From: Microlunatus flavus
GTDB taxonomy: Bacteria; Actinomycetota; Actinomycetes; Propionibacteriales; Propionibacteriaceae
Assembly: GCF_900110855.1 (NCBI RefSeq)
Contig: NZ_FOFA01000001.1
Coordinates: 682,001-746,000, forward strand
Length of the DNA stretch: 64,000 bases
Reading direction: 5' to 3'
Of the stretch, positions 1 to 64,000 are shown piece after piece. A model generated the notes under the pieces. It saw only the letters and a list, made by a program, of their open reading frames with translations. It was not told the DNA's origin and did no database searches. The position numbers and the translations under genes were made by a program. Every line of letters starts with the position of its first letter. The stretch's first letter is position 1.

Positions 1-401
1 TCGCGCCGCGAGACGGTCCGCCCGAGCTCGTCGCTCACGCTGAGCACGGACAGGACCTGGTCCTCGCAGGAGACGGGCAGGCCGACGTACGCGCCCAGCG
101 GCGCCTGCTCGGCGCCGGCCCGTTCCACCACGAGGGCCTCGCCCGACGCGAGGACCTGGCGGTCCAGCTCCCGCGCCGCGCGCGGACGCGGGGGGAACGC
201 GTCGGCCGTCGTCCCGTCCGGCAGCAGCACGGTCCCGTGGTCGAAGCCGAGCGCGAGCGCGGCCACCTTCGCCAGCCGCTGCGCGGTCGCCACCAGGCCG
301 TCGCCGAGCGGCGCCCGCGCCGTCGGGACGCCGGCAGGGTCGACCCGGCCGTCCGGACCGTCCGGTCCGTCGGCGCCCGAGGACGACCCTGGCGTGCTCA
401 G
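1..401 (-). CDS. GAF-domain protein, C-terminal part cut by window edge
   Basis: This minus-strand reading frame runs off the left edge, so only the N-terminal ~130 residues are visible. After a Gly/Asp/Pro-rich leader it reads as a GAF sensor domain: a helix with AQRLAKVAALALG, then TVLLPDG, the helix RELDRQVLASGEALVVE, and the strand motif AYVGLPV. GAF proteins bind small ligands or act in signalling, and in actinobacteria often end in an ANTAR domain, but that part is not in the window. The start is unclear. A CTG at 401-399 overlaps the stop of the DUF4383 gene and gives a natural-looking terminus (STPGSSSG). GTG codons in frame lie at 437 and at 293, neither with a good Shine-Dalgarno. 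It probably shares a transcript with the DUF4383 gene. Confidence 0.6.
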   Translation of the reverse strand, partial: MSTPGSSSGADGPDGPDGRVDPAGVPTARAPLGDGLVATAQRLAKVAALALGFDHGTVLLPDGTTADAFPPRPRAARELDRQVLASGEALVVERAGAEQAPLGAYVGLPVSCEDQVLSVLSVSDELGRTVSRR

Positions 402-877
402 AGGTCGGCCTTGCCCTCTTCGAGGACCTCGGTCCACGTCGGACCGCGGTCCAGCACCAGCGAGGCCGTCATCATGGCGCCGGCCAGGAAGATGTGCAGG
501 GCGTCGTCGGCCGCGTTCAGCGGGAGGAAGTTCGCGCCCCCCTGGTAGGGGATGAGGATCCCGTAGAAGAAGACGACCGCGTAGACGATGCCGCCGTAGA
601 AGAGGTAGTTCCGGGCCCGCATCGGCGTCGAGCTGAAGAGCAGGCCCGCGACGCCGAAGAGCAGGTGCACCAGGTTGTGCAGCACGGAGACCTGGAAGAT
701 GCCGAGGAGGCGGGCGGTCGACATCCGTCCGGCCATGCCGAGGTGCATGTAGTGGCTGGTGATGCCGGGGATGAAGCCCGCGATCCCCACGAGCAGGAAC
801 ACGACGCCGAAGCCGGCGGCGCCCAGCTGGATCTGCGACCGCTTGGGCCGGCGGGGCTCCGGGGCGAGGGCGGCCAT
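398..877 (-). CDS. DUF4383 family integral membrane protein
   Basis: This 159-residue protein has four predicted membrane helices, near residues 20-40, 57-80, 90-110 and 125-143. The signature stretches of the DUF4383 family are visible: FLLVGIAGFIPGIT in helix 1 and LLGIFQVSVLHNLVHLLFG in helix 2. The family is common in actinobacteria and has no established function. A strong ribosome site (GAAGGAG) lies just upstream of the ATG. It is transcribed away from ggt, and its stop touches the partial GAF gene downstream, so the two may be co-transcribed. Confidence 0.85.
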   Translation of the reverse strand: MAALAPEPRRPKRSQIQLGAAGFGVVFLLVGIAGFIPGITSHYMHLGMAGRMSTARLLGIFQVSVLHNLVHLLFGVAGLLFSSTPMRARNYLFYGGIVYAVVFFYGILIPYQGGANFLPLNAADDALHIFLAGAMMTASLVLDRGPTWTEVLEEGKADL

Positions 878-1226
878 CGTTCTCCTTCAGGTCGGCTGCG
901 CGTGCCGCGAGGGCACCGCTGGCGTCGCGGGCACGGTGCCCGGGGCGGTCCCGGCCTCCGGCGGTCGGGGGTAGCCACAGTCTGGCCCACCGGCTGCCCC
1001 CGCGCGGGGCGACCACCCGTCGGACGGCCCGGCGTGTCCGCCCGGGCACGCCCTCCGCATCCGCCGGCGCGCGCCCCTGCAAGGCACGGCCGCACCGTCC
1101 GCCGGCAGCCGTCCGTGCCCGCGCGTGACATCCGTCGCCCGAGCCCCTCGACTTTCGTCGGTGGTGTGCGCTTGGCTGTGGTCCTCCGGTGCACCACCGG
1201 TGCTCCAGCCGTCGAGAGGCCCAGCG
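878..1226. other. 349-bp intergenic region between divergent genes
   Basis: This gap separates the DUF4383 gene (minus) from ggt (plus) and must hold both promoters. I see no convincing coding frame of its own. The only clear structure is a pair of overlapping perfect 8-bp palindromes, GGTGCACC at 1188-1195 and CACCGGTG at 1195-1202, about 25 nt before the ggt start. They could form an operator or a leader hairpin. No strong sigma-70 box is obvious. Confidence 0.5.
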
Positions 1227-3128
1227 ATGCCGGTCACGACCCCCCACCTCCGTCGCAGCCTCGTCGCGAGCGCCTGCGGGCTCGCGCTCGTGGCCGCGCT
1301 CGCACCGAGCGCCAGCCCCGCCCCCCGCGCCGCCGGTCCGGCCCCCGGCCTCGCGCCGCAGCCCGCCGCCGCGCCCGCGGCGACGTCCGCCGCGGCCAAG
1401 GCGGGGCGCGTGACCAAGAAGAACGCGACCGCACGCGGCAGCGGCGGTGCCGTGTCCAGCGTCGATCCCGAGGCGACCCACGCGGGCATCGAGGTGCTGA
1501 AGAAGGGCGGCAACGCCGTCGACGCCGCGATCGCGACGGCGGCGGCGCTCGGGGTGACCGAGCCCTACTCGACCGGCATCGGCGGCGGCGGCTACCTCGT
1601 CTTCTACGACGCGAAGGCGAAGAAGGTCCGCACGATCGACGGCCGCGAGACCGCGCCCGAGTCGATCCCGACCAACGCCTTCCTCGATCCGAAGACGGGC
1701 AAGCCCTACCCCTTCACCCCGGAGCTGGTGACGAGCGGCGTGAGCGTCGGCGTCCCGGGCACGCCGGCGACGTGGGACACCGCGCTGCGGCGCTGGGGCA
1801 CGCTGAGCCTGCGCAAGGCCCTCGAGCCGGCGGAGAAGATCGCCGACCGCGGCTTCGTCGTGGACGAGACGTTCCGCGAGCAGACCCTGCAGAACAAGGT
1901 GCGCTTCGCCCAGGTCCGCAGCACCCGCAACCTCTACCTCCCGAAGGGGGACGCCCCGCAGGTCGGGTCGGTCTTCCGCAACCGCGACCTCGCCGCGACG
2001 TACCGGGCGCTCGGCGAGGAGGGCACGGACGTCATCTACCGCGGACGGATCGGGGCCGACATCGTCGACACGGTGCAGAGCCCGCCGAAGACGGCGGACG
2101 CCACGCTGCCCTTCCCGAAGGGCTACCTCGAGCGCTCCGACCTGGCGGCCTACCGCGTCGAGCGGCCCAAGCCGACCAAGGTGCGCTACCGCGGCCTCGA
2201 CGTCTACAGCATCGCCCCGTCCTCGAGCGGCGGGTCGACCGTCGGCGAGGCCCTGAACATCCTCGGCACGAAGAAGCTGTCCGAGGTGCCGCGGACCGAG
2301 GCGCTGCACGACTACCTCGACGCGTCCTCGCTCGCCTTCGCCGACCGCAACGCCTACGTCGGCGACCCGGCCTTCGTCGACGTCCCGCTCGAGACGCTGC
2401 TGTCCAAGCGCTTCGCCCGCTCCCGCGCCTGCCTCATCGGCGACCGCGCCCTGCCCACGCCGACCCAGCCCGGGGCGCTCGACGCCACCGGCTGCGCCCA
2501 GGCCCCCGCGGCCGGGCGCAACGAGGTCGGCACGTCGACGTCGCACCTGGTCACCTCCGACCGCTGGGGCAACGTCGTGTCGTACACGCTGACCATCGAG
2601 CAGACGGGCGGTTCGGGGATCGTCGTCCCCGGCCGCGGCTTCCTGCTCAACAACGAGCTCACCGACTTCAGCTACGACCCCACCGTCCCCGACTACGCGA
2701 AGGACCCGAACCGCATCGAGGGCGGCAAGCGGCCGCGCAGCTCGATGGCACCGACGATCGTGCTCAAGAAGGGCAAGCCGAAGTACGCCATCGGCTCGCC
2801 CGGCGGCGCCACGATCATCACCACGGTGCTGCAGACGCTGGTCAACCGCGTCGATCTCGGGATGACGCTGCCGCAGGCCGTCGCGGAACCGCGGGCCAGC
2901 GCCCGCAACATGGCCTCGGTCAGCGCCGAGCCCGAGTTCATCGCCGAGTACGGCGACGCGCTGAAGGCGCTCGGCTACACCCTCACCCCGACCGGCGACT
3001 CCTTCACGTTGAACGCGCAGATCGGCGCGGTCGCCGCGCTCGAGTTCCGCAAGGGCGGCCGCGTGATCGCGGTCGCCGAACCGGTCCGGCGCGGCGGCGG
3101 CGACGCGGAGGTGGTGCGGCGCCGCTGA
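1227..3128 (+). CDS. ggt: Gamma-glutamyltransferase, secreted precursor
   Basis: GGT transfers or hydrolyses the gamma-glutamyl group of glutathione and related amides outside the cytoplasm. The 633-residue precursor begins with a signal peptide (RRSLVASACGLALVAALAP). I chose the ATG at 1227 because GAGAGG lies 7 nt upstream and because it makes the signal peptide N-terminal; the frame is open further upstream. Self-cleavage should occur before Thr438 in GTSTSHLV, giving a small subunit of 196 residues, the usual size. The substrate arginine (Arg140 in DGRETAPE), the LLNNELTDFS stretch, RSSMAPTI and GSPGGATII are all present, so the enzyme looks intact. It stands alone as a transcription unit. 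A link to the gamma-glutamyl operon at 50-56 kb is possible but unproven. Confidence 0.93.
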   Translation: MPVTTPHLRRSLVASACGLALVAALAPSASPAPRAAGPAPGLAPQPAAAPAATSAAAKAGRVTKKNATARGSGGAVSSVDPEATHAGIEVLKKGGNAVDAAIATAAALGVTEPYSTGIGGGGYLVFYDAKAKKVRTIDGRETAPESIPTNAFLDPKTGKPYPFTPELVTSGVSVGVPGTPATWDTALRRWGTLSLRKALEPAEKIADRGFVVDETFREQTLQNKVRFAQVRSTRNLYLPKGDAPQVGSVFRNRDLAATYRALGEEGTDVIYRGRIGADIVDTVQSPPKTADATLPFPKGYLERSDLAAYRVERPKPTKVRYRGLDVYSIAPSSSGGSTVGEALNILGTKKLSEVPRTEALHDYLDASSLAFADRNAYVGDPAFVDVPLETLLSKRFARSRACLIGDRALPTPTQPGALDATGCAQAPAAGRNEVGTSTSHLVTSDRWGNVVSYTLTIEQTGGSGIVVPGRGFLLNNELTDFSYDPTVPDYAKDPNRIEGGKRPRSSMAPTIVLKKGKPKYAIGSPGGATIITTVLQTLVNRVDLGMTLPQAVAEPRASARNMASVSAEPEFIAEYGDALKALGYTLTPTGDSFTLNAQIGAVAALEFRKGGRVIAVAEPVRRGGGDAEVVRRR

Positions 3129-3243
3129 GGAGCACCCGCCGGGTTGGGTGAACGGGGTCCGCGGCGGGTATCAAGGCTCGACGGGTATCCCCCGACCCGT
3201 CGAGGCCCGTCGAGGGCTTGTCCCTGAGAGCATCGGAGCCCTC

Positions 3244-3954
3244 GTGGAGCTGCGTTCCCGTTTCGTCGCCGAGCTCAAGGCCGTCAGCGGCGGCCGCTTC
3301 CACGACCTGTCGCCGAGCAGGGTCGCCGACGCGGTGCGCCGCGCCCTGGGGCACCCGGGGGCCGGCATCGTCATGCTGCACCGGCTGCTCCGCGTCCCGG
3401 TCGGCGCGGCGGGCGAGCAGGTGGCCCTGGCCGAGCAGCTGCAGGTCACCCTCGGCGAGGGGCCGTGCCTGGCCTCGGCCGACTCAGGCCGGGCGTTCGC
3501 CTCCTCGGAGACGCAGCTCGCGCAGAGCTGGCCCGTCTACCGCCGGGCCCTCGTGGCCGCCACGCCCTACCGCAGCACGCTCTCCTTCCCGCTGCTCCGC
3601 GGCGGTCGGGTCTTCGCCGCCCTCGACGTCTACGGCCGCGACCCCGAACCGCACCTGCCGGCTCCACTGGCAGTCATCGCCGCCGAGGTGGCCGACCTGG
3701 TGGCGCCCCTGCTGCTGGCTCCTGCGCCACGGCCGGAGGACCCCCACGACCGGGCCGCCGGCGTCCGGGTGCAGCAACGGGAGCAGGTGCAGGTGGCGCT
3801 CGGGATGCTCATGGAGGCCGCCGAGGTCGAGGAGCTCGACGCGCTCGCGCTGATGCGGGGGTACGCGTTCCGTACCGGCACGCTCCTCGACACGGTCGCG
3901 GGGCGCATGACCGGCGGCGCGCTCGCCGCGGCCGACGTCCTCGAGGTCGGCTGA
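3244..3954 (+). CDS. GAF-ANTAR regulator
   Basis: This 236-residue protein has a GAF domain (about residues 20-155, with LGEGPCLASADSGRAF and YRSTLSFPLL) followed by an ANTAR RNA-binding domain (about 175-222, with EQVQVALGMLMEAAEV and ALMRGYAFRTGTLLDTVA). ANTAR proteins bind paired hairpins in leader RNA and prevent termination; the GAF domain would supply the signal. I favour the GTG at 3244, preceded by GGAG, over the GTG at 3148, because residues encoded between them resemble no domain. A stress-sigma-like promoter (GGGT, 16 nt, GGGTAT) lies at 3146-3171. I found no obvious two-hairpin ANTAR target nearby, so its RNA target is unknown. Confidence 0.85.
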   Translation: MELRSRFVAELKAVSGGRFHDLSPSRVADAVRRALGHPGAGIVMLHRLLRVPVGAAGEQVALAEQLQVTLGEGPCLASADSGRAFASSETQLAQSWPVYRRALVAATPYRSTLSFPLLRGGRVFAALDVYGRDPEPHLPAPLAVIAAEVADLVAPLLLAPAPRPEDPHDRAAGVRVQQREQVQVALGMLMEAAEVEELDALALMRGYAFRTGTLLDTVAGRMTGGALAAADVLEVG

Positions 3955-4027
3955 GGTCCGGCCGCTCCGCCGCGCCCCCGACCCTCTGCGACGATCATCG
4001 CCCGACCCCGACGCTGAAGGAGCCCCC

Positions 4028-4807
4028 GTGCTCGACGACCCCGCCATCTCCGACGAGCGCGTGGCCCAGGTGCTCGGGCTCTACGCCCGCATGGCGCACC
4101 ACGTGGTCGCCGACCCCGAGCAGTGGCTCGGGCTGGACGACGAGCCGCCGGAGGACGCGAGCATCCCCGCCAAGGTCCTCGACGAGCTGCGCGACCGCGT
4201 CTTCGGCGAGGAGACGCCGGCGTCGCCCACCTGGGAGCAGCGACCGCTCGACGAGCGCGTCCGCTGGTGGACCCGCCGCATCGGCCTGACCGCCGGGCTG
4301 GCCGCCGCCGTGCCGCGGGTGGCCGGGGCGCTGGCCGACCGGATCCCGCTGCAGGCCGCGCTGGGCGCCTCGGGTGCCGGGCTCGCCGTCTGCGCCGTCG
4401 CCCGCGAGCACGGCGTCGTCGAGGCGGAACGCTGGGTGCCCCTGCTCGCCAAGGTCCTGCTCGACCGCGACCTGCCCGACCGGCTGGCCGCCGACGAGGC
4501 GGCGAAGGCGACCGACGCCGAGGCCGAGGCGCGGCTGCGGACGGTCCCGCCCCACGAGGAGGAGGCGACGGGGCTCGGTCCCGCGGCCCGCCGCGGCGTG
4601 GGGACGCTCTGGCGGCTGGGCCGCCAGATCTGGGAGCTGCAGTCGATCCTCGACGAGCGGCCGCGCGGCAGCTTCCTGTTCCGGGCGATCGCCCAGGTGC
4701 CCGTCGTCGGTGTGGCGGGCGGGTTCCTCGACGAACGGGGCGGCATCAAGCGGGCCGCCAAGGAGACGACGCAGCTGCTCGAGCAGGGCGGTCGCCGTTC
4801 CGGCTGA
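4028..4807 (+). CDS. EcsC-like protein (tentative)
   Basis: I do not recognise this 259-residue protein with certainty. It has an acidic N-terminus, then a Trp-rich start (RWWTRR) to a semi-hydrophobic stretch around residues 88-127. A second moderately hydrophobic stretch near the C-terminus has the pattern IAQVPVVGVAGGFLDERGG. This two-part layout with small-residue-rich helices recalls the EcsC family, whose role is unclear. The GTG start has a good ribosome site (GAAGGAG). It converges on the rhodopsin gene with only 9 nt between the two stops. Confidence 0.55.
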   Translation: MLDDPAISDERVAQVLGLYARMAHHVVADPEQWLGLDDEPPEDASIPAKVLDELRDRVFGEETPASPTWEQRPLDERVRWWTRRIGLTAGLAAAVPRVAGALADRIPLQAALGASGAGLAVCAVAREHGVVEAERWVPLLAKVLLDRDLPDRLAADEAAKATDAEAEARLRTVPPHEEEATGLGPAARRGVGTLWRLGRQIWELQSILDERPRGSFLFRAIAQVPVVGVAGGFLDERGGIKRAAKETTQLLEQGGRRSG

Positions 4808-4816
4808 GCCGGCGGG

Positions 4817-5782
4817 TCAGTCCCGCCCGGTGGCGGCAGGCGGGGCCTCTCCCCGGTGCTCGTGCGGGCCCGGGGCGACGTGGGTCTCTCCCTCGCGGAC
4901 GTCGCCGGGGTGGCCGTACGCCCCGACGCTGCGGTCGCCGGGCAGCACCGGCTGGGCCTCGGCCACCTTCTCGGTGCTGACGTACACGGGCTCGGGGTGG
5001 GCCGACTCCCCACGGGCCACGTCGACGGCCGTGCGCGCCTTGGCGCAGGAGTGGACGTAGAGGCCGAAGGCGACCTTCGCGCAGACGTCGGCGACGTCGA
5101 AGGCGAGCTGGCGGCCCACGGCCCAGCGCGTCGAGTCGGCGAAGAAGAACGGCACGCAGTAGGCGAGCGGGTAGACGCCCCACGTCCACGACAGCATCAG
5201 CGTCGCGCCCCGCAGGTGCTCGCCGGCCGGCTCGCCCAGCCGGCGGGCCTCGCGCAGCCCGGTGCGCAGCAGGCCGACGTAGAGCGGCACGAAGAAGGCG
5301 GTCGAGACGAGCCCCCAGACCAGGTGCCCGAGGCGACCCTCGTACACGGCCGCGCCGAGGTAGCCGGTGAGGATCATGAGGAACCCGAGCGCCATCCAGG
5401 TGGCCCGGGTCCTGCGGGCCCGCAGCCCGGTCAGGGTGGTGACGGCGAGCAGCTCGAGGGTGAGCAGCGGAACCGTCATCATCCAGTCGACGTAGCGGTA
5501 GGAGTTCCGGAACTGCAGCGTCGACGACGACGGGGAGAAGGTCGCGCGCTCCGGGTCGTAGTCGAAGCCCGAGACCCACGCGGCGACCAGCAGCACGTAC
5601 GACAGGCAGGCGACCAGGCCGATCACGGCCCCGGCGTCGCTCGAGGGCCGGTAGCGCGCCGACAGCTCGCGGCGGGACGCGAGCAGGTAGACCGACAGGC
5701 CCAGCAGCAGGAAGAAGGCGAGCACGAAGCCGGCGAGGACGACGTCCCACTGCGCCTCGGTGTAGGTCAGACGGCTCTCCAC
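4817..5782 (-). CDS. Microbial rhodopsin, predicted light-driven proton pump
   Basis: This 321-residue, seven-helix protein (helices near 14-35, 50-71, 95-118, 127-147, 152-173, 192-214 and 225-247) carries the microbial rhodopsin signature. Helix C reads RYVDWMMTVPLLTLEL. Arg96, Asp99, Thr103 and Glu110 match bacteriorhodopsin Arg82, Asp85, Thr89 and Asp96, which is the DTE motif of proteorhodopsin-type outward proton pumps. Helix F has Trp201, Tyr204 and Pro205. Helix G has Asp232 and the retinal-binding Lys236 in DVCAKVAFG. Leu107, at the proteorhodopsin tuning site, predicts green absorption. No histidine occurs before residue 153, so the proteorhodopsin His-Asp pair is absent. The B-C loop is long, and a 70-residue hydrophilic tail follows helix G. 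The GTG start has GGGAGA upstream. It lies 92 nt behind sppA on the same strand; no carotenoid or retinal genes are nearby. Confidence 0.93.
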   Translation of the reverse strand: MESRLTYTEAQWDVVLAGFVLAFFLLLGLSVYLLASRRELSARYRPSSDAGAVIGLVACLSYVLLVAAWVSGFDYDPERATFSPSSSTLQFRNSYRYVDWMMTVPLLTLELLAVTTLTGLRARRTRATWMALGFLMILTGYLGAAVYEGRLGHLVWGLVSTAFFVPLYVGLLRTGLREARRLGEPAGEHLRGATLMLSWTWGVYPLAYCVPFFFADSTRWAVGRQLAFDVADVCAKVAFGLYVHSCAKARTAVDVARGESAHPEPVYVSTEKVAEAQPVLPGDRSVGAYGHPGDVREGETHVAPGPHEHRGEAPPAATGRD

Positions 5783-5874
5783 GGACGGGGTTTCTCCCGC
5801 AGCGGCCGGGCCGAAACCCCTCCGGCCGCCGAGCCCGGGACGCCCGCCGGTCGGCGCTCGTGGTCCCCGGGGCC

Positions 5875-7569
5875 TCAGCCCAGCGAGAGCGACGGCATCC
5901 GCAGCGCGGCGCCGGTGGGCAGCCCGAGGACCGCGGCGAGCCGGTCGAGGTCACCCAGGCCGGTGCCGACGAGCGCGGTACGCGGGTCCTCGCTGTTGCG
6001 CGGGCGGCCGAGCCGGGCCAGCGGCGCGACGTGCCGGGCCGGCCGGACGGGCGCCCGGACGGGCAGGTCGGCCCGCTCGCGGGCGATCCGCACGGCCTCG
6101 TGCAGCCCGCCGAGCTCGTCGACCAGCCCGACCTGCTGGGCGTCGGCACCGGTCCAGACCCGGCCGCGGGCCACGGCCTCGACCGCCTCCCGGCTCAGGC
6201 CCCGGCCGTCCGCGACCCGCCGGGTGAAGTCCTCGTAGACCTGGTCGAGGCTGGCGTCGAGGCGCTCGCGCTCCTCGTCGGTGAACGGGCGCCGCGAGGA
6301 GTACATGCGGGCGCGGGCGCCCTGCTCCACCGCGCCGGTCGAGAGGCCGAGCCGTTCCAGCAGCTCGGAGACCACGAACTTGCCGCCGAACACCCCGATC
6401 GACCCGGTCAGCGTCGCCGGCAGGGCGACGACGACGTCGGCCGGGCAGGCCACGTAGTAGCCCCCTGAGGCGGCGACGGACCCCATCGACACCACCACCG
6501 GTCGGCCGGACTCGCGGACCCGGCACACCTCGCGCCAGATCGTGTCGGAGGCGACCGAGGAACCGCCGGGCGAGTCGACGTGCAGCACCACGGCGCGGGC
6601 GGCGTCGTCGTCGAGGACGGCCCGCAGGTCCGCCGAGACGGTGTCGCTGCCGACCGAGGGCCCCATCGGGCCACGCCGGCTGGCCCCGCTGACGATGCCG
6701 CCGCGCACCTCGACCAGCGCGACGTGGCCGCGCGGCCGGCCGGGCAGCGACGGCAGCGCGGGCTTCCGGCGCGGGCGCCAGCGGTCGGCGAACAACAGCT
6801 CGGCGCGCTCGCCGACCCGCTCCCTCACCGAGGCGTAGACCTCGTCGCGGTAGCCGAGCCGGTCGACCAGTCCCGCCGCGCGCGCCTCGGTCGCCGTGCG
6901 CGGGCCCGTGTCGACGAGCCGGCGGACCTCCTCGACCGCCAGCCCGCGGCCTCGGGCGACGTCGGCCACCGCGCGGTCGAGCAGCGAGCCGCTGAGGCGC
7001 TCCAGGGACTCGCGGTGGGCGTCCGTCAGACCGGTGCGGCTGATCCGGTCGACCGCGTTCTTGTACTCGTGGCGGCCCTCGATCTCGGGCTCGACACCGA
7101 GCTTGTCGAGCGCGCCGCGCAGGAAGGTCGTCTCCACCGCCACCCCGAGCAGCGCCAGGTCCCCGCTCGGCTGCAGCCAGACCTCGTCGAAGGCCGACGC
7201 CAGCACGTACGCCGGCAGGTCGCCGCCGCCGGCGGAGAAGGTCTCGGCCCAGGCGACCGTCGGCTTGCCCGTCGCGGCGAACGCGGCCACGCCCTCGCGC
7301 AGCTCCTGGGCGGCCGCCCAGCCCGGCGTGCCGCCGACCTTGGCGACGAGCCCGACCACGCGCCGGTCGGACCCGGCCTCGTGCAGCGCCCTCAGCAGCG
7401 GCCCGCGCTGCGGACGCCCCCGGGACGAGAGCCGCGCGAGCGGGTCGCCCGGTGCCGGGTCGGCCGGCGCGACGGTGAGGTCGATCTCGAGCAGCAGCGG
7501 GCCCGTGCCGGGCAGCGCCCGTCGGGAGCCTCGCGTGGCGCTGTCCTGGGCCTGTCGAAGGGGGTCCAC
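5875..7569 (-). CDS. sppA: Signal peptide peptidase SppA, long form (peptidase S49)
   Basis: SppA degrades cleaved signal peptides. This protein has the duplicated S49 layout of the long form. The N-terminal half supplies the general base Lys170 (GRHEYKNAVD) and the C-terminal half the nucleophile Ser368 (MGSVAASGGYY). I place the start at the GTG at 7569, giving 564 residues, because the frame upstream to 7677 resembles nothing and overlaps the divergent dedA promoter. No N-terminal membrane anchor is visible, unlike the E. coli enzyme, so it may be soluble or peripheral. The first codons lie within a copy of a short repeat also found near 45.56 kb. The rhodopsin gene follows on the same strand. 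Confidence 0.88.
   Translation of the reverse strand: MDPLRQAQDSATRGSRRALPGTGPLLLEIDLTVAPADPAPGDPLARLSSRGRPQRGPLLRALHEAGSDRRVVGLVAKVGGTPGWAAAQELREGVAAFAATGKPTVAWAETFSAGGGDLPAYVLASAFDEVWLQPSGDLALLGVAVETTFLRGALDKLGVEPEIEGRHEYKNAVDRISRTGLTDAHRESLERLSGSLLDRAVADVARGRGLAVEEVRRLVDTGPRTATEARAAGLVDRLGYRDEVYASVRERVGERAELLFADRWRPRRKPALPSLPGRPRGHVALVEVRGGIVSGASRRGPMGPSVGSDTVSADLRAVLDDDAARAVVLHVDSPGGSSVASDTIWREVCRVRESGRPVVVSMGSVAASGGYYVACPADVVVALPATLTGSIGVFGGKFVVSELLERLGLSTGAVEQGARARMYSSRRPFTDEERERLDASLDQVYEDFTRRVADGRGLSREAVEAVARGRVWTGADAQQVGLVDELGGLHEAVRIARERADLPVRAPVRPARHVAPLARLGRPRNSEDPRTALVGTGLGDLDRLAAVLGLPTGAALRMPSLSLG
7545..7562 (-). repeat. 18-bp dispersed repeat, copy 1
   Basis: Read on the minus strand this is CCCTTCGACAGGCCCAGG. 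A second copy at 45552-45569 matches at 16 of 18 positions. Here it encodes PLRQAQ at the extreme N-terminus of SppA. Confidence 0.5.
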
Positions 7570-7672
7570 GCGCCCAACGTAGGACGGCGTGCCGACGGCA
7601 CCCGCCGCACCGACGGCCGTCTCCGGGTCGGCCCAGGGTCGTCGCCCGGCCCGTACGGGTCGTGGGGTCCGG

Positions 7673-7678
7673 GACAAT
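7673..7678 (+). promoter_or_regulatory. -10 box of dedA, leaderless
   Basis: GACAAT ends 7 nt before the GTG at 7686 and no Shine-Dalgarno precedes that codon. This favours GTG 7686 over the in-frame ATG at 7677, which overlaps the box. Confidence 0.6.
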
Positions 7679-7685
7679 GGGGACG

Positions 7686-8303
7686 GTGACCGACTGGATC
7701 GTCTCCCTGATGGCCACGCTCGGCAGCCCCGGCGCAGGCCTCCTCGTGGCGCTGGAGAGCATCTTCCCGCCGATCCCCAGCGAGCTGATCCTGCCGCTGG
7801 CCGGCTTCGCCGCGAGCCAGGGCCAGCTGGACGTGGTGGCCGCCGTCGTCTGGACGACGCTCGGGTCGGTCGTCGGCGCGGTCGTGCTCTACGCGCTCGG
7901 GGCGAAGGTCGGCGAGGAGCGGCTGCGGGCCGTCGCCCGGCGGATGCCGCTGGTGCGCGAGTCCGACATCGACACCGTGGACGGCTGGTTCGAGCGGCAC
8001 GGCGGCAAGGCCGTCTTCTTCGGCCGGATGGTGCCCGGCGTGCGCAGCCTCATCTCCATCCCGGCCGGGGTCGCCCGGATGCCCGTCCCCCGGTTCCTGC
8101 TGCTGAGCGCGCTCGGCAGCCTGGTCTGGAACACCCTCCTCATCAGCGCCGGCTACTCCCTCGGGTCGCGCTGGTCGGTCGTCGAGACCTGGGTGGGAAG
8201 GTTCCAGGAGGTCGTCGTGGTCGTCGCGGCGCTGGCCGTGGTCCTCGTGGTGGTGCGCCGGGTGCGGGAGGGCCGCGCGGGCCGCCGGCCGAGCGAGGGC
8301 TGA
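7686..8303 (+). CDS. DedA family membrane protein
   Basis: This 205-residue protein has the DedA (SNARE-associated) signature. ESIFPPIPSELILPLAGF forms the first re-entrant segment, GRMVPGVRSLISIPAGVARM is the conserved second motif, and hydrophobic C-terminal helices follow. DedA proteins are inner-membrane proteins needed for envelope integrity, and several have been linked to flipping undecaprenyl phosphate or phospholipids; which one this copy does is not shown. The start at GTG 7686 rests on the -10 box just upstream. A GC-rich hairpin follows the stop. It is divergent from sppA. Confidence 0.88.
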   Translation: MTDWIVSLMATLGSPGAGLLVALESIFPPIPSELILPLAGFAASQGQLDVVAAVVWTTLGSVVGAVVLYALGAKVGEERLRAVARRMPLVRESDIDTVDGWFERHGGKAVFFGRMVPGVRSLISIPAGVARMPVPRFLLLSALGSLVWNTLLISAGYSLGSRWSVVETWVGRFQEVVVVVAALAVVLVVVRRVREGRAGRRPSEG

Positions 8304-8304
8304 A

Positions 8305-8319
8305 CCGGTCCGGGACCGG
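8305..8319 (+). terminator. Hairpin after dedA
   Basis: CCGGTCC and GGACCGG form a compact perfect dyad 1 nt after the stop codon. There is no T-run, so it may act as a weak or factor-assisted terminator. Confidence 0.4.
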
Positions 8320-8400
8320 GTTCCGCCCCCCGTCGTCCGGACAGCGGTCGCACAGCCGTTCCGCAGGCAGCGTGGGGTACGACCTGGCACGCTTGTCGGC

Positions 8401-9207
8401 GTGACGACCGCCGAGCGCAGCCTGGCCGGGCCCGTGGTGCCCGTCGTGCCGGCGCCGACCGGCACGTCCGTGCGGGCCGGTCTGCTCCGGATGGTGGCTC
8501 AGGACCTGCGGTGGGCGTTCCAGCGCCCGTACGGCTGGCTGGTCGGGATCGCCGTCAACCTGGTGCTGTCGCTGGCCTACCTGCTCGTCGAACCGCTGCG
8601 GGACGGCACGCACCGCGACTGGGCCGTCCTCGTCGGCACGTACTTCGCCGTGTTCATCCTGGCCGACGTGACCAGCACCAACGTCCTGGGCGTCGACGCG
8701 GAGCGCACCCGGCTGCGGCTCCTGCGCGGCGTCGCGCTGACCAAGATCCTGCTCGTCAAGAACATCGCCCTGATGGTCATCGTGGGCCTGCCGACCCTCG
8801 TCGCCACGGCGTGGATCACGGTCGTCGACGAGCCGGACTACCGCCTGGCACTGACCCTGCCGGGCGTCCTCTACCCCACGCTGCTCTGGCTCGGCGTGGG
8901 CAACCTCGTGTCGGTGCTGCTGCCCTACCGGCCGCTGCCGCTGCGCGTGCGCTGGCAGCAGCGCCGCGTGTGGCGGCGCACGGGGCGCTGGCTGTTCTGC
9001 CTCGGGCTGCCGTACGCGCTGTGCCTCGCGGTCGACCCGATGTCACGGGTGCCCCGCCTGCTGAGCTCGGTGCTGCACCTGCCCCGCGGCTCCGGCGTGC
9101 ACGGCGTCGAGGTGCTCGCCCTTGGAGTGGTGTGCTGGGGCCTGCTAAGCGCCGTGGCGGTCCGGCTGGCGCACCGGCGCAGCATCGGCCTCGACGACCT
9201 GCTCTGA
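8401..9207 (+). CDS. Multi-pass membrane protein, ABC-2-permease-like
   Basis: This 268-residue protein has a charged N-terminus and about six hydrophobic segments, near residues 45-66, 78-98, 120-142, 150-172, 198-212 and 236-256. The order (cytoplasmic helix RMVAQDLRWAFQRPYGW, then a helix pair and the segment TKILLVKNIALMVIVGLP) recalls ABC-2 type permeases. No ATP-binding partner is next to it, so this remains a guess. The GTG start follows a region without a clear ribosome site. The NarL-type two-component pair lies downstream, but a 276-nt gap and an antisense small gene separate them. Confidence 0.6.
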   Translation: MTTAERSLAGPVVPVVPAPTGTSVRAGLLRMVAQDLRWAFQRPYGWLVGIAVNLVLSLAYLLVEPLRDGTHRDWAVLVGTYFAVFILADVTSTNVLGVDAERTRLRLLRGVALTKILLVKNIALMVIVGLPTLVATAWITVVDEPDYRLALTLPGVLYPTLLWLGVGNLVSVLLPYRPLPLRVRWQQRRVWRRTGRWLFCLGLPYALCLAVDPMSRVPRLLSSVLHLPRGSGVHGVEVLALGVVCWGLLSAVAVRLAHRRSIGLDDLL

Positions 9208-9239
9208 GCCCGACGCGGTCCCTCCCGGACCCGGTGGGC

Positions 9240-9377
9240 TCAGCCGCGCGCCGGGGTCACCGTGTCGGTCGCCGCGGCCCACTCGCTCTGGTCGGCCGGC
9301 TGCCGCGTGCGCCGCCGGACGGCCCACACCACCCCGCCCGCGCAGGCACCGACCAGAGCCGCGACCGTCCACCTCAC
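9240..9377 (-). CDS. 45-residue single-pass membrane protein
   Basis: This short frame starts with GTG at 9377 and ends with TGA at 9240. One membrane helix (WTVAALVGACAGGVVWAV) is followed by a basic stop-transfer RRRTRQ and a tail containing EWAAATDTV. The tail resembles the C-terminal signature of the DLW-39 family of tiny actinobacterial proteins, so it may be a distant member. Support for a real gene is a perfect TAGGCT box exactly 6 nt before the start codon, the same geometry as at other genes in this window. It lies antisense in the gap between two plus-strand genes. Function unknown. Confidence 0.6.
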   Translation of the reverse strand: MRWTVAALVGACAGGVVWAVRRRTRQPADQSEWAAATDTVTPARG

Positions 9378-9383
9378 GCCGCC

Positions 9384-9389
9384 AGCCTA
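9384..9389 (-). promoter_or_regulatory. -10 box of the 45-residue gene, leaderless
   Basis: TAGGCT on the minus strand ends 6 nt before the GTG at 9377, so transcription would begin at or next to the start codon. Confidence 0.6.
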
Positions 9390-9468
9390 ACCAGCGCGTG
9401 GGCCCGCGGGCCGAGACCCGACGGCACCGGCACGACCGTGGTGGGATGCGGGCGGGACCGCCGGCTCG

Positions 9469-9474
9469 TAGGGT
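9469..9474 (+). promoter_or_regulatory. -10 box of the sensor kinase, near-leaderless
   Basis: TAGGGT ends 9 nt before the ATG at 9484; no Shine-Dalgarno of useful strength fits between. Confidence 0.5.
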
Positions 9475-9483
9475 CGAGACGCC

Positions 9484-10704
9484 ATGCTCACCGCCGAACG
9501 CCTCGTGCGCGACCGCCAGCTCCTCTTCGACCTGTGCCTGTGCGCCCTCGTGTCGGTCGTGACGACCGGCTACTCCCTGGCGGTGGGCGAGCGGGCGCTC
9601 GGCCTCGCCTCGCTCGTCGTGACGCTGCCGCTGCTCGTGCGCCGGGCCTTCCCGGCGGCGGCCTTCGTGATGATGACGGCCGGCTGCCTGTTCTCCCTCG
9701 CCGTCAGCCAGCTGCCGTCCGCGGCGGGCATCGTCTCCGTGCCGATCATGGTCTACACGCTCGCCCGCTGGAGCCCGCGCACGCTCGCCCGGCTCGGGTG
9801 GGCGGTGGGCGTCGTGGGTTCGGTGCTCGGGCCGGCGCGCTGGGCGCTGGGCGGCGGGGGGCTGACCGACGTCACCGTCTTCATGGTCAGCGTGGTCGCC
9901 TGCCTGGCCGTGGTGTCCGGGACCTACGTGGTGGGCCGCAAGCTGCGCGAGTCCGAGGACAGCGCGGGGCGCCAGCGCAGCGCGGAGGCCGAGCGGGTCC
10001 GGCTGCTGGAGTCCGAGCAGGAGCAGCGCGAGCGGGCCGCCACCGTCGACGAGCGCAACCGGATCGCGCGCGAGCTGCACGACATCGTGGCCCACTCCCT
10101 CTCGGTGATCGTCGTGCAGGCCGAGGGCGGGCGGGCCCTGGCCACCCGGCACCCCGAGCGCGCCGGCGAGGTCCTCGGAACCATCGCCGAGACGGGCCGC
10201 GAGGCGCTGACCGAGACCCGCCGCATCCTCGGCGTGCTGCGCGACGGCCGCGGGGACGCGAGCACCGCGTACGGGCCGCAGCCCGGGCTCGCCGACATCG
10301 CCGACCTGGTGCGCCGCACGAGCGAGCGGGCCGAGCTGACGACGTTCGGCACGGCGCCGCCCCTGTCGCCGGCCGTGGGGCTGACCGCGTACCGGGTGGT
10401 GCAGGAGTCGCTGACCAACGTCCTCAAGCACGCCGGGCCGGACGCCCGCGCCCGCGTCGTCGTGGCGTGCACCGCCGACGCGGTCGAGATCGAGGTGGTC
10501 GACGACGGCGGCGGCGCGGCCGCGGTGCCCCCGCCCGACGGGCAGGGCCACGGGCTGCGCGGGATGGCCGAGCGGGTCAGCCTGCACGACGGCGAGCTGT
10601 CGGCCGGCCCCGGCGCGAACGGAGGGTTCGTCGTGCGGGCCTGGATCCCGTACGAGCGGGCGGTCGAGACCCAGCCCGACCTGCCGCGGGTGGTGGCGTG
10701 GTGA
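9484..10704 (+). CDS. NarL-family sensor histidine kinase
   Basis: This 406-residue kinase has an N-terminal block of about five membrane helices (residues 15-150), a short coiled-coil linker (158-190) and a HisKA_3 dimerisation domain with phospho-acceptor His199 in ARELHDIVAHSL. A HATPase domain follows, with the N-box VVQESLTNVLKHAG and the G-box GHGLRGMAERV. The membrane block has almost no extracellular loops, so the signal probably lies within the membrane, as in DesK-like kinases. Its stop overlaps the response regulator start by 4 nt, which marks them as a pair. Confidence 0.92.
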   Translation: MLTAERLVRDRQLLFDLCLCALVSVVTTGYSLAVGERALGLASLVVTLPLLVRRAFPAAAFVMMTAGCLFSLAVSQLPSAAGIVSVPIMVYTLARWSPRTLARLGWAVGVVGSVLGPARWALGGGGLTDVTVFMVSVVACLAVVSGTYVVGRKLRESEDSAGRQRSAEAERVRLLESEQEQRERAATVDERNRIARELHDIVAHSLSVIVVQAEGGRALATRHPERAGEVLGTIAETGREALTETRRILGVLRDGRGDASTAYGPQPGLADIADLVRRTSERAELTTFGTAPPLSPAVGLTAYRVVQESLTNVLKHAGPDARARVVVACTADAVEIEVVDDGGGAAAVPPPDGQGHGLRGMAERVSLHDGELSAGPGANGGFVVRAWIPYERAVETQPDLPRVVAW

Positions 10705-11390
10705 GCGGGATCGCGGCGGTCCCTTCGACCGCGACGCGGGTGTTCCTGGTCGACGACCAGGCGCTGGTGCGCGGCGGGTTCCGGATGCTCATCGAGGCCG
10801 AGGACGACCTCGAGGTGGTCGGCGAGGCCTCCGACGGCCAGGAGGCGCTGGCGCGGCTGCGGACCACCCCGGCCGACGTCGTGCTCATGGACGTGCGGAT
10901 GCCCGTGCTCGACGGCGTCGAGACCACCCGGCGCCTGCTCGCCGACGGCAACCCGGCCCGCGTGCTCGTGCTGACGACGTTCGACCTGGACGAGTACGTG
11001 TTCGCCGCGCTCAAGGCGGGGGCCAGCGGCTTCCTGCTCAAGGACGCGCGTCCCGACGAGCTGCTCTCGGCGATCCGCGACATCGCGGCGGGCGACGCCG
11101 TGATGGCCCCCAGCGCCACGCGCCGGCTGCTCGACCACGTCGTACCGACCCTGCCGGGCGAACCACCCAGCCGCGACGACAAGCGCCTCGACGAGCTCAC
11201 CGCCCGCGAGCTCGAGGTCCTGCGCGAGATCGCCGCCGGCGCGACGAACCCCGAGATTGGCGCCCGCCTCTACATGGCCGAGGGCACCGTCAAGACCCAC
11301 GTCGGCCGGCTGCTGTCCAAGCTCGGCGTCCGGGACCGCGTCGGCCTGGTCCTCTTCGCCTTCGAGGTCGGACTGCGACCCGACCGCTGA
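10701..11390 (+). CDS. NarL/LuxR-family response regulator
   Basis: This 229-residue regulator begins at the GTG that overlaps the kinase stop (GTGA). The receiver domain carries the acidic pair in FLVDDQ, phospho-acceptor Asp64 in LMDVRMP and the conserved Lys in LLKDARPDE. The C-terminal LuxR helix-turn-helix reads LTARELEVLREIAAGATNPE then GTVKTHVGRLLSKLGVRDR. It is partner to the upstream kinase. No obvious target operon adjoins it. Confidence 0.93.
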   Translation: MSGIAAVPSTATRVFLVDDQALVRGGFRMLIEAEDDLEVVGEASDGQEALARLRTTPADVVLMDVRMPVLDGVETTRRLLADGNPARVLVLTTFDLDEYVFAALKAGASGFLLKDARPDELLSAIRDIAAGDAVMAPSATRRLLDHVVPTLPGEPPSRDDKRLDELTARELEVLREIAAGATNPEIGARLYMAEGTVKTHVGRLLSKLGVRDRVGLVLFAFEVGLRPDR

Positions 11391-11409
11391 CGCGGCCGAC
11401 CTCCCCGGG

Positions 11410-11458
11410 CGAGAGGTGGATGAGCCCGGCCCCGACGAGGAGGACGGGCTCCCTCTCG
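11410..11458. terminator. Two-step inverted repeat between convergent genes
   Basis: CGAGAGG at 11410-11416 pairs with CCTCTCG at 11452-11458, and GAGCCCG at 11422-11428 with CGGGCTC at 11445-11451. The structure sits in the 70-nt gap between the response regulator and the convergent oxidoreductase gene and could end both transcripts. Confidence 0.5.
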
Positions 11459-11460
11459 GC

Positions 11461-12456
11461 TCAGCTCTTGGGTGCGGCCTCGCGCAGCGCGGCGAGGATC
11501 GGCTCCGCCGCGGTGTCGAGGAACTCGCGCTGGCCGTCGTCGCCGACCTGGACCAGGGCGATGTCGGTGAAGCCGGCCTCCCAGTACGCGCTGACGGCCT
11601 GGACGATGGCGTCGACGTCGGGCCCGCAGGGGATCGACTCGGCGACGTCCTCGGGGCGGACGAACTGCGTCGCCCCGGCGAAGCCGTGCGGGGTCGGCAG
11701 GTCGGCGTTGACCGCCCAGCCGCCGCCGAACCAGCGGAACTGGTCGTGCGCCTTGGCGATCGCCGCGTCCTTGTCCGTGCCCCAGCAGATCGGGATCTGC
11801 CCGATCTTGCGGGAGCCCTTGCCGCTGGAGAGGATGCCGCCCTTCTCCTTGTCCCACGCCTTCACGGCGTCGGCGTCGGGCTCGACGGCGATGAGGTGGT
11901 CGCCGAGCGGCGCGAACCGCTCGATCGACTTCTCCCCCGACACGGCCATCCCGATGGGGACGCCGCCGTCCGGGGTGTCCCAGATCCGCGCCGAGTCGAC
12001 GCGGAAGTACTCCCCGCCCCACGTCACGAGCTCACCGGTGAGCAGCTCGCGGATGATCGTGGTCGCCTCCTCGAGCATGTCCTGGCGCTGCGCGACCGGC
12101 GCCCAGCCCTCGCCGGTGATGTGCTCGTTGAGGTTCTCCCCCGAACCGAGGCCGAGGGTGAAGCGCCCGTCGCTGATGATCTGCAGCGTCGCCGCCTTCT
12201 GCGCCACCACGGCCGGGTGGTAGCGCTGGATCGGGCAGGTCACGTACGTCATGAGCTCGACGCTCGAGGTGAGCGCGGCGACGGCGCCCAGCATGGTCCA
12301 CGCGTAGCCCGCGTGGCCCTGCGAGGCCAGCCACGGGGAGTAGTGGTCGCTGGAGACCTCGAAGTCGAAGCCGACCTGCTCGGCGCGCGCGCCGTACTCG
12401 ACGATCTGCTTGGGACCGCTCTGCTCGGTCATGAGGGTGTAGCCGAATCGCACCAT
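11461..12456 (-). CDS. LLM-class F420-dependent oxidoreductase, FGD-like
   Basis: This 331-residue TIM-barrel protein belongs to the luciferase-like family that uses coenzyme F420. Recognisable stretches are FEVSSDHYSPWL, TYVTCPIQRYHPAVVAQ, LGLGSGENLNEH and WDTPDGGVPIGMAVSG. They align by eye with F420-dependent glucose-6-phosphate dehydrogenase and its relatives. The substrate is not determined. The ATG at 12456 has no Shine-Dalgarno. It is a single-gene unit converging on the response regulator. Confidence 0.85.
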   Translation of the reverse strand: MVRFGYTLMTEQSGPKQIVEYGARAEQVGFDFEVSSDHYSPWLASQGHAGYAWTMLGAVAALTSSVELMTYVTCPIQRYHPAVVAQKAATLQIISDGRFTLGLGSGENLNEHITGEGWAPVAQRQDMLEEATTIIRELLTGELVTWGGEYFRVDSARIWDTPDGGVPIGMAVSGEKSIERFAPLGDHLIAVEPDADAVKAWDKEKGGILSSGKGSRKIGQIPICWGTDKDAAIAKAHDQFRWFGGGWAVNADLPTPHGFAGATQFVRPEDVAESIPCGPDVDAIVQAVSAYWEAGFTDIALVQVGDDGQREFLDTAAEPILAALREAAPKS

Positions 12457-12574
12457 GGGGACTGCTTACCCTGCCGCGGCCCGTCCTAGCACGGCAGGGG
12501 TCAGCCGTACGGCGCCCGCCGAGGACGTGCAGGACCCGCGCCGAGCCGGACCGGCGTCGCCGTCGACCTCCGGC

Positions 12575-12602
12575 CCCGGCCGGGCCCGTGAGCCCGACCG
12601 GG
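12575..12602 (-). terminator. Terminator-like hairpin after the DUF3072 gene
   Basis: CCCGGCCGGGC and GCCCGACCGGG pair with one mismatch around a 6-nt loop, 12 nt past the stop of the DUF3072 gene on its own strand. No T-run follows. Confidence 0.5.
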
Positions 12603-12614
12603 TGCGCGGGCGGG

Positions 12615-12974
12615 TCAGTCCTTGCCCGTCTTCTCCCGCAGGCGCTCGATCTGCTCCGACGCCTCACCCTTGGTGATGTCGGCAGGGATCTCCTCGCCCG
12701 CCTGGCGGGCGAGCGTGTCGAGGTAGCTCTTCTGGGCGGCGGTGATGGGGTCGCCGCCGGTCACCCACTCGCTCGGGTCCTTCTCCAGGGACGGGTCGCC
12801 GCTCCCGGAGGCGCCGAGCACCTCCTCGTTGTGCTCCGGCGAGGTCTGGACCTCCGAGGTCTCCTCGGCGGCGGCCTGGCTGGTCTCGGAGGTGAACTCG
12901 CCCTCGGGCGCGGTCGAGTCCTGGTCGCTGGTCGCGGTGGCGTTGCTGTCGTTCGTGCTGGCGCTGTCGGTCAT
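12615..12974 (-). CDS. DUF3072 domain protein
   Basis: This 119-residue protein has a long Ser/Thr/Glu-rich disordered N-terminus (residues 1-62) and a C-terminal DUF3072 module: DPSEWVTGGDPITAAQKSYL, then GEEIPADITKGEASEQIERL. The module is widespread in actinobacteria without a proven function, although its helix pairs recall small DNA- or protein-binding domains. The ATG at 12974 is chosen over upstream in-frame starts because TAGGTT lies 7 nt before it. It is divergent from topoisomerase IB. Confidence 0.85.
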   Translation of the reverse strand: MTDSASTNDSNATATSDQDSTAPEGEFTSETSQAAAEETSEVQTSPEHNEEVLGASGSGDPSLEKDPSEWVTGGDPITAAQKSYLDTLARQAGEEIPADITKGEASEQIERLREKTGKD

Positions 12975-12981
12975 GCCGCAC

Positions 12982-12987
12982 AACCTA
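12982..12987 (-). promoter_or_regulatory. -10 box of the DUF3072 gene, leaderless
   Basis: TAGGTT on the minus strand ends 7 nt before the ATG at 12974. Confidence 0.6.
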
Positions 12988-13125
12988 GGTCGGACCTCTG
13001 ACAGTTCTCGTGGGCGGTGGACGACCACACCCTCCGGGGGTGCACGACGCCGCCGGGCACGGCGGCAGGACCGGGTGTGCGCGGCCGTCGCGACGACCGG
13101 CCGCGTTACGCGGGGCGCCACCGGG

Positions 13126-13131
13126 TAAACA
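13126..13131 (+). promoter_or_regulatory. Promoter of topoisomerase IB, possibly stress-sigma type
   Basis: TAAACA ends 7 nt before the GTG at 13139. The same bases form GGGTAA (13123-13128) with GCGT 16 nt further upstream, which resembles the sigma-B pattern GNNT, 14-16 nt, GGGTA. Either reading gives a very short or no leader. Confidence 0.4.
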
Positions 13132-13138
13132 CGAACGC

Positions 13139-14197
13139 GTGGTCCGCCTCCGCACCGTCTCCCCGTCCCAGCCCGGCTGGACGCGCGAGCGCGTCCCCCC
13201 GGACCCGACGAAGGACTTCGAGTACCTCGGCCTGCAGGGCGAGAAGCTCGCCGGGCCGGACATGGAGCGCTGCGTCGCCCTCGTGATCCCGCCCGCGTGG
13301 GAGAAGGTCTGGATCTGCCCCGTCCCCAACGGCCACATCCAGGCCGTCGGGACCGACGAGGCCGGCCGGCGCCAGTACCGCTACCACGAGCAGTGGCGGA
13401 TCAAGCGCGACGCCGCCAAGCACGAGCGTGTCCTCGAGGTGGCCTCCGAGCTGCCCCGCGCGCGGCGCAAGGCGGCCAAGCACCTCGGGCTGCCCGGGAT
13501 GCCGCTGGAGCGGGCGATGGGGACGGCCTTCCGCCTGCTCGACCTCGGCTTCTTCCGCATCGGCGGCGAGGCGTACGCCGAGGAGAACCACAGCTACGGG
13601 CTCGCCACCATCCGCCGCGAGCACGTCTCCTTCGAGGGCGAGCAGGTCGTCTTCGACTACATCGCCAAGTCCGGCAAGGAGCGCTACATCGCGCTGGTCG
13701 ACAAGGCCGTGATGGCGTCGGTCCGCGCCCTCGTCGACCGCGACGACGACAACCCCGAGCTGCTGGCGTACGAGACCGCCGACGGCTGGCACGACGTGAC
13801 CTCGACCGAGATCAACGCCTACGTCAAGGACGTCGTCGGCGGCGAGGTCTCGGCCAAGGACTTCCGCACCTGGCACGGGACGGTGATCGCCGCGGTGGAG
13901 CTCGCCGAGCGCAACGAGGCGGCGACCACCGAGTCGAAGCGCAAGCGTGCGATCAGCGCGGCGATGAAGGACGTGTCGGCCTACCTGGGCAACACCCCGA
14001 CGGTGGCCCGCAAGTCCTACGTCGACCCGCGCCTGATCGACCTCTTCAACGACGGGATCACGATCGACCCGGCGCTGGCCAGGGGCAAGCACGACCTCGC
14101 GGGCGGCGCCACCCACGGCCGGATCGAGAAGGCCGTGCAGGAGCTGCTGACCACCAGCAAGCGCGAGCTCCGCAGGGAGCTGGCCCACCTGCAGTGA
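13139..14197 (+). CDS. DNA topoisomerase IB
   Basis: This 352-residue enzyme relaxes supercoils through a 3'-phosphotyrosyl intermediate. The catalytic tyrosine is Tyr294 in VARKSYVDPRL. The other active-site pieces are present: FFRIGGEAYAEENHSYG (Arg), YIAKSGKER (Lys) and DFRTWHGTV (Arg and His). The N-terminal domain shows FEYLGLQGEKL and RIKRDAAKHERVLE. I start it at GTG 13139, because the frame open upstream to 13010 codes for a low-complexity tail and a promoter-like box sits just before this codon. Bacterial IB enzymes are accessory to topoisomerase IA and gyrase. Confidence 0.93.
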   Translation: MVRLRTVSPSQPGWTRERVPPDPTKDFEYLGLQGEKLAGPDMERCVALVIPPAWEKVWICPVPNGHIQAVGTDEAGRRQYRYHEQWRIKRDAAKHERVLEVASELPRARRKAAKHLGLPGMPLERAMGTAFRLLDLGFFRIGGEAYAEENHSYGLATIRREHVSFEGEQVVFDYIAKSGKERYIALVDKAVMASVRALVDRDDDNPELLAYETADGWHDVTSTEINAYVKDVVGGEVSAKDFRTWHGTVIAAVELAERNEAATTESKRKRAISAAMKDVSAYLGNTPTVARKSYVDPRLIDLFNDGITIDPALARGKHDLAGGATHGRIEKAVQELLTTSKRELRRELAHLQ

Positions 14198-14217
14198 CGG
14201 GGGCCGGGCCCTCCGGC

Positions 14218-15624
14218 TCAGGCGGGGACGAGCACCGCGGGCAGCGCCTCGACGTGGGTCACGCCCGGGAGCTGGATGGTGAACTCGGCGCCGCCGTCGT
14301 CGGAGCGGCCGGCGCTCACGCTGCCGCCGTGGTCCTCGATGGTCTTGGCCACGATCGAGAGCCCCAGCCCGGTGCCCGGCGTCTTGCGCGCCGACGACCC
14401 GCGGAAGAACCGGTCGAAGACGTAGGGCAGGTCGGCCTCGGGGATGCCCGGGCCGGAGTCCGCGACGCGGAGACGGTTGCCCTCCAGGCGCACCCGGATG
14501 GTGCTGCCCGAGGGGCTCCACTTCACGGCGTTGTCGAGGAGGTTGGTGACCGTGCGCTCGAGGCCGTCCGGGTCGCCGATGACGTGGAACTCGTCCAGGG
14601 AGACGTCGAAGACCCGGTCCGAGCCGCGGCGCCGGACGCGCTCGACGGCGGCCTGCACGACGGTGCGGAGGTCGGTCGGCTTGAACGAGCCCGCGGAGTC
14701 GTCGCGCGAGAGCTGCACGAGGTCGCCGACCAGGCCGGTCAGCTCGCCGAGCTGGGCCCGGACGTCGCCGAGGATCTGGCTCTTCTGGGTGTCGGAGAGG
14801 TAGCCGTTGCGCAGGTCGCTGCTCAGCAGGTCGACGTTGGTCGTGAGGCTGGTGAGCGGGGTCCGCAGCTCGTGGCCGGCGTCGGCGACCAGCCGGGACT
14901 GCCGCTCGCGCATCCGGGTGATGGCACGCATGAGCTGGTTGAACGACGCCGCCAGCACGGAGAGGTCGCCGAAGGCGTACTTGATGGCGATGGGCTGGAA
15001 GTCGCGGGTGTCGGTCACGTGCTGCACCGCGGCGGTCAGCTGCCGGACGGGCCGCAGGGCGGAGCGGGCGACGAAGAAGCCGGCCACGCCCGCACCGACC
15101 ATGCTGGCCAGGACCACGCACAAGACGATGAGGCGCTCGGTGGAGAGGATCTCGAGCACGGGGCCGAGCGGGCGGGCGACCACCAGCGCGTAGCCGCTCG
15201 CCCCGGCGGGCACCGCGACCACGACGTACGGGAGGCCGCGGGTGTCGACGCCGGTCCGCTGGACGCGCGGGCCGTCCGGCGTCGCGGCGGTGAGGTCGCC
15301 CGGCTCGATGACCAGCTCGGCCGTCTCGCCCGGGAAGCGGACGACCCGCCCGGTCGGGTCCACCGCCTCGACGATGACCCCGCCGGCCTGCCTGGACTCG
15401 GGCAGGAGCGTGCCGGACTGCTGCAGCGAGGCGGTGGTGTCGGAGACGATGTCGTCGGCGATGGAGAAGGCGACGGACTGCGAGGCGGCGACCAGCGTGT
15501 GGCGGAGGGCGATGTAACCGGCGACGTTGGAGACGAGGATGGCGAGCATGACGAGCAGGACGGTGAGCAGGGTCACCCGTCGCTGCAGCGGCTTGCGCCG
15601 CAAGTAGCTCCAGAGACCTTCCAC
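14218..15624 (-). CDS. MprB-like sensor histidine kinase, orphan
   Basis: This 468-residue kinase has membrane helices at about 18-40 and 164-186 enclosing an extracytoplasmic sensor domain, then a HAMP segment (SALRPVRQLTAAVQHV). HisKA follows with His251 in VADAGHELRTPLTSL. The HATPase boxes are NLLDNAVKWSP, VADSGPGIP and GTGLGLSIVAK. Order and motifs resemble mycobacterial MprB, which senses envelope stress. The GTG start has GGAGGA upstream. The gene before it on the same strand would normally be the OmpR-type regulator, but here a divergent glucosidase lies there, so the partner must be encoded elsewhere. Confidence 0.9.
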   Translation of the reverse strand: MEGLWSYLRRKPLQRRVTLLTVLLVMLAILVSNVAGYIALRHTLVAASQSVAFSIADDIVSDTTASLQQSGTLLPESRQAGGVIVEAVDPTGRVVRFPGETAELVIEPGDLTAATPDGPRVQRTGVDTRGLPYVVVAVPAGASGYALVVARPLGPVLEILSTERLIVLCVVLASMVGAGVAGFFVARSALRPVRQLTAAVQHVTDTRDFQPIAIKYAFGDLSVLAASFNQLMRAITRMRERQSRLVADAGHELRTPLTSLTTNVDLLSSDLRNGYLSDTQKSQILGDVRAQLGELTGLVGDLVQLSRDDSAGSFKPTDLRTVVQAAVERVRRRGSDRVFDVSLDEFHVIGDPDGLERTVTNLLDNAVKWSPSGSTIRVRLEGNRLRVADSGPGIPEADLPYVFDRFFRGSSARKTPGTGLGLSIVAKTIEDHGGSVSAGRSDDGGAEFTIQLPGVTHVEALPAVLVPA

Positions 15625-15684
15625 CGCGCCGGTCCTCCACCTCTGACGTCGCCGTCGTCCGCGCCGGCACCTGGGGAGCGCCGG

Positions 15685-15770
15685 TCACTGTGAACATCGT
15701 AAGCCTCAGTTCGAACATTTCTCAGAAAAATCTCAAGACTCTTCTGCAACGTGGCCCCGAGTCCCTGCTC
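15685..15770. promoter_or_regulatory. AT-rich divergent promoter island
   Basis: The stretch around 15697-15752 is the most AT-rich in this part of the window and lies between the divergent kinase and glucosidase genes. It contains the perfect palindrome GTTCGAAC (15712-15719), TACGAT on the minus strand (15697-15702) as a possible -10 box, and repeated CTCA(A/G) elements. It probably carries both promoters and an operator. Confidence 0.45.
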
Positions 15771-15822
15771 GAAGGGGCGCTTGGGAGCATGGTCGGACCG
15801 ACAGAGCCGTGGGAGGACGTCC

Positions 15823-18108
15823 GTGGAGCAGCCGTACGCAGCAGGGTCCGTCGAGCCGGGCGGGAGCGATGTCGCCGAGCGGGTCGAGGAGCTCCTCGCC
15901 CGGATGACGGTGGAGGAGAAGGCCGGCCAGCTGACCCAGCTCTTCTACTTCGGCGACCTCGCCGGGTCCGAGGCCGACTCGGAGGCGAGGGCCACCATCG
16001 GCGTCGCCGACGACCCGACCGGCTCGGTCGAGGAGGCCCTGGGGCGCGGCGGTGCCGGTTCGCTGCTCTTCGTGACCGATCCCGCCCAGACCAACCGGCT
16101 CCAGCACCTGGCGATCGAGGGCGGCCGCCACGGCATCCCGCTGCTCTTCGGCTTCGACGTCATCCACGGGCTGCGCACAATCCTGCCCGTGCCGATCGCC
16201 CTGGCGGCGTCCTGGGACCCGGTCACCATCGAGCGCGGCCAGGCGGTCGCGGCCCGCGAGGCGCGGGCGGTCGGCATCCACTGGACCTTCGCCCCGATGG
16301 TCGACATCGCCCGCGACCCGCGCTGGGGGCGCATCGTCGAGGGCGCCGGCGAGGACCCCTTCCTCGGGGCGGCGGTCGCCGCCGCGCAGGTGCGGGGGTT
16401 CCAGGGCGAGGGCATCGGTGCTCCGGAGCGGGTGGTCGCCGGCCCCAAGCACTTCGCCGGCTACGGCTACGGCGTCGGCGGGCGCGACTACGACGAGGTC
16501 AGCGTCTCCGACCACGAGCTCCACAACGTCGTGCTGCCCCCGTTCGCGGCGGCCGTCGACGCCGGCGCGGGCAACGTGATGACGGCGTACATGGACGTCA
16601 ACGGCGTGCCGGCGACCGGCAACGGCTTTCTCCTCGACGACATCCTGCGCGGCGAGCTGGGCTTCGACGGCTTCCTCGTCAGCGACGCCAACGCGGTGCG
16701 CAACCTCATGACCCACGGCTTCGCCACCGACCTCACCGACGCCGGCGTCCGCGGGCTGCGCGCGGGCGTCGACCTCGAGATGGCCGTCTCCGACCCCGCG
16801 TACGCGCACCTGCCGGAGGCGGTCCGCGCCGGCCTGGTGGACGAGTCCGCCCTCGACGTCTGCGTGCGGCGCGTGCTCGCGGTCAAGATCAGGCTGGGGC
16901 TCTTCGACGACCCGTACGTGCACGAGGGCCGCGCGGCCGAGGTCCTGTCCGACCCGGCGCACCGCGACGTCGCCCGGCTGGCGGCCGAGCGGAGCGCGGT
17001 GCTGCTGCGCAACGAGGGCGGGCTGCTGCCGCTGGAGCCCGACGCCCTGGCCCGGGTCGCCGTGCTCGGCCCGCTGGCCGACTCGCGGCGCGACACCATC
17101 GGCCCCTGGGTCTTCGACTACGACAACGACGAGACGGTGACGATCCTCGCCGGGCTGCGCGCCCGGCTCGGCGAGGGAACGCGGGTCGACTTCGCCCCCG
17201 GCGTCCGGCCCGGGCAGCGCACCTTCCCCTCGATGTTCGACATGTGGGGCGACAACGCGCCGGTCGACCCGGAGGGGTTCGACGACGAGGCCGAGCTCCA
17301 GCGGGCGGTGGACCTGGCGGCGGGCGCCGAGGTGGCGGTCGTCGTCGTGGGCGAGTGGCAGAACATGATCGGCGAGGCGGCCTCGCGCTCCTCGCTCGAG
17401 CTGCCCGGCCGCCAGCTCGAGCTGCTGCAGCGCGTGGTGGGCACCGGGACGCCGACGGTCGCGGTGGTGATGAACGGCCGCCCGCTCGCCCTGCGCTGGG
17501 CCGCCGAGCACGTGCCCGCGATCCTCGACGTCTGGTACCCCGGCAGTCAGGGCGGGGCCGCCGTCGCCAACCTGCTCGTGGGGGACGCGGTGCCGGGCGG
17601 CCGGCTGCCCTTCACCTGGCCGCGGACGGTCGGACAGGTGCCGATCTACTACGCGCACACGATCTCCCACGAGCCCGACAACCAGGGCCGCCGCTACTGG
17701 GACGAGGAGAGCACCCCGCTCTTCCCCTTCGGGCACGGGCTCTCGTACGCGCCGTTCTCGTACTCCGACCTGGACCTCAGCGCCGACTCCGTCGGCCTCG
17801 ACGGCACGGTCTCGGTGACGGTCACGGTCACCAACACCGGCGACCGGGACGCCGAGGAGGTCGTCCAGCTCTACCTGCACCAGCGCAGCGGTCGCTCGTC
17901 ACGCCCGGTACGTCTGCTCCAGGGCTTCGAGCGGGTCGCGGTCGGCGCCGGCCAGGCGCGGTCGGTCACCTTCGAGGTCGGCCCGGAGCACCGCCGCTAC
18001 TGGAACGCCGTCGAGCGCGACTGGGTCCTCGACCCCTCCACCTTCGACGTGTGGGTCGGCGGCAGCTCCACCGCCGACCTGACCGGCTCGTTCGAGGTCA
18101 CCGGCTGA
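15823..18108 (+). CDS. GH3 beta-glucosidase, BglX-like, cytoplasmic
   Basis: This 761-residue enzyme releases terminal beta-linked sugars. The GH3 barrel carries HGIPLLFGFDVIHG, KHFAGYGYGVGGRDY and the nucleophile Asp288 in FLVSDANAVRN. The second domain supplies the likely acid/base Glu518 in NMIGEAASRSSLELPG. A fibronectin-III-like domain closes the protein (VTVTNTGDRDAEEVVQLYL). No signal peptide is present, so it should act on imported oligosaccharides. I chose GTG 15823 for its GGGAGG site; the upstream frame is non-conserved. It overlaps the convergent monooxygenase gene by 11 nt. The exact sugar is not known. Confidence 0.9.
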   Translation: MEQPYAAGSVEPGGSDVAERVEELLARMTVEEKAGQLTQLFYFGDLAGSEADSEARATIGVADDPTGSVEEALGRGGAGSLLFVTDPAQTNRLQHLAIEGGRHGIPLLFGFDVIHGLRTILPVPIALAASWDPVTIERGQAVAAREARAVGIHWTFAPMVDIARDPRWGRIVEGAGEDPFLGAAVAAAQVRGFQGEGIGAPERVVAGPKHFAGYGYGVGGRDYDEVSVSDHELHNVVLPPFAAAVDAGAGNVMTAYMDVNGVPATGNGFLLDDILRGELGFDGFLVSDANAVRNLMTHGFATDLTDAGVRGLRAGVDLEMAVSDPAYAHLPEAVRAGLVDESALDVCVRRVLAVKIRLGLFDDPYVHEGRAAEVLSDPAHRDVARLAAERSAVLLRNEGGLLPLEPDALARVAVLGPLADSRRDTIGPWVFDYDNDETVTILAGLRARLGEGTRVDFAPGVRPGQRTFPSMFDMWGDNAPVDPEGFDDEAELQRAVDLAAGAEVAVVVVGEWQNMIGEAASRSSLELPGRQLELLQRVVGTGTPTVAVVMNGRPLALRWAAEHVPAILDVWYPGSQGGAAVANLLVGDAVPGGRLPFTWPRTVGQVPIYYAHTISHEPDNQGRRYWDEESTPLFPFGHGLSYAPFSYSDLDLSADSVGLDGTVSVTVTVTNTGDRDAEEVVQLYLHQRSGRSSRPVRLLQGFERVAVGAGQARSVTFEVGPEHRRYWNAVERDWVLDPSTFDVWVGGSSTADLTGSFEVTG

Positions 18109-19678
18109 CCCCGGGCGCGACCCCGGTCTCCGAGGCGGGGTCCGGGGCGTCCGGACCTCGGACCACGTGGTTCGCCTCGAGGGCGGCGCCGAGCAGCGCG
18201 TCGTCGACCCGGCCGCCTGCGAGCGGGAGCGACGCGACCACGAAGCCGTCGGGCCGGACGAGGTAGAGCCGGTCGGGCCGCAGGCGGCGCCGGTCGTCCG
18301 GGCCCAGGTCTCGGGGCCCGTCGACCCAGCCCGGCACGTCCGGTCGCGCGGCGTTGCCGCCGTAGGTGTGCAGCTGCCAGGTGAGGTCGCGCAGGGCCGC
18401 GGCGTTCTCCCCGGCCGGCGGCAGGCGCACCCCGACCGCCGGGTCGTCCGCCCAGGCGGGAGGCGTCGCGCTCGCGGCGAGGTGGTACCGGATGCGGTAC
18501 TGGCCGAGCCAGCCCCCGAGCCGGGCGCCCGCCGGCCGCTCGAGCAAGGAGGGCAGCAGCGTCGCCGCCACCACGCTGAAGCGGCGCCGCACCCACGCGG
18601 GCCCCCGCCCGCGCCGGCCGACGACGCCGAACACCCGGTCCGTGAGTCGGACCAGCCGCAGCGCGACCGGGCGGCGCTCGCCCTCGTAGCGGTCCAGCGC
18701 AGCCGTCGTCACGTGGTCGTGCGCCACGTCGGCCAGGAGGTGGGCGAGGTCGTGCGCGTCCTGCAGGCCGGTGTTCATCCCCTGGGCGCCGACCGGGGAG
18801 TGCACGTGCGCGGCGTCCCCGGCGAGGAAGACCGGGCCCGTACGGAAGCGGGCGGCGACCCGATGGTGGACGCGGTAGGTGGAGAACCAGTCGACGGCGT
18901 CGTAGCGGAGCCCGAGGTCGGCGCGCGCACCGGCGAGCGCCTCCTCCTGGTCGACGCCGTCGTGGGACGCCAGCGAGATCAGCCGCACGTGCCCGCCCGG
19001 CCCCAGCGGGAACACGAGGGCGAAGGTCGCGTCCCCGAACCGCGCGACGATCGCGTCGTCGGCCGTGCCCGGGACGCCGCGCAGGTCGGCGACCCAGAAC
19101 GTCGCGTCGTCGGTGACCCCCTCGAAGGGCACGTCCAGCAGGCGCCGCACGACCGACGCCGCCCCGTCCGCACCGACGCACCAGCGGGCCCGGACCCGCG
19201 ACAGGCCGTCCGGTCCCTCGACGAGGGCCGTGACGCCGGCCTCGGGCCCGTCCTCCTGCATCAGGTCGACCAACCGGTGCCGCCACCGCACGGAGACGCC
19301 CGCCTCGTCGAGCGCCTCGACCAGCAGGCTCTCGTTGCGGCTCTGCTCGAAGACGCGCAGGCCGGGGAAGCGCGTCGCGCCCTGCTGGGCCCGGTCGACC
19401 CGGAGGCTCTGCGCCGGCCGGTCGGGCCGGACCTGGAGACGGGTGGCGAGGTACGACCCGGCCAGCACCTTCTCGACGAGGCCGAGCTGGTCGTAGAGCT
19501 CCATCGACCGGGCCTGGAGCACGATCGCCCGCGACTCCCGCGTCGGACCGGCCTTGCGGTCGACCACGACCACGGGCACCCCGCGCCGCGCCAGCACCAG
19601 CGCGGCCATCAGTCCCGTCGGTCCGGCGCCGACCACGAGGACGGTCGTCGCAGTGGTTGGCAGATCGCTCGTACGCAT
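18098..19678 (-). CDS. FAD-dependent aromatic-type monooxygenase
   Basis: This 526-residue flavoprotein has the PheA/TfdB hydroxylase layout: a Rossmann FAD motif VVGAGPTGL (residues 16-23), the DG motif GADGAAS (Asp171-Gly172) and the ribityl-binding GDAAHVHSPVGAQGMNTG (Gly287-Asp288). A thioredoxin-like C-terminal region follows (LYLVRPDGFVVASLP). Such enzymes hydroxylate phenols, polyketides or drugs with NAD(P)H. A TetR gene is divergent, 67 nt away, with palindromes between, so it is likely repressed until an aromatic ligand arrives. Substrate unknown. Confidence 0.88.
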   Translation of the reverse strand: MRTSDLPTTATTVLVVGAGPTGLMAALVLARRGVPVVVVDRKAGPTRESRAIVLQARSMELYDQLGLVEKVLAGSYLATRLQVRPDRPAQSLRVDRAQQGATRFPGLRVFEQSRNESLLVEALDEAGVSVRWRHRLVDLMQEDGPEAGVTALVEGPDGLSRVRARWCVGADGAASVVRRLLDVPFEGVTDDATFWVADLRGVPGTADDAIVARFGDATFALVFPLGPGGHVRLISLASHDGVDQEEALAGARADLGLRYDAVDWFSTYRVHHRVAARFRTGPVFLAGDAAHVHSPVGAQGMNTGLQDAHDLAHLLADVAHDHVTTAALDRYEGERRPVALRLVRLTDRVFGVVGRRGRGPAWVRRRFSVVAATLLPSLLERPAGARLGGWLGQYRIRYHLAASATPPAWADDPAVGVRLPPAGENAAALRDLTWQLHTYGGNAARPDVPGWVDGPRDLGPDDRRRLRPDRLYLVRPDGFVVASLPLAGGRVDDALLGAALEANHVVRGPDAPDPASETGVAPGVSR

Positions 19679-19693
19679 GCCTCGATGGTGATC

Positions 19694-19720
19694 TCATCAG
19701 GTGATGATGTCAACGGTTGA
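19694..19720. promoter_or_regulatory. TetR operator between monooxygenase and tetR
   Basis: Two adjoining perfect palindromes occupy this interval: TCATCA-gg-TGATGA at 19694-19707 and TCAAC-g-GTTGA at 19710-19720. They lie in the only shared promoter region of the divergent pair. Confidence 0.6.
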
Positions 19721-19732
19721 TGATGACGGTCG

Positions 19733-19738
19733 TAGGGT
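19733..19738 (+). promoter_or_regulatory. -10 box of tetR, leaderless
   Basis: TAGGGT ends 7 nt before the GTG at 19746 and decides that start over GTG 19701. Confidence 0.6.
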
Positions 19739-19745
19739 GGGGGTC

Positions 19746-20339
19746 GTGAGCAGCACGAGCGACCGCCCCGGGCGACCGGCCGGCAGCGACGGGTCCAACC
19801 GCGAGCGGGTGCGCCGGGCGGCGCGCGAGGTCTTCGCGGCGCACGGGTTCCGCGGCGCCACCATGCGGGCGATCGCGCTCCGGGCCGGGGTCGACATCGC
19901 GCTGCTGTCGCACTACTTCGGCAACAAGGACGGCCTCTTCGCCGCCACCCTCGAGCTGCCCGAGGAGGCCTACGGGATGCTGGCGCAGGCGCTGTCGGGA
20001 CCCATGGAGACGCAGGGTGAGCGCCTGACCCGGCGCTACCTGACGCTCTGGGAGGAGCCCGCGACCAGCACCCACCTGCAGGCGCTCGCCCGGTCGGCGC
20101 TGGGCAACGACGCCGCGTCAGAGCAGCTGCGGGCCCTGCTGACCGGGGCCATCGCGGGGCTCGGGGAGCTGATCGACGGCCGCCGGACCGGGTTCGCCCT
20201 CGCCATGTCCCAGCTCCTGGGGACCGCCCTCGGCCGCCACGTCATCGGCGTCCCGCCGCTGGTGGAGCCGGACCTCGAGGAGGTCGTCGCGCGGACCGCC
20301 CCGCTCGTCCAGGTCCACCTCCAGACGCCGGACCGCTGA
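19746..20339 (+). CDS. TetR-family repressor
   Basis: This 197-residue protein has a TetR helix-turn-helix: NRERVRRAAREVFAAHGFRG, then ATMRAIALRAGVDIALLSHYFGNKDGLF. The ligand domain that follows is of the TetR_C type (ALARSALGNDAASEQLRAL). It is divergent from the FAD monooxygenase and almost certainly controls it and itself. Starting at GTG 19746 removes a non-conserved 15-residue extension that overlaps the operator. Confidence 0.88.
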   Translation: MSSTSDRPGRPAGSDGSNRERVRRAAREVFAAHGFRGATMRAIALRAGVDIALLSHYFGNKDGLFAATLELPEEAYGMLAQALSGPMETQGERLTRRYLTLWEEPATSTHLQALARSALGNDAASEQLRALLTGAIAGLGELIDGRRTGFALAMSQLLGTALGRHVIGVPPLVEPDLEEVVARTAPLVQVHLQTPDR

Positions 20340-20346
20340 GCACCCG

Positions 20347-20868
20347 CTAGGCCGGCGTGGCGGCAGCGGCTCCCACTCCCCGCCGGGGCAGGGCCACGGA
20401 CCGCAGGGGCACCGGCGTCGACACGACGATCGAGGTGGTGAGCTGGCCGTGCACCGAGAGCCGGTCGAGGACGTCGGCCAGATGACCCATCGAGCGGACG
20501 TGGAGCTTGATCAGGAAGCAGTCGTCGCCGGTGATGCGGTGGCACTCCGTCACCTCCTCGACGTCGGGCAGCAGCGCCGTCACCCGCGCGAGCTGACCGG
20601 GCCCGGGCCGCATGCGCGCGTACGCGCTGACCGGCAGCCCGAGCGCCTCCGGCTCGACGTCCAGGCGCCAGCCGGCGATCACCCCCGCCTCCCGGAGCCG
20701 GTCCACGCGCTCGGTGACGGCGGGCGGGCTCATCGCCACCCGCCGGGCGAGCGCCGTCATGGAGAGCCGGGGGTCGTCCTGCAGGGCGGCGAGGATCTGC
20801 AGGTTCACCGCATCGAGGGCATCGTTCTCGGCGGCGTGGACGTCGAGTCGGCGTCGGTTCGAAGGCAC
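20347..20868 (-). CDS. Lrp/AsnC-family regulator
   Basis: This 173-residue protein has an N-terminal winged helix (DAVNLQILAALQDDPRLSMT, then RRVAMSPPAVTERVDRLREAGVI) and a C-terminal RAM ligand domain (VTECHRITGDDCFLIKLHV). Lrp proteins respond to amino acids and commonly control divergent exporters; here the divergent gene is a LysE-type exporter, 62 nt away. GTG 20868 is chosen because TAGAAC lies 7 nt upstream; the frame is open further but codes an Arg/Pro-rich stretch with no family match. Confidence 0.9.
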   Translation of the reverse strand: MPSNRRRLDVHAAENDALDAVNLQILAALQDDPRLSMTALARRVAMSPPAVTERVDRLREAGVIAGWRLDVEPEALGLPVSAYARMRPGPGQLARVTALLPDVEEVTECHRITGDDCFLIKLHVRSMGHLADVLDRLSVHGQLTTSIVVSTPVPLRSVALPRRGVGAAAATPA

Positions 20869-20875
20869 GAGACGA

Positions 20876-20881
20876 GTTCTA
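20876..20881 (-). promoter_or_regulatory. -10 box of the Lrp gene, leaderless
   Basis: TAGAAC on the minus strand ends 7 nt before the GTG at 20868. Confidence 0.45.
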
Positions 20882-20918
20882 CCGCGACTTTCCCCTGTCG
20901 GCCAGCGCTTGGGTCGAC

Positions 20919-20924
20919 CAGGCT
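20919..20924 (+). promoter_or_regulatory. -10 box of the LysE-type exporter, leaderless
   Basis: CAGGCT ends 6 nt before the GTG at 20931. The intervening GGAGGC is too close to the start to serve as a Shine-Dalgarno. Confidence 0.5.
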
Positions 20925-20930
20925 GGAGGC

Positions 20931-21518
20931 GTGCTCGCCGTGCTGCTGTTCGTCCTGGTCGCCACCCTCTCCCCCGGCGGGGCCACCGCCTTGGCCACGG
21001 CGTCGGGCGCACGCTTCGGCGTACGGCGCTCGCTGCCGCTGATGCTCGGGATCGCCGCCGGGCTGGCGACGCTGGCGGCGGCGGCCTCGCTCGGGCTCGC
21101 CGGGGTGCTGTTCCGGGTGCCGCACGTCGAGCTCGCGGTCCGGCTGCTCGGCACCGCGTACCTGCTCCGGCTGGCCTGGCAGACGGCGCGGGGCGGAGCG
21201 CCCGGGCAGGCCACGCTCGAGCGCCCGCGGCGGTTCGGCGCCGGGGTGCTGCTGCTGTGGCTGAACCCCAAGGGGTGGGCCATGACGCTCAGCGCGGCGG
21301 GCGCCTTCGCGACCGCCGTCGACGGCCCCGCGCGGCTGGCGCTGCTCCTCGGCGGGACGTTCCTGGTCGGGGCGACGGTCTCGCAGCTGGCGTGGTGCAC
21401 GCTCGGCGGCGTGCTCGGCCGGATTCTCACCCGGCCCTGGCACTGGCGGCTGCTGAACGGCGCCCTCGCCGTCCTGCTCGTCGCCTCCGTCGTCCCGCTG
21501 TGGCTCGAGGCGCCCTGA
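20931..21518 (+). CDS. LysE/RhtB-family amino acid exporter
   Basis: This 195-residue protein has six hydrophobic segments and the family's entry motif LSPGGATALATASGARFG in place of the usual SPGP. The later LLLWLNPKGWAMTLS matches the conserved NPK signature. Members export lysine, arginine, threonine or homoserine lactones. The divergent Lrp-type gene is the likely regulator. A perfect 12-bp terminator hairpin begins at the stop codon. Confidence 0.87.
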   Translation: MLAVLLFVLVATLSPGGATALATASGARFGVRRSLPLMLGIAAGLATLAAAASLGLAGVLFRVPHVELAVRLLGTAYLLRLAWQTARGGAPGQATLERPRRFGAGVLLLWLNPKGWAMTLSAAGAFATAVDGPARLALLLGGTFLVGATVSQLAWCTLGGVLGRILTRPWHWRLLNGALAVLLVASVVPLWLEAP

Positions 21519-21543
21519 GCTGGTCGGGGCGCCGACCAGCTCA
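21516..21543. terminator. Bidirectional terminator
   Basis: TGAGCTGGTCGG and CCGACCAGCTCA pair perfectly over 12 bp around a 4-nt loop. The left arm includes the stop of the exporter gene. The hairpin also lies 28 nt beyond the end of ngcG on the opposite strand, so it can serve both. Confidence 0.75.
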
Positions 21544-21571
21544 GGGGCGTTCGTGCCTCCCCGCGCGGGAA

Positions 21572-22480
21572 CTACTTGTTCGTGCCCTGCGACACGGAAC
21601 CCTGCAGCTGACGCTGGAAGATCAGGTAGACCACCAGCACCGGGACCACCGTGATGACGACGGCGGCGAACAGCGCGCCGAAATCGACGGAGTAGCCGGC
21701 CTGCGACGCGAACGCCGCCATGCCCTGGGTCAGCACGTAGTTGTCGGTGTTGGTGTTCAGCGCGACCGGCAGCAGGAACTGGTTCCACAGCCCCACGAAG
21801 TTGAGGATCGCGACCGTCGCCAGCCCGGGGCGGGCCATCGGCAGCATGACCGAGAAGAACGTGCGCCACTCCCCCGCCCCGTCCAGCGCGGCCGCCTCGG
21901 CGATCGAGCGCGAGAGCGAGCGGAAGAAGGAGTAGAGGAAGAACACCGTGAACGGGAAGGCGAACGCGGCGTAGGTGAGGATCAGCCCGGGCAGGGTGTT
22001 GAGCAGCCCGACGCCGCGCAGCACGAAGAACAGCGGCACGATCGCCAGGAAGATCGGGAACGTGAGCCCGGCGAGCATCAGGTAGTAGATGAAGCGGTTG
22101 CCCGGGAAGGAGAACCGCGCCAGCACGTACGCCGACATCGACCCGAAGAGCATCGTCACCACGAGCGCGCCGAAGACGACGATCACCGAGTTGAGGAAGA
22201 AGCTCCCGATCCCGGCGGTCGTCCACGCGTTGACGTAGTTGTCGAACCGCGGCCGCGCGGGCAGCGCGAAGGGCGAGGCGAAGATCTCCGAGCTCGTCTT
22301 GAACGAGCTCATCACGACCCAGAGCAGCGGGACGATCACGAGCAGGGACCAGATGATCAGCACCGCGTGCGAGCCCACCGTGACGGCCGTGTCGCCCGCC
22401 GAACGGCCCTGCGCGCGGTCCGTCACGGGGGTCGCCCGCGGGGCGGGGGGCGCCTCGACCGGCGCCTGCGTCGACGTCAC
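21572..22480 (-). CDS. ngcG: Sugar ABC transporter permease, NgcG-like
   Basis: This 302-residue permease is of the MalG type, with six helices and the cytoplasmic EAA loop EAAALDGAGEWRTFFSVMLP that docks on the ATPase. It is the last gene of the operon and overlaps ngcF by 4 nt (GTGA). The match to NgcG rests on the context: an NgcE-like binding protein and amino-sugar genes around it. No ATPase gene is in the operon; actinobacterial CUT1 importers often use the shared ATPase MsiK, encoded elsewhere. Confidence 0.85.
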   Translation of the reverse strand: MTSTQAPVEAPPAPRATPVTDRAQGRSAGDTAVTVGSHAVLIIWSLLVIVPLLWVVMSSFKTSSEIFASPFALPARPRFDNYVNAWTTAGIGSFFLNSVIVVFGALVVTMLFGSMSAYVLARFSFPGNRFIYYLMLAGLTFPIFLAIVPLFFVLRGVGLLNTLPGLILTYAAFAFPFTVFFLYSFFRSLSRSIAEAAALDGAGEWRTFFSVMLPMARPGLATVAILNFVGLWNQFLLPVALNTNTDNYVLTQGMAAFASQAGYSVDFGALFAAVVITVVPVLVVYLIFQRQLQGSVSQGTNK

Positions 22481-23505
22481 TCCGCCACCTCGTCCCGTCC
22501 GCCGGTCAGCCGGATCACTGCGAACACCAGCCCCGCGTACGCGAGCGTGACCGCCGCGAGCACGACGCCCATGGCGCAGGCGTAGCCGAACTGGCCCTGC
22601 GTGAAGGCCGTCGTGAACAGCCGCTGCGAGATCACGAGGGTGGAGTTCTCCGGGCCGCCGCCCGGCTCGAGCGCCGCCATGTAGACGAACGCGTCGAGGG
22701 CCAGGATGCCCATGTAGATGTACGCGGTCTGGATGTTGTCGCGCACCAGCGGGATCGTGATCGACACCGTGGTGCGGAACCGTCCCGCCCCGTCGACGCG
22801 GGCCGCCTCGAAGACCTCGGCCGGGATGCCCTTGATCGCGGCGATGAACAGCACCATGTAGAAGCCGACCAGGCCCCACACGATCACGAACATCACCGCG
22901 AGCTTGGCCGTGCTGACCTCGCCCAACCACGCGAACGAGGTGAACGAGTCCAGCCCGAGCCGCGTCAGGACGCCGTTGAGCAGGCCGCTGTTCGGGTCGT
23001 AGATCTGCGACCAGATCAGGCCGATGACGATGGCCGGCACGACGTAGGGGAAGAACGACACGATCCGGTAGAAGCTCGACCCGGCCAGGCCGCGCACGTT
23101 GCCGCGGCTGGAGCCGCCCACCGTCACCAGCGTGGCGAAGAACATCGCCAGCACCAGCGTGACGGTCGGCAGCACCAGCGCGAGGACCACGCTGTTGCCC
23201 AGGGCCTTCAGGAAGATCTCGTCGTCGAGCAGCTTGGTGTAGTTCGCCAGGCCGACGAACGGGATGCTCGGCGAGAACCCCGTCCAGCTGGTCAGCGAGA
23301 AGTACGCCGCCTGCACGAAGGGCGACACCACGAAGGCGATGTACCCGACGAGCGGGACGACCAGGAAGACCGCGAAGAAGCTGATCCGGTCGAAGGTCAG
23401 GTTGCGCCGGCGCCACCGGGCCGACCCGAGCAGGCGCAGGCTGTGACGCAGGCCGACGCCGGTGGCCGCCCCCTCGACGGGGGCGACCGGACCCACGGCC
23501 GTCAC
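22477..23505 (-). CDS. ngcF: Sugar ABC transporter permease, NgcF-like
   Basis: This 342-residue permease is of the MalF type, with an N-terminal helix around residues 42-70 (SFFAVFLVVPLVGYIAF) and the EAA loop FEAARVDGAGRFRTTVSITI. It overlaps the binding protein gene upstream and ngcG downstream by 4 nt each, so the three are translationally coupled. Together with NgcG it would form the channel for GlcNAc or chitobiose. Confidence 0.87.
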   Translation of the reverse strand: MTAVGPVAPVEGAATGVGLRHSLRLLGSARWRRRNLTFDRISFFAVFLVVPLVGYIAFVVSPFVQAAYFSLTSWTGFSPSIPFVGLANYTKLLDDEIFLKALGNSVVLALVLPTVTLVLAMFFATLVTVGGSSRGNVRGLAGSSFYRIVSFFPYVVPAIVIGLIWSQIYDPNSGLLNGVLTRLGLDSFTSFAWLGEVSTAKLAVMFVIVWGLVGFYMVLFIAAIKGIPAEVFEAARVDGAGRFRTTVSITIPLVRDNIQTAYIYMGILALDAFVYMAALEPGGGPENSTLVISQRLFTTAFTQGQFGYACAMGVVLAAVTLAYAGLVFAVIRLTGGRDEVAE

Positions 23506-24926
23506 GACACCGGGACCTTCTTGATCGAGTCGTCCTTGGCGATCTTGTCGGTGATCGACTGCAGGCCCTTGGTCAGGGTGGCGACGTCGGAGTCACCCTG
23601 CAGGAAGGCGTTCCACAGCACGAGCTGGTCGGTGTTGGTGCCGTAGAGGTCGACGAAGTTCCAGGTGAAGACGTTGCTGCCGGCCGCGTCGAGCATCTTG
23701 ACCTGCGACTGCAGGGCGGTCGAGCCGAACCCGTCCTCGGGGATGAGGCCCTTGACGATGCTCGAGCTGAAGGTCGTCTTGGCGAAGTTCGTCGCGGCCT
23801 CCTTGGAGAGCATCGCCCGCAGGAACTCCTTGCCGCCGGCGAGGTTCTTCGCCTGCGCGGGCACGATGTAGCCCTCACCGGCGGTGGAGTGCAGCGCCTC
23901 CCACGGCAGCGACGAGCTGGAGTCGACCGTCGGCTCCGGCGCGCCGGTCATCTTGAAGCCGTCCTTGGTCTGGGTCTTCATCTCGTTCTCGATCCAGCCG
24001 CCCGAGGGGTAGAGCACGAAGTCCTGGTCGTTGCTCCACTGCGCCTGCGCCGCGGTGAACTGCGTCCCCGCGCCGCCCGGCTTCACGTAGCCCGCGTCGA
24101 TGATCTTCTTCAGCCCGGTGAAGACCGCCTGGACGGCCGGCATCGACCAGCAGTCGGGCTTCAGGTTCTCCAGCGCCAGGCGCACCTCGTCGCCGCCCTG
24201 CTTGATCGCGGAGGCGATGGCCATCGTCTGGTAGTAGGTCGCGGCCTCCTTGCCCCAGCCGAGCAGGTACTTGCCCTTGGCCTTGGCCTTGCCGCCGAGC
24301 TCGTACATCTCGTCGTACGTCTTCGGCACCGTCCAGCCCTCCGACTCGAAGAGCGAGGCGGAGTACCACAGCGCGTAGACCGTCAGCACGTAGTTGAGCT
24401 GGACGAACTTGCCGTCGAACGTGCCCGGCGCCGTGACGCCCGGGTAGAGGGTGTCCGCGATCTTGGTGCCCTCGTAGTTGTTGGCGTTGATCACGTCGGT
24501 GAGGTCGGCCAGCTGGTCGCGGATCGTGTTGATGCCGATGAGGCCGGCGCCGGAGTTGTCGATGACGTCCGGCGGGTTGCCCGCGACGAAGCGCGGCTGC
24601 AGCGTCTGGGCGATGTTGGTCGCGGGGCTGACCTTGACGGTGGACCCGGCGTTCTTCGCCTGCATCTGCTGGCCGGCGAACGTGGCGTAGTCGATGCCGT
24701 AGCCGCCCTTGAAGATCACCGCCTCCGTGGAGGAGTTCGCGGCGAGGCCGAACGGGTTGTCGGCGCTGGTCGCGCCGGTGGCGCTGGCCGAGGGCGCGGT
24801 CGAGCCGGTGCCCGACGTCGCGCAGCCGGCGAGGCCGCCGGTGGCGGCGAGCGCCGCGGCGGCGAGCCCGCCGCGCAGGAAGTCCCGCCTGTCGAGCGAG
24901 CGCAGGGACGGGAGCGAGGTGGTCAT
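23502..24926 (-). CDS. ngcE: N-acetylglucosamine/chitobiose-binding lipoprotein, NgcE-like
   Basis: This 474-residue binding protein starts with a twin-arginine lipoprotein signal: LDRRDFLRGG, a hydrophobic stretch, then the lipobox GLAGC with Cys35. A Ser/Thr/Ala-rich linker leads to the mature domain. Tat export and the family look (FKGGYGIDYATFAG, LFESEGWTVPKTYDEMYELG) fit the NgcE branch of CUT1 binding proteins. The ATG at 24926 has GGAGGA upstream. It would deliver GlcNAc or chitobiose to NgcFG. Downstream phosphorylation by the divergent BadF-type kinase and conversion by NagA and NagB make a plausible pathway. Confidence 0.85.
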   Translation of the reverse strand: MTTSLPSLRSLDRRDFLRGGLAAAALAATGGLAGCATSGTGSTAPSASATGATSADNPFGLAANSSTEAVIFKGGYGIDYATFAGQQMQAKNAGSTVKVSPATNIAQTLQPRFVAGNPPDVIDNSGAGLIGINTIRDQLADLTDVINANNYEGTKIADTLYPGVTAPGTFDGKFVQLNYVLTVYALWYSASLFESEGWTVPKTYDEMYELGGKAKAKGKYLLGWGKEAATYYQTMAIASAIKQGGDEVRLALENLKPDCWSMPAVQAVFTGLKKIIDAGYVKPGGAGTQFTAAQAQWSNDQDFVLYPSGGWIENEMKTQTKDGFKMTGAPEPTVDSSSSLPWEALHSTAGEGYIVPAQAKNLAGGKEFLRAMLSKEAATNFAKTTFSSSIVKGLIPEDGFGSTALQSQVKMLDAAGSNVFTWNFVDLYGTNTDQLVLWNAFLQGDSDVATLTKGLQSITDKIAKDDSIKKVPVS

Positions 24927-25011
24927 CTGGCTGGTCCTCCGGGTGCGTGTGGGTGTGAGGTGCTGCATGGGTCCGAGGTGCTGCTGAGGTCGTACGGGAT
25001 GTGCTCGGGGT

Positions 25012-25881
25012 CTAGGTGCCGCGGTGGATGCGGCCGGCGTAGCGCTGCTCGAGGGCGGAGTTGTGCTCGTCGCCGCCGGGGATGTTCGCGGAGAGGTAGA
25101 GCGGCGGGCGCCGGCCGTCGGCGGCGATCCGCTCGGAGACGCCGACGGTCAGCAGCTGCGCGATGTACGCGGCGGTGATCGAGGAGACCGCGCCGACCGG
25201 GACCGTCTCTCCGCGAAGGGGGGACGACCCCCCTTGAACCCCCCGAGAACCGCTCGAGCCGTTGAGGGTCAGCGTCGCGTCGCCGTACGGGGCGAGGTTG
25301 TCGATCACGACGTCAGCGACGTCGGAGAGCCGCTGGCCGCTCGGGTGCTTGATCGGCACGGCCATCGTGTGCTCCATCGAGGTGACCGCGACGACCGGGA
25401 TGCCGTGCTCCTTGGCGACGAGCGCGAGGCCGACGATCGAGCCGTTCACGCCGGAGTTCGACGCGATCATCAGCAGGTCGCCCGGCTGCACGCCGGCGAG
25501 CTCCCACAGCTCGGTGACGTTGTCCGGGTTGCGCTCCAGGCTCGAGCCGCCGAGGTCGTCGACCGAGAGGCTGCCGCGCAGCACGAGGTCGCGCAGCGCG
25601 ATCTTGTTGGTGGGGATGAATCCGCCCGCCCGGCCGGCGATCTCCATGGCGAACGCCTCGGAGTGGCCGGTGCCGAAGGCGTGCACGACACCGCCGGACT
25701 CGATGGTGCTGGTCATCAGGTCGAGGGCGGCGTCGAGGCCACCCTCGGCGGCGGTGCGGGTGATCGCGTCGAGGCGCGTGCGCACCTGCTCGGCGAAGTC
25801 GTTCGCCACGGCGGCGAAGTCCATCGGGCTCCTCTGGTCGGTGGGGCTGGTCTGCCCGGTGGGCAGCGTCGGGGTGCTCAT
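25012..25881 (-). CDS. SIS-domain sugar isomerase-like protein, UPF0309 type
   Basis: This 289-residue SIS-fold protein has VVHAFGTGHSEAFAMEIAGR and GDLLMIASNSGVNGSIVGLA, the phosphosugar-binding loops of the UPF0309 branch, and ends with LYLSANIPGGDEHN. SIS proteins isomerise or sense phosphosugars; the position between an RpiR gene and ngcEFG suggests an amino-sugar phosphate. It overlaps the RpiR stop by 4 nt (ATGA). Residues ~208-225 (GSSGSRGVQGGSSPL) appear to be an insertion relative to the family and are encoded by a G-run/C-run palindrome at 25216-25235. Confidence 0.82.
   Translation of the reverse strand: MSTPTLPTGQTSPTDQRSPMDFAAVANDFAEQVRTRLDAITRTAAEGGLDAALDLMTSTIESGGVVHAFGTGHSEAFAMEIAGRAGGFIPTNKIALRDLVLRGSLSVDDLGGSSLERNPDNVTELWELAGVQPGDLLMIASNSGVNGSIVGLALVAKEHGIPVVAVTSMEHTMAVPIKHPSGQRLSDVADVVIDNLAPYGDATLTLNGSSGSRGVQGGSSPLRGETVPVGAVSSITAAYIAQLLTVGVSERIAADGRRPPLYLSANIPGGDEHNSALEQRYAGRIHRGT
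25216..25235. repeat. Palindrome inserted in the SIS gene
   Basis: AAGGGGGG and CCCCCCTT form perfect 8-bp arms around the loop ACGA. The element and its flanks add about 17 codons in frame to the SIS gene and look unlike the codon use around them. Confidence 0.6.
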
Positions 25882-26732
25882 GCGTGCTCCGCCGCCGACC
25901 GCGCCGAGCGCCGCGGACGGCGGTGGGAGGTCACGGCGAGCGCGGAGGCGGCGAGCTTGTCGCTGGAGCGGTCGAAGTCCTCCTGCGCGACGAGCAGGTA
26001 GAGCAGGTCGAGCACGAGCAGCTGGCCGTGCTTGGCCGAGAGGTCGTCGGGCTGCAGGGCCTGCTCGTAGACCGAGGTGACGATGCTCGCCTGCGCCAGC
26101 TCGTCGAGGGGCGAGCCCGGGTTGTTCGTGACGGCGACCGTGAAGGCGCCGGCCCGGCCCGCCTCGGCGAGCATCTCGATCGTCTCCTCGGTCCGTCCCG
26201 TCGTGGAGATGCCGATCGCGACGGTGTCGGGGCCCTGGATAGCGGCGCTGACCAGGCCGAGGTGGACGTCGGCCCAGGTGAAGGCGGGCACGCCGATCCG
26301 GTAGAGCCGACCCTGCAGCTCGGAGGCGAGCATCGCGCTGCCGCCGACGCCGTAGATGTCGACCTGGCGGCTGCGGCCGATGCGGTGGGAGACCTCGCTC
26401 ATCACCGCGAGGTCGATGGCCGAGGTGGCCTCGCGCAGCGACTTGGTGTGGCTGCCGATGAGCCGGGCGAGCAGCAGCTCGGGGGTGTCGTCGGGGCCGA
26501 ACTCGCGCCCGATCTCGTTGGCCCACGACTCGCGGGCGGTGCTGCGACCGACGTCGGTGGCGACCCCCACCCGCATCTCGACGTAGCCGGCGTAGCCGAT
26601 CATGCGGCAGAAACGCGTGACGGTCGCGGCGGAGGTGCCTGCCTGCTCGGCCAGCTCGCCGATCGACAGGGTGAGCGGTGCCTGCGGGTGCAGGAGCAGG
26701 TAGTCGGCGACCCGGGCCAGGGCGGCGGGCAT
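25878..26732 (-). CDS. RpiR-family regulator
   Basis: This protein has an RpiR helix-turn-helix (LSIGELAEQAGTSAATVTRF) and a C-terminal SIS phosphosugar-sensing domain (VDIYGVGGSAMLASELQGR, AIGISTTGRTEETIEMLAEA). It leads the SIS-ngcEFG operon and probably controls it and the divergent kinase in response to an amino-sugar phosphate. The ATG at 26732 gives 284 residues, but homology continues upstream in the same frame (VADRIRALQPD). No ATG, GTG or TTG exists there before a TAG at about 26856. The true start may be a rare codon such as ATT at 26813, behind GAGAGG. Confidence 0.85.
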   Translation of the reverse strand: MPAALARVADYLLLHPQAPLTLSIGELAEQAGTSAATVTRFCRMIGYAGYVEMRVGVATDVGRSTARESWANEIGREFGPDDTPELLLARLIGSHTKSLREATSAIDLAVMSEVSHRIGRSRQVDIYGVGGSAMLASELQGRLYRIGVPAFTWADVHLGLVSAAIQGPDTVAIGISTTGRTEETIEMLAEAGRAGAFTVAVTNNPGSPLDELAQASIVTSVYEQALQPDDLSAKHGQLLVLDLLYLLVAQEDFDRSSDKLAASALAVTSHRRPRRSARSAAEHA

Positions 26733-26998
26733 GTCGGGCTGCAGCGCGCGGATCCGGTCCGCGACACCGGGGGCCTGCTCGCGCGTCTGCGCAGCCCGCT
26801 CCGACGTGAGAATGAGTATCGCCTCTCGCCCTGGTCCGTGAAATTCGCTATCACGCTAGTGTGTGGCCGCGCCGCTGGCAACCACCTCATGGCGGCGTCG
26901 CAGGACCGCAACGCAACCGCAACACAACCCCCGACCGGCGACCATCGCCCGAACACCAGGTGACGCGGGTGAGCCCCTGACCAGGAGACCGACGACCC
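26733..26998. promoter_or_regulatory. Divergent promoter region, RpiR operon and sugar kinase
   Basis: These 266 nt separate the two divergent units. The part nearest the RpiR gene probably still codes for its N-terminus (to about 26813). The AT-richer stretch 26838-26862 holds TAGTGT on the plus strand (26856-26861), GTGATAGCGAATTTC on the minus strand and a CGCTA direct repeat. No clear DasR-type site is present. Confidence 0.4.
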
Positions 26999-27979
26999 AT
27001 GACCCGGCTCCTCGCCCTCGACGCGGGCGGCACCAGCACCCGGGCGGTCGCGCTCGACGACGACGGGCGCGTGCTCGGCCTCGGGCGCAGCAGCGCCGGG
27101 AACCCGACGGCCGCGGGCGTCGTCCCGGCGGCCGAGGCCGTCGTCGCCGCGGCCGGGGCCGCGTTGGGCGCAAGGGCGCGCGCGGACGTCGCGGTGCTGG
27201 CCATGGCCGGGGAGCAGAGCGACGCCTTCCGCAGCCTCGTCGAGCAGGGTCTGGCGGCGTACGGCGTCTCCCGCGTCGTCCTCGACCACGACCTGCTGGC
27301 GCTCTTCTGCTCCGGGACGGCGGCGCTCGAGGGGTATGCGCTGATCGCCGGCACCGGAACGGTGGCGGCGCGGGTCCGCGACGGTTCGCTGGAGCGCGTC
27401 GTCGGCGGCCGCGGCTGGCTGCTGGGCGACGCGGGCGGCGGGTTCTGGATCGGGCGCCGCGTCGCCCGGGCCGTCGTCGCCGCGCTCGACGGCCAGGGCG
27501 AGCCCACCGACCTCACGCCGCTCGTGCTGGGCGCGCTCGGCGTCGTCGCGGACCCCTCGGGCGAGCCGGGCCGGGTCGCCGCGATCCGGCAGGTCGTGTC
27601 GGCCGTGTACGCGCGCCGACCGGTCGCGCTCGCCGAGCTGGCCCCGCTCGTCTTCGCCCTCCCCCACGACCCCGTGGCGCGCGGGATCGCCGTGGCGGCG
27701 TCGGAGGCCCTGGCGGACCTCCTCGACGCCGTCCGGGTGCCCGACCTCGCCGGGCCCTTCGTCGTCGGCGGCAGCGTGGTCGCCCGCGGCATCCTCGGCG
27801 CGTCGGACGACCTGGCGCCGCACCTCGTCCCGCCGGCCCGGGGAGCCGCGGTGCAGGCCGTCCCGGACGGGCTCGTCGGGGCCGCCGTGCTCGCCCTGCG
27901 CCACACCGGCACCGTGGTCGACGACGAGCGCTACCAGCGCCTCCGCGCCGAGGTGACCGGCCGCGGCCCGACGCGCTGA
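26999..27979 (+). CDS. BadF/BcrA-type sugar kinase, probable GlcNAc kinase
   Basis: This 326-residue protein has the ASKHA fold: phosphate-1 loop LLALDAGGTSTRAVAL, phosphate-2 region YALIAGTGTVA, adenosine region GPFVVGGSVVARG, and GGRGWLLGDAGGGFWIG typical of the BadF/N-acetylglucosamine kinase branch. It would phosphorylate GlcNAc entering through NgcEFG to GlcNAc-6-phosphate, the substrate of NagA. This rests on family and on the divergent RpiR-SIS-ngc operon; specificity could be for glucosamine instead. AGGAGA lies 11 nt before the ATG. Confidence 0.82.
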   Translation: MTRLLALDAGGTSTRAVALDDDGRVLGLGRSSAGNPTAAGVVPAAEAVVAAAGAALGARARADVAVLAMAGEQSDAFRSLVEQGLAAYGVSRVVLDHDLLALFCSGTAALEGYALIAGTGTVAARVRDGSLERVVGGRGWLLGDAGGGFWIGRRVARAVVAALDGQGEPTDLTPLVLGALGVVADPSGEPGRVAAIRQVVSAVYARRPVALAELAPLVFALPHDPVARGIAVAASEALADLLDAVRVPDLAGPFVVGGSVVARGILGASDDLAPHLVPPARGAAVQAVPDGLVGAAVLALRHTGTVVDDERYQRLRAEVTGRGPTR

Positions 27980-28014
27980 CGGGCGCACGAGCGCGAAACC
28001 GCGCGAAGCCCCCT

Positions 28015-28025
28015 CGAAAGTTTCG
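28015..28025. promoter_or_regulatory. CGAAA-g-TTTCG operator candidate
   Basis: A perfect 5-1-5 palindrome lies 225 nt before the xylose-type binding protein gene. From memory, inverted repeats of this form have been reported upstream of actinomycete xylanase genes, which fits the predicted substrate. Confidence 0.5.
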
Positions 28026-28106
28026 CCTCCAACGGTTATCAAGCCGTGATCTCGAGGGCGCCCGATTCCCTCAGCCGGCTGTTATGTTTCGCTGCACTAC
28101 TTAACC

Positions 28107-28120
28107 CGTCAACGCTGACG
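28107..28120. promoter_or_regulatory. CGTCA-acgc-TGACG dyad
   Basis: A perfect 5-4-5 inverted repeat lies 130 nt upstream of the binding protein gene, just after the AT-richer stretch 28080-28105 where the promoter probably lies. It could be a second operator, for instance for the ROK regulator at the end of the operon. Confidence 0.4.
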
Positions 28121-28249
28121 CGGTCCACCCGCTCCCGGGACCCACCCGGGTGCGAGGCTGCCCGCAGGGCACGACGGACACGTCCAGCGCACCACCCGGT
28201 GCGCCCTCTGAGCCGGCACGAGAGCCGGCTCGAGAAAGGTCCGTACTCC

Positions 28250-29365
28250 ATGAAGAAGCACCTGCTCGGCATCGGCACGCTCGCGGCCGTCGCCACTCTC
28301 ACCCTGGCTGGCTGCGGCGGCTCGGGCTCCGACGCCCAGCCCGCAGCCTCGGGCGGCTCGTCCGCCGCCGTGACCGGCAAGATCGGCGTCATCCTCCCCG
28401 ACACCGAGTCCTCGGCCCGCTGGGAGAACGCCGACCGGCCGTTCTTCACCAAGGCCTTCGGCGACGCCGGCGTCCAGGCCGACATCCAGAACGCCCAGGG
28501 CGACGCCACCCAGTTCCAGACCATCGCCGACGGCATGATCAGCGCCGGCGTGAAGGCGCTGATCATCACGAGCCTCGACCCCGACTCGGGCAGCGCCGTG
28601 ATCAAGAAGGCGACCGACGCGGGCATCCCGGTCATCGACTACGACCGCGCCAACCTCGGCGGCGGCGCGAAGTACTACGTGTCCTTCGACAACGTCAAGG
28701 TCGGCACGACCATCGGCGAGGGCCTCGTCGGCTGCCTCAAGGCCGACGGCAAGACCAGCGGCAACGTCGTCGAGCTCAACGGCTCGCCGGACGACAACAA
28801 CGCCACGCTGTTCAAGCAGGGCTACGACAAGGTCATCCGCGACGCCGGCTACACCGTCGTCGCCGACCAGGCCGTGCCGAAGTGGAACAACGACACGGGC
28901 GGCCAGCTGTTCGAGCAGATCTACACCAAGCAGGGCGGCAAGATCGACGGCGTCGCCGCCGCGAACGACGGCCTCGGCGGTGCCGTGGTCTCCGTGCTGC
29001 AGCGCAACGGCCTCGCCGGCAAGGTCCCGGTCAGCGGCCAGGACGCGACGGACGAGGGCCTGCAGCGCATCCTGCTCGGCACGCAGTGCAACACCGTCTA
29101 CAAGGCCGTGGCCAAGGAGGCCGACGCCGCCGCCAAGCTGGGCATCGCGCTCGCCAAGGGCGACGTGTCCGGGGCCGACGCGCTGGCCACCCAGACCTTC
29201 AACGACCCGAAGGCCGGCGCCGACAAGAAGGCCATCCTGCTCGACCCGCAGGCCATCACCAAGGACAACGTCAAGGCGGTCATCGACGACGGCTACACCA
29301 CCGCCGACAAGATCTGCACGACGGCGGCGCTGAAGAAGGCGTGCTCCTCCGCGGGCATCTCCTGA
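28250..29365 (+). CDS. xylF: Xylose-type sugar-binding lipoprotein
   Basis: This 371-residue periplasmic-binding-protein type 1 has a lipoprotein signal (lipobox LAGC, Cys22). The mature domain carries VIDYDRANL and YVSFDNVKVG (143-152), the hallmark pair of the D-xylose binding proteins. Later come AANDGLGGAVVSVLQRNGL and VSGQDATDEGLQRI. I start at ATG 28250, behind GAGAAAGG, not at the upstream in-frame start. An ATPase, a permease and a ROK regulator follow, so this is the first gene of a CUT2 importer operon. Xylose is the best guess. Confidence 0.85.
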   Translation: MKKHLLGIGTLAAVATLTLAGCGGSGSDAQPAASGGSSAAVTGKIGVILPDTESSARWENADRPFFTKAFGDAGVQADIQNAQGDATQFQTIADGMISAGVKALIITSLDPDSGSAVIKKATDAGIPVIDYDRANLGGGAKYYVSFDNVKVGTTIGEGLVGCLKADGKTSGNVVELNGSPDDNNATLFKQGYDKVIRDAGYTVVADQAVPKWNNDTGGQLFEQIYTKQGGKIDGVAAANDGLGGAVVSVLQRNGLAGKVPVSGQDATDEGLQRILLGTQCNTVYKAVAKEADAAAKLGIALAKGDVSGADALATQTFNDPKAGADKKAILLDPQAITKDNVKAVIDDGYTTADKICTTAALKKACSSAGIS

Positions 29366-29378
29366 CCTGACGCACCCG

Positions 29379-29417
29379 GCCTGGTCGCCCCGCTCCTCGT
29401 GAGCGGGGCGACCAGGC
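29379..29417 (+). terminator. Perfect 17-bp hairpin between xylF and the ATPase gene
   Basis: The arms 29379-29395 and 29401-29417 are exact complements around a 5-nt loop. No T-run follows and the operon continues 78 nt later. It most likely stabilises or partly terminates the transcript, so that binding protein is made in excess over the membrane parts. Confidence 0.75.
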
Positions 29418-29494
29418 CGTCCCTCGTCCGCCCCGGCCGCGACCGGGAGGCACGACCCGCACGCCCGCACACGAACCATGAACCAGGAGAACCG

Positions 29495-30301
29495 ATGACG
29501 TCCGACAGCGTCAGCGCCGCGGGTGACGGGCAGCAGCCGCTGCTCAGCCTGCGCGGCATCACCAAGAGCTTCGGGGCGGTGGACGTCCTCAAGGGCGTCG
29601 ACCTCGACTGCTACCTCGGCCAGGTCACCGCCCTGGTCGGCGACAACGGCGCCGGCAAGTCGACCCTGGTCAAGGGCATCGCCGGCACCCACACCTTCGA
29701 CGGCGGCGAGTACCTCTTCGAGGGCCGTCCCGTGAACGTCACCTCGCCCAAGGCGGCCAGCGACCTCGGCATCGAGGTCGTCTACCAGGACCTCGCCCTG
29801 TGCGACAACCTCGACGTGGTCCACAACATGTTCCTCGGCCGCGAGGAGACGAACGGCATCGTCATGGACGAGACGACGATGGAACGACGGGCGCAGGAGA
29901 CGCTCGCGGGCCTGTCCGTCCGCACCCTGAAGTCGGTCCGCACCTCCGTCTCCCGGCTCTCCGGCGGCCAGCGCCAGACCATCGCCATCGCGCGGGCCGT
30001 GCTGTGGAACAGCAAGCTCGTGATCCTCGACGAGCCGACGGCGGCCCTCGGCGTGGCCCAGACCGAGCAGGTGCTCAACCTCGTGCGCCGCCTCGCCGAC
30101 AGCGGCCTCGCGGTCATCCTCATCTCGCACAACATGAACGACGTCAAGCAGGTCGCCGACACCGTCGCCGCGCTCTACCTCGGCCAACTGGCCGCCACGG
30201 TGCGCGCCGAGGACGTGACGACCGGCCAGATCGTCGAGCTCATCACCACCGGACGCAGCGGCGAGCTCGGGCTCGCCGCCGACAGAGAGGTGCTGCGATG
30301 A
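29495..30301 (+). CDS. Sugar ABC transporter ATPase, single domain
   Basis: This 268-residue ATPase has Walker A GDNGAGKST (49-57), the Q-loop VVYQDLAL, the signature LSGGQ (155-159), Walker B VILDEPTA (Asp179, Glu180) and the switch ISHNM. XylG-type proteins usually hold two such domains in ~500 residues; this is a single-domain form, which would act as a homodimer. The ATG has CAGGAGA upstream. Its stop overlaps the permease start (ATGA). Confidence 0.9.
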   Translation: MTSDSVSAAGDGQQPLLSLRGITKSFGAVDVLKGVDLDCYLGQVTALVGDNGAGKSTLVKGIAGTHTFDGGEYLFEGRPVNVTSPKAASDLGIEVVYQDLALCDNLDVVHNMFLGREETNGIVMDETTMERRAQETLAGLSVRTLKSVRTSVSRLSGGQRQTIAIARAVLWNSKLVILDEPTAALGVAQTEQVLNLVRRLADSGLAVILISHNMNDVKQVADTVAALYLGQLAATVRAEDVTTGQIVELITTGRSGELGLAADREVLR

Positions 30302-31560
30302 GCACCACCACCCAGCCCACGGCCGCGTCCACCGAGGTCGCGCCGGAGCGCGCCACCCTCGGCAGCGCCGCCCGCGACTACGTCACCCGCGTACGCGGCG
30401 GCGACGTCGGCTCGCTGCCGGCCATCGCCGGCTTCGTGTTCCTCGTCGTGCTGTTCACGATCCTCCGCCCCGACAACTTCGCCACGAAGCTCAACTGGGC
30501 CAACCTGCTCAACCAGAGCGCGGCGGTCATCTTCATCGCCATGGGCCTGGTGTTCGTGCTGCTCCTCGGCGAGATCGACCTGTCCGCGGGCTACACCGCC
30601 GGCGTGGGGGCGGGCACCCTCGCCGTCCTGCTGACCTTCAAGGGCTGGCCGTGGCCCGCCGCCGTCCTCGCGGCCCTGGTCGTCGGCCTGGTGATCGGCG
30701 CGCTGATCGGTCTGCTGGTGGCCAGGCTCGGGATCCCCTCGTTCGTCGTCACCCTCTCGGCCTTCCTGGCCCTGCAGGGCGTGCTGCTGACGGTGATCGG
30801 CACCGGCGGCACCGTGCCGATCCGCGACCCGTTCGTCCTCTCGCTGATGAACGACAACATGCCGCCGGCGCTGGGCTGGGTCATGTGGTTCCTGGTCGTC
30901 GCGGGCTACGCCCTCACCGAGGTCCTCGGCCGGCGCCGCCGCAGCAAGGCCGGGCTGCCGTCGCCGTCGGTGGCGCTGCCGGCGCTGCGGATCGCGGTCA
31001 TCGCCGTGCTCCTCGGCCTGGTCGTCTACCTGTTCAACCTCGAGCGCGCGGTCAACCCGGCGATCAAGTCGCTCAAGGGCGTGCCCCTGATCGTGCCGAT
31101 CGCCGTGGTGTTCGTGGTCGTGCTGAGCTTCGTGCTCAAGCGGACCCGCTTCGGCCAGCACATCTACGCCGTGGGCGGCAACGCCGAGGCGGCGCGCCGG
31201 GCCGGCATCAACGTCAACCGGATCAAGATCGCCTGCTTCATGATCAGCTCGACGCTGGCCGCGTTCGGCGGCATCCTGCTGGCCTCGCGGGCGAACTCGG
31301 TGTCGCCCTCGACCGGTGGTGCCTCCACCCTGCTGCTCGCGGTCGGCGCGGCCGTCATCGGCGGCACCTCGCTGTTCGGCGGCAAGGGCCGGATCATCGA
31401 CGCGATCATCGGCGGGCTGGTGATCGCGGTGATCCAGAACGGTCTGCCGCTCATCACCCAGCGCGCCGAGATCCAGTTCATCGTGACCGGGCTGGTGCTG
31501 CTGCTGGCGGCGAGCGTCGACGCGATCTCCCGCCGACGAGCCGCGGCCTCCGGGCGCTAG
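30298..31560 (+). CDS. xylH: Xylose-type ABC transporter permease
   Basis: This 420-residue permease of the CUT2 (RbsC/XylH) type has about ten helices. Conserved stretches include VLLLGEIDLSAGYTAGV, ARLGIPSFVVTLSAFLALQG, IYAVGGNAEAARRAGINV and GTSLFGGKGRI. The size, and the extra polar loop around residues 205-225 (GRRRRSKAGLPSPS), fit the long XylH form. It overlaps the ATPase gene by 4 nt. Its stop codon lies inside a 24-bp perfect palindrome that runs into the ribosome site of the next gene. Confidence 0.88.
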   Translation: MSTTTQPTAASTEVAPERATLGSAARDYVTRVRGGDVGSLPAIAGFVFLVVLFTILRPDNFATKLNWANLLNQSAAVIFIAMGLVFVLLLGEIDLSAGYTAGVGAGTLAVLLTFKGWPWPAAVLAALVVGLVIGALIGLLVARLGIPSFVVTLSAFLALQGVLLTVIGTGGTVPIRDPFVLSLMNDNMPPALGWVMWFLVVAGYALTEVLGRRRRSKAGLPSPSVALPALRIAVIAVLLGLVVYLFNLERAVNPAIKSLKGVPLIVPIAVVFVVVLSFVLKRTRFGQHIYAVGGNAEAARRAGINVNRIKIACFMISSTLAAFGGILLASRANSVSPSTGGASTLLLAVGAAVIGGTSLFGGKGRIIDAIIGGLVIAVIQNGLPLITQRAEIQFIVTGLVLLLAASVDAISRRRAAASGR

Positions 31561-31570
31561 CGCCCGGAGG
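31547..31570. promoter_or_regulatory. 24-bp perfect palindrome over stop codon and ribosome site
   Basis: Arms CCTCCGGGCGCT (31547-31558) and AGCGCCCGGAGG (31559-31570) meet with no loop. The palindrome holds the permease stop TAG and ends in the first GGAGG of the ribosome site of the ROK gene. As RNA it could sequester that site; as DNA it could be an operator. Confidence 0.6.
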
Positions 31571-31582
31571 AGGAGAGAGCCG

Positions 31583-32776
31583 ATGAGCGTCCGGGAGACC
31601 CTCGCCGGGTCCCCGGACGTCCGGCGCACCAACCTCGCCGTCCTGCTGCGGCACCTGCACCTGGACGGCCCGATGCGCCGGGCCGAGCTCACCGACCGGT
31701 CCGGCCTGACCCGCAGCACGGTCGCCGGCCTGGTCGGTGAGCTCGGGCGTCTCGGGGCCGTCGAGCAGACGGCAGCGACCACCACGCCGACCGCCGGCGC
31801 CCCGACCCGCGGCCGGCCCTCCCCCGTCGTCCGGCCCTGCCCCCTGGGGGTGCAGGTGCTGGCCGCCGAGGTCCGGGTGGACGCGGTGGAGGTCGCCCTG
31901 GTCGGCCTGGGCGGCACGGTCCTGCGGCGCGAGAGCCACCGCACCGCGGCGTCGGCGCCGGAGCCGATCGCCGACCTCCTGGCCGACGCGGTGACCGAGC
32001 TCGCCCGGGCCGCCCCCGGCCGGGTCCTCGGCCTCGGGGTCGCCGTCCCCGGCGTCACCCGGCACGACGACGGGGCCGTCCGCTTCGCCCCGAACCTCTC
32101 CTGGCGCGACGTCGCCTTCGGCCGGCTCCTCGCCGCACGGCTGCCCGGGACCGACGTCCGGGTCGTCAACGACGGCGACGCCGGCGCCCTCGCCGAGCAC
32201 CTGCGCGGCGTGGCCCGCGGGTGCGGCGACGTCGTCTTCGTCGAGGGCGAGGTCGGGGTCGGCAGCGGCGTGATCGTCGACGGCAAGCCCCTCGTCGGGG
32301 CGGGCGGCTACGCCGGGGAGCTCGGCCACATCGCCGTCGCGGGCCTGGCCGGGCGCCGCTGCCGCTGCGGGTCGTACGGCTGCTGGGAGACCGAGATCGG
32401 CCTCGACGCCATCGTGCGCGGGCTCGGGCTGGACGACGACGCGCACCGGCGCGAGGTCGTCGACGCCCTGCGGGCCGCGGGCCCCGCCGAGGTCGCAGGG
32501 CTCGACCGCGTCGCGCAGCACCTCGGGGCCGGGCTGGCCACCGTGGTCAACGTCTTCAACCCCCAGCTGATCGTGCTGGGCGGGCTGCTGCGCGAGCTCT
32601 ACCCGGTCGTCTCGGCGCAGGTGCGCCGCACGATGGTCCGCGGCGCCCTCGCGGCCCCCGCCGAGCAGGTGCGGCTGGCCCTGCCCGAGCTCGGCGACGA
32701 CGCCGTCCTCCTCGGCGCCGCCGAGGCCGTCTGGCAGCGCGTCCTCCTCGACCCGGTCGCCGCGCTCAGCGCCTGA
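31583..32776 (+). CDS. ROK-family sugar-responsive repressor
   Basis: This 397-residue protein has an N-terminal winged helix (MRRAELTDRSGLTRSTVAGL) and a ROK sugar-binding domain. The ROK zinc site is complete: GHIAVAG then CRCGSYGC. The glycine-rich loop VGVGSGVIVDGK sits where kinases bind the phosphate. It closes the xylose-type operon and probably represses it in the absence of the sugar (XylR-like). AGGAGAG precedes the ATG, partly within a palindrome. Confidence 0.88.
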   Translation: MSVRETLAGSPDVRRTNLAVLLRHLHLDGPMRRAELTDRSGLTRSTVAGLVGELGRLGAVEQTAATTTPTAGAPTRGRPSPVVRPCPLGVQVLAAEVRVDAVEVALVGLGGTVLRRESHRTAASAPEPIADLLADAVTELARAAPGRVLGLGVAVPGVTRHDDGAVRFAPNLSWRDVAFGRLLAARLPGTDVRVVNDGDAGALAEHLRGVARGCGDVVFVEGEVGVGSGVIVDGKPLVGAGGYAGELGHIAVAGLAGRRCRCGSYGCWETEIGLDAIVRGLGLDDDAHRREVVDALRAAGPAEVAGLDRVAQHLGAGLATVVNVFNPQLIVLGGLLRELYPVVSAQVRRTMVRGALAAPAEQVRLALPELGDDAVLLGAAEAVWQRVLLDPVAALSA

Positions 32777-32842
32777 GCGCTCCCGGCGCCGACCGCGACC
32801 TCCCGGTCGACCCGGCACGGTCCTCGAGGACGCGCACCACCC

Positions 32843-33811
32843 TCAGGCCGACGGAACCTGCCCCGCCGAGCCGAACTCACGCATCCGCCGGCGCACGATG
32901 GCGCCCATGGCGGCCTTGGCCTGCGCCACCGCGGCGCTCGGCTCCACCTCCGCGGGCCGCTCGGCGAGCGCCGTGCGCAGCGCCGCGGTCCAGGCCAGGT
33001 GGCTGTCCGCGCCCTGGTTGACCTTGCGGATCCCCTGCCGGACGGCCTCGACCTTCTGCTGCGGCGCGATCCCGTACGAGGGCGTCAGGGCGCCGCCGTG
33101 GGCGTTGATCGTCTCCACGTACTCGGGCGGGATCGACGAGCTGCCGTGCAGCACGAGCCCGACGCCGGGCACCCGCTCCTTGATGGCCGCGACCAGCTCG
33201 GGGCGCAGCCGCTCGCCGCCGGACGGGTCGGTGAACTTGACCGTCCCGTGGCTGGTGCCGACGGCCACGGCGAGCGCGTCGACGCCCGTGGCCTCGACGA
33301 AGTGGGCGGCCTCGTCCGGGTCGGCGTAGACGATCTCCTCGACGATCCCGCTCGCGCCTGACTCCGCCCCGCCGACCGTGCCGAGCTCGCCCTCGACGCT
33401 GACGCCGCGCGCGTGCGCGATCTCGACGACCTCGCGGGTCAGGGCGATGTTGGTCTCGAGGTCGTTCGGCTCGTCGTCGTCGACGGAGCGGCTCGCGTCG
33501 ATCATGACGCTGGTGAAGCCGTGGTCCATCGCGCGGACGCAGTCGTCGCGGTGGCGCCCGTGGTCGAGGTGCAGCCCGACGGGCACGTCGGCGTAGCTCT
33601 CGACGACCGCCCGCAGCTGGTCCCACCACCAGCCCTCGTCGTCGTACGCGCTCGTGCCCGCGATGGCCTGGACGATCACCGGCGAGCGCTCGGCGCGCGC
33701 GGCGTCGAGGACCGCGACGGCCTGGTTGAGGTCGGAGCAGTTGAACGCGCCCACGGCGTAGCCGCCGCGCTCGGCGTCGGCGAGGAGGTGGGCGAGGGTC
33801 GTGAGGGGCAC
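32843..33811 (-). CDS. Class II ketose-bisphosphate aldolase
   Basis: This 322-residue metal-dependent aldolase has the family's HLDHGRHRDDC (residues 81-91, metal ligand His84), VEGELGTVGG (Glu142), GTSHGTVKF (His188) and LVLHGSSSIP. It splits a ketose (bis)phosphate into dihydroxyacetone phosphate and an aldehyde. Length and the GELG signature fit the fructose/tagatose-bisphosphate group; which ketose is open. It follows an FGGY kinase and a FrcB-like binding protein on the same strand, so it likely serves that sugar, not central glycolysis. GTG start, AGGA 9 nt upstream. Confidence 0.87.
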   Translation of the reverse strand: MPLTTLAHLLADAERGGYAVGAFNCSDLNQAVAVLDAARAERSPVIVQAIAGTSAYDDEGWWWDQLRAVVESYADVPVGLHLDHGRHRDDCVRAMDHGFTSVMIDASRSVDDDEPNDLETNIALTREVVEIAHARGVSVEGELGTVGGAESGASGIVEEIVYADPDEAAHFVEATGVDALAVAVGTSHGTVKFTDPSGGERLRPELVAAIKERVPGVGLVLHGSSSIPPEYVETINAHGGALTPSYGIAPQQKVEAVRQGIRKVNQGADSHLAWTAALRTALAERPAEVEPSAAVAQAKAAMGAIVRRRMREFGSAGQVPSA

Positions 33812-33873
33812 GGCGAGGTCCTGTCCGGGTGAGGGGTTGGTGGGTCGTGGTGGGTCGTGGGGATCGGGCGGGT

Positions 33874-35382
33874 TCAGGGAGCCGGCACGCAGGGCGGGGC
33901 CTGCCTGGCGACCGCCCCGTGCTCGTGCTCGAAGGAGCGCAGGGTCAGCGCGAGGGCGCGGTAGGCGCGACGCTGCCGGGCGTACCAGCCGGCGGTGGCG
34001 GGCACCGGTCGGCGGGGCTCGCCGAGCACCGGGGGCGGCAGGTGGTCGAGGTCCACGGCGCCGAGCGCGGCCGCGGCGAGCAGGGCGGCCCCCCGTGCGG
34101 ACGAACGACCGGGAGCCGGCGTCAGGGCGGTGCCGCCGGCGTCGGCGCGCGCGCCGAGGGCGACCGGGCTCGTCGCCCCGGTGCCGACCGCCCGCAGGTC
34201 GCCGGCCACGACGCCGACGGTCAGGAAGGCCTCGAGCAGCACGCCCAGCTCGAAGCCGCTCGCCTCCAGGAACGCCCGCTGCACGTCCGCCCGGGTGGTG
34301 GCGAGGGTCAGCCCGACGACCGAGCCCCGGACGTCCGGGTCGTTGTCGAGCGTCCCCGAGCCGGCCAGGTAGGGCAGCACGAGCACCGGCGACGGCGAGG
34401 CCGAGGCCTCGGCGACCAGCGCCTCCACGTCCGCGGACCGGAGCAGCTCGGCGCACCACTCGACGGCGAGCCCGCCCGTGGCCGAACCCGCCAGCGTCAG
34501 CCAGCGGTCCTCGCGCCACGGGTACGTCGCGAAGCCGGTCCCGCCCAGCCCCTGCGGCCGCGTCGTCGTGCCGACGGCGAGGCAGTCGCTCGAGCCGAGC
34601 GCGTACACCGAGACCGCCCCCGGCGACCCGCCCGCGCCGACGTACGAGGCGGCCTGGTCGTGCATCCCGGCGACGAGCCGCGTGCTGCGGGCGAGCCCGA
34701 GCCGGTCGGCGACGCCGGGGTGGAAGGGACCGAGGTCGGTGCCCGGGGCGACCGGCGGGGACAGCCGTCCGGGCTCCAGCCAGGGCGCGTCGAGCGCCGT
34801 CGCCCCGAGCACCTCGCCCGACCAGGTGCGCGCCGAGACGTCGAACATGCCCGTGCGGGCGGCGCCGGTCCAGTCGACCGCGGGCGGGGCGCCGAGGCGA
34901 CCGGCGACGAAGTCGGCCAGCGTGCGGTAGCCGACGACGGCCGGCGTGCGCCAGGCCGGCCCGCCCTCGGCGATCTTGCCCACCGAGAACATCCGGTGCG
35001 AGGGCTGCCCCGTCAGCTCCTGCACCCGGTCGGCGCCGAGCCGTGCGGCCAGCGCCGCCGCGGCCCGGGCGCCGCGGGCGTCCAGGCCCAGCGGCACGCC
35101 GGCCAGCGCGCGGCCCGCCGCGTCGACGGGGACGACGGCCTCGCCCTGGCTGCTGAAGCCGACCGCCCGTACGGGGTCGCCCGCCTCCGCCGCCCGCCGC
35201 GCGACGTCAGCGAGGACCGCCTCCGCGTCGCGCAGCACGGCCTCGGCGTCGACCTCCAGCCACCCGGGGCGTGGGGCGCACCGGCGGGTGGGGATGGCGG
35301 CGGACGCCAGCTCGCGACCGTCGCCGTCGAAGGCGACCGCCCGCACCCCGGTCGTGCCGAGGTCGAGCCCGACCGTGCTCAC
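33874..35382 (-). CDS. FGGY-family carbohydrate kinase
   Basis: This 502-residue kinase has the N-terminal ASKHA loop GLDLGTTGVRAVAFDGDGR, catalytic Asp242 in AGMHDQAASYVG and the phosphate loop ALGSSDCLAVG. FGGY kinases phosphorylate ketoses or polyols such as xylulose, ribulose, gluconate or erythritol. The order binding protein - kinase - aldolase suggests it acts on the sugar taken up here. The N-terminus and the MHDQ motif lean to the xylulokinase/gluconokinase side, but I cannot name the substrate. Confidence 0.87.
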   Translation of the reverse strand: MSTVGLDLGTTGVRAVAFDGDGRELASAAIPTRRCAPRPGWLEVDAEAVLRDAEAVLADVARRAAEAGDPVRAVGFSSQGEAVVPVDAAGRALAGVPLGLDARGARAAAALAARLGADRVQELTGQPSHRMFSVGKIAEGGPAWRTPAVVGYRTLADFVAGRLGAPPAVDWTGAARTGMFDVSARTWSGEVLGATALDAPWLEPGRLSPPVAPGTDLGPFHPGVADRLGLARSTRLVAGMHDQAASYVGAGGSPGAVSVYALGSSDCLAVGTTTRPQGLGGTGFATYPWREDRWLTLAGSATGGLAVEWCAELLRSADVEALVAEASASPSPVLVLPYLAGSGTLDNDPDVRGSVVGLTLATTRADVQRAFLEASGFELGVLLEAFLTVGVVAGDLRAVGTGATSPVALGARADAGGTALTPAPGRSSARGAALLAAAALGAVDLDHLPPPVLGEPRRPVPATAGWYARQRRAYRALALTLRSFEHEHGAVARQAPPCVPAP

Positions 35383-35446
35383 CGGGAGTTCACCCTCCGG
35401 TGGAGGTGAGCACGGCCGGACCCGTCGCGGGGGCGCCGGGTGGCTC

Positions 35447-36574
35447 TTACTTCTGGCCCCAGCAGAGGTTCAGGCCCTCTGCCGTGTCGATGCTGTCCAG
35501 GCCGTCGACCGGCTTGTCGGTGACGAGCTTGACGCCGGTGTCGTAGAAGTCGAGGCCCGGCGTGACCGCCGGCTTCTCGCCACCGCGGGCGATCTTGGCG
35601 ATCGCGTCGACCCCGAGCTCGGCCATCTTGAGCGGGTACTGCTGCGAGGTCGCGCCGATCGTTCCGTTCTTGACGTTCTCGACGCCCTGGCAGCCGCCGT
35701 CGACCGACACGATGAGCGCGCTCTTGCCGGCGGCCTTGAGCGCGTCCGAGGCACCGGCGGCGCCCGGCTCGTTCAGCGTGTAGACGAGGTTGATGTTCGA
35801 GTTCTTGGACAGGCACGCCTCCATGGCCGACTTGCCGCCGTCCTGCGCGCCCTTGGTCGGCTCGTTGCAGACGATCTCGTAGTCGCCGCCCTTGCCGCCG
35901 GTGTACTTCCCGGTCTTGTCCTCGTCGCCGTTCTTCTTGGGGTCCTTGACGTCGATGCCCATGCCGGTCAGGAAGCCCTGGTCGCGGTTGTAGTCGACCG
36001 AGATGACCTTGTCGTTGAAGGCGTCGAGCAGCGCGATCGTGGCCTTCTTGCCGTCCATCTGGGCGGCGGCCCACTTGCCGATCTCCTCGCCGGCGCTGAA
36101 GTTGTCGGTGGCGAAGGTGATGTCGACGACGTCGGCCGGCTCGGGCGGGGTGTCGAGGGCGATGACGTAGAGGCCCTGCTTGCGGGCGTTCTCGATGGCG
36201 GTGTTCACGCCGGGGCCGTTCGGGGTGATGAGGATGCCCTGGTCGCCACGCGTCACTGCGGCCTCGATGGCCTGGACCTGGCCGTCCTCGTCGCCGTCCT
36301 CCTTGCCCGCGGCGATGGTGAGGTCGACGTTGTTCTTGGTCGACGACTCCTTGGCGCCGTTCTGCATGGCGATCCAGAACGGGTTGATCGAGTCCTTGGT
36401 GATCAGCGTGACGGCGACGGGCTTGTCGCCGCCGCCGCTCGCGCTGCCCTGCGCGTCCGGCGCGGCGGACGACCCCCCGCACGCGGCGAGGGTGAGCATG
36501 CCGGTGGCGAGCAGCGCGAGCGGGGCGAGACCGCGGCGGACGGGACGGTGGACGAGAGAGATGCGACGTTGCAT
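35447..36574 (-). CDS. FrcB-like sugar-binding lipoprotein without adjacent transporter
   Basis: This 375-residue type-1 periplasmic binding protein has a lipobox LAAC (Cys32) and a Gly/Ser linker, then TLITKDSINPFWIAMQNGAK, VIALDTPPEP and the C-terminal GLNLCWGQK, which recalls fructose-binding FrcB. The usual partner ATPase and permease genes are missing; an FGGY kinase and aldolase follow instead. It either uses a transporter encoded elsewhere, perhaps the CUT2 ATPase/permease at 29.5-31.6 kb, or has a sensory role. AGGAGGA precedes the ATG. Divergent from the FrcK-like kinase. Confidence 0.82.
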   Translation of the reverse strand: MQRRISLVHRPVRRGLAPLALLATGMLTLAACGGSSAAPDAQGSASGGGDKPVAVTLITKDSINPFWIAMQNGAKESSTKNNVDLTIAAGKEDGDEDGQVQAIEAAVTRGDQGILITPNGPGVNTAIENARKQGLYVIALDTPPEPADVVDITFATDNFSAGEEIGKWAAAQMDGKKATIALLDAFNDKVISVDYNRDQGFLTGMGIDVKDPKKNGDEDKTGKYTGGKGGDYEIVCNEPTKGAQDGGKSAMEACLSKNSNINLVYTLNEPGAAGASDALKAAGKSALIVSVDGGCQGVENVKNGTIGATSQQYPLKMAELGVDAIAKIARGGEKPAVTPGLDFYDTGVKLVTDKPVDGLDSIDTAEGLNLCWGQK

Positions 36575-36606
36575 GGGTCCTCCTGGTGGCTTTTGACGCT
36601 ATTCTT

Positions 36607-36636
36607 ACCGAAGTTCCGGTGCTTACGTCTAGCACC
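36607..36636. promoter_or_regulatory. Two dyads in the FrcB/FrcK divergent promoter
   Basis: ACCG-aagttc-CGGT at 36607-36620 and GGTGCT-tacgtct-AGCACC at 36618-36636 overlap by three bases. They lie between the binding protein gene (minus) and the kinase-ROK pair (plus) and are the best operator candidates for the second ROK regulator. Confidence 0.5.
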
Positions 36637-36694
36637 TGGCATAACGATTGGGACGAGCCCCTGGCCTGACGACCGGGACGAGAGGATGGGTGGG

Positions 36695-37381
36695 ATGTCT
36701 GCGACCCCCGCACCGGCAGCCACCCCGGTGACCCCCGTCAGCTGCACCGTCGAGGAGCTCGTCGAGCGGGCCCGCCGCCTCGTGGACGCCGGGCGACGCA
36801 CGTTCCTCGGCATCACCGGCGCCCCCGGCGCGGGCAAGTCGACCCTGGCCGAGGCGGTCGTGGCTGCGCTCGGGCCGGACCAGGCGGTGCTCGTCGGGAT
36901 GGACGGCTTCCACCTGCGCGACGACGAGCTCACCCGCCTCGACCGGCGCGAGCGCAAGGGCGCGATCGACACCTTCGACGCCGCCGGCTACGTGCACCTG
37001 CTCGAGCGGCTGCGCGCCCGTACGGACGCGGTGGTCTACGCGCCGGTCTTCGACCGCGGGCTGGAGGAGTCGATCGGGTCGGCGCAACCCGTCCGGGCCG
37101 AGGTCCCGCTCGTCGTCACCGAGGGCAACTACCTGCTCGCCGACGCGGGCGACTGGGCCCGGGTCCGGGGGCTCCTCGACGAGTGCTGGTTCCTCGAGCC
37201 GGGGGAGGACGTCCGGGTCGACCGGCTCGTCGCCCGGCACGAGCGCTTCGGGCGCAGCCCCGAGGAGGCGTACGCCCGCACGGTCGGCAGCGACGGCCGC
37301 AACGCCGAGCTCGTCGCCACCACCCGCAGCCGCGCCGACGCCGTGCTGCGGCTCACCACGACGCTGGCCCCGGCGTCCTGA
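36695..37381 (+). CDS. P-loop sugar/nucleoside kinase, FrcK-like
   Basis: This 228-residue kinase has a P-loop FLGITGAPGAGKST (Walker A at 42-50), then LVGMDGFHLRDDELTRL and YAPVFDRGLEESIGSA, the layout shared by uridine kinase, pantothenate kinase and the FrcK protein of rhizobial fructose operons. Next to an FrcB-like gene, FrcK is the natural comparison, so it may phosphorylate the imported ketose or a downstream phosphate. ATG 36695 (AGAGG 9 nt upstream) is preferred over ATG 36686. A ROK regulator follows after 37 nt. Confidence 0.8.
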   Translation: MSATPAPAATPVTPVSCTVEELVERARRLVDAGRRTFLGITGAPGAGKSTLAEAVVAALGPDQAVLVGMDGFHLRDDELTRLDRRERKGAIDTFDAAGYVHLLERLRARTDAVVYAPVFDRGLEESIGSAQPVRAEVPLVVTEGNYLLADAGDWARVRGLLDECWFLEPGEDVRVDRLVARHERFGRSPEEAYARTVGSDGRNAELVATTRSRADAVLRLTTTLAPAS

Positions 37382-37418
37382 CGCCGGTGCGACCGACAGG
37401 ACCGGCGACGGGAGCGGT

Positions 37419-38600
37419 GTGGCCGCGCTGAGCGTGGGCGTGAGCGCCGGCGAGGTGCTCGGGCTGATCGCCTCCGGCCAGGCCCAGACCCGCGGCGCGC
37501 TCGCCCGGCTGACGGGCATGTCCCGGCCCACGCTCGCCGAGCGGCTCGAGGTGCTCTTCCGGGCCGGGCTGATCCGCGAGGGCGAGCACGCCGCGTCGTC
37601 GGGCGGGCGCCCGTCGCGCGTGCTCGACCTGGACCGCGACCGCTACGTCGTCCTCGGCGCCGACGTCGGCGAGGACCACGTCCGGCTGCTGCTCACCGAC
37701 CTGACCGGCGTGGTCGTCGCGGAGCGGCTGACCGAGATGCCCGTGTCCGCAGGGGCCGAGGCCGTGCTCGGCTGGGTCACCGCGACGGGGCGCGAGCTGC
37801 TCGCCGCGAGCGGGCGCACCGGGCGCGACCTGCTGGGCGTCGGCCTCTCCGTGCCGGCACCCGTGGACCGCGCGACGAACCGGCCCGCCTCGCCGTCGGT
37901 CATGGCCGGGTGGGAGGGGCGCTCCGTCGAGGGCCTGATCCGGGCCGAGCTCGACGTGCCCGTCGTGGTCGAGAACGACGTGAACGCCCGCGGCTACGCC
38001 GAGCACCTGCAGGCCTGGGGCCCCGACGACGACCTGCTCTACGTCAAGGCGGGCACGGGCATCGGCAGCGCGATCATCAGCGCGGGCCAGCTGTTCCGGG
38101 GCACGCACGGCGCCGCGGGCGACATCGGCCACATCCGGCTGCGCCCCGAGGACGGGCCGCTGTGCCGCTGCGGCAACCGGGGCTGCGTCGAGGCGCTGGC
38201 CGCCGGGTGGAGCATCGTGCGCGACCTGCGTCGCGACGGCCTCGAGGTCAGCACCACCCGCGAGGCGATGGACCTGGTCCGCGCCGGGAACCCGCAGGCG
38301 GTCGCCCTGCTGCAGGCCGCCGGCCGCACCCTCGGCCAGGCGATCGCGTACGCGGTCAACCTCCTCGACCCGGCCGTCGTCGTCGTGGGTGGGAGCCTCA
38401 CGGGCACGGCGGGCCAGCACCTGCTGACCGGGGTCCGGGCCTCGGTCTACGCCCACTCGCTGCCGCTGGCCACCAACGAGCTCCGGATCGTCGAGGGCCG
38501 CCACGACGAGCGCGGCGGCGCGACCGGGGCCGCCCGGCTCGTCGCGGCCAAGACCCTGCGCCCCGACGCGGTCAACGACCGCCTCCGCGCCCTGGCGTAG
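37419..38600 (+). CDS. ROK-family regulator
   Basis: This 393-residue protein has an N-terminal winged helix (QTRGALARLTGMSRPTLAERL) and a ROK domain with zinc ligands GDIGHIRLRPEDG and CRCGNRGC, plus KAGTGIGSAIISAG. It is co-directional with the FrcK-like kinase and divergent from the FrcB-FGGY-aldolase operon, and is the likely repressor of both. The GTG at 37419 has GGAG close upstream. It is a paralogue of the ROK protein at 31.6 kb but clearly different in sequence. Confidence 0.87.
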   Translation: MAALSVGVSAGEVLGLIASGQAQTRGALARLTGMSRPTLAERLEVLFRAGLIREGEHAASSGGRPSRVLDLDRDRYVVLGADVGEDHVRLLLTDLTGVVVAERLTEMPVSAGAEAVLGWVTATGRELLAASGRTGRDLLGVGLSVPAPVDRATNRPASPSVMAGWEGRSVEGLIRAELDVPVVVENDVNARGYAEHLQAWGPDDDLLYVKAGTGIGSAIISAGQLFRGTHGAAGDIGHIRLRPEDGPLCRCGNRGCVEALAAGWSIVRDLRRDGLEVSTTREAMDLVRAGNPQAVALLQAAGRTLGQAIAYAVNLLDPAVVVVGGSLTGTAGQHLLTGVRASVYAHSLPLATNELRIVEGRHDERGGATGAARLVAAKTLRPDAVNDRLRALA

Positions 38601-38777
38601 TCCGATCCTCGGTCCTCGCTCCGCTCGGACGCGCCCGGCGCTCGGACCCGTCGCCTTCCTCCCTCGCTCGGAAGCCCGCAGGTCGTGCGGCGGACAGCCG
38701 GGTGCCACGGGGCTTCCTCGCTCGGTCGTCCAGGCGACGGCGCGCCGGACGGCGGTGCCCAGGGTCTGTGCGAAAGG
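38601..38777. other. Intergenic spacer with CTCGCTC-rich repeats
   Basis: The 177-nt gap between convergent ROK and nagB genes contains three clustered copies of a CCTCGCTC core (near 38613, 38661 and 38708). I see no gene in it and no classic terminator with a T-run. Confidence 0.4.
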
Positions 38778-39560
38778 CTAGAACTGCTGCCAGGACGGCT
38801 TGTGCGCGTACGTCCAGCGGTAGTAGTCGCCCAGGGTGAGCCGGGCGGCGGCGTCCTCGTCGACCATGATCGTCGCGCGCCGGTGGTGCTGCAGGATCGA
38901 GGCCGGGCACATGCTCGTCACCGGCCCCTCGACGGCGGCGGCGACGGCGGCGGCCTTGGCCGGTCCCTGCGCGACGAGCAGCAGCTCGCGCGCGTCCATG
39001 ATCGTGCCGAGGCCCTGCGTCAGGCAGTGCGTGGGGACGTCGTCGGCGGAGTCGAAGAACCGTGCGTTGTCGCTCCGCGTGCGCTCGGTGAGCGTCTTGA
39101 TGCGGGTGCGCGAGGCGAAGGAGGAGGTCGGCTCGTTGAACCCGACGTGACCGTTCGCGCCGATGCCGAGGATCTGCAGGTCCACCCCTCCGGCCGCACG
39201 GATCGCCTCCTCGTAGCGCTCCCCAGCCGCCTCGAGGTCGACCGCGCGCCCGTCCGGCACCTGCACCCCCGCAGGGTCGAGGTGCAGCGGGCCCGTGACC
39301 TCACGGGCGATCACGGCCGCGTACGACTCGGGGTGCTCGGCCGGGATGCCCACGTACTCGTCGAGGGCGAACGCGCTCACCCGGCTCACGTCGAGCGAAC
39401 CGTCGCGGGTCTGCTCGGCCAGGGCCGCGTAGATGGCCAGCGGCGATGACCCCGTCGCCAGCCCGAGCACGGCGTCCGGCTTGTCGCGGACGACCCGGGC
39501 GATCTTGCGGGCGGCCAGCACGCCGACCTCGGCCGCCGAGGGCAGGATCACGATCTCCAT
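38778..39560 (-). CDS. nagB: Glucosamine-6-phosphate deaminase
   Basis: NagB converts glucosamine-6-phosphate to fructose-6-phosphate and ammonia, the last step of amino-sugar breakdown. All the key pieces are here in 260 residues: LGLATGSSPLAIYAAL for phosphate binding, Asp67 in FALDEYVGI as the base, and His138 and Glu143 in GIGANGHVGFNEP. The TYAHKPSWQQF tail is typical of actinobacterial NagB. It is monocistronic here, away from nagA, with its own promoter box. Confidence 0.95.
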   Translation of the reverse strand: MEIVILPSAAEVGVLAARKIARVVRDKPDAVLGLATGSSPLAIYAALAEQTRDGSLDVSRVSAFALDEYVGIPAEHPESYAAVIAREVTGPLHLDPAGVQVPDGRAVDLEAAGERYEEAIRAAGGVDLQILGIGANGHVGFNEPTSSFASRTRIKTLTERTRSDNARFFDSADDVPTHCLTQGLGTIMDARELLLVAQGPAKAAAVAAAVEGPVTSMCPASILQHHRRATIMVDEDAAARLTLGDYYRWTYAHKPSWQQF

Positions 39561-39568
39561 CGCCTCGC

Positions 39569-39574
39569 ACCCTA
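39569..39574 (-). promoter_or_regulatory. -10 box of nagB
   Basis: TAGGGT on the minus strand ends 8 nt before the ATG at 39560. The transcript would have at most a residue or two of leader. Confidence 0.6.
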
Positions 39575-40078
39575 GGGCACCTGCCGACCGGCCCCGAGAG
39601 CGGCCAGCAGCGCGGCCGCACCGAGCGCCGCCGCGGCGGTCCGGACGTGGTTCCAGACGAGCCACGGGCCGGCGTACGCGCGCCAGGCCGCGGCGGCCCC
39701 CGCCGCGTGCGGGTCGACCAGGGCGAGCGCGTCGTTGTGCGGCACGTGGTAGCCCGAGGTGACGCCGAAGGCGAGGAGGTGCAGCAGGCAGCCGACGAGC
39801 ACCAGCCAGCCGCGCGCCGACGGACCGGTCGCCAGCGAGACCACGGCGACGACGCCGAGGACGGCGCAGAGCAGGGCGGTGCCGAGCAGCGGGACGAGCA
39901 GCCCGGCGCGCGGGGCGAAGCGGTTGACCTGCTGCATGGCGGCCAGGGCCGAGGCCGGGTCGAGGGCCTGCAGCGCCCTCATGACGAAGGCGGAGAAGGC
40001 GAGGAAGATCCCGGCGACCAGTGCGGACCCGAGCGCGGCGAGCGCTGTGGCGACCGTCGCGGGGCCGCCGGTCAGCAC
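39572..40078 (-). CDS. DUF1772 (anthrone-oxygenase-like) membrane protein
   Basis: This 168-residue protein has four hydrophobic segments, with ALVAGIFLAFSAFVMRAL in the first and AAMQQVNRFAPRAG after it, the DUF1772 signature. Some members work with polyketide-type oxygenations, but most are unassigned. It overlaps the end of the NAD(P)-binding gene upstream by 7 nt, so the two form an operon facing the AraC gene. Its 3' end overlaps the nagB promoter region. Confidence 0.82.
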   Translation of the reverse strand: MLTGGPATVATALAALGSALVAGIFLAFSAFVMRALQALDPASALAAMQQVNRFAPRAGLLVPLLGTALLCAVLGVVAVVSLATGPSARGWLVLVGCLLHLLAFGVTSGYHVPHNDALALVDPHAAGAAAAWRAYAGPWLVWNHVRTAAAALGAAALLAALGAGRQVP

Positions 40079-40935
40079 GCCGCACCCGCCGGGACCACGT
40101 CCCAGGCGCCGGCCGCGGCCGCCTCGCGGACGACGTCGGCGAACGCGCGCGGCGGGCGCCGGAGGACCCGCGCGACGTCGTCGGTCAGGTGCTCGTTGCG
40201 CCCGTCGAGCACCTCGGCGAAGAGCCGCGCCAGGGGCTCGGCCTCCTCCCGCGGCACGCCGGCGGCGACCGCGCCGGCCGCGAAGCCGGCCACGTCGAGG
40301 GGCAGGTGGGCCAGCGGGCGGCCGGTCGCCGCGGCGATGGTCGCGGCCGCCTCGCCGAAGGTGACGAGTCCGGGCCCGGACAGCTCCAGGGTCTGCGTCG
40401 ACGCCTCGACCGCGAGCAGCAGGGCGACGACGACGTCGGCCACGTCGTCGACGTCGACGAACGCCTCGGCCGCGTCGGGACGCCCGGCCGTGGGCAGCGC
40501 GACCACGCCGTCGAGGACGCCGTCGCGCAGGAAGTGCTCGCTGAAGTCCTGGGCGAACCAGCTCGAGCGCACGACCGCGAGGGGGACGCCGGCCTCGCGC
40601 AGCGCGGCCTCGCTGCGGGCGGCGGCCGGTTCGCCGCGCCCGGAGAGCAGCACCAGGCGCTGCAGCCCCGCTGCCCGGGCCGCGCGGCCGAGCCGGCGCA
40701 GGTGGCCCTCGGCCTCCGGCAGGGCGAGGTCGGGGGCGTAGGCGACGTACGCGGCCGACACCCCGTCGAGCAGCGCCGGCCAGCCGTCCGGCGCGTCCCA
40801 CGCGAAGGGCGGGTCCCCGCGCCGCGAGGCGACGCGGACGCGCTGCCCGCGGGCGGCGAGGCGGCGGGCGACGCGGCGGCCGGTGCGGCCGGTGCCGCCG
40901 AGGAGGAGGACGGGCGGACGGGACGAGGTGGTCAT
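40072..40935 (-). CDS. NmrA-like NAD(P)-binding protein
   Basis: This 287-residue protein starts with a Rossmann loop PVLLLGGTGRTGRRVARRLA and continues as an atypical SDR of the NmrA/NAD(P)H-azoreductase kind (VVRSSWFAQDFSEHFLRDG, FVDVDDVADVVVALL). No catalytic YxxxK is evident, so it may sense redox state or act as a quinone reductase. It is divergent from an AraC regulator, 82 nt away, which probably controls it together with the DUF1772 gene. Confidence 0.85.
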   Translation of the reverse strand: MTTSSRPPVLLLGGTGRTGRRVARRLAARGQRVRVASRRGDPPFAWDAPDGWPALLDGVSAAYVAYAPDLALPEAEGHLRRLGRAARAAGLQRLVLLSGRGEPAAARSEAALREAGVPLAVVRSSWFAQDFSEHFLRDGVLDGVVALPTAGRPDAAEAFVDVDDVADVVVALLLAVEASTQTLELSGPGLVTFGEAAATIAAATGRPLAHLPLDVAGFAAGAVAAGVPREEAEPLARLFAEVLDGRNEHLTDDVARVLRRPPRAFADVVREAAAAGAWDVVPAGAAC

Positions 40936-40978
40936 GGCTCCATCCAGCCCGAGCCGAGCGAGACGATCCATGACCTGA

Positions 40979-41002
40979 ACGCTCGCTTTCCTTCGTGAGC
41001 GT
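40979..41002. promoter_or_regulatory. ACGCTC-N12-GAGCGT operator candidate
   Basis: A perfect 6-bp inverted repeat with a 12-nt spacer sits between the NmrA-type gene and the divergent AraC gene, 2 nt upstream of the AraC -10 box. Confidence 0.45.
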
Positions 41003-41003
41003 C

Positions 41004-41009
41004 TAGGGT
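41004..41009 (+). promoter_or_regulatory. -10 box of the AraC gene, leaderless
   Basis: TAGGGT ends 8 nt before the GTG at 41018; no Shine-Dalgarno is present. Confidence 0.6.
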
Positions 41010-41017
41010 GACGTCCC

Positions 41018-41974
41018 GTGGACCCGCTCAGCGACCTGCTTCGGGCGCCGCGCGCGGCGGACGCCTTCCTGCTGCGCGTCGTCATGGCGCCCCCGTGGTC
41101 GGTCCGGGTGCAGGACGGAGCCCCGCTCACGGTGATGGCCGTGACGAGCGGTTCCGCGGTGCTCCGGCCCGGGTCCGGGCCGGCCGTGGAGCTCGGCGCA
41201 GGGGACGTGGCTCTGGTGCGTGGCCCCGACCCGTACGTCGTCGCCGACCGTGACGGCACCGCTCCGCAGGCCGTCATCCACCCCGGCGGGCGGTGCGAGA
41301 CGCCCGACGGCGTGAGCCTGGAGCTGGCGATGCGCCAGGGAGTGCGGTCGTGGGGCAACGCCGGCGACGGTCCCGACACCCTGCTCGTGGGGACGTACGA
41401 GCGGGCCGGGGAGGTGGGCGCGCGCCTGCTCGCACCGCTCCCGGGGGTCGTCGTGCTGAGGGCCGGCGAGGCCCGCTCGCCGCTGCTGGCCTCGCTCGTG
41501 GCCGTGCTGGCCGGCCAGGCCGGCGCCGACGACCTGGGGCAGGCGGGCCTGCTCGACCGGCTCCTGGACGCCGTCGTCGTCGCGGCCTGCCGCGAGTGGG
41601 CGACCGGCGCGCGCACGGTGCCGGCGTGGTGGCGCGGGGACGACCCGGTCGTCCGGCAGGCGCTGGCCCTGCTGCACGACGAGCCCGCCCGGCCCTGGAC
41701 GGTGGCCTCGCTCGCGCACGCGGTCGGGCTCTCGCGGGCCGCTCTGGCCCGGCGGTTCGGGCAGGCCGTCGGCGAGCCGCCGATGGCCTACCTCACCGCG
41801 TGGCGGCTCGCGCTCGCCGCCGACCGGCTGCGCGACGGCCAGGACACGGTGGCCGCGGTCAGCCGGGCCGTCGGCTACACCAGCCCCTTCACCTTCAGCA
41901 CCGCCTTCAAGCGGCGCTACGGGCGCGGTCCGCTGGCCTGGCGGCAGGAGGCTGGCCGGGCCCTCGCCGGCTGA
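41018..41974 (+). CDS. AraC-family regulator with cupin sensor
   Basis: This 318-residue protein has an N-terminal cupin domain of the AraC cupin-6 type (PPWSVRVQDGAPLTVMAVTS) and a C-terminal double helix-turn-helix (WTVASLAHAVGLSRAALARR; AVSRAVGYTSPFTFSTAFKR). Members of this subgroup commonly control adjacent oxidoreductases. It is divergent from the NmrA/DUF1772 pair. Confidence 0.9.
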   Translation: MDPLSDLLRAPRAADAFLLRVVMAPPWSVRVQDGAPLTVMAVTSGSAVLRPGSGPAVELGAGDVALVRGPDPYVVADRDGTAPQAVIHPGGRCETPDGVSLELAMRQGVRSWGNAGDGPDTLLVGTYERAGEVGARLLAPLPGVVVLRAGEARSPLLASLVAVLAGQAGADDLGQAGLLDRLLDAVVVAACREWATGARTVPAWWRGDDPVVRQALALLHDEPARPWTVASLAHAVGLSRAALARRFGQAVGEPPMAYLTAWRLALAADRLRDGQDTVAAVSRAVGYTSPFTFSTAFKRRYGRGPLAWRQEAGRALAG

Positions 41975-41980
41975 GCGCCC

Positions 41981-43405
41981 TCAGGCCCCGAGCCACCCGC
42001 GCAGCGCCGTGCCGACGAGCCGGGACGCGCCGAACGTGGCGACGTCGGCGTACGCGCGGTCGGGCGAGGGCCAGCCGAGGTCGACGACCAGCACGTCGCG
42101 GTCCCGGCGCAGCCGGTCGACCACCGCGCGGGCCTCGGGGTGCCGGTGGACGTCGCGGCCGAGCACGAGCACCGGGTCGGCCCCGAGGGCGCCCTCGTCG
42201 AGCCGGTCCTGAGGGTGCGCCACGACCACGGGCCGCCCGGGCAGCTCGGGGCCCCAGGGCACGACCCCGACGGCGATGTTCGGGCGGTCCTCGAGCCGGA
42301 CCACGCCAAAGCGCCCGGCCGCCCGCTCGCGCCAGGCGGCGGCGTACGGGCTCACGTCGAAGGCCGCGGCGACGCGTCCGGGCGGCAGGAGGCCGGCGAG
42401 GGCGTCGGCCGTCGATCCCTCGGGCACCACCGGCCGGGTCTCGGCGGCGGCCAGCGCCCGCACCCGGGCCGCGGCCTGCGCGACCCGGTCGCCGCCGAGC
42501 GCACCGTCGGCGACCGCCCGTCCCACCGCCGCGACGATCGCGTCGACCTGCTCGGCGGTGTTGTCGTTGCCCAGGCAGAGCAGGTCGCACCCGGACGCCA
42601 GCGCCCGGACCGCGCTCTCCCCCAGCCCGCCCGGGCTCGACGCCCCGGCCATGTCCAGCGCGTCGGTCACCACGACGCCGTCGAACCCGAGCTCCTCGCG
42701 CAGCAGGCCCGTCAGCACCCGTCGGCTGAAGGTCGCCGGGGCGTCCGGGTCGACCTGCGGCAGCAGGATGTGCGACGTCATCACCGCCCGGACGCCCGCC
42801 CCGACCGTCGCGACGAACGGCACCAGCTCACGCTCGCGGAGCTCGGCGGGCGAGCGGTCGACGACCGGCAGCGCGAGGTGGGAGTCCTGGCCCGTGTCCC
42901 CGTGGCCCGGAAAGTGCTTGGCGCAGCCGGCGACGCCCGTCGCCTGCAGGCCCTCGACCCAGGCGACCCCGTGGCGGGCCACGAGGTCGGCGTCGGCCCC
43001 CAGGCTGCGGATCCCGATCACCGGGTTGTCGGGGTTGCTGTTGACGTCGACGTCCGGCGCGAAGGTCATCGTGCACCCGGTGCGGCGCATCGCCCAGCCC
43101 ACCTCGGCGGCCACCACCCGCGTGAGCGCGAGGTCGTCGAGCCGGCCGAGGACCGCGTTGCCCGGGAACGGCGAGCCGACGTCGGCGAACAGCCGCGTGA
43201 CGTCCCCGCCCTCCTCGTCGAGCGCGACGACGGCGTCCGGGTTGGCCTCGCGGATCTCCGCGGTCAGCGCCGCCAGCTGGGCGTGGCCGGCGATGTTGCG
43301 GGCGAAGAGGCACACCCCGCCCAGGCCGTCGCGCAGCCGGTCGCGCAGCCAGCCCGGCAGCGTGGTCCCCGAGAACCCCGGCAGCAGGGTGGGCAGGACG
43401 TCCAC
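41981..43405 (-). CDS. nagZ: Beta-N-acetylhexosaminidase, GH3 NagZ type
   Basis: This 474-residue enzyme removes terminal GlcNAc from chitooligosaccharides or peptidoglycan fragments. The NagZ loop KHFPGHGDTGQDSH (163-176) with the catalytic His-Asp dyad is present, and the nucleophile is Asp248 in VVTDALDMAG. DEEGGDVTRLF is the usual substrate-binding stretch. About 130 C-terminal residues form an extra domain, as in longer Gram-positive NagZ. There is no signal peptide, so it should act on imported sugars. It follows the acyltransferase gene by 3 nt and ends the nagA operon. Confidence 0.92.
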   Translation of the reverse strand: MDVLPTLLPGFSGTTLPGWLRDRLRDGLGGVCLFARNIAGHAQLAALTAEIREANPDAVVALDEEGGDVTRLFADVGSPFPGNAVLGRLDDLALTRVVAAEVGWAMRRTGCTMTFAPDVDVNSNPDNPVIGIRSLGADADLVARHGVAWVEGLQATGVAGCAKHFPGHGDTGQDSHLALPVVDRSPAELRERELVPFVATVGAGVRAVMTSHILLPQVDPDAPATFSRRVLTGLLREELGFDGVVVTDALDMAGASSPGGLGESAVRALASGCDLLCLGNDNTAEQVDAIVAAVGRAVADGALGGDRVAQAAARVRALAAAETRPVVPEGSTADALAGLLPPGRVAAAFDVSPYAAAWRERAAGRFGVVRLEDRPNIAVGVVPWGPELPGRPVVVAHPQDRLDEGALGADPVLVLGRDVHRHPEARAVVDRLRRDRDVLVVDLGWPSPDRAYADVATFGASRLVGTALRGWLGA

Positions 43406-43408
43406 GAC

Positions 43409-44380
43409 TCAGACCTCCCCGTCGTTCCGGGTGCCGGCCGGTGCGGCCAGCCGGCCCTCGACGAGGTGCCAGTGCTCACCCGAGCGCCACACGGAGAGGA
43501 TCGCCCGCTGCAGGGACGTCTCTGCGACGAGGCGGTCCACCTCGGGCCGGCCGCGGCGCGCGAAGGCGAAGAAGAACGCGTCCTCGTCGGCCTCGCGCCG
43601 CTCCCCGTAGGTGCGCCAGCGCCGCTGGAACCGCGCCAGGTTGGAGCCCGGCAGCAGCCGGGGCAGGCGCGGGTCGAGCATCCAGCTGACGCAGTGCAGG
43701 TCGAGCGGACCGAGCTCGGGGAAGTGCCGGGCGAAGAAGGGCTGCGCGGCGGCCAGCGCCGCGTCGACGTCGGCGTCGCGCAGGGCGGCACCGCGCGGGA
43801 TGTGCGTCGAGCACACGAGCTCGCGCCCGCTCCCGTCGACGGTGGTGCCCTCCTCGACGGAGAACTGGAGCCGACCGAGCCGGTAGAGCGCCCCCGACCA
43901 GACCCACCCGGTCTCCCACGCGTACGAGTAGAGGCCGAACCGGCCGCTGACCAGGCGGTGCACCCAGACCTGCTGTCCCAGGTCGGCCACCGTCGCGGCC
44001 GACACGTCGGCCGGGACCCCGCGCGAGGCGTGGAAGGCGGCCAGCGCGGGCGCGGTCGCCAGCAGGGCGAGCACGGCGAGCACGCCGTCCTCCCCGACCT
44101 CGACGCCCTCCCAGACGTCGTCCCCGTCGCGCGCCGGCAGGTCGCCGATGCGGTCGAGCAGGCGTCGCGCCGCCTGCTCGACGACGGCGAGGTCGGCGGG
44201 CCGCTCGAGCACGCCGCGGGCCGCGGCGACCAGGTCGGGCAGGTCCGGCCCCCGGAACCCGAGCGCCTCGGCGTGCTCCTCGAGGTCCGGCCGGGACAGC
44301 TCGGCCCGGACATGGGCCGGACTGGAGGACGGTGCGGCGCCGAGGGTGGCGGTGGGCGCGGCGGAGGGGTCGGCGCTCAT
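43409..44380 (-). CDS. NAT_N/GNAT-type acyltransferase-domain protein
   Basis: This 323-residue protein lies in the middle of the nagA-nagZ operon, overlapping nagA by 4 nt and ending 3 nt before nagZ. Its C-terminal part has the GNAT-like signature of actinobacterial acyltransferase-domain proteins (WETGWVWSGALYRLGRLQF, then LDLHCVSWMLDPRLPRLLPG, NLARFQRRW). An all-helical N-terminal domain precedes it (LEEHAEALGFRGPDLPDLV). The acceptor and donor are unknown. Tight coupling to amino-sugar genes suggests it acylates, or strips acyl groups from, an amino sugar or muropeptide. Confidence 0.72.
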   Translation of the reverse strand: MSADPSAAPTATLGAAPSSSPAHVRAELSRPDLEEHAEALGFRGPDLPDLVAAARGVLERPADLAVVEQAARRLLDRIGDLPARDGDDVWEGVEVGEDGVLAVLALLATAPALAAFHASRGVPADVSAATVADLGQQVWVHRLVSGRFGLYSYAWETGWVWSGALYRLGRLQFSVEEGTTVDGSGRELVCSTHIPRGAALRDADVDAALAAAQPFFARHFPELGPLDLHCVSWMLDPRLPRLLPGSNLARFQRRWRTYGERREADEDAFFFAFARRGRPEVDRLVAETSLQRAILSVWRSGEHWHLVEGRLAAPAGTRNDGEV

Positions 44381-45522
44381 GCGGCGTCGAGCCAGCGACC
44401 GCGCCGCATCACGCGCCGCAGCGTCCCGTCGTCGTCGACCAGGCAGAGGTCCGCCGGACCGCCGGGCCGCAACGTCCCGGCGTCCAGGCCGTAGTGCCGG
44501 GCGGCGTTCGTCGACGCGACGCGCGAGGCCGCGGCGAGGTCGCCGGTCATCCCCGCGACGAGGGCGAACGCGCGGCCCGTGGTGAGCGTCGAGCCCGCGA
44601 TGGCCCCCGGGGCGCCGTCGCGACCGACCAGCCGGGCCTGTCCGTCGACGACCTGCACCTGCAGGCCGCCGAGCGCGTACGGGCCGTCGGGCATCCCCGC
44701 CGCCACCATCGCGTCGGTGACGAGCACGACGCCGTCGGGTCCGGCTGCACCCAGGGCCATGCGGAGCACCTCGGCGTCGACGTGGAACCCGTCGGCGATC
44801 AGCTCCGCGGCCACCCGCGGGTCGGTGAGCAGCCGCGGCACCGGGCCGGGCCTGCGGTGGTGGATGGGCGACATCGCGTTGAAGACGTGGGTGCCGACGT
44901 CGGCCCCGGCCTCCAGCGCCCGGACGACCATGGCGTCGTCGGCCATGGTGTGGCCCACCGCCACGTGCACGCCGGCGGCGACGAAGCGGCGTACGGCGTC
45001 GAGCCCGCCGTTCAGCTCGGGGGCCAGCGTGACCAGGCGGAGCGCACCACGCCCGGCCTCGACGAGCCGGTCGACGGCCTGCGGGTCGGGGGCGCGGAGC
45101 AGGGAGGGTTCGTGGGCGCCGGGCTGGTCGGCGGACAGGAACGGCCCCTCGAGGTGCACGCCCGCGAGGTGGCCGTCGGCGACGAGGTCGGCGAGGGTGT
45201 CGAGCTGGGCGCACAGGTCGTCGACCGAGGCGGTGACGAGGCTGGCGAAGCTCGTCGTCGTGCCGTGCGCCGCGTGGAAGTCGCGCGCGGCGAGGGCTTC
45301 GTCGGCGTCGGTCGTGGCGTAGTCGTGCCCGCCGCCGCCGTGGACGTGGGTGTCGACGAAGCCGGGGACCACCCAGCCGCCCAGACGTTCCGCGCGCTCG
45401 TCCCAGGCGTTCGCGGCGACCGTGGCCACCCGCTCGCCGCGGACCTCGACGACCGCGTCGTCCAGCACTCCGCCCGCCGTCACGACGTGCGCGGCCCGGA
45501 AGCGGTGGACGTCGTCGGTCAC
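44377..45522 (-). CDS. nagA: N-acetylglucosamine-6-phosphate deacetylase
   Basis: NagA removes acetate from GlcNAc-6-phosphate. The 381-residue amidohydrolase barrel shows GFVDTHVHGGGG (His59, His61), GVHLEGPFLSADQPGAHEP with the metal-binding Glu, VGHTMAD, GTHVFNAMSPIHHR and the catalytic Asp in LVTDAMVAAGM. It starts the operon nagA - acyltransferase - nagZ. TAGCCT lies 6 nt before the GTG, so the message is probably leaderless. Together with the BadF kinase and NagB it completes GlcNAc breakdown. Confidence 0.94.
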   Translation of the reverse strand: MTDDVHRFRAAHVVTAGGVLDDAVVEVRGERVATVAANAWDERAERLGGWVVPGFVDTHVHGGGGHDYATTDADEALAARDFHAAHGTTTSFASLVTASVDDLCAQLDTLADLVADGHLAGVHLEGPFLSADQPGAHEPSLLRAPDPQAVDRLVEAGRGALRLVTLAPELNGGLDAVRRFVAAGVHVAVGHTMADDAMVVRALEAGADVGTHVFNAMSPIHHRRPGPVPRLLTDPRVAAELIADGFHVDAEVLRMALGAAGPDGVVLVTDAMVAAGMPDGPYALGGLQVQVVDGQARLVGRDGAPGAIAGSTLTTGRAFALVAGMTGDLAAASRVASTNAARHYGLDAGTLRPGGPADLCLVDDDGTLRRVMRRGRWLDAA

Positions 45523-45528
45523 GGCCTC

Positions 45529-45534
45529 AGGCTA
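45529..45534 (-). promoter_or_regulatory. -10 box of the nagA operon, leaderless
   Basis: TAGCCT on the minus strand ends 6 nt before the GTG at 45522. Confidence 0.6.
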
Positions 45535-45551
45535 ACGAGCGGAGCCCGCGG

Positions 45552-45569
45552 CCCTTCGCCAGGCTCAGG
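45552..45569 (+). repeat. 18-bp dispersed repeat, copy 2
   Basis: CCCTTCGCCAGGCTCAGG matches the minus-strand copy at 7545-7562 at 16 of 18 positions. It lies between nagA and the SPL-family gene. Confidence 0.5.
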
Positions 45570-45597
45570 GGACGGGGCCGGGTTCCGCGACCGGGGC

Positions 45598-46689
45598 TCA
45601 GAAGGCGTACCGGACCGTGCACCAGGGCGCGCGCTCCTCGATGAGCGCGAGGAGCTGCTCGACGTAGCCCTGCTTGGCGCGCCAGGCGTAGCGGACGTTG
45701 AGCTGGCCGTTCTGGGAACGCTTGGTCTCCTGCAGGCGCGGCTGCCAGAGCAGGTCCTCGGCCTTGGCGTGCCAGCCGAGGTTGACCTCGTGGAGCTGCT
45801 CGTTGTGGGTCAGGAAGATGACCTCGCAGGCGAGCTGGGCCCTGGTGCGCTCCGACGTCGCGTCGCCGAGGGCGTCGAGCAGGTCGGCCCAGCGCGCGAG
45901 CCAGCCGTTCTCGACGACGACGGGCGAGAAGTTCACGTGCACCTCGTAGCCGGCCTCGACGAACGCGTCGATCGCCGCCAGCCGCTCCGGGACGGGGCTG
46001 GTCCGGATGTCGAGGAGCTTGGCGGTGTCCTCGGGCATGAGCGAGAAGCGGACGCGCGTACGGCCCTGCGGGTCCAGGTCGAGCAGGTCCCGGTTGACGT
46101 ACTTGGTGGCGAACGACGCCTTGGCGTTCGGCAGGGAGCGGAACGTCGCCACCAGGTCGGCGACGTTGTCGCTGATCATCGCGTCGACGCTGCAGTCGCT
46201 GTTCTCGCCGAGGTCGTAGACCCAGTCGGTCGGGTCGCACTGGTTGGGCTCGGGCTTGACGCCCTGCTTGGCGGCGTGTCGCACGAGGTGCGCGGTGATC
46301 TGGTCGATGTTCGTGAACACGGTGACCGGGTTGCTGTAGCCCTTGTGCCGCGGGACGTAGCAGTAGGCGCAGGCCATGGCGCAGCCGTTGCTCGTCGAGG
46401 GCGCGATGAAGTCCGCGGAGCGCCCGTTCGGCCGGGTGCGGACCGTCTTGAGCTCGCCCAGGACCAGCGCCTCGCGCTTGATCCGCACCCAGCGGCGCAC
46501 GTTCTCCTCGTCCCCGTGCAGCTCGGGGATGCGCCAGTGGCTCGCGACCTCGACGACCTCGGCGTCGGGCCACCGGGCCGCGACCTGCTGACCGCGCGGC
46601 GACGCGAGCGCAGCCGGCTCGGCGTAGATACGAGTGATGTCCAGCAGCGGTGGCGTGGGGCGGACCGGTGCGGCGGTGGGGGTCGTCAT
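45598..46689 (-). CDS. Spore-photoproduct-lyase family radical SAM protein
   Basis: This 363-residue protein has the radical SAM iron-sulfur motif CAMACAYCYVPRHKGYSN (Cys103, Cys107, Cys110) with the CX3CX2C spacing of spore photoproduct lyase. Supporting stretches are FIAPSTSNG before it, and ARVRFSLMPED-like and VHVNFSPVVVENGW segments later. SPL repairs UV thymine dimers in endospores. This actinobacterial branch occurs without endospore genes, so a different DNA or other target is likely. It stands alone. The ATG at 46689 is used; a GTG two codons upstream is also possible. Confidence 0.82.
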   Translation of the reverse strand: MTTPTAAPVRPTPPLLDITRIYAEPAALASPRGQQVAARWPDAEVVEVASHWRIPELHGDEENVRRWVRIKREALVLGELKTVRTRPNGRSADFIAPSTSNGCAMACAYCYVPRHKGYSNPVTVFTNIDQITAHLVRHAAKQGVKPEPNQCDPTDWVYDLGENSDCSVDAMISDNVADLVATFRSLPNAKASFATKYVNRDLLDLDPQGRTRVRFSLMPEDTAKLLDIRTSPVPERLAAIDAFVEAGYEVHVNFSPVVVENGWLARWADLLDALGDATSERTRAQLACEVIFLTHNEQLHEVNLGWHAKAEDLLWQPRLQETKRSQNGQLNVRYAWRAKQGYVEQLLALIEERAPWCTVRYAF

Positions 46690-46801
46690 CGTCACCCATG
46701 CTTCCGCGGCACCCGCCCGGAGCGACGCACCGCAGGGGCGTGACGGCCCCGCACTACGTTGGGTCGCGCACGACAAGACACTCCCACGAGAGGCGACCGA
46801 C

Positions 46802-47362
46802 ATGGCCGACGAGCTGAACGGGCGCACCGTCGCCTTCCTGATGGCGAACGCCGGCGTCGAGCAGGTGGAGCTGACCGGGCCGCGCGAGGCCCTCGAGAAG
46901 GCCGGCGCGACCGTCGTCCTGCTGGCGCCGGAGAAGGACACGATCCAGGCGTTCAACGACGACGTCGAGAAGGGCGACACCTTCGACGCCGACCTCGCGG
47001 TCAGCGACGCCGACCCGGGCGACTACGACCTGCTCGTGCTGCCCGGCGGCACGACGAACCCCGACACCCTGCGCCAGGACGACGACGCGGTGTCGTTCGT
47101 CAAGCGCTTCGCGCGAAGCGGCAAGCCGGTCGGGGCGATCTGCCACGGCCCGTGGACCCTCATCGAGGCCGACGTCGTGCGCGGCGTCACCCTGAGCAGC
47201 TGGCCCTCGCTCAAGACCGACATCCGCAACGCCGGCGGCACCTGGCAGGACCAGGAGGTCACCCGCTCGGACGCCGGCGGCTTCGTCCTCATCACCAGCC
47301 GCAACCCCGACGACATCCCCGCCTTCGGCGCGGCGCTGGTCGAGGAGCTCTCCGCCTCGTAG
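46802..47362 (+). CDS. DJ-1/PfpI family protein (type 1 glutamine amidotransferase-like)
   Basis: This 186-residue protein has the PfpI nucleophile elbow VGAICHGPW with Cys114 and His115, and Glu20 (GVEQVELTGP) at the usual third site. LLVLPGGTTNPD is the conserved strand-turn. PfpI/YhbO-type proteins act as proteases, chaperones or deglycases in stress. The ATG has GAGAGGCGA upstream, and TACGTT at 46755-46760 may be its -10 box, so this one keeps a leader. Confidence 0.87.
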   Translation: MADELNGRTVAFLMANAGVEQVELTGPREALEKAGATVVLLAPEKDTIQAFNDDVEKGDTFDADLAVSDADPGDYDLLVLPGGTTNPDTLRQDDDAVSFVKRFARSGKPVGAICHGPWTLIEADVVRGVTLSSWPSLKTDIRNAGGTWQDQEVTRSDAGGFVLITSRNPDDIPAFGAALVEELSAS

Positions 47363-47437
47363 CGCGCACCTCTGACCGCTCGTCGCACCGGGCGCCGGCA
47401 GCCCCGGTGCGACAGCGGGAGGCACCTCGACGAGTGG

Positions 47438-48109
47438 TCAGGATCCCGCTGACGCCGCGGGCACGTCCTTCAGCAGCAGGCGCTGCCAGCTGTCCAGGAG
47501 CCACCACCGGAACCGTTCGGTGCTCCACCCGCGGTCGCGCACGAGCATCGCGTAGTGCTCGGCGCCGTTGGTCGTCCAGACGACGTCGGCCACCTCGTCG
47601 AGCGTCAGGTCCTCGCGCAGCTCGCCCGTGGAGGCGAGGTCGGCCGCCAGCCGGCGCATGTTCCGCGCACGGCGCTCGGTGATCTCCCGCCAGACCTGGG
47701 CGAGGTCGGGGTGCGCGCTCGCCGCGTCGCGCAGCACCAGGAAGAGCGGCGCCACGCGCCCCTGGAGCTCACTGACCGCGTCCGCGTAGATCGCGAGCTT
47801 CCCGGTGGCGCTCGGCTCAGCCCGCATCCGCACGGCGTACTCCCGCGCGCCGCCCTCGACGGGCCGGTCGGTGCCCGACAGCGCCAGCTCCACCAGCTCG
47901 CGGAACAGCGCCGGCTTGGGTCCGACGGAGGCGTACACCGTGTCGACCGACACCCCCGCCTGCCGCGCGACCACGGCCACGGTCGTGGCGGCGTACCCGT
48001 CGGCGAGGAAACGCTCCGACGCCGCCGCCAGGATCCGGCGGCGCGTCTCCACCGCCGCCGCCTGCCGCCCCGAGGCGTCGTAGCGACGGGCCTTGACGTC
48101 GTCGCTCAT
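47438..48109 (-). CDS. TetR-family regulator
   Basis: This 223-residue protein has a TetR helix-turn-helix: VETRRRILAAASERFLADGY, then VARQAGVSVDTVYASVGPKPALF. It is divergent from a small gene at 48171 with a 6-7-6 inverted repeat between, and likely represses it. The ATG at 48109 (or the GTG at 48112) is preferred over upstream in-frame codons, because a TAGGGT box lies 8 nt before it. Confidence 0.88.
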   Translation of the reverse strand: MSDDVKARRYDASGRQAAAVETRRRILAAASERFLADGYAATTVAVVARQAGVSVDTVYASVGPKPALFRELVELALSGTDRPVEGGAREYAVRMRAEPSATGKLAIYADAVSELQGRVAPLFLVLRDAASAHPDLAQVWREITERRARNMRRLAADLASTGELREDLTLDEVADVVWTTNGAEHYAMLVRDRGWSTERFRWWLLDSWQRLLLKDVPAASAGS

Positions 48110-48117
48110 CACGGAGC

Positions 48118-48123
48118 ACCCTA
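48118..48123 (-). promoter_or_regulatory. -10 box of tetR, leaderless
   Basis: TAGGGT on the minus strand ends 8 nt before the ATG at 48109 and 5 nt before the GTG at 48112. Confidence 0.6.
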
Positions 48124-48132
48124 GCACTATTC

Positions 48133-48151
48133 GTCCGATGTTCCTTCGGAC
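48133..48151. promoter_or_regulatory. GTCCGA-N7-TCGGAC operator
   Basis: A perfect 6-7-6 inverted repeat lies between the TetR gene and the divergent small gene, just upstream of the TetR -10 box. It is the likely TetR binding site. Confidence 0.6.
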
Positions 48152-48170
48152 CAATTGTTCAGGAGGACCC

Positions 48171-48482
48171 GTGGCGCTCTACGCCTGGAGGCAGGACGTC
48201 CCGATCGGCACCGACGCGTACGCCGACATCACCGCCCGCATGGAGGGCGCGACCATGCCCGGCCTGGTCGTCCACCTCGCCCTCGAGGCCGAGGACGGGC
48301 ACCTGCAGTACCTCGACGTCTGGGAGTCCGAGGAGGCGTGCGACGCCGCGACCGAGGCGGTCGTCCACCCCGCCGTCGGCCCGGTGCTGCGCGCGCGGAA
48401 CATCCGGGTGGCGGCCGAGCCGCCGCGGGTCCCGGTCCGCCTGGTCGAGGTGCGGTTCGCGGACCGGTCGCTCCCGGGCTGA
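48171..48482 (+). CDS. Small protein of possible dimeric alpha-beta barrel fold
   Basis: I do not recognise this 103-residue protein with certainty. The pattern of MALYAWRQDVPIGTDAYADI, PGLVVHLALEAEDGHLQYLDVWESEEAC and a C-terminal beta strand VPVRLVEVRFADR recalls the ferredoxin-like barrel of antibiotic-biosynthesis-monooxygenase or EthD-type proteins. AGGAGGA sits 3 nt before the GTG. The divergent TetR gene and intervening operator suggest it is induced by a small molecule. Confidence 0.7.
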   Translation: MALYAWRQDVPIGTDAYADITARMEGATMPGLVVHLALEAEDGHLQYLDVWESEEACDAATEAVVHPAVGPVLRARNIRVAAEPPRVPVRLVEVRFADRSLPG

Positions 48483-48526
48483 GGGTCGAGCCGGCGCAGG
48501 GGCTGGCAGCCGGGCCCGCCGCGCGG

Positions 48527-48532
48527 CAGGAT
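48527..48532 (+). promoter_or_regulatory. -10 box of the AraC gene, leaderless
   Basis: CAGGAT ends 6 nt before the GTG at 48539. Confidence 0.5.
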
Positions 48533-48538
48533 CGGGTC

Positions 48539-49417
48539 GTGCCCGACGTGGCGGACGAGCCGGCCCCCGCGCCCGCGTACGTCCACGCCGACCTGCTGCC
48601 GGGCGTCGTCGCGAGCACCGTCGGCTACGCCAGCGTCGAGAGCGAGGAACGGCTCCACCGCGGCGTCCCCTCGCCCTGGCTGACGGTGATCCTGAGCCTG
48701 GACGGGCCGATCGCGTGGTCGGAGGACCTCGACGGGATCGGCACCGGGGCGGAACGTCGCGAGTCGGTCCTGGTGAGCGCCCTCCACACGCGGGCGACGG
48801 CTGTCCGCCTGCCCCGCCGGCAGGCCGGCCTGCAGCTGGCCGTGCACCCCCTGGAGGCCCGCCGGCTGCTCGGCGCGAGCCCGGCCGAGCTGGCGTCCCG
48901 CGGGGTGACCGGCCCGGACGTGCTGGGCGCCCCGGCCGAGGCCCTGCGTCAGCGCCTGGTCGAGACAGCCTCCTGGCCGGAGCGGTTCGCGCTCCTGCAG
49001 ACCTTCCTGCGCGGACGCCTCGAGAGCGCCCCGCGCTCGACCCTCGTACGCCCCGAGCTGGCGGAGGCCTGGCGCTGGCTGCTGCGCAGCGACGGGCGGC
49101 GGCGTCTGGACGGGCTCGCGACGCACGTCGCCCTGAGCCCTCGGCACCTGACGACCCTCTTCGCGCGCGAGGTCGGCCTGCCCCCCAAGCGGGTGGCCCG
49201 GCTCGTCCGCTTCGACGCGACGGCCCGGAGCCTGACGCGCGCGACCGCTGCGGGCCGGCGTACGGACCTCGCCGCGCTCGCCGCCGCGCGCGGCTACGCC
49301 GACCAGTCGCACCTCGACCGCGAGTTCCGTGACCACCTCGGCACCAGCCCCACCGCCTGGTTGGCCGAGGAGCACCGGAACATCCAAGCCGGCGGCCACC
49401 GCAACGGCGAGGGTTGA
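48539..49417 (+). CDS. AraC-family regulator
   Basis: This 292-residue protein has a divergent N-terminal sensor (WLTVILSLDGPIAWSEDLDG) and a C-terminal AraC helix-turn-helix (LDGLATHVALSPRHLTTLFA; ALAAARGYADQSHLDREFRD). The second helix-turn-helix and the DREFRDHLGTSPTAW ending are of the kind seen in short AraC repressor/activators. The VOC-family gene follows 4 nt after its stop and is probably its partner. Confidence 0.87.
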   Translation: MPDVADEPAPAPAYVHADLLPGVVASTVGYASVESEERLHRGVPSPWLTVILSLDGPIAWSEDLDGIGTGAERRESVLVSALHTRATAVRLPRRQAGLQLAVHPLEARRLLGASPAELASRGVTGPDVLGAPAEALRQRLVETASWPERFALLQTFLRGRLESAPRSTLVRPELAEAWRWLLRSDGRRRLDGLATHVALSPRHLTTLFAREVGLPPKRVARLVRFDATARSLTRATAAGRRTDLAALAAARGYADQSHLDREFRDHLGTSPTAWLAEEHRNIQAGGHRNGEG

Positions 49418-49421
49418 GTCC

Positions 49422-49853
49422 ATGACCGACCCCGCACCGCAGACCCCGTCCCGTCCGCCGAGCGTCTGGCCCGCGTTCCGCGCGTCCGACGCACCGGCCC
49501 TGATCGACTTCCTCGTCGACGTCGTCGGCTTCCGCCGCACCGCGGTCTACCCCGACGGCGACGCCGCGGCGGGCAGGGTTGCGCACGCCCAGCTCGACTG
49601 GCCCGAGGGCGGGGCGATCATGCTCGGCAGCGACCGCGACGACGACGGCCCGAGGCCCGGGACCGCAGGCCTCTACGTCGTCACGGACCACGTCGACGCG
49701 GTGCACGCCCGCGTCAGCGCGGCGCCCGGCGTCCGGATCACGAGGGAGCCGGACGACCCCGGCTACGGCGGGCGCGAGTTCTCCATGACCGACCCCGAGG
49801 GCAACCACTGGTCGTTCGGGTCCTACCGCGGTGAGCCGGCGCCCCGCGCCTGA
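49422..49853 (+). CDS. VOC (glyoxalase/bleomycin-resistance fold) protein
   Basis: This 143-residue protein has the paired beta-alpha-beta modules of the VOC fold: VWPAFRASDAPALIDFLVDV with GFRRTAVYPDG, then LYVVTDHVDAVHARV and FSMTDPEGNHWSFGSY, the usual C-terminal metal-site strand. Members bind drugs or do glyoxalase-type chemistry; the PhnB/YdfO-like branch often has no assigned substrate. It is 4 nt downstream of the AraC gene. Confidence 0.87.
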   Translation: MTDPAPQTPSRPPSVWPAFRASDAPALIDFLVDVVGFRRTAVYPDGDAAAGRVAHAQLDWPEGGAIMLGSDRDDDGPRPGTAGLYVVTDHVDAVHARVSAAPGVRITREPDDPGYGGREFSMTDPEGNHWSFGSYRGEPAPRA

Positions 49854-49954
49854 CGCCCGCCGCTGAATCGGGGTCCCCAGATCGTCCTCGCGGCTCGGGG
49901 CCCCGCTCAGCGCGTCGGCGGACCACGATCTGGCGACCCGCTGTCAGCAAGCGT

Positions 49955-49970
49955 GTGTAACGGCGTGTAA
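49955..49970 (+). repeat. GTGTAA direct repeat, 10-bp period
   Basis: GTGTAA occurs at 49955-49960 and 49965-49970, on the same helix face upstream of the permease promoter. It could be an activator site (for example a nitrogen regulator), but it does not match a full GlnR box that I can recognise. Confidence 0.35.
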
Positions 49971-49978
49971 AGGCCTGA

Positions 49979-49987
49979 GGTCAGACC
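49979..49987. promoter_or_regulatory. FadR-family operator candidate GGTC-a-GACC
   Basis: A perfect 4-1-4 palindrome lies immediately before the -35 box. With its flank it reads AGGTCAGACCA, close to the TNGTNNNACNA pattern of LldR/PdhR-type FadR-family regulators, one of which is encoded in this operon. Confidence 0.6.
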
Positions 49988-49988
49988 A

Positions 49989-50018
49989 TTGACGCCGACG
50001 CTCGACCTCCGACAGGAT
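49989..50018 (+). promoter_or_regulatory. Sigma-70-type promoter of the permease operon
   Basis: TTGACG at 49989-49994 and CAGGAT at 50013-50018 are 18 nt apart. This is the clearest two-box promoter in the window and leaves a leader of about 30 nt before the ATG. Confidence 0.65.
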
Positions 50019-50055
50019 CGCGCTCGCCCTGACCGACGCGAGACGGAGCCGCCCC

Positions 50056-51636
50056 ATGACGAGCACGCCCAGCACGCCGAGCGAGAAGCAGGCCGACGCC
50101 CACCTCGACGAGGCGATGGACGACGACGCCAGAGCGCTGGCGGAGCTGGGCTACACCCAGGAGCTCCACCGGGGGATGTCCGGCTTCTCGAACTTCGCCG
50201 TCTCGTTCTCGATCATCTCCATCCTGGCCGGCTGCATCACCTCGTACGGGATCGCGCTGCGCTCGGGCGGCCCGTCGACGCTGGTCCTGGGCTGGCTGAT
50301 CGTCGGCGTGCTGGTGCTGGCGGTCGCGGCGGCGATGGCCGAGGTCTGCTCGCGCTACCCGACGGCCGGCGGCCTCTACTTCTGGGCCGGGCGGCTGGCC
50401 AAGAAGAACCGTCGCGAGTGGGCCTGGTTCACGGGCTGGTTCAACTTCCTCGGCGAGGTCGCGGTCACCGCGGCCATCGACTTCGGCTGCGCCACCACCT
50501 GGATGGCCTTCATGAACCTCGTGTGGGGCGTCGAGGCGACTCCGGGCCGGACCTTCCTGCTCTTCGTCGGCATCATCGGAGTCCACGCCCTGCTCAACGT
50601 CTTCGGCGTCAACCTGGTGAGCCTGCTCTCCAGCGTCTCCGCCTGGTGGCACCTCGTCGGCGTCGCCATCATCGTCGCAGCGCTGTGGATCCTGCCCGAG
50701 AAGCACCAGTCGGTGTCCTGGACGCTGACCGGCTTCCACAACGAGACCGGCTGGACCTTCACCCCGTACGTCTTCCTGCTCGGCCTGCTGATGGCCCAGT
50801 ACACCTACACCGGCTACGACGCCTCGGCCCACGTCGCGGAGGAGACCAAGAACGCCTCCCGCGCCGCTCCGCGCGGCATCGTCACCAGCGTGCTGGTCTC
50901 GGTGATCGGCGGCTTCGTCCTGCTCTACTCGATCACCGCCGCGATCACCGACCGCAGCGAGGAGGGCCTGGCCAAGCTGTCGGAGTCGGCCACCGGGCTG
51001 CCGCCCGCGCAGATCTTCCTCGACTCCCTGAACAGCCCCGGCGTGGCCAAGTTCCTGCTGTTCATCGTCTGCGTCGCGCAGTTCTTCTGCGGCATGGCCT
51101 CCGTCACCGCGAACTCGCGCATGTCGTACGCCTTCTCCCGCGACAACGCGCTGCCGGGCTCGCGGCTCTGGGCCAAGGTCAACCCGCGCACCGGCACCCC
51201 GACGAACTCGATCTGGCTCTGCGTGACCCTCTCGGTGATCCTGGCGCTGCCGGCCCTCAAGAGCCTGACCGCCTACTTCGCCGTCACCTCGATCGCCGTC
51301 ATCGGCCTCTACATCGCCTACGTCATCCCGGTCCTGCTGCGCCGGCTCAACCGCGACTTCACCCCCGGCCCGTGGAACCTCGGCCGCTGGAGCGGCCTGA
51401 TCGGCTGGGTCGCGGTGGTCTGGGTGGTGATCATCTGCATCCTGTTCGTCCTCCCGCCGGTCGCCCCCGTCGACGTCAGCACGTTCAACTACGCGCCGGT
51501 GGCGGTGGTCGTGGTGCTCGCGTTCGCCTTCGTCAGCTGGCACGTCAGCGGCAAGAAGAACTTCATGAACGGCCCGCCGGTCTCCGAGGCCGAGCCGCCC
51601 GCCACCACCGCACGGCCGACCTCTGGCACTGCGTGA
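50056..51636 (+). CDS. APC-family amino acid/amine permease
   Basis: This 526-residue protein has about twelve membrane helices and the APC start GFSNFAVSFSIISILAGCIT, then EVCSRYPTAGGLYFWAGRLA and YTGYDASAHVAEETKNASRA, typical of the ACT group that carries GABA, choline or other amines. The operon context (glutamine-synthetase-like enzyme, aldehyde dehydrogenase, SDR) favours an amine such as ethanolamine. It heads the operon, and its stop overlaps the regulator gene (GTGA). Confidence 0.88.
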   Translation: MTSTPSTPSEKQADAHLDEAMDDDARALAELGYTQELHRGMSGFSNFAVSFSIISILAGCITSYGIALRSGGPSTLVLGWLIVGVLVLAVAAAMAEVCSRYPTAGGLYFWAGRLAKKNRREWAWFTGWFNFLGEVAVTAAIDFGCATTWMAFMNLVWGVEATPGRTFLLFVGIIGVHALLNVFGVNLVSLLSSVSAWWHLVGVAIIVAALWILPEKHQSVSWTLTGFHNETGWTFTPYVFLLGLLMAQYTYTGYDASAHVAEETKNASRAAPRGIVTSVLVSVIGGFVLLYSITAAITDRSEEGLAKLSESATGLPPAQIFLDSLNSPGVAKFLLFIVCVAQFFCGMASVTANSRMSYAFSRDNALPGSRLWAKVNPRTGTPTNSIWLCVTLSVILALPALKSLTAYFAVTSIAVIGLYIAYVIPVLLRRLNRDFTPGPWNLGRWSGLIGWVAVVWVVIICILFVLPPVAPVDVSTFNYAPVAVVVVLAFAFVSWHVSGKKNFMNGPPVSEAEPPATTARPTSGTA

Positions 51637-52364
51637 ACGACCTCGTCGACGGGGTGGCCCCCGACGTCCTGGCCCCGACCGCGAGCAGCGGGCGGCACAC
51701 GTTCGAGGGCTGCGTCGAACGGCTGGCCACGGCGATCCGGCTCGGCGTCTACCCGTACGGGACCATGCTGCCGCCGGAGCGCGAGCTCGCGGTCCTGCTC
51801 GGGGTCTCCCGCGCCACGGTGCGCGAGGCGATCAGCGCGCTCCGTTCCGCGGGCATGGTCAGGACCACGCGCGGGCGCGGCGGCGGCAGCGTCGTCGACC
51901 TGGAGCCGACCACGCCGGGCAGGGCCGCGGCGGCCCCCGAGGCGCGGCGCCCCGAGCTGCTCGACGCGCTGGTCTTCCGGCGCGTGGTCGAGCCCGGCGC
52001 CTGCTTCGTGGCCGCGTCGACCCCGCTGACCACGGCCGGCCTCGAGGGGCTGCACGCGGCCCACGCGGAGGTCCGCGAGGCCGTCGACCCGGCCGAGCAC
52101 CGCCAGGCCGACGCCCGGCTGCACCTGGCCCTCGCCGGGCTGACCGGCTCCGCGTCGCTGGTCGCGGCCGTGACGCAGGTCCAGGCCGCGGTGCACGAGA
52201 TGCTGCTCGCGATCCCCGTGCTGGCGGTCAACATCGAGCACTCCGACGCCCAGCACGCCGAGGTCGTGGCGGCGGTCGTGGCGGGCGAGCCCGAGCGGGC
52301 CCGGCGGGCGATGGAGGAGCACTGCGACGACACCGCGGCCCTGCTGCGAGGGTTGCTGCGGTGA
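51633..52364 (+). CDS. FadR-type GntR-family regulator
   Basis: This 243-residue protein has a GntR winged helix (YGTMLPPERELAVLLGVSRA, VREAISALRSAGMVRT) and an all-helical FCD ligand domain (VFRRVVEPGACFVAAST, HLALAGLTGSASLVAAVTQV). It is translated from a GTG that overlaps the permease stop. It most likely controls its own operon through the palindrome at 49979-49987. Confidence 0.9.
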   Translation: MNDLVDGVAPDVLAPTASSGRHTFEGCVERLATAIRLGVYPYGTMLPPERELAVLLGVSRATVREAISALRSAGMVRTTRGRGGGSVVDLEPTTPGRAAAAPEARRPELLDALVFRRVVEPGACFVAASTPLTTAGLEGLHAAHAEVREAVDPAEHRQADARLHLALAGLTGSASLVAAVTQVQAAVHEMLLAIPVLAVNIEHSDAQHAEVVAAVVAGEPERARRAMEEHCDDTAALLRGLLR

Positions 52365-52401
52365 ACGCACCGGTGAGGCGAGAGCGAGAGGAACGAGCCG
52401 C

Positions 52402-53802
52402 ATGAGCACCACGACCAGGCAGGCGCCGAACGAGCGCTACCTCGGCGTCGACGCCCTGCGCGCGGAGGTGGCGCGCGGCGAGATCGACACGGTGGTCGTC
52501 GCCTTCACCGACATGCAGGGCCGGCTCCAGGGCAAGCGCATGCACGCGGCGTACTTCCTCGAGCACGTCCTCGAGCAGGGCACGGAGGGCTGCAACTACC
52601 TGCTCGCCGTCGACGTCGAGATGAACACCGTCGACGGCTACGCCCTCACGTCCTGGGCGTCGGGCTACGGCGACCTGGAGTTCGCGCTCGACCTCGCGAC
52701 GCTGCGCCGGCTGCCGTACGAGCCCGGCGCGGCGATGGTCCAGTGCGACATGGTGCAGCTCGACCACTCCCCCGTGGCGCCCTCGCCGCGCACCATGCTC
52801 ACCACCCAGCTCGACCGCCTCGCCGAGCGCGGCCTCGTCGCCCTGGCCGGCACCGAGCTGGAGTTCATCGCGTTCCAGACCTCGTACGAGGACGCGTGGC
52901 GCTCCGGCTACCGCGACCTGGTGCCGGTCAACCAGTACAACGTCGACTACTCGATCCTCGGTGGCGGCCGGGCCGAGCCGCTGCTGCGCGAGATCCGCAA
53001 CGCGATGTACGCCGCGGGCATGGACGTCGAGTCCGCCAAGGGCGAGTGCAACCTCGGCCAGCACGAGATCGGCTTCCTCTACGCCGACGCGCTCACGACC
53101 GCCGACAACCACGCCGTCTACAAGACCGCCGCCAAGCAGATCGCCGCCAACCGCGGCCAGTCGCTGACCTTCATGGCCAAGTTCGACGAGCGCGAGGGGT
53201 CCTCCTGCCACGTCCACCTGTCGCTGCGCGGCGCCGACGGGTCGACGACCTTCTGGGACTCCTCGGGCTCCGGACAGGGCGGGCGGACGAAGGAGTACGA
53301 CTCCTTCATCGCCGGCCTGCTGGCGACGATGGCCGACTTCACGCTGCTCTACGCGCCGAACGTCAACTCCTACAAGCGGTTCGCGGCCGGGTCCTTCGCA
53401 CCGACGACCATCGCCTGGGGCGAGGACAACCGGACCTGCGCCGTCCGGCTCGTGGGTCACGGCAAGAGCGCCCGCCTCGAGAACCGCGTGCCCGGCGGGG
53501 ACGTGAACCCCTACCTGGCGATCGCCGCGATGATCGCGGGCGGGCTGCACGGCATCGACGAGGGGCTCGAGCTGCCGCCGGCGCTGGTCGGGAACGCGTA
53601 CGACCCGTCCGACACAGCCCTGCCGAAGATCCCCACGACGCTGCGCGACGCGCGTGACCGCTGGAACGCGTCGGCCGTGGCCCGCGCCTGCTTCGGCGAC
53701 GAGGTCGTCGACCACTACACGAACATGGCCGACGTCGAGCTCAAGGCCTTCGACGCCGCCGTGACCGACTGGGAGCTGCGCCGCAGCTTCGAACGCATGT
53801 GA
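52402..53802 (+). CDS. Glutamine-synthetase-like gamma-glutamyl-amine ligase
   Basis: This 466-residue protein is related to PuuA/GlnA3/GlnA4, which join glutamate to an amine using ATP. The metal-site residues Glu152 and Glu154 (AGTELEFIAFQ), SSCHVHLSL, VNSYKRFAAGS and ARLENRVPGGDVNPYLA are all present. NSYKRF in place of the GlnA arrangement marks the amine-using branch. With an SDR and an aldehyde dehydrogenase behind it, an amino alcohol such as ethanolamine is the likeliest acceptor, as described for Streptomyces GlnA4. A polyamine remains possible. Confidence 0.87.
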   Translation: MSTTTRQAPNERYLGVDALRAEVARGEIDTVVVAFTDMQGRLQGKRMHAAYFLEHVLEQGTEGCNYLLAVDVEMNTVDGYALTSWASGYGDLEFALDLATLRRLPYEPGAAMVQCDMVQLDHSPVAPSPRTMLTTQLDRLAERGLVALAGTELEFIAFQTSYEDAWRSGYRDLVPVNQYNVDYSILGGGRAEPLLREIRNAMYAAGMDVESAKGECNLGQHEIGFLYADALTTADNHAVYKTAAKQIAANRGQSLTFMAKFDEREGSSCHVHLSLRGADGSTTFWDSSGSGQGGRTKEYDSFIAGLLATMADFTLLYAPNVNSYKRFAAGSFAPTTIAWGEDNRTCAVRLVGHGKSARLENRVPGGDVNPYLAIAAMIAGGLHGIDEGLELPPALVGNAYDPSDTALPKIPTTLRDARDRWNASAVARACFGDEVVDHYTNMADVELKAFDAAVTDWELRRSFERM

Positions 53803-53815
53803 GGACGTCAGAACC

Positions 53816-55189
53816 GTGAGCACCACCACCCGAGACCGCTGGGACGTCGTCGACCCGGCGACCGAGCAGGTCATCACCACCGTCGACCTGGCGAGCCTCG
53901 ACGAGACCGACGCCGCGATCGAGCGGGCGCACACGGCGTACGAGGCGTGGCGCGACGTCGCGCCCGGGGACCGCGCGCGGCTGCTGCGCGCGTTCGCCCG
54001 GGTCGTCGAGGCCCACGTCGACGAGCTCGCCGAGCTCGAGATCAGCAACGCGGGCCACACCGTGGGCAACGCGCGCTGGGAGGCCGACCAGGTCGCCCGG
54101 GTCCTCGAGTACTACGCGGGCACGCCGGAGCGGCAGTTCGGCCGGCAGATCCCGGTGCCGGGTGGGGTGGACGTGACGTTCCACGAGCCGGTCGGCGTCG
54201 TCGGGATCATCGTCCCCTGGAACTTCCCCATGCTCATCGCCTCCTGGGGTTTCGCCCCGGCGCTCGCCGCCGGCTGCACGGTCGTGCTCAAGCCGGCCGA
54301 GCTGACGCCGCTCTCGGCCCTGCGGCTGGCCGAGCTGGCCCGCGAGGCCGGCCTGCCGGAGGGCGTGTTCACGGTGCTGCCCGGGCGCGGCCCGGTCGTC
54401 GGCGAGCGGTTCGTCACGCACCCGCTCGTGCGCAAGGTGACGTTCACCGGGTCGACGAAGGTCGGCAAGCAGGTGCTCGCCGGCTGCGCCGAGCAGGTCA
54501 AGCGCTGCACGCTCGAGCTCGGCGGCAAGTCCGCGAACATCGTGTTCGCCGACGCCGACGTGGCCGCCGCCGCGGCCGCCGCGCCCGGCGGCGTGTTCGA
54601 CAACGCCGGGCAGGACTGCTGCGCGCGGTCGCGGATCCTCGTGCAGAACTCCGTCCGCGAGGAGTTCCTCGAGCGCTTCGCCGCTGCGGTCGACGCGTTC
54701 GTGGTCGCCGACCCGCGCTCCGACGACACGCAGATGGGCCCGCTGATCTCCGCCGGCCAGCGTGACCGCGTGCGGGGCTACCTCGACGGCGCGGACGTCG
54801 CGTTCACCGGGTCCGCCCCCGACGGCCCCGGCTTCTGGGTGCCGCCGACCGTCGTGCTCGCCCGCTCGACGCAGGAGGCCGTCTGGCGCGAGGAGGTCTT
54901 CGGACCGGTCGTCGCCGTGCTCGGCTTCGACGACGAGGCCGAGGCCGTCGCCCTGGCGAACGACAGCGACTACGGCCTGTCCGGCTCGATCTTCACCCGC
55001 GACGTCGGCCGCGCGCTGCGCGTCGCCCGCGGCGTCCAGGCCGGCAACCTCAGCGTCAACTCGCACTCCTCGGTGCGCTACTGGACGCCCTTCGGCGGCT
55101 ACAAGCAGTCCGGCCTGGGCCGCGAGCTCGGGCCCGACGCCGCCGACGCCTTCACCGAGACCAAGAACGTCTTCATCAGCCAGTCCTGA
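53816..55189 (+). CDS. Aldehyde dehydrogenase
   Basis: This 457-residue NAD(P)-dependent enzyme has PWNFPMLIASWGFAPAL for cofactor binding, catalytic Cys268 (GQDCCARSR), general base Glu234 (TLELGGKSANIV) and the end motif PFGGYKQSGLGRE. It is slightly short for the family (usually ~480). In this operon it would oxidise a gamma-glutamyl-linked aldehyde to the acid. GTG start 14 nt after the ligase stop. Confidence 0.92.
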   Translation: MSTTTRDRWDVVDPATEQVITTVDLASLDETDAAIERAHTAYEAWRDVAPGDRARLLRAFARVVEAHVDELAELEISNAGHTVGNARWEADQVARVLEYYAGTPERQFGRQIPVPGGVDVTFHEPVGVVGIIVPWNFPMLIASWGFAPALAAGCTVVLKPAELTPLSALRLAELAREAGLPEGVFTVLPGRGPVVGERFVTHPLVRKVTFTGSTKVGKQVLAGCAEQVKRCTLELGGKSANIVFADADVAAAAAAAPGGVFDNAGQDCCARSRILVQNSVREEFLERFAAAVDAFVVADPRSDDTQMGPLISAGQRDRVRGYLDGADVAFTGSAPDGPGFWVPPTVVLARSTQEAVWREEVFGPVVAVLGFDDEAEAVALANDSDYGLSGSIFTRDVGRALRVARGVQAGNLSVNSHSSVRYWTPFGGYKQSGLGRELGPDAADAFTETKNVFISQS

Positions 55190-55224
55190 CCCGCACGACC
55201 GACACGAGAGCAGGGAACGAAGCA

Positions 55225-56001
55225 GTGGTGGAACGAGAGGGCCGCGTCGAGGGCCGTACGGCGGTCGTGACCGGCGGGTGCTCGGGGATCGGGCTGGCGT
55301 CCGCGCGCCGGCTGGCCGACGAGGGCGCGCACGTGGTGGTCGGCGACCTGGACGAGCGGCGCGGGCCCGAGGTCGCCGACGAGCTCGGGGGGCTCTTCGT
55401 GCGCTGCGACGTGACCAGCCCCGACGACGTCGACGCCCTGTTCGGGGCGGCCAAGGAGACGTACGGGTCGGTCGACATCGCCTTCAACAACGCGGGCATC
55501 TCCCCGCCCGACGACGACTCGATCCTCGTCACGGGGCTCGACGCCTGGCGCCGCGTGCAGGAGGTCAACCTGACGTCGGTCTACCTGTGCTGCAAGGCCG
55601 CGCTCGGCCACATGGTCGAGCAGGGCCGCGGGTCGATCATCAACACCGCGTCGTTCGTCGCGGTGATGGGCGCGGCGACGTCCCAGATCTCCTACTCCGC
55701 CTCCAAGGGCGGCGTGCTGTCGATGAGCCGCGAGCTGGGCGTGGAGTTCGCGCGGCAGGGCATCCGCGTCAACGCGCTGTGCCCGGGTCCGGTGAACACC
55801 CCGCTGCTGCAGGAGCTGTTCGCCTCCGACCCGGAGCGCGCCGCGCGCCGGCTGGTCCACGTGCCGATGGGCCGCTTCGCCGAGCCCGAGGAGATCGCGA
55901 ACGCGGTGCTCTGGCTCGCCTCGGACGAGTCGAGCTTCGTCACCGCCAGCACGTTCCTCGTCGACGGCGGCATCAGCGGGGCGTACGTCACGCCTCTGTG
56001 A
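55225..56001 (+). CDS. Short-chain dehydrogenase/reductase
   Basis: This 258-residue SDR has cofactor loop AVVTGGCSGIGLASA (TGxxxGIG at 16-23), FNNAGIS, catalytic Ser143, Tyr157 and Lys161 (SYSASKGG) and the CPGPVNTPL turn. It is the last gene of the operon, 35 nt after the aldehyde dehydrogenase. An alcohol-oxidising SDR followed by an aldehyde dehydrogenase is what breakdown of a gamma-glutamyl amino alcohol would need. Confidence 0.9.
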   Translation: MVEREGRVEGRTAVVTGGCSGIGLASARRLADEGAHVVVGDLDERRGPEVADELGGLFVRCDVTSPDDVDALFGAAKETYGSVDIAFNNAGISPPDDDSILVTGLDAWRRVQEVNLTSVYLCCKAALGHMVEQGRGSIINTASFVAVMGAATSQISYSASKGGVLSMSRELGVEFARQGIRVNALCPGPVNTPLLQELFASDPERAARRLVHVPMGRFAEPEEIANAVLWLASDESSFVTASTFLVDGGISGAYVTPL

Positions 56002-56020
56002 GCCCTGGTCCGACGCGGGT

Positions 56021-56111
56021 TCCCTGAGGAACGACCGCTCGATCGGCCGGGCCACCTCGCGCTGGGCGTGAGAGCGAGCGGTCGGCCGATCGAGAGGTCG
56101 GATCTCAGGGA
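56021..56111. terminator. Long nested inverted repeat between convergent genes
   Basis: TCCCTGAG (56021-56028) pairs with CTCAGGGA (56104-56111), and CTCGATCGGCCG (56038-56049) with CGGCCGATCGAG (56083-56094), with equal 9-nt spacers on both sides. A second pairing is possible between CGACCGCTCG (56032-56041) and CGAGCGGTCG (near 56075-56084). It fills the gap between the SDR and the convergent oxidase gene and could terminate both or mark a small repeat element. Confidence 0.6.
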
Positions 56112-56120
56112 CGCGAGCGG

Positions 56121-57623
56121 TCAGCACTCGGTCGAGCCGCCCTCGCCGAGGCGCGGCACGACGTGGTTGGCCAGGAACAGCCCGTCCGGGTCGACCACCG
56201 AGCGCACCGCGCGGAGCCGCTCCCAGGTGGCGTCGGTGAAGGCCCCGGAGGCGTCGCCCTCGGTCTCGACGAAGTTCAGGTACGCCGAACCGCTCGCCCA
56301 CGGCGCGAGCGCCCCGGTCAGGGCCAGCGCCTCCGCCTGGGTGGCCATGCCCATCGCCGCGTCGAGGGCCAGGCCACCGGCGAAGGCCAGGAACTGCCCG
56401 TCGAAGCGGTCGACCGCGCCGCCGCCGGGGTGGTGGCGGCCCAGCGCGCCGCCGAGCTGGCGCAGCTCGACCATCATCAGCGCGGACCCGGGCTGCGTCG
56501 CCGCACGGGTCACGACCTCGACCGCCTCGGCGGGCAGGGACGCGAGCATGAGCGAGTCGGACGCGACGGGCATCCCGTCCTCGGGGTCCATGTGCAGCCG
56601 GGTGAGGGCGGCCGCGGGCACCCGGCCGAAGGTGTCGACCTCGGGCTGCAGGTCGCGCAGCGGCGCCAGGACCTCGGCGGCGCGCGCGTCGTCGGCGAGG
56701 ACGGCCCCGTCGACGATCACGACCGAGCGCCCCGACAGGAACGGCGGCAGCTCCGGCAGCGGCGGGAGGTGCAGGACGCGGAACGACGTCGTCACCTCGT
56801 CGGGCGCGTCGACGGCCCAGGCCGACCAGCGCGTCAGGACCTCCCGCGTCCGGCCGGCGTCGAAGATCATCATGCCGGCGTACGCGGTCGGGATCGCGAA
56901 CAGCTCGAGCTCGAGCGCGGTCACGACGCCGAAGTTGCCGCCGCCGCCGCGGACGGCCCAGAAGAGCTCGGCGTGGTGCTCGGCGTCGGCGGTGACGATC
57001 CGGCCGTCGGCGAGGACGACCTCGACCGCGGTCAGGTGGCTCGTGGCCAGGCCGAGCTGGCGGGCGTACCAGCCGATGCCGCCGCCGAGGGAGTAGCCGG
57101 CGACGCCGACGTTCGGCGAGGAGCCGTGCAGGCAGGCCAGACCGTGCGGCGCAGCGGCCTCGACCACGGCCTGCCACTCGACCCCGCCCCCGACGCGGGC
57201 GCGGCGGCGCCCGGGGTCGACGACGACCTCCTGCAGCGCGGTGGTGCGGACGAGCACGACGTCGGCCAGCCCGGAGGCCGCCAGCGGGCCGGCGTTGTGG
57301 CCGGTGCTCTGCGGCGCGACCCGCAGGCCGGCGGCCGCGGCCGCGCTGACAACCAGCCCGACCTCGTCGGCGTCGCGGGGGACGGCGACGGCCGCGGGGC
57401 GCTGGTCGGTCAGGTTCCAGGGGGTGCGCGCCGTGTCGTAGCCGGCGTCGCCGGGCAGGTGCACCCAGGTGCCGACGCCGTCGGCGCAGAGCCGGCGGAA
57501 GGCGTCGACCCGCAGGGCGAGGTCGTCGGCGGCGCCGCGGGCGGGCTTCGCCGGCAGGGTCGGGAAGAGGGTCGGGAGGGCCTTGGCGGCGGGGGTGGCG
57601 GCGGGGGCGGTGAGGGTGGTCAT
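56121..57623 (-). CDS. BBE-like FAD-linked oxidase
   Basis: This 500-residue flavoprotein belongs to the VAO/berberine-bridge family. The FAD domain has VAPQSTGHNAG with His109, the usual 8-alpha attachment site. At the second site the family's Cys is Ser169 (HGSSPNVGVAGYSLGGGIGW), so flavin should be bound through His only. The C-terminal BBE segment is SAYLNFVETEG. Such enzymes oxidise alcohols, sugars or antibiotic precursors. The divergent 1143-residue regulator begins 167 nt away. Confidence 0.88.
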   Translation of the reverse strand: MTTLTAPAATPAAKALPTLFPTLPAKPARGAADDLALRVDAFRRLCADGVGTWVHLPGDAGYDTARTPWNLTDQRPAAVAVPRDADEVGLVVSAAAAAGLRVAPQSTGHNAGPLAASGLADVVLVRTTALQEVVVDPGRRRARVGGGVEWQAVVEAAAPHGLACLHGSSPNVGVAGYSLGGGIGWYARQLGLATSHLTAVEVVLADGRIVTADAEHHAELFWAVRGGGGNFGVVTALELELFAIPTAYAGMMIFDAGRTREVLTRWSAWAVDAPDEVTTSFRVLHLPPLPELPPFLSGRSVVIVDGAVLADDARAAEVLAPLRDLQPEVDTFGRVPAAALTRLHMDPEDGMPVASDSLMLASLPAEAVEVVTRAATQPGSALMMVELRQLGGALGRHHPGGGAVDRFDGQFLAFAGGLALDAAMGMATQAEALALTGALAPWASGSAYLNFVETEGDASGAFTDATWERLRAVRSVVDPDGLFLANHVVPRLGEGGSTEC

Positions 57624-57777
57624 CGTGTCTCCTGAGGTCGTCCCGGGTGGTTCCGGGCGGGCCGCTCTCGGCCCGGTGACGGAACAGTCCCGCGAGGCGC
57701 TTGGGGTCGGCTTGGGGTCGGCTCGGGCCGGCTCGGGCGACCGCCGAGGCCCTGCCGACGTACACGGCGCGGCGCCC

Positions 57778-57783
57778 TACATT
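57778..57783 (+). promoter_or_regulatory. -10 box of the BTAD-ATPase gene, leaderless
   Basis: TACATT ends 6 nt before the GTG at 57790. Confidence 0.6.
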
Positions 57784-57789
57784 GCTGCC

Positions 57790-60700
57790 GTGCAGGTGGA
57801 GGTCCTGGGCCCGTGTCGGGTGACCAGCGGCGCCGACCAGGGCGGCCGTCCGGTCACCCTCGGCGTGCGCAAGCAGCGCTCCCTGCTCGCGGCGCTCGCC
57901 CTGCACCGCGGACGCACGGTTCCGGTCGACACGATCGTGGAGCTGCTCTGGGGCGAGCACCCGCCCCCGGGCGTGGTGGCCACGCTGCAGACCTACGTCG
58001 CCGGGCTCCGCAAGGCGCTCGAGCCCGATCGGGCCCCGCGGGCCCCGGCCACCGTCGTCGTCACCTCGGGCACGGGCTACGCGCTCCGGCTGCCGCCGAC
58101 CGACCTGGACGCGGCCCGCTTCGCCGACGCCGTCACCGCCGTGCACCGCCGCCTGGGCCCGACCTCCTCGGTGACCGCACCCTCCCGTACGGACGCCGGC
58201 ACGCTCACCGCCGCGGTCGACGAGCTCGGCACGGCGCTCGGGCTGTGGCACGGGGAGCCGTACGCCGACCTCGCCGACGCCGAGGACGCCCGCGCCGAGC
58301 GCGCCCGGCTCGACGAGCTCCGGCTCGTCGCGCTCGAGGACCGTGCGCTGGCCCGGATCCGGCTCGGGCAGCACGCCACCGTCGCCGCCGAGCTGGAGTC
58401 GCTCGCCGCGGCCCACCCCCTCCGTGAGCACCTCTGGGCGCTCGCCGCGCTGGCCCTGGCGCGCTCGGGGCGGCAGGCCGACGCGCTGGCCCTGATCCAG
58501 GGCGTCCGCACGGTCCTCGACGACGAGCTCGGTCTCGAGCCGGGCCCGGAGCTCCGGTCGCTGCAGCAGGCGATCCTCACCCAGGACGCGCTCGCCGCAC
58601 CGCCTGCTCCCGAAGCGGTCCCGGTCGTCCCCCGGACGACCGCTCCGCCGCCGGCCGCGTCACCCCTCGAGGGTGCGGCGGCGCCCGCCTGGCCCCTGGT
58701 GGGCCGGGCCCCGCAGCTCGCCGAGGCCCTGACCGCGCTCGAGGAGGCGCTGGCCGGGCGCACGACGTTCGTCGCGCTCGTCGGCGCCCCCGGGATCGGC
58801 AAGTCCCGGCTGGCCGAGGAGGTCGCCGCGGCCGCGACGTCCCGGGGCGTCCGGGTGCTGCCCGGGCGGTGCTCGCAGGACGACGGCGCTCCGCCGCTGT
58901 GGCCGTGGCGCACCGTGCTCGCCGCCGCCGGCACGGTGAACGGGGTCGGCGAGGTCGACGGCGTGGACCGCACGTCCTCCGAGGACGGGTCGCCCTTCGC
59001 GGTCTGGGAGGGCATCGTCGACGCCGTCCGCCGGACCGCGCAGGACCGCCCCACCCTCGTGGTCCTCGACGACCTGCACTGGGCCGACGTCGCGACGCTG
59101 CGCGTCCTGCGGCTGCTGGCCGAGAGCCCGCGGACCGTACCCCTGATGGTCCTGTGCACCTGGCGCGCCTCACCACCGCCCGAGGGCGCGCTGGCCGACG
59201 CGGCCGAGATGCTGGCCCGGGCCCACGCCCGCCGGATCGACCTGGAGGGGCTCACGCCGGACGAGGTCGGCCGGATCGTCGCCGGGCTCGGTGGGGCCGC
59301 GGGCCGCCCGGTCCCGGAGTCGGCCGTGGCGGAGCTGACCGTCCGCACGGGTGGCAACCCCTTCTTCGTCGTCGAGTACGCGCGGCTGGCGGCCGAGCGC
59401 GGCGACCCCGCGCTGCTGGTCGACGCCGAACCGCCCGCCGCCGTCCAGGAGGTCCTCGGCCGGCGGCTCTCGCGGCTGCCGGACGCGACGCAGGAGGTGC
59501 TGCGCCCGGCGGCCGTGCTCGGGCGGCAGTTCGACCTGGGCACGCTGTGCCGCGTCCTCGGCCGCAGCGAGGAGGGGGTCCTCGACGCGCTCGACCCCGC
59601 GCTCGCGGCCGACCTGGTCGCCGAGGCCGGGATCGACGCGTTCCGCTTCGGGCACGCGCTCGTGCGCGACGTCGTCTACGGCGGGCTGCCCGCGTCGCGC
59701 CGGGCGCGCTGGCACGCCCGGGCCGCCGTCGCGGTGGCCGGGCGGCCCGGTCGCGAGGTCGAGACGGCCCGGCACTGGGCGCGGTCGGGGCCGGCGCACG
59801 CGGCCGAGGCCTGGCGCTCGGGCGTGGCCGCCGCCGCCAGCGTCCGGGCGCTGAACGCGCACGAGACCCGGGTCGAGCTGCTGCTGGGCGCGGTCGCGGC
59901 GCAGGCCGGCGACCCCGCAGCGACGTGGACCGAGCGGTACGAGACGCTGCTCGACCTCGTCGACGCCTACCGGTGGACCAACGACTGGGCCCGCCTGGTG
60001 CCGACCGTCGTCGAGGCGATCGGGCTCGCCGACGCCGCCGGCGACGTCGTCCGCCTCGCGCGGGCGGCGACCGCGCCGACGGTGGGCGCCATCGGCCGGT
60101 CCGGACCGTCGGGCCCGCTGCGGTCCGCGGTGGTGGACGCGCTGCAGCGCTGCCTGGAGCTGCTCCCCGCCGGTGACGGGCCCGAGCGCTGCCGGGTGCT
60201 GCTCAGCCTGGCCAACGAGCAGTTCGAGGACACCCCGCCCGCCGAGCGCGAGGCCATCGTCGACGAGGCGCACGCGATGGCGCGGCGGCTCGACGACTGG
60301 TCGCTCCGGCTCGACGCGAACCTGGTCGGCTTCGCCGCCACCTGGCGCCCCGGCACGGCGGAGCGCCGCCTCGCCTGGGCCGAGGAGGCGGTCGCGCTGG
60401 CCACGACCCTCGGGGCCGAGCAGGCCCAGGTGGTCGCGGCGACGATGCGCGCCGTCGCCCTCGGCGAGCTCGGCCGGGCCGACGCCCTGTGGAGCGCCGT
60501 ACGCGCCGCCGCGGACCTGGCCGAACGGCTGCACATCCCCTTCGGGCTGCTGGTGCTGGAGAGCACGACGCTGCCGTGGGCCGCGATGGCCTCCGACGTC
60601 GGCCGCGCGGCCGAGCAGCTGGCCTCGATCACCGCGCTCCAGGAGCGGATGGCGCTGCACGAGGGCGACGACGCCGTCGGCGCCGCGCAGCTCGCGCTCC

Positions 60701-61221
60701 TGCTGTGGCAGGGCACGCCCGAGCCCGACGGCGCGGCGGACCCCGGCCACGAGGAACCCGGCCACGAGGACCCCGTCGCCGCCGTGGTCGCCGAGCTCGC
60801 GGACGCCGACGGCCCGCAGCTGCCCCTGGCGAGCACCGCGGCGGCCCTGCTCCTGCGCAGCGGCAGGCCCGACGCCGCCCGTCGGCTGCTGGCCGAGCAC
60901 CCGGTCCGGACCGACCGCGACGACCCGGCGTCCCTCGTGAACTGGGGCCTGGCCGCCGAGGTCGCCCTGCGTCTCGGCGACCGGGCGCTGGCCGCCGACG
61001 TGCTCCCCCGGCTGGCTCCGTACGCCGAGATGATGGCGTCCTGGGGCTCGAGCTTCGCGATCGGCCCGGTGGCCGCGTTCCTGGCGCTGGCGGCGGCCGC
61101 GCTCGACGAGCGGGAGGCCGCCGCGGCCCACGCCGAGCACGCCCTCCGGCTGGCGCAGGAGTGGCAGCTGCCACGGGTGACGGAGTGGTTGACGGAGCTG
61201 CGCCGGCACCACGCGTTCTGA
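57790..61221 (+). CDS. Large BTAD-ATPase transcriptional regulator
   Basis: This 1143-residue protein combines an OmpR-type winged helix (residues 1-90; VRKQRSLLAALALHRGRTVP), a bacterial transcriptional activator (BTAD) helical domain (about 110-260; LGLEPGPELRSLQQAIL) and an AAA-type ATPase with P-loop VGAPGIGKSR (from Gly332) and Walker B TLVVLDDLHWADV. A long C-terminal TPR-like helical region follows. It has the general plan of AfsR/SARP-type regulators with ATPase domains. Starting at GTG 57790 removes a long non-conserved extension, and TACATT lies just before it. The divergent FAD oxidase is a likely target. Confidence 0.88.
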   Translation: MQVEVLGPCRVTSGADQGGRPVTLGVRKQRSLLAALALHRGRTVPVDTIVELLWGEHPPPGVVATLQTYVAGLRKALEPDRAPRAPATVVVTSGTGYALRLPPTDLDAARFADAVTAVHRRLGPTSSVTAPSRTDAGTLTAAVDELGTALGLWHGEPYADLADAEDARAERARLDELRLVALEDRALARIRLGQHATVAAELESLAAAHPLREHLWALAALALARSGRQADALALIQGVRTVLDDELGLEPGPELRSLQQAILTQDALAAPPAPEAVPVVPRTTAPPPAASPLEGAAAPAWPLVGRAPQLAEALTALEEALAGRTTFVALVGAPGIGKSRLAEEVAAAATSRGVRVLPGRCSQDDGAPPLWPWRTVLAAAGTVNGVGEVDGVDRTSSEDGSPFAVWEGIVDAVRRTAQDRPTLVVLDDLHWADVATLRVLRLLAESPRTVPLMVLCTWRASPPPEGALADAAEMLARAHARRIDLEGLTPDEVGRIVAGLGGAAGRPVPESAVAELTVRTGGNPFFVVEYARLAAERGDPALLVDAEPPAAVQEVLGRRLSRLPDATQEVLRPAAVLGRQFDLGTLCRVLGRSEEGVLDALDPALAADLVAEAGIDAFRFGHALVRDVVYGGLPASRRARWHARAAVAVAGRPGREVETARHWARSGPAHAAEAWRSGVAAAASVRALNAHETRVELLLGAVAAQAGDPAATWTERYETLLDLVDAYRWTNDWARLVPTVVEAIGLADAAGDVVRLARAATAPTVGAIGRSGPSGPLRSAVVDALQRCLELLPAGDGPERCRVLLSLANEQFEDTPPAEREAIVDEAHAMARRLDDWSLRLDANLVGFAATWRPGTAERRLAWAEEAVALATTLGAEQAQVVAATMRAVALGELGRADALWSAVRAAADLAERLHIPFGLLVLESTTLPWAAMASDVGRAAEQLASITALQERMALHEGDDAVGAAQLALLLWQGTPEPDGAADPGHEEPGHEDPVAAVVAELADADGPQLPLASTAAALLLRSGRPDAARRLLAEHPVRTDRDDPASLVNWGLAAEVALRLGDRALAADVLPRLAPYAEMMASWGSSFAIGPVAAFLALAAAALDEREAAAAHAEHALRLAQEWQLPRVTEWLTELRRHHAF

Positions 61222-61304
61222 CGGGTCCCGCTGCCGACGCCCGTCGACCCGCGCACCGGGAGCCGGTGCGCAGGTCGACGGCAGGTGGTCGAGGCCCGAG
61301 GCCG

Positions 61305-61559
61305 CTAGGAACCCTCCCGCACCGGGAAGATCTCGTCCGCCACGAGGCCGTGGGCCTCGCGGTGCACGTCGGCCGCGGCCTCCGCGCTGGGCGCGTCGAC
61401 CAGGCAGAAGACCTGGCCGGCGCGCTCGTCGACCCAGTAGCGCAGGTAGCTCACGCCGAAACGCTCCTGCGTCGCCAGGTCGGCCTCGTGCGCGCCCGCG
61501 ACGTCGTCGAAGGTCGCGCCCTCGGGCAGGCTGCGGTGGACATCCATGAACAGGGGCAT
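61305..61559 (-). CDS. DUF4242 (nickel-binding SCO4226-like) protein
   Basis: This 84-residue protein starts PLFMDVHRSLPEG and contains DLATQERFGVSYLRYWVDE and VFCLVDAPSAEAAADVHREAHG, the DUF4242 ferredoxin-like fold. A Streptomyces member binds nickel; the role is not known. It follows the BTAD regulator on the same strand by 53 nt with its own ribosome site, and is probably controlled by it. Confidence 0.87.
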   Translation of the reverse strand: MPLFMDVHRSLPEGATFDDVAGAHEADLATQERFGVSYLRYWVDERAGQVFCLVDAPSAEAAADVHREAHGLVADEIFPVREGS

Positions 61560-61612
61560 GACGCCTCTCTCTCCTCACGCCCGGACGCTCGTCGTCCGGG
61601 TCGTGGCCGACG

Positions 61613-63382
61613 CTAGGGAGCGGCCGTTTGGAGGAGCGTTTGCCGCGGAGGTCCTGCCGAGCCGCTCTCCGCGGTGCCCGGGTCGGTCACCCGCCGGTAC
61701 GGCGCGAGCCGCTCGGCGAGGTCGGGCAGCGGGCCGAGCGCCGCCAGCGCCGCCGCCTCCTCGAGCACCCGCCGGTCGCGGCCCTCCTGGAGCTCGACGA
61801 GGTCGGTCAGCGCGACCGCGCGGACCCACGGGTAGACGTCGCGGAACCGGCGCGTGCAGGCGTCGGCGTCGACGAGCAGCGCGACGGCCCGCTCCCGGTC
61901 GGACCCCGCCTCGACGAGCGCGAGCCCGCGCAGCGCGTACGCCTCGTAGCAGGGGTCGTCGATCTCGGTGGCCAGCGCGAGGCCCTCCGCGAACCGCGGC
62001 GACGCGGCGCCCCGGTCGCCGGCGGCGAGGGCGCACGAGGCGGACGCCAGCACCGCCCAGGGCAGCGCGGCGCGCCAGCCGCTGCGGCGGACGTGGTCGA
62101 GCCCGCGCGCCGCGACCACCGAACCCTCCCGTGGATCACCGGAGCGTTCCAGCGCCCGCGCGAGCATCGCCTCCGCGTAGCCCTGCCAGCCCCGCTGGCG
62201 CAGCCCGTCGAAGCGGCCGACCGCAGCGGTCAGCGCACTCGTCGCCGCCGCGTACGCGCACCGGTCCGACAGGCACATGCCGAGGTAGGTCTGCGCCCTG
62301 GCCGCCTGCCCCTCGTCGTCCGCGGTCAGGGCGTGCTCGATCGAGCGGGCCAGCACGGGTTCGGCCAGGGCACCGGTGCCCTCCATCGCGAAGACGAAGC
62401 CCATCTCGCGCTCGACCTCGGCCTGCGCACCGAGGTCGTCGACGTCGCAGGCCAACTGCAGCGCCCGGCTCAGCAGCCCCTTGGCCTCGGAGTCGCGGCC
62501 GCGGTGGCTGTGGATCAGGGTGCGGGCGAGCATCAGCAAGGCCGCCAGCTCGTACGCCGGCTCGCCCAGCGCCAGCGCCACGTCGGCCGCACGGCGCGAG
62601 GTCTCGACGGCCCGGTCGAGCTCGCCCGCCCGGAGCCGCGCCGCCGCGGCCTCGAGGAGCACCGGGGCGGAGACGCGGGCCGGCACCGTCGACGCGACCC
62701 GCGGCCGGCGGAGCGGACGCGCGACCGTCTCGGCCGGCGGCACGCCGAGCTCCTGACGAAACCGCCGGTCGATCATGCGGAACCGTTCGCGCGCGACGGG
62801 CGCGTTGCCGCTCTGCACCAGCAGGTCGAGCAGCAGCTCGTTCGTGGTCTCGCAGAAGGGGTCGAAGAGCAGCGCCCGCTCGGTCATCCGCAGGGCCCGC
62901 GCGGGGTCCTTGCTGCCGAGCCGGCTCCCGACCCACCACAGGGCCTCCGCGATGACGTCGTGCACGCGGGTGCGCTGCAGCGAGAGCCAGAGGTCGAAGG
63001 CCGGGGCGTCGGTGAAGTCCATCCCCTCCAGGAGCTCGCCGCGGACGAGCCGCTCCACGGCGTCGACGTCGTCGGGGACGGCGAGCAGCTCGGCCAGGTC
63101 GACCCGCACCGCGTCGTCGAGACGCAGCCGGAGCCGCCCCTCGTGCTCCTCGACCGTCGCCTCGGGCTCGAGCGCGCGGCGCACCTGGTGCAGCAGCCAC
63201 CGCAGCGCCGCGAGCGGGTCGTTCGCCTCGGGCACCAGCCGGGCGGCGACCTCGCGGCGCGTCGGCTCGGGTTCGAGGAGGAGGAACGCGAGCAACCCCC
63301 AGGGCTTGCGCCCGCTGAGCGGCGCGGGGACGCCGTCACGCAGGACCGTCGGGTCCCCCAGCAGCCGCAGCTCGAGCGTCAC
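61613..63382 (-). CDS. BTAD-type transcriptional regulator with TPR-like region
   Basis: This 589-residue protein has a winged helix with LLGDPTVLRDGVPAPLSGRK and WGLLAFLLLEPEPTRREVA (residues 1-90) and a BTAD domain (about 95-220; RERFRMIDRRFRQELGVPP). The rest is alpha-helical repeat of TPR type (about 235-580). Unlike the 1143-residue regulator it has no ATPase domain. The DUF4242 gene lies downstream on the same strand, and the SnoaL-like gene ends 22 nt upstream of its start, so three genes may form one unit. Confidence 0.87.
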   Translation of the reverse strand: MTLELRLLGDPTVLRDGVPAPLSGRKPWGLLAFLLLEPEPTRREVAARLVPEANDPLAALRWLLHQVRRALEPEATVEEHEGRLRLRLDDAVRVDLAELLAVPDDVDAVERLVRGELLEGMDFTDAPAFDLWLSLQRTRVHDVIAEALWWVGSRLGSKDPARALRMTERALLFDPFCETTNELLLDLLVQSGNAPVARERFRMIDRRFRQELGVPPAETVARPLRRPRVASTVPARVSAPVLLEAAAARLRAGELDRAVETSRRAADVALALGEPAYELAALLMLARTLIHSHRGRDSEAKGLLSRALQLACDVDDLGAQAEVEREMGFVFAMEGTGALAEPVLARSIEHALTADDEGQAARAQTYLGMCLSDRCAYAAATSALTAAVGRFDGLRQRGWQGYAEAMLARALERSGDPREGSVVAARGLDHVRRSGWRAALPWAVLASASCALAAGDRGAASPRFAEGLALATEIDDPCYEAYALRGLALVEAGSDRERAVALLVDADACTRRFRDVYPWVRAVALTDLVELQEGRDRRVLEEAAALAALGPLPDLAERLAPYRRVTDPGTAESGSAGPPRQTLLQTAAP

Positions 63383-63404
63383 CGCGGGCCTCCTGGTCGG
63401 CCGG

Positions 63405-63836
63405 TCACCGGTCGAGCCGGGCGACCGCGCCGGCGTCCAGCAGCAGGGACAGCAGGTCGGCCTGCGCCCAGAGCGCCGTCACCCGGTCACGCTGCTCGTC
63501 GACGACGAAGAGGTCCTGGCCCGCGACCTCGACCGGCCGCCCGGTCGGGGCGAGCAGGCCGAGCGGCGTCTCGAGCGGGCCGACGAACCGCCCCGAGAGC
63601 CGGAACGCGAACGCCCGACGGCCCGGCGCCTCGACCGACGCGAGCACCGTGTGGCGCAGGTCCGCGAGCGCGGCCTGCAGCATCCGGGACCGGTCGACGA
63701 GCACCTGGAGCGCGGTCGGCACGCCGTTCACGGTGACGGGGTCGTCGTACACGCCGCGGAACGCCTCCAGCGCCGCACCACCCTGCGGCAGCGGCCGGCC
63801 CCACAGCTCCAGGGCCCGTCCGACGAGGTCGCCCAC
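63405..63836 (-). CDS. SnoaL-like (NTF2-fold) protein
   Basis: This 143-residue protein has the SnoaL polyketide-cyclase-type pattern: VYDDPVTVNGVPTAL, FRLSGRFVGPLETPLG, GRPVEVAGQDLFVVDEQ and VTALWAQADLLSLLLDAG. The fold binds small ligands and sometimes catalyses cyclisation or hydrolysis. It precedes the BTAD regulator on the same strand. CAGGGT lies 7 nt before the GTG, so it is probably the leaderless first gene of the unit. Confidence 0.83.
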   Translation of the reverse strand: MGDLVGRALELWGRPLPQGGAALEAFRGVYDDPVTVNGVPTALQVLVDRSRMLQAALADLRHTVLASVEAPGRRAFAFRLSGRFVGPLETPLGLLAPTGRPVEVAGQDLFVVDEQRDRVTALWAQADLLSLLLDAGAVARLDR

Positions 63837-63843
63837 GCGGTCG

Positions 63844-63849
63844 ACCCTG
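63844..63849 (-). promoter_or_regulatory. -10 box of the SnoaL-like gene, leaderless
   Basis: CAGGGT on the minus strand ends 7 nt before the GTG at 63836. Confidence 0.5.
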
Positions 63850-63899
63850 CCACCGCCGGGCGTGGTCCGCCATGGCTGGTTCGCGCAGGTGCGCGGCGC

Positions 63900-64000
63900 T
63901 CAGCCGAGGTGGCCGGCGAGGTGCTCGACGACGGCGCGGGCGTCGTCGTCGATCCCGTGCAGGAACGTCGAGCGGCGCCGGCGCAGCACCGGCAGGCCGA
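63900..64000 (-). CDS. C-terminal end of a gene cut by the window edge
   Basis: The last 32 residues of a minus-strand gene end at 63900 with GLPVLRRRRSTFLHGIDDDA then RAVVEHLAGHLG. The pattern GLP, basic run, short hydrophobic turn, DDA and a final helix recalls the C-terminus of CzcO-type flavin monooxygenases, but this is too short to be sure. Confidence 0.4.
   Translation of the reverse strand, partial: GLPVLRRRRSTFLHGIDDDARAVVEHLAGHLG

Follow-up and report, generated by a model that had tools for sequence, protein, structure and literature searches.

We found that the gene at 4817–5782 on the minus strand of the window (the whole 64,000-nucleotide stretch of DNA analyzed here) is a genuine gene for a light-absorbing membrane protein of the retinal-binding type. 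Its product adds a member to the tailed rhodopsins related to the cryorhodopsins, an established but scarcely characterized group. The most interesting aspect of this opsin is its unexplained retinal supply. The beta-carotene dioxygenase Blh was not found in the window genome, which was unexpected because both relatives from the same genus carry Blh directly behind the opsin gene.

The gene encodes 321 amino acids from a GTG start, has its stop codon at 4817–4819, and shows a third-position GC (GC3) of 0.98. The Pfam profile PF01036 matched the protein with an E-value of 1.4e-25 and 90.6 bits (cut-off, 24.6), and this open reading frame was the sole PF01036 match in the window genome. The strength and singularity of the match, therefore, indicated that 4817–5782 is not a chance open reading frame. 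No NCBIfam profile matched the opsin. A structure model was built from a 41-sequence alignment, after a three-sequence version (pLDDT of 59.1) had been discarded. It showed a mean pLDDT of 89.6, a pTM of 0.84, a B–C hairpin, and seven helices, in agreement with the count given in the earlier note. Together with the profile match above the cut-off and the Schiff-base Lys236 in helix G, these helices are those of a type-1 microbial rhodopsin.

Kinship with cryorhodopsins and distribution

Relatives were collected by an alignment query; a single-protein query of genome contigs returned 85 pattern matches and no relatives. The best 80 of 584 considered were used, such that clade membership as given here is a lower bound and near relatives of the window genome may lie outside it. 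Among these best 80, the nearest named proteins came from Geodermatophilus, Blastococcus, and Klenkia, with 42–48% identity over the best segment, followed by the cryorhodopsins. Three plasmid records matched the opsin, all under 60% identity. A scan of viral contigs gave nine pattern matches and no relatives, and a viral origin was dropped.

The earlier note had proposed placing the protein in a microbial rhodopsin tree. In a tree of 87 rows, restricted to helices A–G and built without sodium-pump, chloride-pump, and marine proteorhodopsin rows, the window protein fell with the cryorhodopsins in a 21-row clade (support of 100/99), away from 66 xanthorhodopsin/actinorhodopsin-type rows. The clade consisted of three parts: the window protein with two same-genus proteins (L003 and L004; 100/98), 12 Geodermatophilaceae-type proteins (100/96), and six Microbacteriaceae proteins, namely five cryorhodopsins and one Frondihabitans plasmid protein (100/97). 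The tree carried a long-branch warning that included the window branch (0.5). When six long-branch rows were removed, the remaining 19 clade rows stayed together at 100/100. The window trio split first in the 87-row tree, with the rest joined at 99/94, an order of subclades that is provisional. Membership of the window protein in this tailed, His-less clade together with the cryorhodopsins is close to certain.

Pairwise comparisons ranked CryoR1 first (E-value of 5.9e-43), followed by CryoR2 (7.9e-36), psXR (5.1e-31), the sodium pump ErNaR (8qle; 3e-30), Gloeobacter rhodopsin (1.2e-29), and a chloride pump (3.8e-25). The best named proteorhodopsin reached 1.4e-9 and green proteorhodopsin 1.9e-9; for sodium pumps, chloride pumps, and marine proteorhodopsins, kinship was judged by these E-values only. 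The earlier note had described the protein as proteorhodopsin-type. This label suits Asp99, Thr103, and Glu110 and all the canonical proton-path residues. However, the tree, the E-values, and the fold spoke against kinship with proteorhodopsins, the pairwise comparison placed the closest relatives elsewhere, and Ser61 occupies the site of the helix-B His.

Within the genus, three of the 20 genomes examined carried PF01036, and the family sample of 197 genomes contained four with a match; the fourth of these (G167) has an opsin (L002) that the tree placed with the xanthorhodopsin-type rows. A profile of the clade matched 64 of 394 genomes of the class, with 367 bits for the window genome, which is part of the profile, and 155.7 bits for the best other; the two same-genus relatives were absent from the matches in this sample. 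Among the other 63 matches, 29 were read, and all 29 had the DTE motif (Asp-Thr-Glu) and none the tail motif, suggesting that the tailed clade is rare in the class sample. Rhodopsin genes have been described in 11 Geodermatophilaceae genomes (PMC10190537), and no mention of this family was found by text searches in PMC9601134, PMC10284914, and PMC7979833. One opsin inside the Blastococcus/Geodermatophilus branch (L022) is filed under 'UNVERIFIED_ORG: Bacillus sp. AZ43', an organism name that is probably wrong. The window protein extends the tailed, His-less rhodopsins past cold-living Microbacteriaceae and Geodermatophilaceae to a third lineage with a full pump motif.

Functional residues and the C-terminal tail

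The positions that the earlier note had given for Arg96, Asp99, Thr103, Leu107, Glu110, Asp232, and Lys236 were all reproduced by sequence alignment. The helix-C motif from Arg96 to Glu110, including Asp99 and Thr103, is encoded at 5453–5497, and the helix-G stretch from Asp232 to the retinal-binding Lys236 at 5075–5089 (both minus strand, as are all sites below). Helix C reads DTE in 18 of the 21 clade rows. Green absorption, as predicted earlier from Leu107, would be a reasonable expectation from sequence. The His-Asp pair had also been said to be missing, and Ser61 (codon at 5600–5602) indeed takes the place of the helix-B His that proteorhodopsins and xanthorhodopsins have; this site is Ser or Ala in 21/21 clade rows and His in 66/66 other rows. 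A long B–C loop, by contrast with these claims, was only modestly borne out: residues 66–95 comprise 30 residues compared with 26–30 in ten other measured sequences. The loop contains the hairpin (residues 73–84; 5531–5566), with strands at 73–76 and 81–84 in the model.

Gly51 (codon at 5630–5632) occupies the position at which cryorhodopsins have their hallmark Arg (R57 of CryoR1, T46 of bacteriorhodopsin [BR]). Across the 21 clade rows, this site contains Gly in 10, Ala in 6, and Arg in 5; the Arg-containing rows are the five cryorhodopsins, and Gly or Ala fills the site in all 16 remaining rows. According to PMC12227055, cryorhodopsins are defined by this helix-B Arg. The window protein shares their elongated conserved C terminus, but because Gly51 stands in place of the Arg, membership in the cryorhodopsins themselves was rejected. 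CryoR1 and CryoR2 (PDB 8r0k and 8r0p) were nevertheless the best counterparts by sequence and fold; like the window protein, they fall in the clade, have the tail motif, and lack the helix-B His, whereas they have EAE or ESE plus Arg instead of DTE plus Gly51 and share 31–36% identity over the fold alignments.

Two further residues were observed in the clade alignment. His244 (codon at 5051–5053) lies where helix G reaches the cytoplasmic side; all clade rows but one share it, the exception among the 21 being L024, which has Phe. Its equivalent in CryoR1, H249, lines the cytoplasmic cavity, and His244 could relay protons to Glu110. The helix-F Trp of the retinal pocket (Trp201 in the window protein, W182 of BR) is replaced by Phe in 12/12 Geodermatophilaceae-type proteins (L014–L024 and L028) and is present in the other nine clade rows and in 66/66 rows outside.

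A Gly/His/acidic tail of 70 residues had been noted after helix G. A tail is present; however, helix G ends at about residue 256 in the model, which leaves 65 residues, of which 281–321 form the part rich in Gly, His, and acidic side chains. The first part, residues 257–280 (4943–5014), is conserved as a clade motif, forms strands at 266–268 and 271–274, and was modeled with block pLDDT values of 91–92. The extension of residues 281–321 (4820–4942) had block values of 52–64 and, judging from the model, is probably disordered; it is missing in both same-genus relatives in the alignment. The C-terminal motif, which starts in helix G at Ala247, occurred in 21/21 clade rows and 0/66 others. Since the motif was written after the clade had been seen, the former count is descriptive, and the real test lies in the 0/66 together with the 0/29 from the class sample. 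In a fold search, the first 11 ranked PDB chains were all CryoR1 or CryoR2, aligned through the tail over 282–284 columns. The solved cryorhodopsin structures show a pentamer whose cytoplasmic side is capped by the elongated C terminus; this terminus has been proposed to bind a transducer, and its truncation left the oligomer and photocycle alike (PMC12227055).

Other actinobacterial rhodopsins were compared in the same terms. Actinorhodopsins and xanthorhodopsins share the rhodopsin fold and DTE with the window protein, but they have the helix-B His in 66/66 rows and the tail motif in 0/66 and are separate in the tree. On these three grounds, a xanthorhodopsin-type actinorhodopsin was rejected. 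The rhodopsins of Geodermatophilus, Blastococcus, and Klenkia resemble the window protein in being DTE-containing, His-less, and tailed, and differ in their own subclade and in the helix-F Phe. The DSE rhodopsins (Marin 2023), known here through PMC12227055 and compared by description only, likewise have elongated ends and no helix-B Arg; they have Ser where the window protein has Thr103, and the Asp-Ser-Glu of helix C is, thus, lacking in the latter. The same source calls them the closest relatives of cryorhodopsins, with a similar photocycle scheme. KrActR (Kineococcus) and QsActR (Quadrisphaera), also compared by description only, are actinobacterial proteins described as proton pumps that form pentamers, have C-tails longer than that of KR2, and absorb at 532 and 551 nm (PMC5974397). 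They are said to be nearer than xanthorhodopsins to NQ-type pumps (PMC11790970) and may belong to the tailed clade.

The Antarctic Frondihabitans sp. PAMC 28766 carries a plasmid-borne opsin (L013, 3878–4753) that groups with the cryorhodopsins and combines DTE and the tail with a Gly at the hallmark-Arg site, indicating that the tail and the Arg are separable. It adjoins a response regulator gene and lies near an ice-binding protein gene, and no DUF7882 gene was present in the 8.8 kb of sequence examined.

Probable proton pumping and possible light sensing

On balance, we favor the reading that the window protein is a light-driven outward proton pump, a prediction from its residues that we hold with moderate confidence. 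The complete proton path (R96-D99-T103-E110-D232-K236) without the blocking Arg is the reason for this preference, and DTE in 18/21 clade rows, Gly51, and the clade support (100/99, and 100/100 without the long-branch rows) are in its favor, as are a fold that, tail included, is closest to the cryorhodopsins and the pumping described for KrActR and QsActR. Retinal on Lys236 would isomerize, and the Schiff-base proton would pass to Asp99, with Asp232 and Arg96, and exit on the outer side. Reprotonation of the Schiff base would then proceed from the cytoplasmic side through Glu110. The Arg of CryoR1 obstructs this path and makes the pKa of the cytoplasmic Glu lower; the R57T mutation made decay approximately 100-fold faster at pH 8, and E113Q had no effect (PMC12227055), indicating that CryoR1 does not use the donor-site Glu as its proton donor. 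As Gly51 replaces this Arg in the window protein, reprotonation by Glu110 should be possible. By analogy with the solved cryorhodopsins, the protein may form pentamers that are capped inside the cell by residues 257–280.

Several points weigh against a pump: the characterized relatives are slow and are not outward pumps, cryorhodopsins with DTE exist, and Blh was not found. To our knowledge, DSE rhodopsins pump little if at all. The photocycles of cryorhodopsins last minutes, and these proteins are proposed to be UV sensors that transport protons only weakly and inward, as CryoR1 does; DTE occurs among them, for example, in CryoR5 (PMC12227055). Thus, DTE alone does not decide function. In the literature searched, we found no pumping assay for a non-cryorhodopsin protein shown to be in the tailed clade.

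The main rival is a slow-cycling photosensor like cryorhodopsins or DSE rhodopsins, whose conserved tail signals to a cytoplasmic partner. The kinship by sequence, tree, and fold, the tail motif in every clade row, and the transducer binding proposed for the cryorhodopsin tail all suit such a sensor, as does a histidine kinase gene (9484–10704, Pfam scan) about 4 kb from the opsin. However, the hallmark Arg is missing, and the kinase gene is separated from the opsin and belongs to a common type. Furthermore, a DUF7882 gene lies directly upstream of the opsin in 3/3 cryorhodopsin loci, but tblastn detected none in any other of 147 sequences, the window included (flanks up to 6 kb, most clade loci), and none was detected in the window genome by a search in which no control genome was positive either. 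A photosensor is rather unlikely in our estimate. Since the tail is conserved where DUF7882 was unseen, it probably has a role besides the proposed DUF7882 partner. The clade includes both Arg-containing and Arg-free proteins built on a common scaffold, and comparing them could show what divides a pump from a UV sensor.

Retinal supply and gene neighborhood

Light-energy gain for the host, which the earlier note had suggested, needs retinal. In each of the two same-genus relatives, Blh (PF15461) is the gene immediately after the opsin, with 2 bases between the genes in L003 (362–2247) and a 4-base overlap in L004 (1444–3374), as if translationally coupled, and also adjoins the opsin in the clade loci L017 and L023. 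In the window, the opsin is instead followed by a convergent gene at 4028–4807 (plus strand), which has no Pfam match and was left unassigned to a family. No Blh match was obtained among the open reading frames of the 64-kb window or in the window genome (completeness of 100, 26 contigs), whereas the same PF15461 search was positive in G074, G130, and G167.

Seventeen tail-clade genomes were searched (G000, which is the window genome, G074, G130, and 14 reached via loci, a set without L020, the Frondihabitans plasmid host, and the hosts of CryoR1 and CryoR2). Blh was found in eight of them, including 3/3 of the cryorhodopsin genomes searched, and not in nine, namely the window genome and those of L015, L016, L018, L019, L021, L022, L024, and L028. 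The genomes reached via loci are without a completeness value; a gene might therefore be concealed in an assembly gap, but hardly nine times. RPE65-family genes (PF03055) were present in 5/18 genomes (the 17 plus G167). Among the nine genomes lacking Blh, two contain such an oxygenase (the window genome and that of L015), seven of 17 have neither enzyme, and both occur in G074, L014, and L023, indicating that the two are not complementary.

The window genome contains crtE-, crtI-, and crtB-type genes, phytoene synthase included, in a single cluster. A lycopene cyclase family protein matched TIGR01790 with 212.6 bits (cut-off, 209.5), which is the better evidence for this step, since the genome-wide Pfam search was positive in 10/14 controls. 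One RPE65-type oxygenase was identified on contig C15 as a frame open over 483 amino acids that ends at its own TAA stop; its best PDB match was NdCCD (6vcf; 1.6e-113). Four His residues, which we take to be those of the family's iron site, appear to be kept in its alignment with NdCCD. This protein is no more than a candidate for retinal formation. Retinal may come from carotenoids cut by the C15 oxygenase, or else be made by an unrecognized enzyme or supplied externally.

We tentatively propose, as less than an even prospect, that members of the tailed clade often have working rhodopsins although no enzyme known to form retinal is present, and that in the window genome the apocarotenoid-type oxygenase replaced Blh. 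If this is true, an unrecognized retinal-forming enzyme or retinal uptake would be the normal arrangement in these actinobacteria. The Blh-less genomes, several of them of named strains, make testable the question of alternative retinal supply that was raised in PMC7734400; according to that paper, Aurantimicrobium minutum has no known retinal genes, yet contains retinal and a functional rhodopsin.

Alternatively, after loss of Blh, the opsin might be mostly without chromophore in this strain or depend on the retinal of neighbors. Such a loss would fit the absence of a Blh match in the window genome, the adjacent Blh of both same-genus relatives, and the finding that, within the genus, just three of the 20 genomes examined contain a rhodopsin. 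Nevertheless, the frame is intact with a GC3 of 0.98, all functional residues are kept, Blh is missing in more than half of the clade genomes searched, the genome has a carotenoid pathway and an RPE65-type oxygenase, and the Aurantimicrobium example shows that an actinobacterium can have a functional rhodopsin without known retinal genes. We, therefore, regard a chromophore-poor opsin as very improbable.

The open reading frames around the opsin were clustered across 19 loci with 6-kb flanks, an analysis that is silent on genes elsewhere. Each gene family beside the opsin was present in at most 7/19 loci, and no candidate for a conserved neighbor replacing Blh was found among the family representatives scanned. 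These were an ABC transporter ATPase (F1), a transporter permease (F2), a thioesterase (F4), a response regulator (F8), a weak aldolase match (F10), two families with no match (F3 and F6), and F5, an acetyltransferase in one of three representatives and without a match in two. The simple gene caller mis-framed the opsin in three of the 19 loci (L014, L017, and L024); thus, small genes near the opsin may have been missed. The opsin surroundings within the genus had no gene families in common except one weak pair (F14). Upstream of the window opsin lies an S49-type peptidase gene (5875–7677, minus strand; PF01343, E-value of 3.3e-74). A GAF-domain gene adjoins the opsin or is one gene off in three genomes of the family, at 3148–3954 (plus strand) in the window, 10466–11203 (minus strand) in L010, and 11202–12038 (minus strand) in L012. 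An ANTAR domain was recognized in the L012 gene, below the threshold in the window gene, and not in the L010 gene, and GAF-domain genes may be common in these family genomes generally.
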